From a bacterium (GTDB taxonomy: Bacteria > SM23-31 > JAUVVT01): a stretch of 5,933 nucleotides of DNA. Positions 1 to 5,933 of the stretch are shown one piece after another (position 1 is the stretch's first letter; every line of letters begins with the position of its first letter). The notes beneath the pieces were generated by a model. The model saw only the letters and a list, made by a program, of their open reading frames with translations. It had not been told where the DNA came from and did no database searches. The DNA lies in NCBI GenBank assembly GCA_030616165.1, contig JAUWXV010000224.1, forward strand, positions 1 through 5,933, given 5' to 3'. The position numbers and the translations under genes were made by a program.

Positions 1-9
1 CATATGTTC

Positions 10-32
10 TTTTTTGTAATTTTTACAAAAAA
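10..32. repeat. A/T-rich perfect hairpin near the left edge
   Basis: A perfect 10-base inverted repeat, TTTTTTGTAA (10-19) and TTACAAAAAA (23-32), is separated by TTT. Each arm carries a T-run or A-run, so a transcript from either direction would end in a weak A/U stem. It could be a poor bidirectional terminator for a gene to the left, but the stem has only one G-C pair and no coding sequence is visible beside it. The rest of 1-108 is AT-rich and holds no gene or convincing promoter that I can see. Confidence 0.3.
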
Positions 33-121
33 ATTTGACTGGAGTTAAGCATTTTTTTAATGAGAAAATAAAAAAAGTTCCTTAATTCTTATATTTGTAT
101 AATTTTCAAAAATATGTTAAC

Positions 122-159
122 GGACAGAACGCTGCCTGCACTTTGTGTTCTGTCCCTAC
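122..159 (-). repeat. REP-type hairpin, left unit of element 1
   Basis: Arms GGACAGAAC (122-130) and GTTCTGTCC (147-155) pair perfectly over 9 bases around a 16-base loop (131-146). On the minus strand the hairpin is immediately preceded by GTAG (156-159). The loop contains one copy of a 13-base unit, TGCCTGCACTTTG (133-145). Confidence 0.7.
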
Positions 160-187
160 ATAATAATCATTTATGATTAAATATATT

Positions 188-212
188 GTAGGGACAGGAC
201 ATTGTCCTGTCC
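188..212 (+). repeat. REP-type hairpin, right unit of element 1
   Basis: GTAG (188-191) is followed directly by GGACAGGAC (192-200), loop ATT and GTCCTGTCC (204-212), a perfect 9-base stem. G191-T213 and A190-T214 could extend it in RNA. This is the shortest loop of the four hairpins and lacks the 13-base unit. The bases after it (TTCTGTAT) are not a T-run, so I do not call it an intrinsic terminator. Confidence 0.7.
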
Positions 213-241
213 TTCTGTATAAAGTAAAAGTTGATTTTATG

Positions 242-267
242 TCATTTATTATTTAACAGAGCACTAG
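242..267 (+). repeat. Short repeat downstream of element 1, copy 1
   Basis: TCATTTATTATTTAA (242-256) is identical to 3574-3588, and the next 11 bases match at 7 positions, giving 22 of 26 identical. It lies 29 bases after the palindromic element here and 49 bases after it in the other copy. If sulfatase 1 began at TTG 231 this stretch would be coding; its presence in a non-coding gap elsewhere suggests it belongs to repeat-associated DNA instead. Confidence 0.55.
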
Positions 268-275
268 ATAATAAA

Positions 276-1745
276 GTGTCCTTTTTTGAAACAAATAAAT
301 ACGTTACCCGGCGAGAGTTTTTACAGAAGAGTACTGTGGTCGGAGCTTCATTTATTTTGAGTGAAAACAGCAAGATAATGAGGAATTCACCCAATATTCT
401 CTGGATAATGACCGACGATCAACGTGTTGATTCGCTTCATTGTTACGGTTCATCCTGGGCGAAATCCCCGAATGTAGATGCTCTCGCAGTATCAGGTGTG
501 CTATTCCGTAATGCGATTTCACAGTCTCCAGTTTGTGCGCCATCACGTACATCAATGTTAAGCGGAAAGTATTGTCGCTCAGTTGGTCTGATGGCAAATC
601 GTGGTAAGGTTAAAGAGGGTACCTATCCATTAACAAGGAAATTTTCTGAAAACGGATACCAGTTAACGAATATTGGTAAGCTTGGTTCGAGTATGCCCGG
701 TTACAAAATTTTCGACAATACAATCGATTCTCCCGGGTACGGTGGTCCAGCAGCAAGTCCATTTGAATTAATTAATGAGTTCAAAGGAAAAGAGAAGGAA
801 TTTGGCGTAATTAAACTTCCCGATTTTGTGATTATTTCCGGGACTTACCCACTGCCAGAAGAACGAACAGAACATGCTATCACGACCACAAACGCCATTG
901 ACTTTATTGAAAACAGACTCCGGGAACCGTTTTTCTTAAGGGTATCGATGATCTCGCCGCATACACCCGTCATGCCCCCAAAGCCGTATGACACTATGTT
1001 TGACCCGGACGAAATTCCGCTGCCACTCCCCACTGAGGAAGAACTAAAAAGTAAACCTGAATTTGAAAGGATAAAACTTATGCAGTTTTCTGGAAGCGCT
1101 GGAAGGATTACCAATAAGGAGGTTAAGAAAGCATGGGCTTCTTATTACGGTTTAACCGCATCAGTGGATCATCAAGTTGGACGGTTGCTGGAGGTAATGA
1201 AGAAAAATAACTTGATTGACAATACTATAGTAATTTTCACATCCGATCAAGGTGTTCAGATGGGTGAACATGGCATCTTTATGAAACGTAATTTTTATGA
1301 ACAGACTGTTCTGTCTCCACTGATTTTGTCATGGCCTGGGCATATCCCGGATGGAAAAGTTATTGACACTCAAGTGGAATTGGTCGATCTGCTTCCGACA
1401 TTACTCGAATTGGTAAATATTCCACAGGAAAAAGGTATCCACGGAAAAAGTCTTTTGCCGTTAATAACAGGGAAGACATATAAATTGAGGGAAGAAACTT
1501 TCAGTGAAATTGACCACAGTAGCTCTCAGTATCCTTTTTTAACAGAAGGCACCGGTCGAAGGGTTATGATTCGCACTGAAGAATGGAAATTAATTTATTT
1601 CGTTGATAAAACAAATCCAGACGGCGCCTTATACAATCTTCAGGAAGACCCTGGCGAAGTTAAAAACCTCTATTATAGCCCTAAATACAAAGAAATTATA
1701 AAGAAATTGGAAGCTATTGTAACCGACTGGAACGCATCAACATAA
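276..1745 (+). CDS. Tat-exported type I sulfatase with an altered GKWH motif (sulfatase 1)
   Basis: Predicted sulfate-ester hydrolase of the alkaline phosphatase-like S1 family, probably acting on a sulfated glycan outside the cytoplasm. From the GTG start it has 489 residues, normal for the family. Residues 11-28 form a twin-arginine signal (TRREFLQK, then a hydrophobic stretch). The metal site begins with TDDQ (46-49). C87 in CAPSR (87-91) is the cysteine converted to formylglycine, followed by TSMLSG. SPHTP with H229, the pair D324-Q325 in TSDQG, and K337 are in the usual places, and LYNLQEDPGE (452-461) is the typical C-terminal strand. Oddly, where most members have GKWH there is GKLGSS (134-139): the lysine stays but the histidine is gone, with none nearby. 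Start choice: GTG 276 gives a compact Tat leader, while TTG 231 would add 15 residues encoded by repeat-associated DNA. Neither has a clear Shine-Dalgarno sequence. Family is secure; substrate and activity are unknown. Confidence 0.9.
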   Translation: MSFFETNKYVTRREFLQKSTVVGASFILSENSKIMRNSPNILWIMTDDQRVDSLHCYGSSWAKSPNVDALAVSGVLFRNAISQSPVCAPSRTSMLSGKYCRSVGLMANRGKVKEGTYPLTRKFSENGYQLTNIGKLGSSMPGYKIFDNTIDSPGYGGPAASPFELINEFKGKEKEFGVIKLPDFVIISGTYPLPEERTEHAITTTNAIDFIENRLREPFFLRVSMISPHTPVMPPKPYDTMFDPDEIPLPLPTEEELKSKPEFERIKLMQFSGSAGRITNKEVKKAWASYYGLTASVDHQVGRLLEVMKKNNLIDNTIVIFTSDQGVQMGEHGIFMKRNFYEQTVLSPLILSWPGHIPDGKVIDTQVELVDLLPTLLELVNIPQEKGIHGKSLLPLITGKTYKLREETFSEIDHSSSQYPFLTEGTGRRVMIRTEEWKLIYFVDKTNPDGALYNLQEDPGEVKNLYYSPKYKEIIKKLEAIVTDWNAST

Positions 1746-1960
1746 CGATGATTCGTATTGTGAAAATAATCTCTGCGGAAGGGAAACAGGAGTAGAATAA
1801 CAAGTTTTTAATGAGAAGAAAGCAACAGTGTTTAGCATATGCCTGTGAAGGTATAGAATGTAAATGTTACTGAAATCATTTTGGAATAAAGAATAAAGAG
1901 TTATAAACGAATGATTTTGGGGATTAGTTTTATTACGCTAAAAAATTGAAGGTCTTTCTA
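1746..1960 (+). other. Gap between the two sulfatase genes
   Basis: These 215 AT-rich bases hold no convincing gene. Visible structure is an inverted repeat AAATCATT (1873-1880) and AATGATTT (1910-1917) with a 29-base spacer, and a 7-base tandem repeat (GAATAAA twice) between the arms. An AGGAG at 1788-1792 is 18 bases before an ATG at 1811, too far to support the 20-codon cysteine-rich frame there. No strong promoter or terminator was found, so it is unclear whether the two sulfatases share a transcript. Confidence 0.4.
1948..1953 (+). promoter_or_regulatory. Ribosome binding site that decides the start of sulfatase 2
   Basis: GAAGGT lies seven bases before ATG 1961. An upstream in-frame TTG at 1946 overlaps this site, so ATG 1961, which also gives the compact Tat leader, is the better start. 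Confidence 0.6.
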
Positions 1961-3343
1961 ATGTCACGTAAATTCACACGCCGAAGTTTTCTTAAATATG
2001 GAACTGCTGCGAGTTTAGGAGCCGCACTGTTACCTGTTATGAACTGTTCAAAAATAAAAAAGGAGCAACCCAATATCCTTTTTCTTTATACTGATCAACA
2101 GCATGGTTTTACGATAAGCGAAAATGAGGATTATAAGTTTGAGACACCTGCTATGGATGCTCTTGCTGAACAGGGTGTAACTTTCACTAATTCATTTTGC
2201 TCTACCCCACAATGTTCTCCTTCCCGCGCCTCTATACAAACCGGTCAATATACCCATCGCACTGGGGTTATTACGAATCTAAACATGGCGGCAGGTAGAG
2301 GTATTCCTCTTAATCCTGCTCTCCCATCGATGGGAAATATATTCAGAAATAATGGTTATCAAACCGCCTATTATGGAAAATGGCACTTAGGGGGTGACCC
2401 AAAAGCTCACGGCTGGGGAGACTATAAGCAGGCTAAGGGGAATAAACTAACTCGTTTGGGAGTATCATTTTTAAATTCAAAACCTCGCCAACCTTTTTTT
2501 CTCTTTTTGTCGTATTTAAATCCTCATGATATTTATCAATTTGCCAAGCAAAATAAAGTTACAAAAAATATTTCGGAAATCCGCTTGCCGAGATCGTTTG
2601 AAGATGACCTGTCAACTAAACCCTACCCACAGCGTCAATTCATGCAGGAGGATCAGGGCAAATTCATGAAAAAAGCAGATGTTCCTACCTGGAAGGCATA
2701 CCGACAATTCTATCGAGAAAAAGTCAAACTTGTTGATACAGAAATTGGAATTGTACTGGACGCCCTGAGAAAAACAGGATTAATGGAAAATACCTTAATC
2801 GTTTTTACTTCTGACCATGGAGATATGGATGCGGCGCACCGGCTTGTGTTCAAGGGTCCATTTATGTATGAAGAGATGATCAGGGTGCCACTTATTATCT
2901 CTTACCCGGGATATTTCCCGGTAGGAGAATCACGCAATCAGTTAATACAGAATATTGGCCTACTTCCCACATTGGCTGAAATTGCTGGAATTACACTCCC
3001 GCATAAGCCTGATGGAAAGAGCCTGATGCCGATATTACAAAGCGAAAACGCTAAAGGGAGAGACTTTATTTTCACAGAGTACTATGCCAAACAAGAGTGG
3101 ATAACTCCAATCAGAAGCATCCGCACAATAGATTGGAAATACAATCTCTACCAGAAGTGGGGAGAAGAGTTGTATAATTTGAAAAACGATCCGATTGAAG
3201 TGCATAACCTTGCAGGCGATGAAGCATTTAAAGATAAACAACAGGAGTTACGCTCAAAATTGCAGGAGTGGATGAAAACAACCGATGATTATTTTATACA
3301 TTTACGGGCAACCGATCGATCTGGACTAATATTAGATATATAA
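1961..3343 (+). CDS. Tat-exported type I sulfatase, canonical active site (sulfatase 2)
   Basis: Predicted S1-family sulfatase of 460 residues, hydrolysing sulfate esters on an unidentified substrate, likely a glycan. The N-terminus carries a twin-arginine signal (FTRRSFLK, 5-12) and a hydrophobic run ending at LLPVMNCSK (23-31). C29 could suggest a Tat lipoprotein, but VMNC is a poor lipobox. Active-site elements in order: TDQQ (44-47; Gln as the second residue, as in many S1 members), C85 in CSPSR (85-89) as formylglycine precursor, GKWH (139-142), NPHDI with H189, SDHGDMD starting at S284 with D285-H286, then K298 in FKGPFMYEE and RVPLI. The C-terminal LYNLKNDPIE (404-413) is typical. Every key residue is present, in contrast to sulfatase 1. 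The two proteins resemble each other only at family motifs, so they are not a recent duplication and probably act on different linkages. Cysteine-type sulfatases need maturation by FGE or anSME, not seen here. Confidence 0.93.
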   Translation: MSRKFTRRSFLKYGTAASLGAALLPVMNCSKIKKEQPNILFLYTDQQHGFTISENEDYKFETPAMDALAEQGVTFTNSFCSTPQCSPSRASIQTGQYTHRTGVITNLNMAAGRGIPLNPALPSMGNIFRNNGYQTAYYGKWHLGGDPKAHGWGDYKQAKGNKLTRLGVSFLNSKPRQPFFLFLSYLNPHDIYQFAKQNKVTKNISEIRLPRSFEDDLSTKPYPQRQFMQEDQGKFMKKADVPTWKAYRQFYREKVKLVDTEIGIVLDALRKTGLMENTLIVFTSDHGDMDAAHRLVFKGPFMYEEMIRVPLIISYPGYFPVGESRNQLIQNIGLLPTLAEIAGITLPHKPDGKSLMPILQSENAKGRDFIFTEYYAKQEWITPIRSIRTIDWKYNLYQKWGEELYNLKNDPIEVHNLAGDEAFKDKQQELRSKLQEWMKTTDDYFIHLRATDRSGLILDI

Positions 3344-3407
3344 ATCAAAGATAATTGTTTCTATATCGTGTATATCCAGCATCTAAACTTATATAAAATA
3401 TGCTAAC

Positions 3408-3458
3408 GGACAGAACGCTGCCTGCACACTGTGCCTGCACTTTGTGTTCTATCCCTAC
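3408..3458 (-). repeat. REP-type hairpin, left unit of element 2, with a double loop unit
   Basis: GGACAGAAC (3408-3416) pairs with GTTCTATCC (3446-3454) with one mismatch. GTAG is on the minus strand at 3455-3458. The 29-base loop holds two tandem 13-base units, TGCCTGCACACTG (3419-3431) and TGCCTGCACTTTG (3432-3444). The doubled unit creates an additional small stem, GCAC (3424-3427) with GTGC (3431-3434). Confidence 0.68.
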
Positions 3459-3486
3459 ATAATAATCATTTGTGATTAAATATATT

Positions 3487-3524
3487 GTAGGGACAGGACA
3501 ATGCCTGCACACTGTGTCCTGTCC
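3487..3524 (+). repeat. REP-type hairpin, right unit of element 2
   Basis: GTAG (3487-3490) is followed by GGACAGGAC (3491-3499), a 16-base loop (3500-3515) and GTCCTGTCC (3516-3524), a perfect 9-base stem. The loop holds one 13-base unit, TGCCTGCACACTG (3502-3514), which is absent from the equivalent hairpin of element 1. Confidence 0.68.
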
Positions 3525-3573
3525 TTCTGTTCTTATTATTTCTCTATTTCAAGAAATATCAAGAAAATACATA

Positions 3574-3599
3574 TCATTTATTATTTAATAAGGCATTAG
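3574..3599 (+). repeat. Short repeat downstream of element 2, copy 2
   Basis: Partner of 242-267 with 22 of 26 bases identical, including the first 15. Read in the frame matching the sulfatase 1 extension it encodes HLLFNKAL, against HLLFNRAL in copy 1, but here the frame meets a stop at 3613-3615 and belongs to no gene. It may be the outer flank of the palindromic element or a remnant of a duplicated segment. Confidence 0.5.
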
Positions 3600-3753
3600 G
3601 GCATCGTTTACAATAAATTTAGAAAATGCTTTTTATTCTTATTAATCTTCATGTTCCCAAAATTTTAAAATGAATAAAAGTTTTTTATCTATTATATTCT
3701 CTTCATTCAAGTGGAAATTAAAAATTATACTATCAATAATTTATTAGCATATG

Positions 3754-3758
3754 AGGAG
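3754..3758 (+). promoter_or_regulatory. Shine-Dalgarno site of the GH106-like gene
   Basis: AGGAG lies six bases before ATG 3765, close to ideal, and fixes the start of the downstream gene. It shows that this genome uses Shine-Dalgarno initiation at least here. Confidence 0.75.
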
Positions 3759-3764
3759 TCAATT

Positions 3765-5933
3765 ATGCGCTTTAAATATTTATTTTACGCGATTGTGAGT
3801 TTCATTTTAATAGGATTTTTTCTGATACTTTCTTGTTCTAAAAAGAGTTCGTTAGAAATCAGTTCTTTTAAAGAGATAAAAGAACATTTCGCCAATCCGC
3901 CGGTAGAATTTCGGAGCGTTCCGTTTGCTGTGTGGAACGACGAAGTAACGGAAGAGAAGATCGAGAGACAGATAACTAAGTTACATTCTCAGGGAATTGG
4001 TGGTGTATTCATCCATCCGCGCTATGGTCTTATTACGCCATATTTTTCGGAAAGATATTTTTCTCTATACAAATTTGCTTATGAAAAGTTAAAAGAGCTG
4101 GGGATGAAAATGTGGCTGTACGATGAGAACGGTTATCCTAGTGGTATGGCGGGTGGTTATGTGCGTGCAGAAATGCCGGAAGCTGCCGGGAAAGCATTGG
4201 TACCTCACCGCTATAATACACTCCCAACCGATATAAAGGGAGAAGTATTGGTTGTTTTGAAATCGGAGAAATCAGGTTTTATTGATATAACTGGTCGGCT
4301 GGAAGAAGAAAAGTCAAAAACCGGAAAGTATTATATTTTCGAATTGGTTCCAAATTCTTCCGGAAAGTATGTCGATTTATTAATTGATGGTGTAACCGAA
4401 AAATTTTTAGAGATTACAGTCGAAGAAGGATACAAAAAGTTCTTTGGTCACGAGTTTGGGAAACTGATACCGGGGATTTTTCAGGATGAAGCTGATATTT
4501 CACCTCCTGGTAGAAACTCTTTAAAATGGACACCTGCACTGTTTTCAGAATTTGAAAAAGAATGGGGATATGACCTGAAACTTCATCTTCCCTCTCTTTT
4601 TGAAGAAGTTGGTGATTGGAAAAAAGTACGGCATAATTATTACTCTGTCCTGTTGCATCTTTTTATTGAACGATGGGCTAAGGTGTATTATCAGTATTGT
4701 GAAGAGAATAATTTACAGTTTACCGGTCACTACTGGGAGAATTGGTGGCCCAGGCCTGCACGTTGCCCGGACAATATGGCAATGTATGAATGGGCTCAGA
4801 TGCCTGGTATTGATATCCTTGATAATGTTTACTGTGATGACTCCAGAGTCCAGAGGGACAAAGGGGGATATCAGCATTTGCAGTTCGGCAATGTCCGTGC
4901 TGTGAAGGAATTAAGCAGTGTTGCAAACCAGATGGGTCGCTCCCGAACCTTAAGTGAAACATACGGCAGAAGTGGATGGGATTTGAGATTCGAGGATATG
5001 AAACGCATTGGTGATTGGGAATATGCTCTGGGAGTCAATTTTCTAAATCAACATCTTTTCCAGATGTCCCTTAAAGGAACACGAAAACAAGATAATCCGC
5101 CATCATTTTATCACGAACCATATTGGGAATTGTACCATTTTATTTCTGATTATTTTGCACGTCTTTCTCTTGTCCTTTCTTCGGGTGAACAAATAAATAA
5201 AATTTTAGTTATTGAACCAACTTCATCAGTATGGATGTATTTCTCTACGATAAATTCGAATAAAAAGAACCTTTTGCTCGGTGACGCATTCCAGGAGTTT
5301 GTTACAAAACTGGTAAAACTTCAAGTCGATTATGACCTCGGATGTGAAAATATTATCAAGAATATAGGAAAGGTTGAAAATGGTAAAATTATTGTGGGAG
5401 AAAGAACCTATGATCTTCTCGTTCTTCCTCCTGGTCTCGAAAACCTGAATTCTTCAACAGTGTCTCTGGTGGAAAAATACCTTCAGGAAGGTGGTAAAGT
5501 TATTTCATTTGTGGAAACACCAAAATATTTCGATGGTTCAGAATCGGATAAAATTGACTTGCTTGCTTCAAAGTACAGCACAAATTGGCAGGCATTTGAT
5601 CAATTGAATGCCCGGATTGTGTCTAATCTATTCACTTCGGAAGACTTTCAAATATTACACCCGGAAAACATTTCTGATATGTTGTTTCATAACCGCAGGC
5701 AGTTGAAGGATGGCGAGATGCTTTTCTTGGTAAATACCAGTATTGAAGAAAATGCTGCTGGCAGGGTAAAAATTAAAGGGCGATCTGTTTTGGAATTAAA
5801 CCTGTTGAACGGTGATATAACTCCATATCCTGCATCAGTTGAGGGTAGTTCTATATCCATGGACTTTGATTTGCCTCCATCTGGCAGTCTATTATTATTT
5901 ATCAGTCCATCTTCTTCAAAGATTCCATCTATT
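3765..5933 (+). CDS. GH106-like glycoside hydrolase (putative alpha-L-rhamnosidase), lipoprotein, 3' end outside the window
   Basis: An open frame of 723 codons with no stop before the right edge. Residues 1-24 form a lipoprotein signal: MRFK, a long hydrophobic core, then ILSC with C24 as the lipidation site, so the enzyme is probably membrane-anchored in the periplasm or at the surface. The next part resembles the barrel of GH106-type enzymes: GVFIHPR (80-86), WLYDENGYPSG (117-127), FQDEADISPPG (239-249, acidic pair D241-E242), FTGHYWENWW (319-328), SETYGRSGWD (397-406) and a GVNFLNQH segment ending at H430. An ILVIEP strand (480-485), a Rossmann-like YDLLVLPPG to GGKVISF segment (549-582) and a beta-rich part with FLVNTS (654-659) and LPPSGSLLLF (703-712) follow. 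GH106 cleaves terminal alpha-L-rhamnose; this specificity is inferred from remembered family patterns and other exo-glycosidase activities are possible. A full-length family member would continue for some hundreds of residues, possibly with a beta-sandwich. Confidence 0.75.
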   Translation, partial: MRFKYLFYAIVSFILIGFFLILSCSKKSSLEISSFKEIKEHFANPPVEFRSVPFAVWNDEVTEEKIERQITKLHSQGIGGVFIHPRYGLITPYFSERYFSLYKFAYEKLKELGMKMWLYDENGYPSGMAGGYVRAEMPEAAGKALVPHRYNTLPTDIKGEVLVVLKSEKSGFIDITGRLEEEKSKTGKYYIFELVPNSSGKYVDLLIDGVTEKFLEITVEEGYKKFFGHEFGKLIPGIFQDEADISPPGRNSLKWTPALFSEFEKEWGYDLKLHLPSLFEEVGDWKKVRHNYYSVLLHLFIERWAKVYYQYCEENNLQFTGHYWENWWPRPARCPDNMAMYEWAQMPGIDILDNVYCDDSRVQRDKGGYQHLQFGNVRAVKELSSVANQMGRSRTLSETYGRSGWDLRFEDMKRIGDWEYALGVNFLNQHLFQMSLKGTRKQDNPPSFYHEPYWELYHFISDYFARLSLVLSSGEQINKILVIEPTSSVWMYFSTINSNKKNLLLGDAFQEFVTKLVKLQVDYDLGCENIIKNIGKVENGKIIVGERTYDLLVLPPGLENLNSSTVSLVEKYLQEGGKVISFVETPKYFDGSESDKIDLLASKYSTNWQAFDQLNARIVSNLFTSEDFQILHPENISDMLFHNRRQLKDGEMLFLVNTSIEENAAGRVKIKGRSVLELNLLNGDITPYPASVEGSSISMDFDLPPSGSLLLFISPSSSKIPSI

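Follow-up and report, generated by a model that had tools for sequence, protein, structure and literature searches.

The closest described systems are the GTAG REPs, BIMEs and REPINs associated with RAYT proteins (PMC3733652; Bertels and Rainey 2011, PMC3116915; PMC8266576). The hairpins described here resemble them in the GTAG foot, the 8-9 bp palindrome, the small loop, the extragenic location, the occurrence both singly and as inverted doublets, and the presence of RAYT-type Y1 genes in the genome. Within GTAG REP families, variants of the loop have already been described (Di Nocera 2013, PMC3733652). Recognition by TnpAREP can hinge on a loop or bulge (PMC8266576), so a sequence inserted in the loop could alter recognition of this type. 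In the literature searched, no published REP family turned up with loops that step by a fixed unit, and none that shares one unit between different stems.

Cyanobacterial SDRs (Elhai et al. 2008, as cited in PMC4390886 and PMC3116915) are also very small dispersed elements. SDR5 is reported to insert precisely inside another short palindrome, HIP1, and it may be the nearest precedent for a tiny repeat that precisely enters another short palindrome (PMC4390886). GC clusters are listed as mobile DNA (PMC4478555). Those of yeast mitochondria, and the double-hairpin elements of fungal and other mitochondria, are likewise tiny, hairpin-forming and able to spread without an identified enzyme of their own, but they are organellar and have no sequence relation to the unit reported here. 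They also tend to exceed 13 bases in size. For published SDRs the length is about 20-27 bases, and for this reason we do not file the unit as an SDR member; at 13 bases it also differs from them in its host lineage, its mainly nested position in REP tips and its often tandem arrangement.

The window, which is the whole 5,933-nucleotide stretch analyzed, is the entire contig C122 of a fragmented MAG (3.74 Mb, 343 contigs). The four hairpins that had been recognized in it by a sequence-only reading, with loops of 16, 3, 29 and 16 bases, were recovered exactly. The features are as follows (n, number of unit copies in the loop).

122-155, minus strand: REP hairpin 1, left half of inverted doublet 1; arms GGACAGAAC (122-130) and GTTCTGTCC (147-155), loop of 16 bases (131-146), n=1; its GTAG foot reads CTAC on the plus strand (156-159)
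135-147, plus strand: unit CCTGCACTTTGTG in hairpin 1, between GCTG and TTC (133-145 in the phase first proposed)
156-191: spacer of doublet 1, 36 bases, A+T-rich, with CTAC and GTAG at its ends
188-212, plus strand: REP hairpin 2 with GTAG foot (188-191); arms GGACAGGAC (192-200) and 204-212, loop ATT (201-203), n=0
231-1745, plus strand: neighboring ORF outside the element, with Pfam matches to Sulfatase (PF00884) and SGSH_C
1946-3343, plus strand: second sulfatase ORF, a neighbor between the two doublets
3408-3454, minus strand: REP hairpin 3, left half of doublet 2; arms GGACAGAAC (3408-3416) and GTTCTATCC (3446-3454), loop of 29 bases (3417-3445), n=2
3421-3433, plus strand: unit CCTGCACACTGTG, first of the pair in hairpin 3
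3434-3446, plus strand: unit CCTGCACTTTGTG, second of the pair in hairpin 3
3487-3524, plus strand: REP hairpin 4 with GTAG foot (3487-3490); arms GGACAGGAC (3491-3499) and 3516-3524, loop of 16 bases (3500-3515), n=1
3504-3516, plus strand: unit CCTGCACACTGTG in hairpin 4, between AATG and TCC
3711-5933, plus strand: neighboring ORF that runs off the contig end, with a match to Glyco_hydro_106 (alpha-L-rhamnosidase family)

Both elements are inverted doublets in which the spacer is 36 bases long and the GTAG/CTAC feet point inwards, and the spacer at 156-191 has near-identical counterparts in other doublets. The stem of hairpin 3 has one mismatch, in GTTCTATCC. In the phase first proposed, the units are exact and all on the plus strand: TGCCTGCACTTTG at 133-145, TGCCTGCACACTG at 3419-3431, TGCCTGCACTTTG at 3432-3444 and TGCCTGCACACTG at 3502-3514. 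Apart from the repeats, the sulfatase pair (231-3343) and the GH106-like gene downstream suggest degradation of sulfated polysaccharides.

The rule proposed for the loops, 3 + 13n, holds genome-wide. Strict stems of the form GTAGGGACAGRAC...GTYCTRTCC, with gaps of 2-32, have 89 matches in the genome, with loops of only 3, 16 and 29 bases. A relaxed scan of fetched DNA stretches (two arms, gap 0-70, at most 3 mismatches) identified 82 hairpins of the GGACAGRAC-stem family, with loops of 3 (32 hairpins), 16 (41) and 29 (9) bases; matches of other lengths, left out of the 82, were low-identity chance matches or arms paired across two hairpins. Two 16-base matches (L022:425 and L028:152) are without the unit. 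The pattern TGCCTGCACWYTG has 55 matches in the genome versus 0 for a reversed control, and therefore the hairpins are not due to chance. Peaks at 3, 16, 29 and 42 had been predicted. The first three are present, but no loop of 42 occurs among the GGACAGRAC-stem hairpins of this genome. The outcome named as evidence against a ladder, a continuous spread of lengths or loops of unrelated sequence, is therefore not what the genome-wide scan shows.

Steps of 13 bases are also found on other stems. In a second family, GGGYRRAC (GTAGGGGYRRACYTG...TYYRCCC), all 22 genome matches follow them: gaps are 0, 13 and 26 at 9, 3 and 3 sites of a TTG type (15 total), and 4 and 17 at 5 and 2 sites of a CTGTG type (7 total). 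The shortest, unit-free forms are the majority in these hosts (14 of 22). No intermediate or partial loop lengths were found among the 82 GGACAGRAC and 22 GGGYRRAC hairpins. Stems of the GGGCGAAC/GGGTGAAC type have loops of 2, 15, 28 and 41 or of 6, 19 and 32 bases, with from zero to three units, and three units are present at L180 and L089.

The host hairpins are GTAG-tagged REPs, present as singles or as BIME/REPIN-like inverted doublets. GTAG lies directly 5' of the palindrome, and the hairpins are multi-copy and extragenic, with 4 of 84 in ORFs of at least 100 aa versus a background coverage of 63%. The inverted doublets have a conserved spacer; the 14 that we extracted have 36-base CTAC...GTAG spacers. 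RAYT-type Y1 transposases are encoded in the genome, as indicated by seven PF01797 (Y1_Tnp) matches over the cut-off. No cognate RAYT was found beside the GGACAG stem in this MAG, which is 90% complete and breaks at repeats. Many contigs start or stop inside these REPs (C79, C120, C286 and C321 among them), so the assembly is broken by REPs and their copy number is underestimated. The unit is also hosted by REPs of the GGGTGAAC type, and two RAYT matches, at L032 and L033, have such a REP at a distance of about 95 bases. Both loci share one RAYT layout (L032 1406-1749 and L033 1409-1752): a GGGTGAAC REP lies upstream, and a GGGCGGGT REP in inverted orientation lies within or downstream. At L031 (1102-2276), a RAYT gene amid six or more GTAG-CCGAGCCTG-TCCY-CAGGCTCGG repeats forms a clear REPtron with a different stem. 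Scanning contigs of other genomes for the F-oriented hairpin returned five loci; four are chance matches in genes, and the only real one, L071 in a related MAG, is an n=1 form with a GTAG foot. The F-oriented hairpin was absent from viral contigs.

The unit, with consensus CYTGYMCNNTGKG when phased on CC-type copies, is a mini-hairpin (GYMC-NNT-GKGC) plus a two-base spacer. The best phase places CYTGYMCNNTGKG after TG; the phase first proposed amounts to the same for TGCCTGCACACTG, whereas the two phases differ for the related unit CTTGCCCTGTGGG. The consensus has 161 matches in its own genome versus 11 for the reversed pattern, the CC-type unit alone has 92 versus 2 for the control, and tandem pairs have 16 versus 0. 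In G001, a MAG of the same family but another genus (the genome carrying L071, JAUVVT010000142.1), there are 25 matches versus 6 for the control, and four genomes of the same class are at background level. Tandem pairs are absent, one match excepted, from about 288 other genomes. A literature search for the unit sequences returned no relevant paper. Of 187 copies, 179 have an A-T or C-G pair at positions 6 and 12, and across 32 distinct units these two positions covary (Fisher P 0.003), with no covariation at non-paired control positions. The pair 5-13 does not covary significantly among distinct units (P 0.22), so the structural conservation of the unit rests mainly on the pair 6-12.

At least five different hosts carry the unit: the tips of GGACAGRAC, GGGCAGAAC, GGGCGAAC/GGGTGAAC/GGGCGGAC and GACAGACA hairpins, and CTCTG|TGG, a repeat that is not a REP. 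Thus, like an SDR, it is a short dispersed sequence in several unrelated contexts. TG directly precedes the unit array in 104 of 161 cases and T directly follows in 127 of 161; about a third of the arrays, mainly beside TCTGCGG, are without the preceding TG. A longer unit of like design, CTTGYCCGCCTCTGGCGGG (19 bases), is found both in tandem and intermingled with 13-base copies (L172 123, L149, L132 and L187). A dispersed intergenic repeat, CCACGAATTACACAGATTAAAGAGATTAGATGTAG...TTACAATTATTTTCATG (L081, L100, L092 and others), carries single REPs in n=0, 1 and 2 forms.

Filled and empty sites have precise boundaries. The clearest case is L061 (n=0) versus L060 (n=1), where 120 of 120 flanking bases are identical and the sole difference is the 13 bases CCTGCCCTGTGGG; the microhomology at the junction is 1 base. 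Overall, 34 pairs with flanks at least 90% identical differ by 13 (28 pairs) or 26 (6 pairs) bases and never by another length, as expected from the gain and loss of a discrete unit that had been proposed. Doublet 1 of the window and the doublet of contig C134 (L001/L007) align over 111 bases except for one 13-base insertion, in the right hairpin. In one case, L013 is filled by a 19-base unit of like design (CTTGCCCGCCTATGGAGGG) where L035 is empty. In a tree of the doublets, support was too poor for counting gains and losses.

In the window all units are on the plus strand and ignore the inverted symmetry of the hairpins, as had been noted, but genome-wide both orientations with respect to the GTAG foot are found. 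A palindromic stem lets the unit be read either way from the foot, and the two orientations fit insertion on either strand of the palindrome. In asymmetric loops with TG on one strand only, 12 of 14 units are on the TG strand, a preference that is suggestive only because most of the 14 belong to one related group.

What has to be explained is a unit with exact 13-base steps, a precise position, flank-matched filled and empty sites, and several unrelated hosts. We consider it somewhat more probable than the alternatives combined that the ladder reflects a very small dispersed mini-hairpin repeat of 13 bases, lodged in the tips of REPs of several GTAG-type families. The unit CYTGYMCNNTGKG would typically be placed exactly between TG and the T that starts the 3' arm, and the zero, one, two or three copies present would set the loop length of the host tip. 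We infer both the predominance of gains over losses and their route: copies of the unit would be inserted, as opposed to dropping out time and again from an ancestral form, possibly through a mechanism that acts on specific sites in hairpins when these are single-stranded. The inserting activity could come from a Y1/HUH enzyme, for which the seven RAYT-like proteins are candidates. Copying of host REPs and short conversion events between hairpins may then spread and reshuffle filled loops. Many filled sites descend from host REP copying, so independent insertion events are far fewer than 161, and our informal reading, as opposed to a formal count, is roughly a dozen. That the unit is itself mobile, inserted site-specifically between TG and T at hairpin tips by an enzyme that is provided in trans and acts on single strands, is a rather unlikely though specific version of this proposal. 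To our knowledge, 13 bases are too few for any known transposon with two ends. An IS200/IS605-type element was considered and rejected, as the unit is a single 13-base mini-hairpin that carries no passenger and has no flanking end hairpins.

The sequence-only reading had attributed the ladder to slippage or to gene conversion between loops. This accounts for discrete gain and loss and for some exchange, but is incomplete as a whole explanation. Short-tract exchange between hairpins follows from the chimeric stems of L005 and L009 (AAC...GTCC), which are half AAC-type and half GAC-type. Conversion between GGACAGRAC loops is nevertheless insufficient, because other REP stems and hosts that are not REPs also contain the unit family, and its presence in unrelated repeats suggests an unusually small dispersed element, not simple stutter. 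Ordinary slippage does not explain L060/L061, with its 1 base of junction microhomology. Minisatellites (VNTRs) are similar in having tandem units of identical length, but most sites here have 0 or 1 unit, hosts are many and single gains are precise; the L060/L061 step from n=0 to n=1 is also not a change within a tandem array or between direct repeats. The main rival, to which we give a real but minority chance, combines replication template switching with slippage at hairpin tips. A strand stalled at a REP tip would copy a short stretch from another hairpin via 1-3 bases of microhomology (TG/T), after which existing units would duplicate or drop out in register, making a dedicated enzyme unnecessary. 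In favor of this rival, hairpins are known hot spots of strand switching, the two units of an n=2 loop stand in tandem, and GTG recurs at a 13-base interval in A-type units. Local exchange or inversion is evident from the L005/L009 stems and from L095, the right hairpin of which is the exact reverse complement of the fourth hairpin of the window. However, many sites, in different hosts, have exact junctions with hardly any homology, partial lengths are absent from both hairpin families, and units are common to hosts with unrelated flanks.

Folding bears on another possibility, that REPs originally had the 16-base loop as part of an extended and bulged stem, the unit being simply the upper part of the hairpin, with loops of 3 arising by recurrent 13-base deletion and loops of 29 by duplication. 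DNA folding predicts that the AGTG...CACT form, GTAG-GGACAGAAC-AGTG-CCTGCA-CACT-GT-GTTCTGTCC, lengthens the stem with a two-base bulge (-11 kcal/mol versus -8.4 for the empty form), as in Escherichia coli REPs, and L071 of the related MAG has the same n=1 form with a GTAG foot. Against this, the other unit types and orientations fold mostly as an open loop and leave the stem unextended, so we reject an extended stem as a general account of n=1. The unit also occurs in hosts with other stems and in non-REP sequence, and short forms prevail in the GGGYRRAC hosts. We regard an ancestral 16-base loop as improbable.

A dispersed 13-base repeat at REP tips bears on two open questions: the diversification of REPs, and the spread of very small repeats that have no genes of their own. 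The dataset covers two genera, two unit lengths and several host stems and includes exact filled and empty sites, which allows precise insertion to be told from slippage. If the unit is mobile, few known mobile DNA elements would be as small, and it would parasitize elements (REPs) that are themselves miniature. If its insertion is enzymatic, it would set a new lower size bound for a mobile DNA unit, and RAYT-like proteins would gain a possible second substrate.
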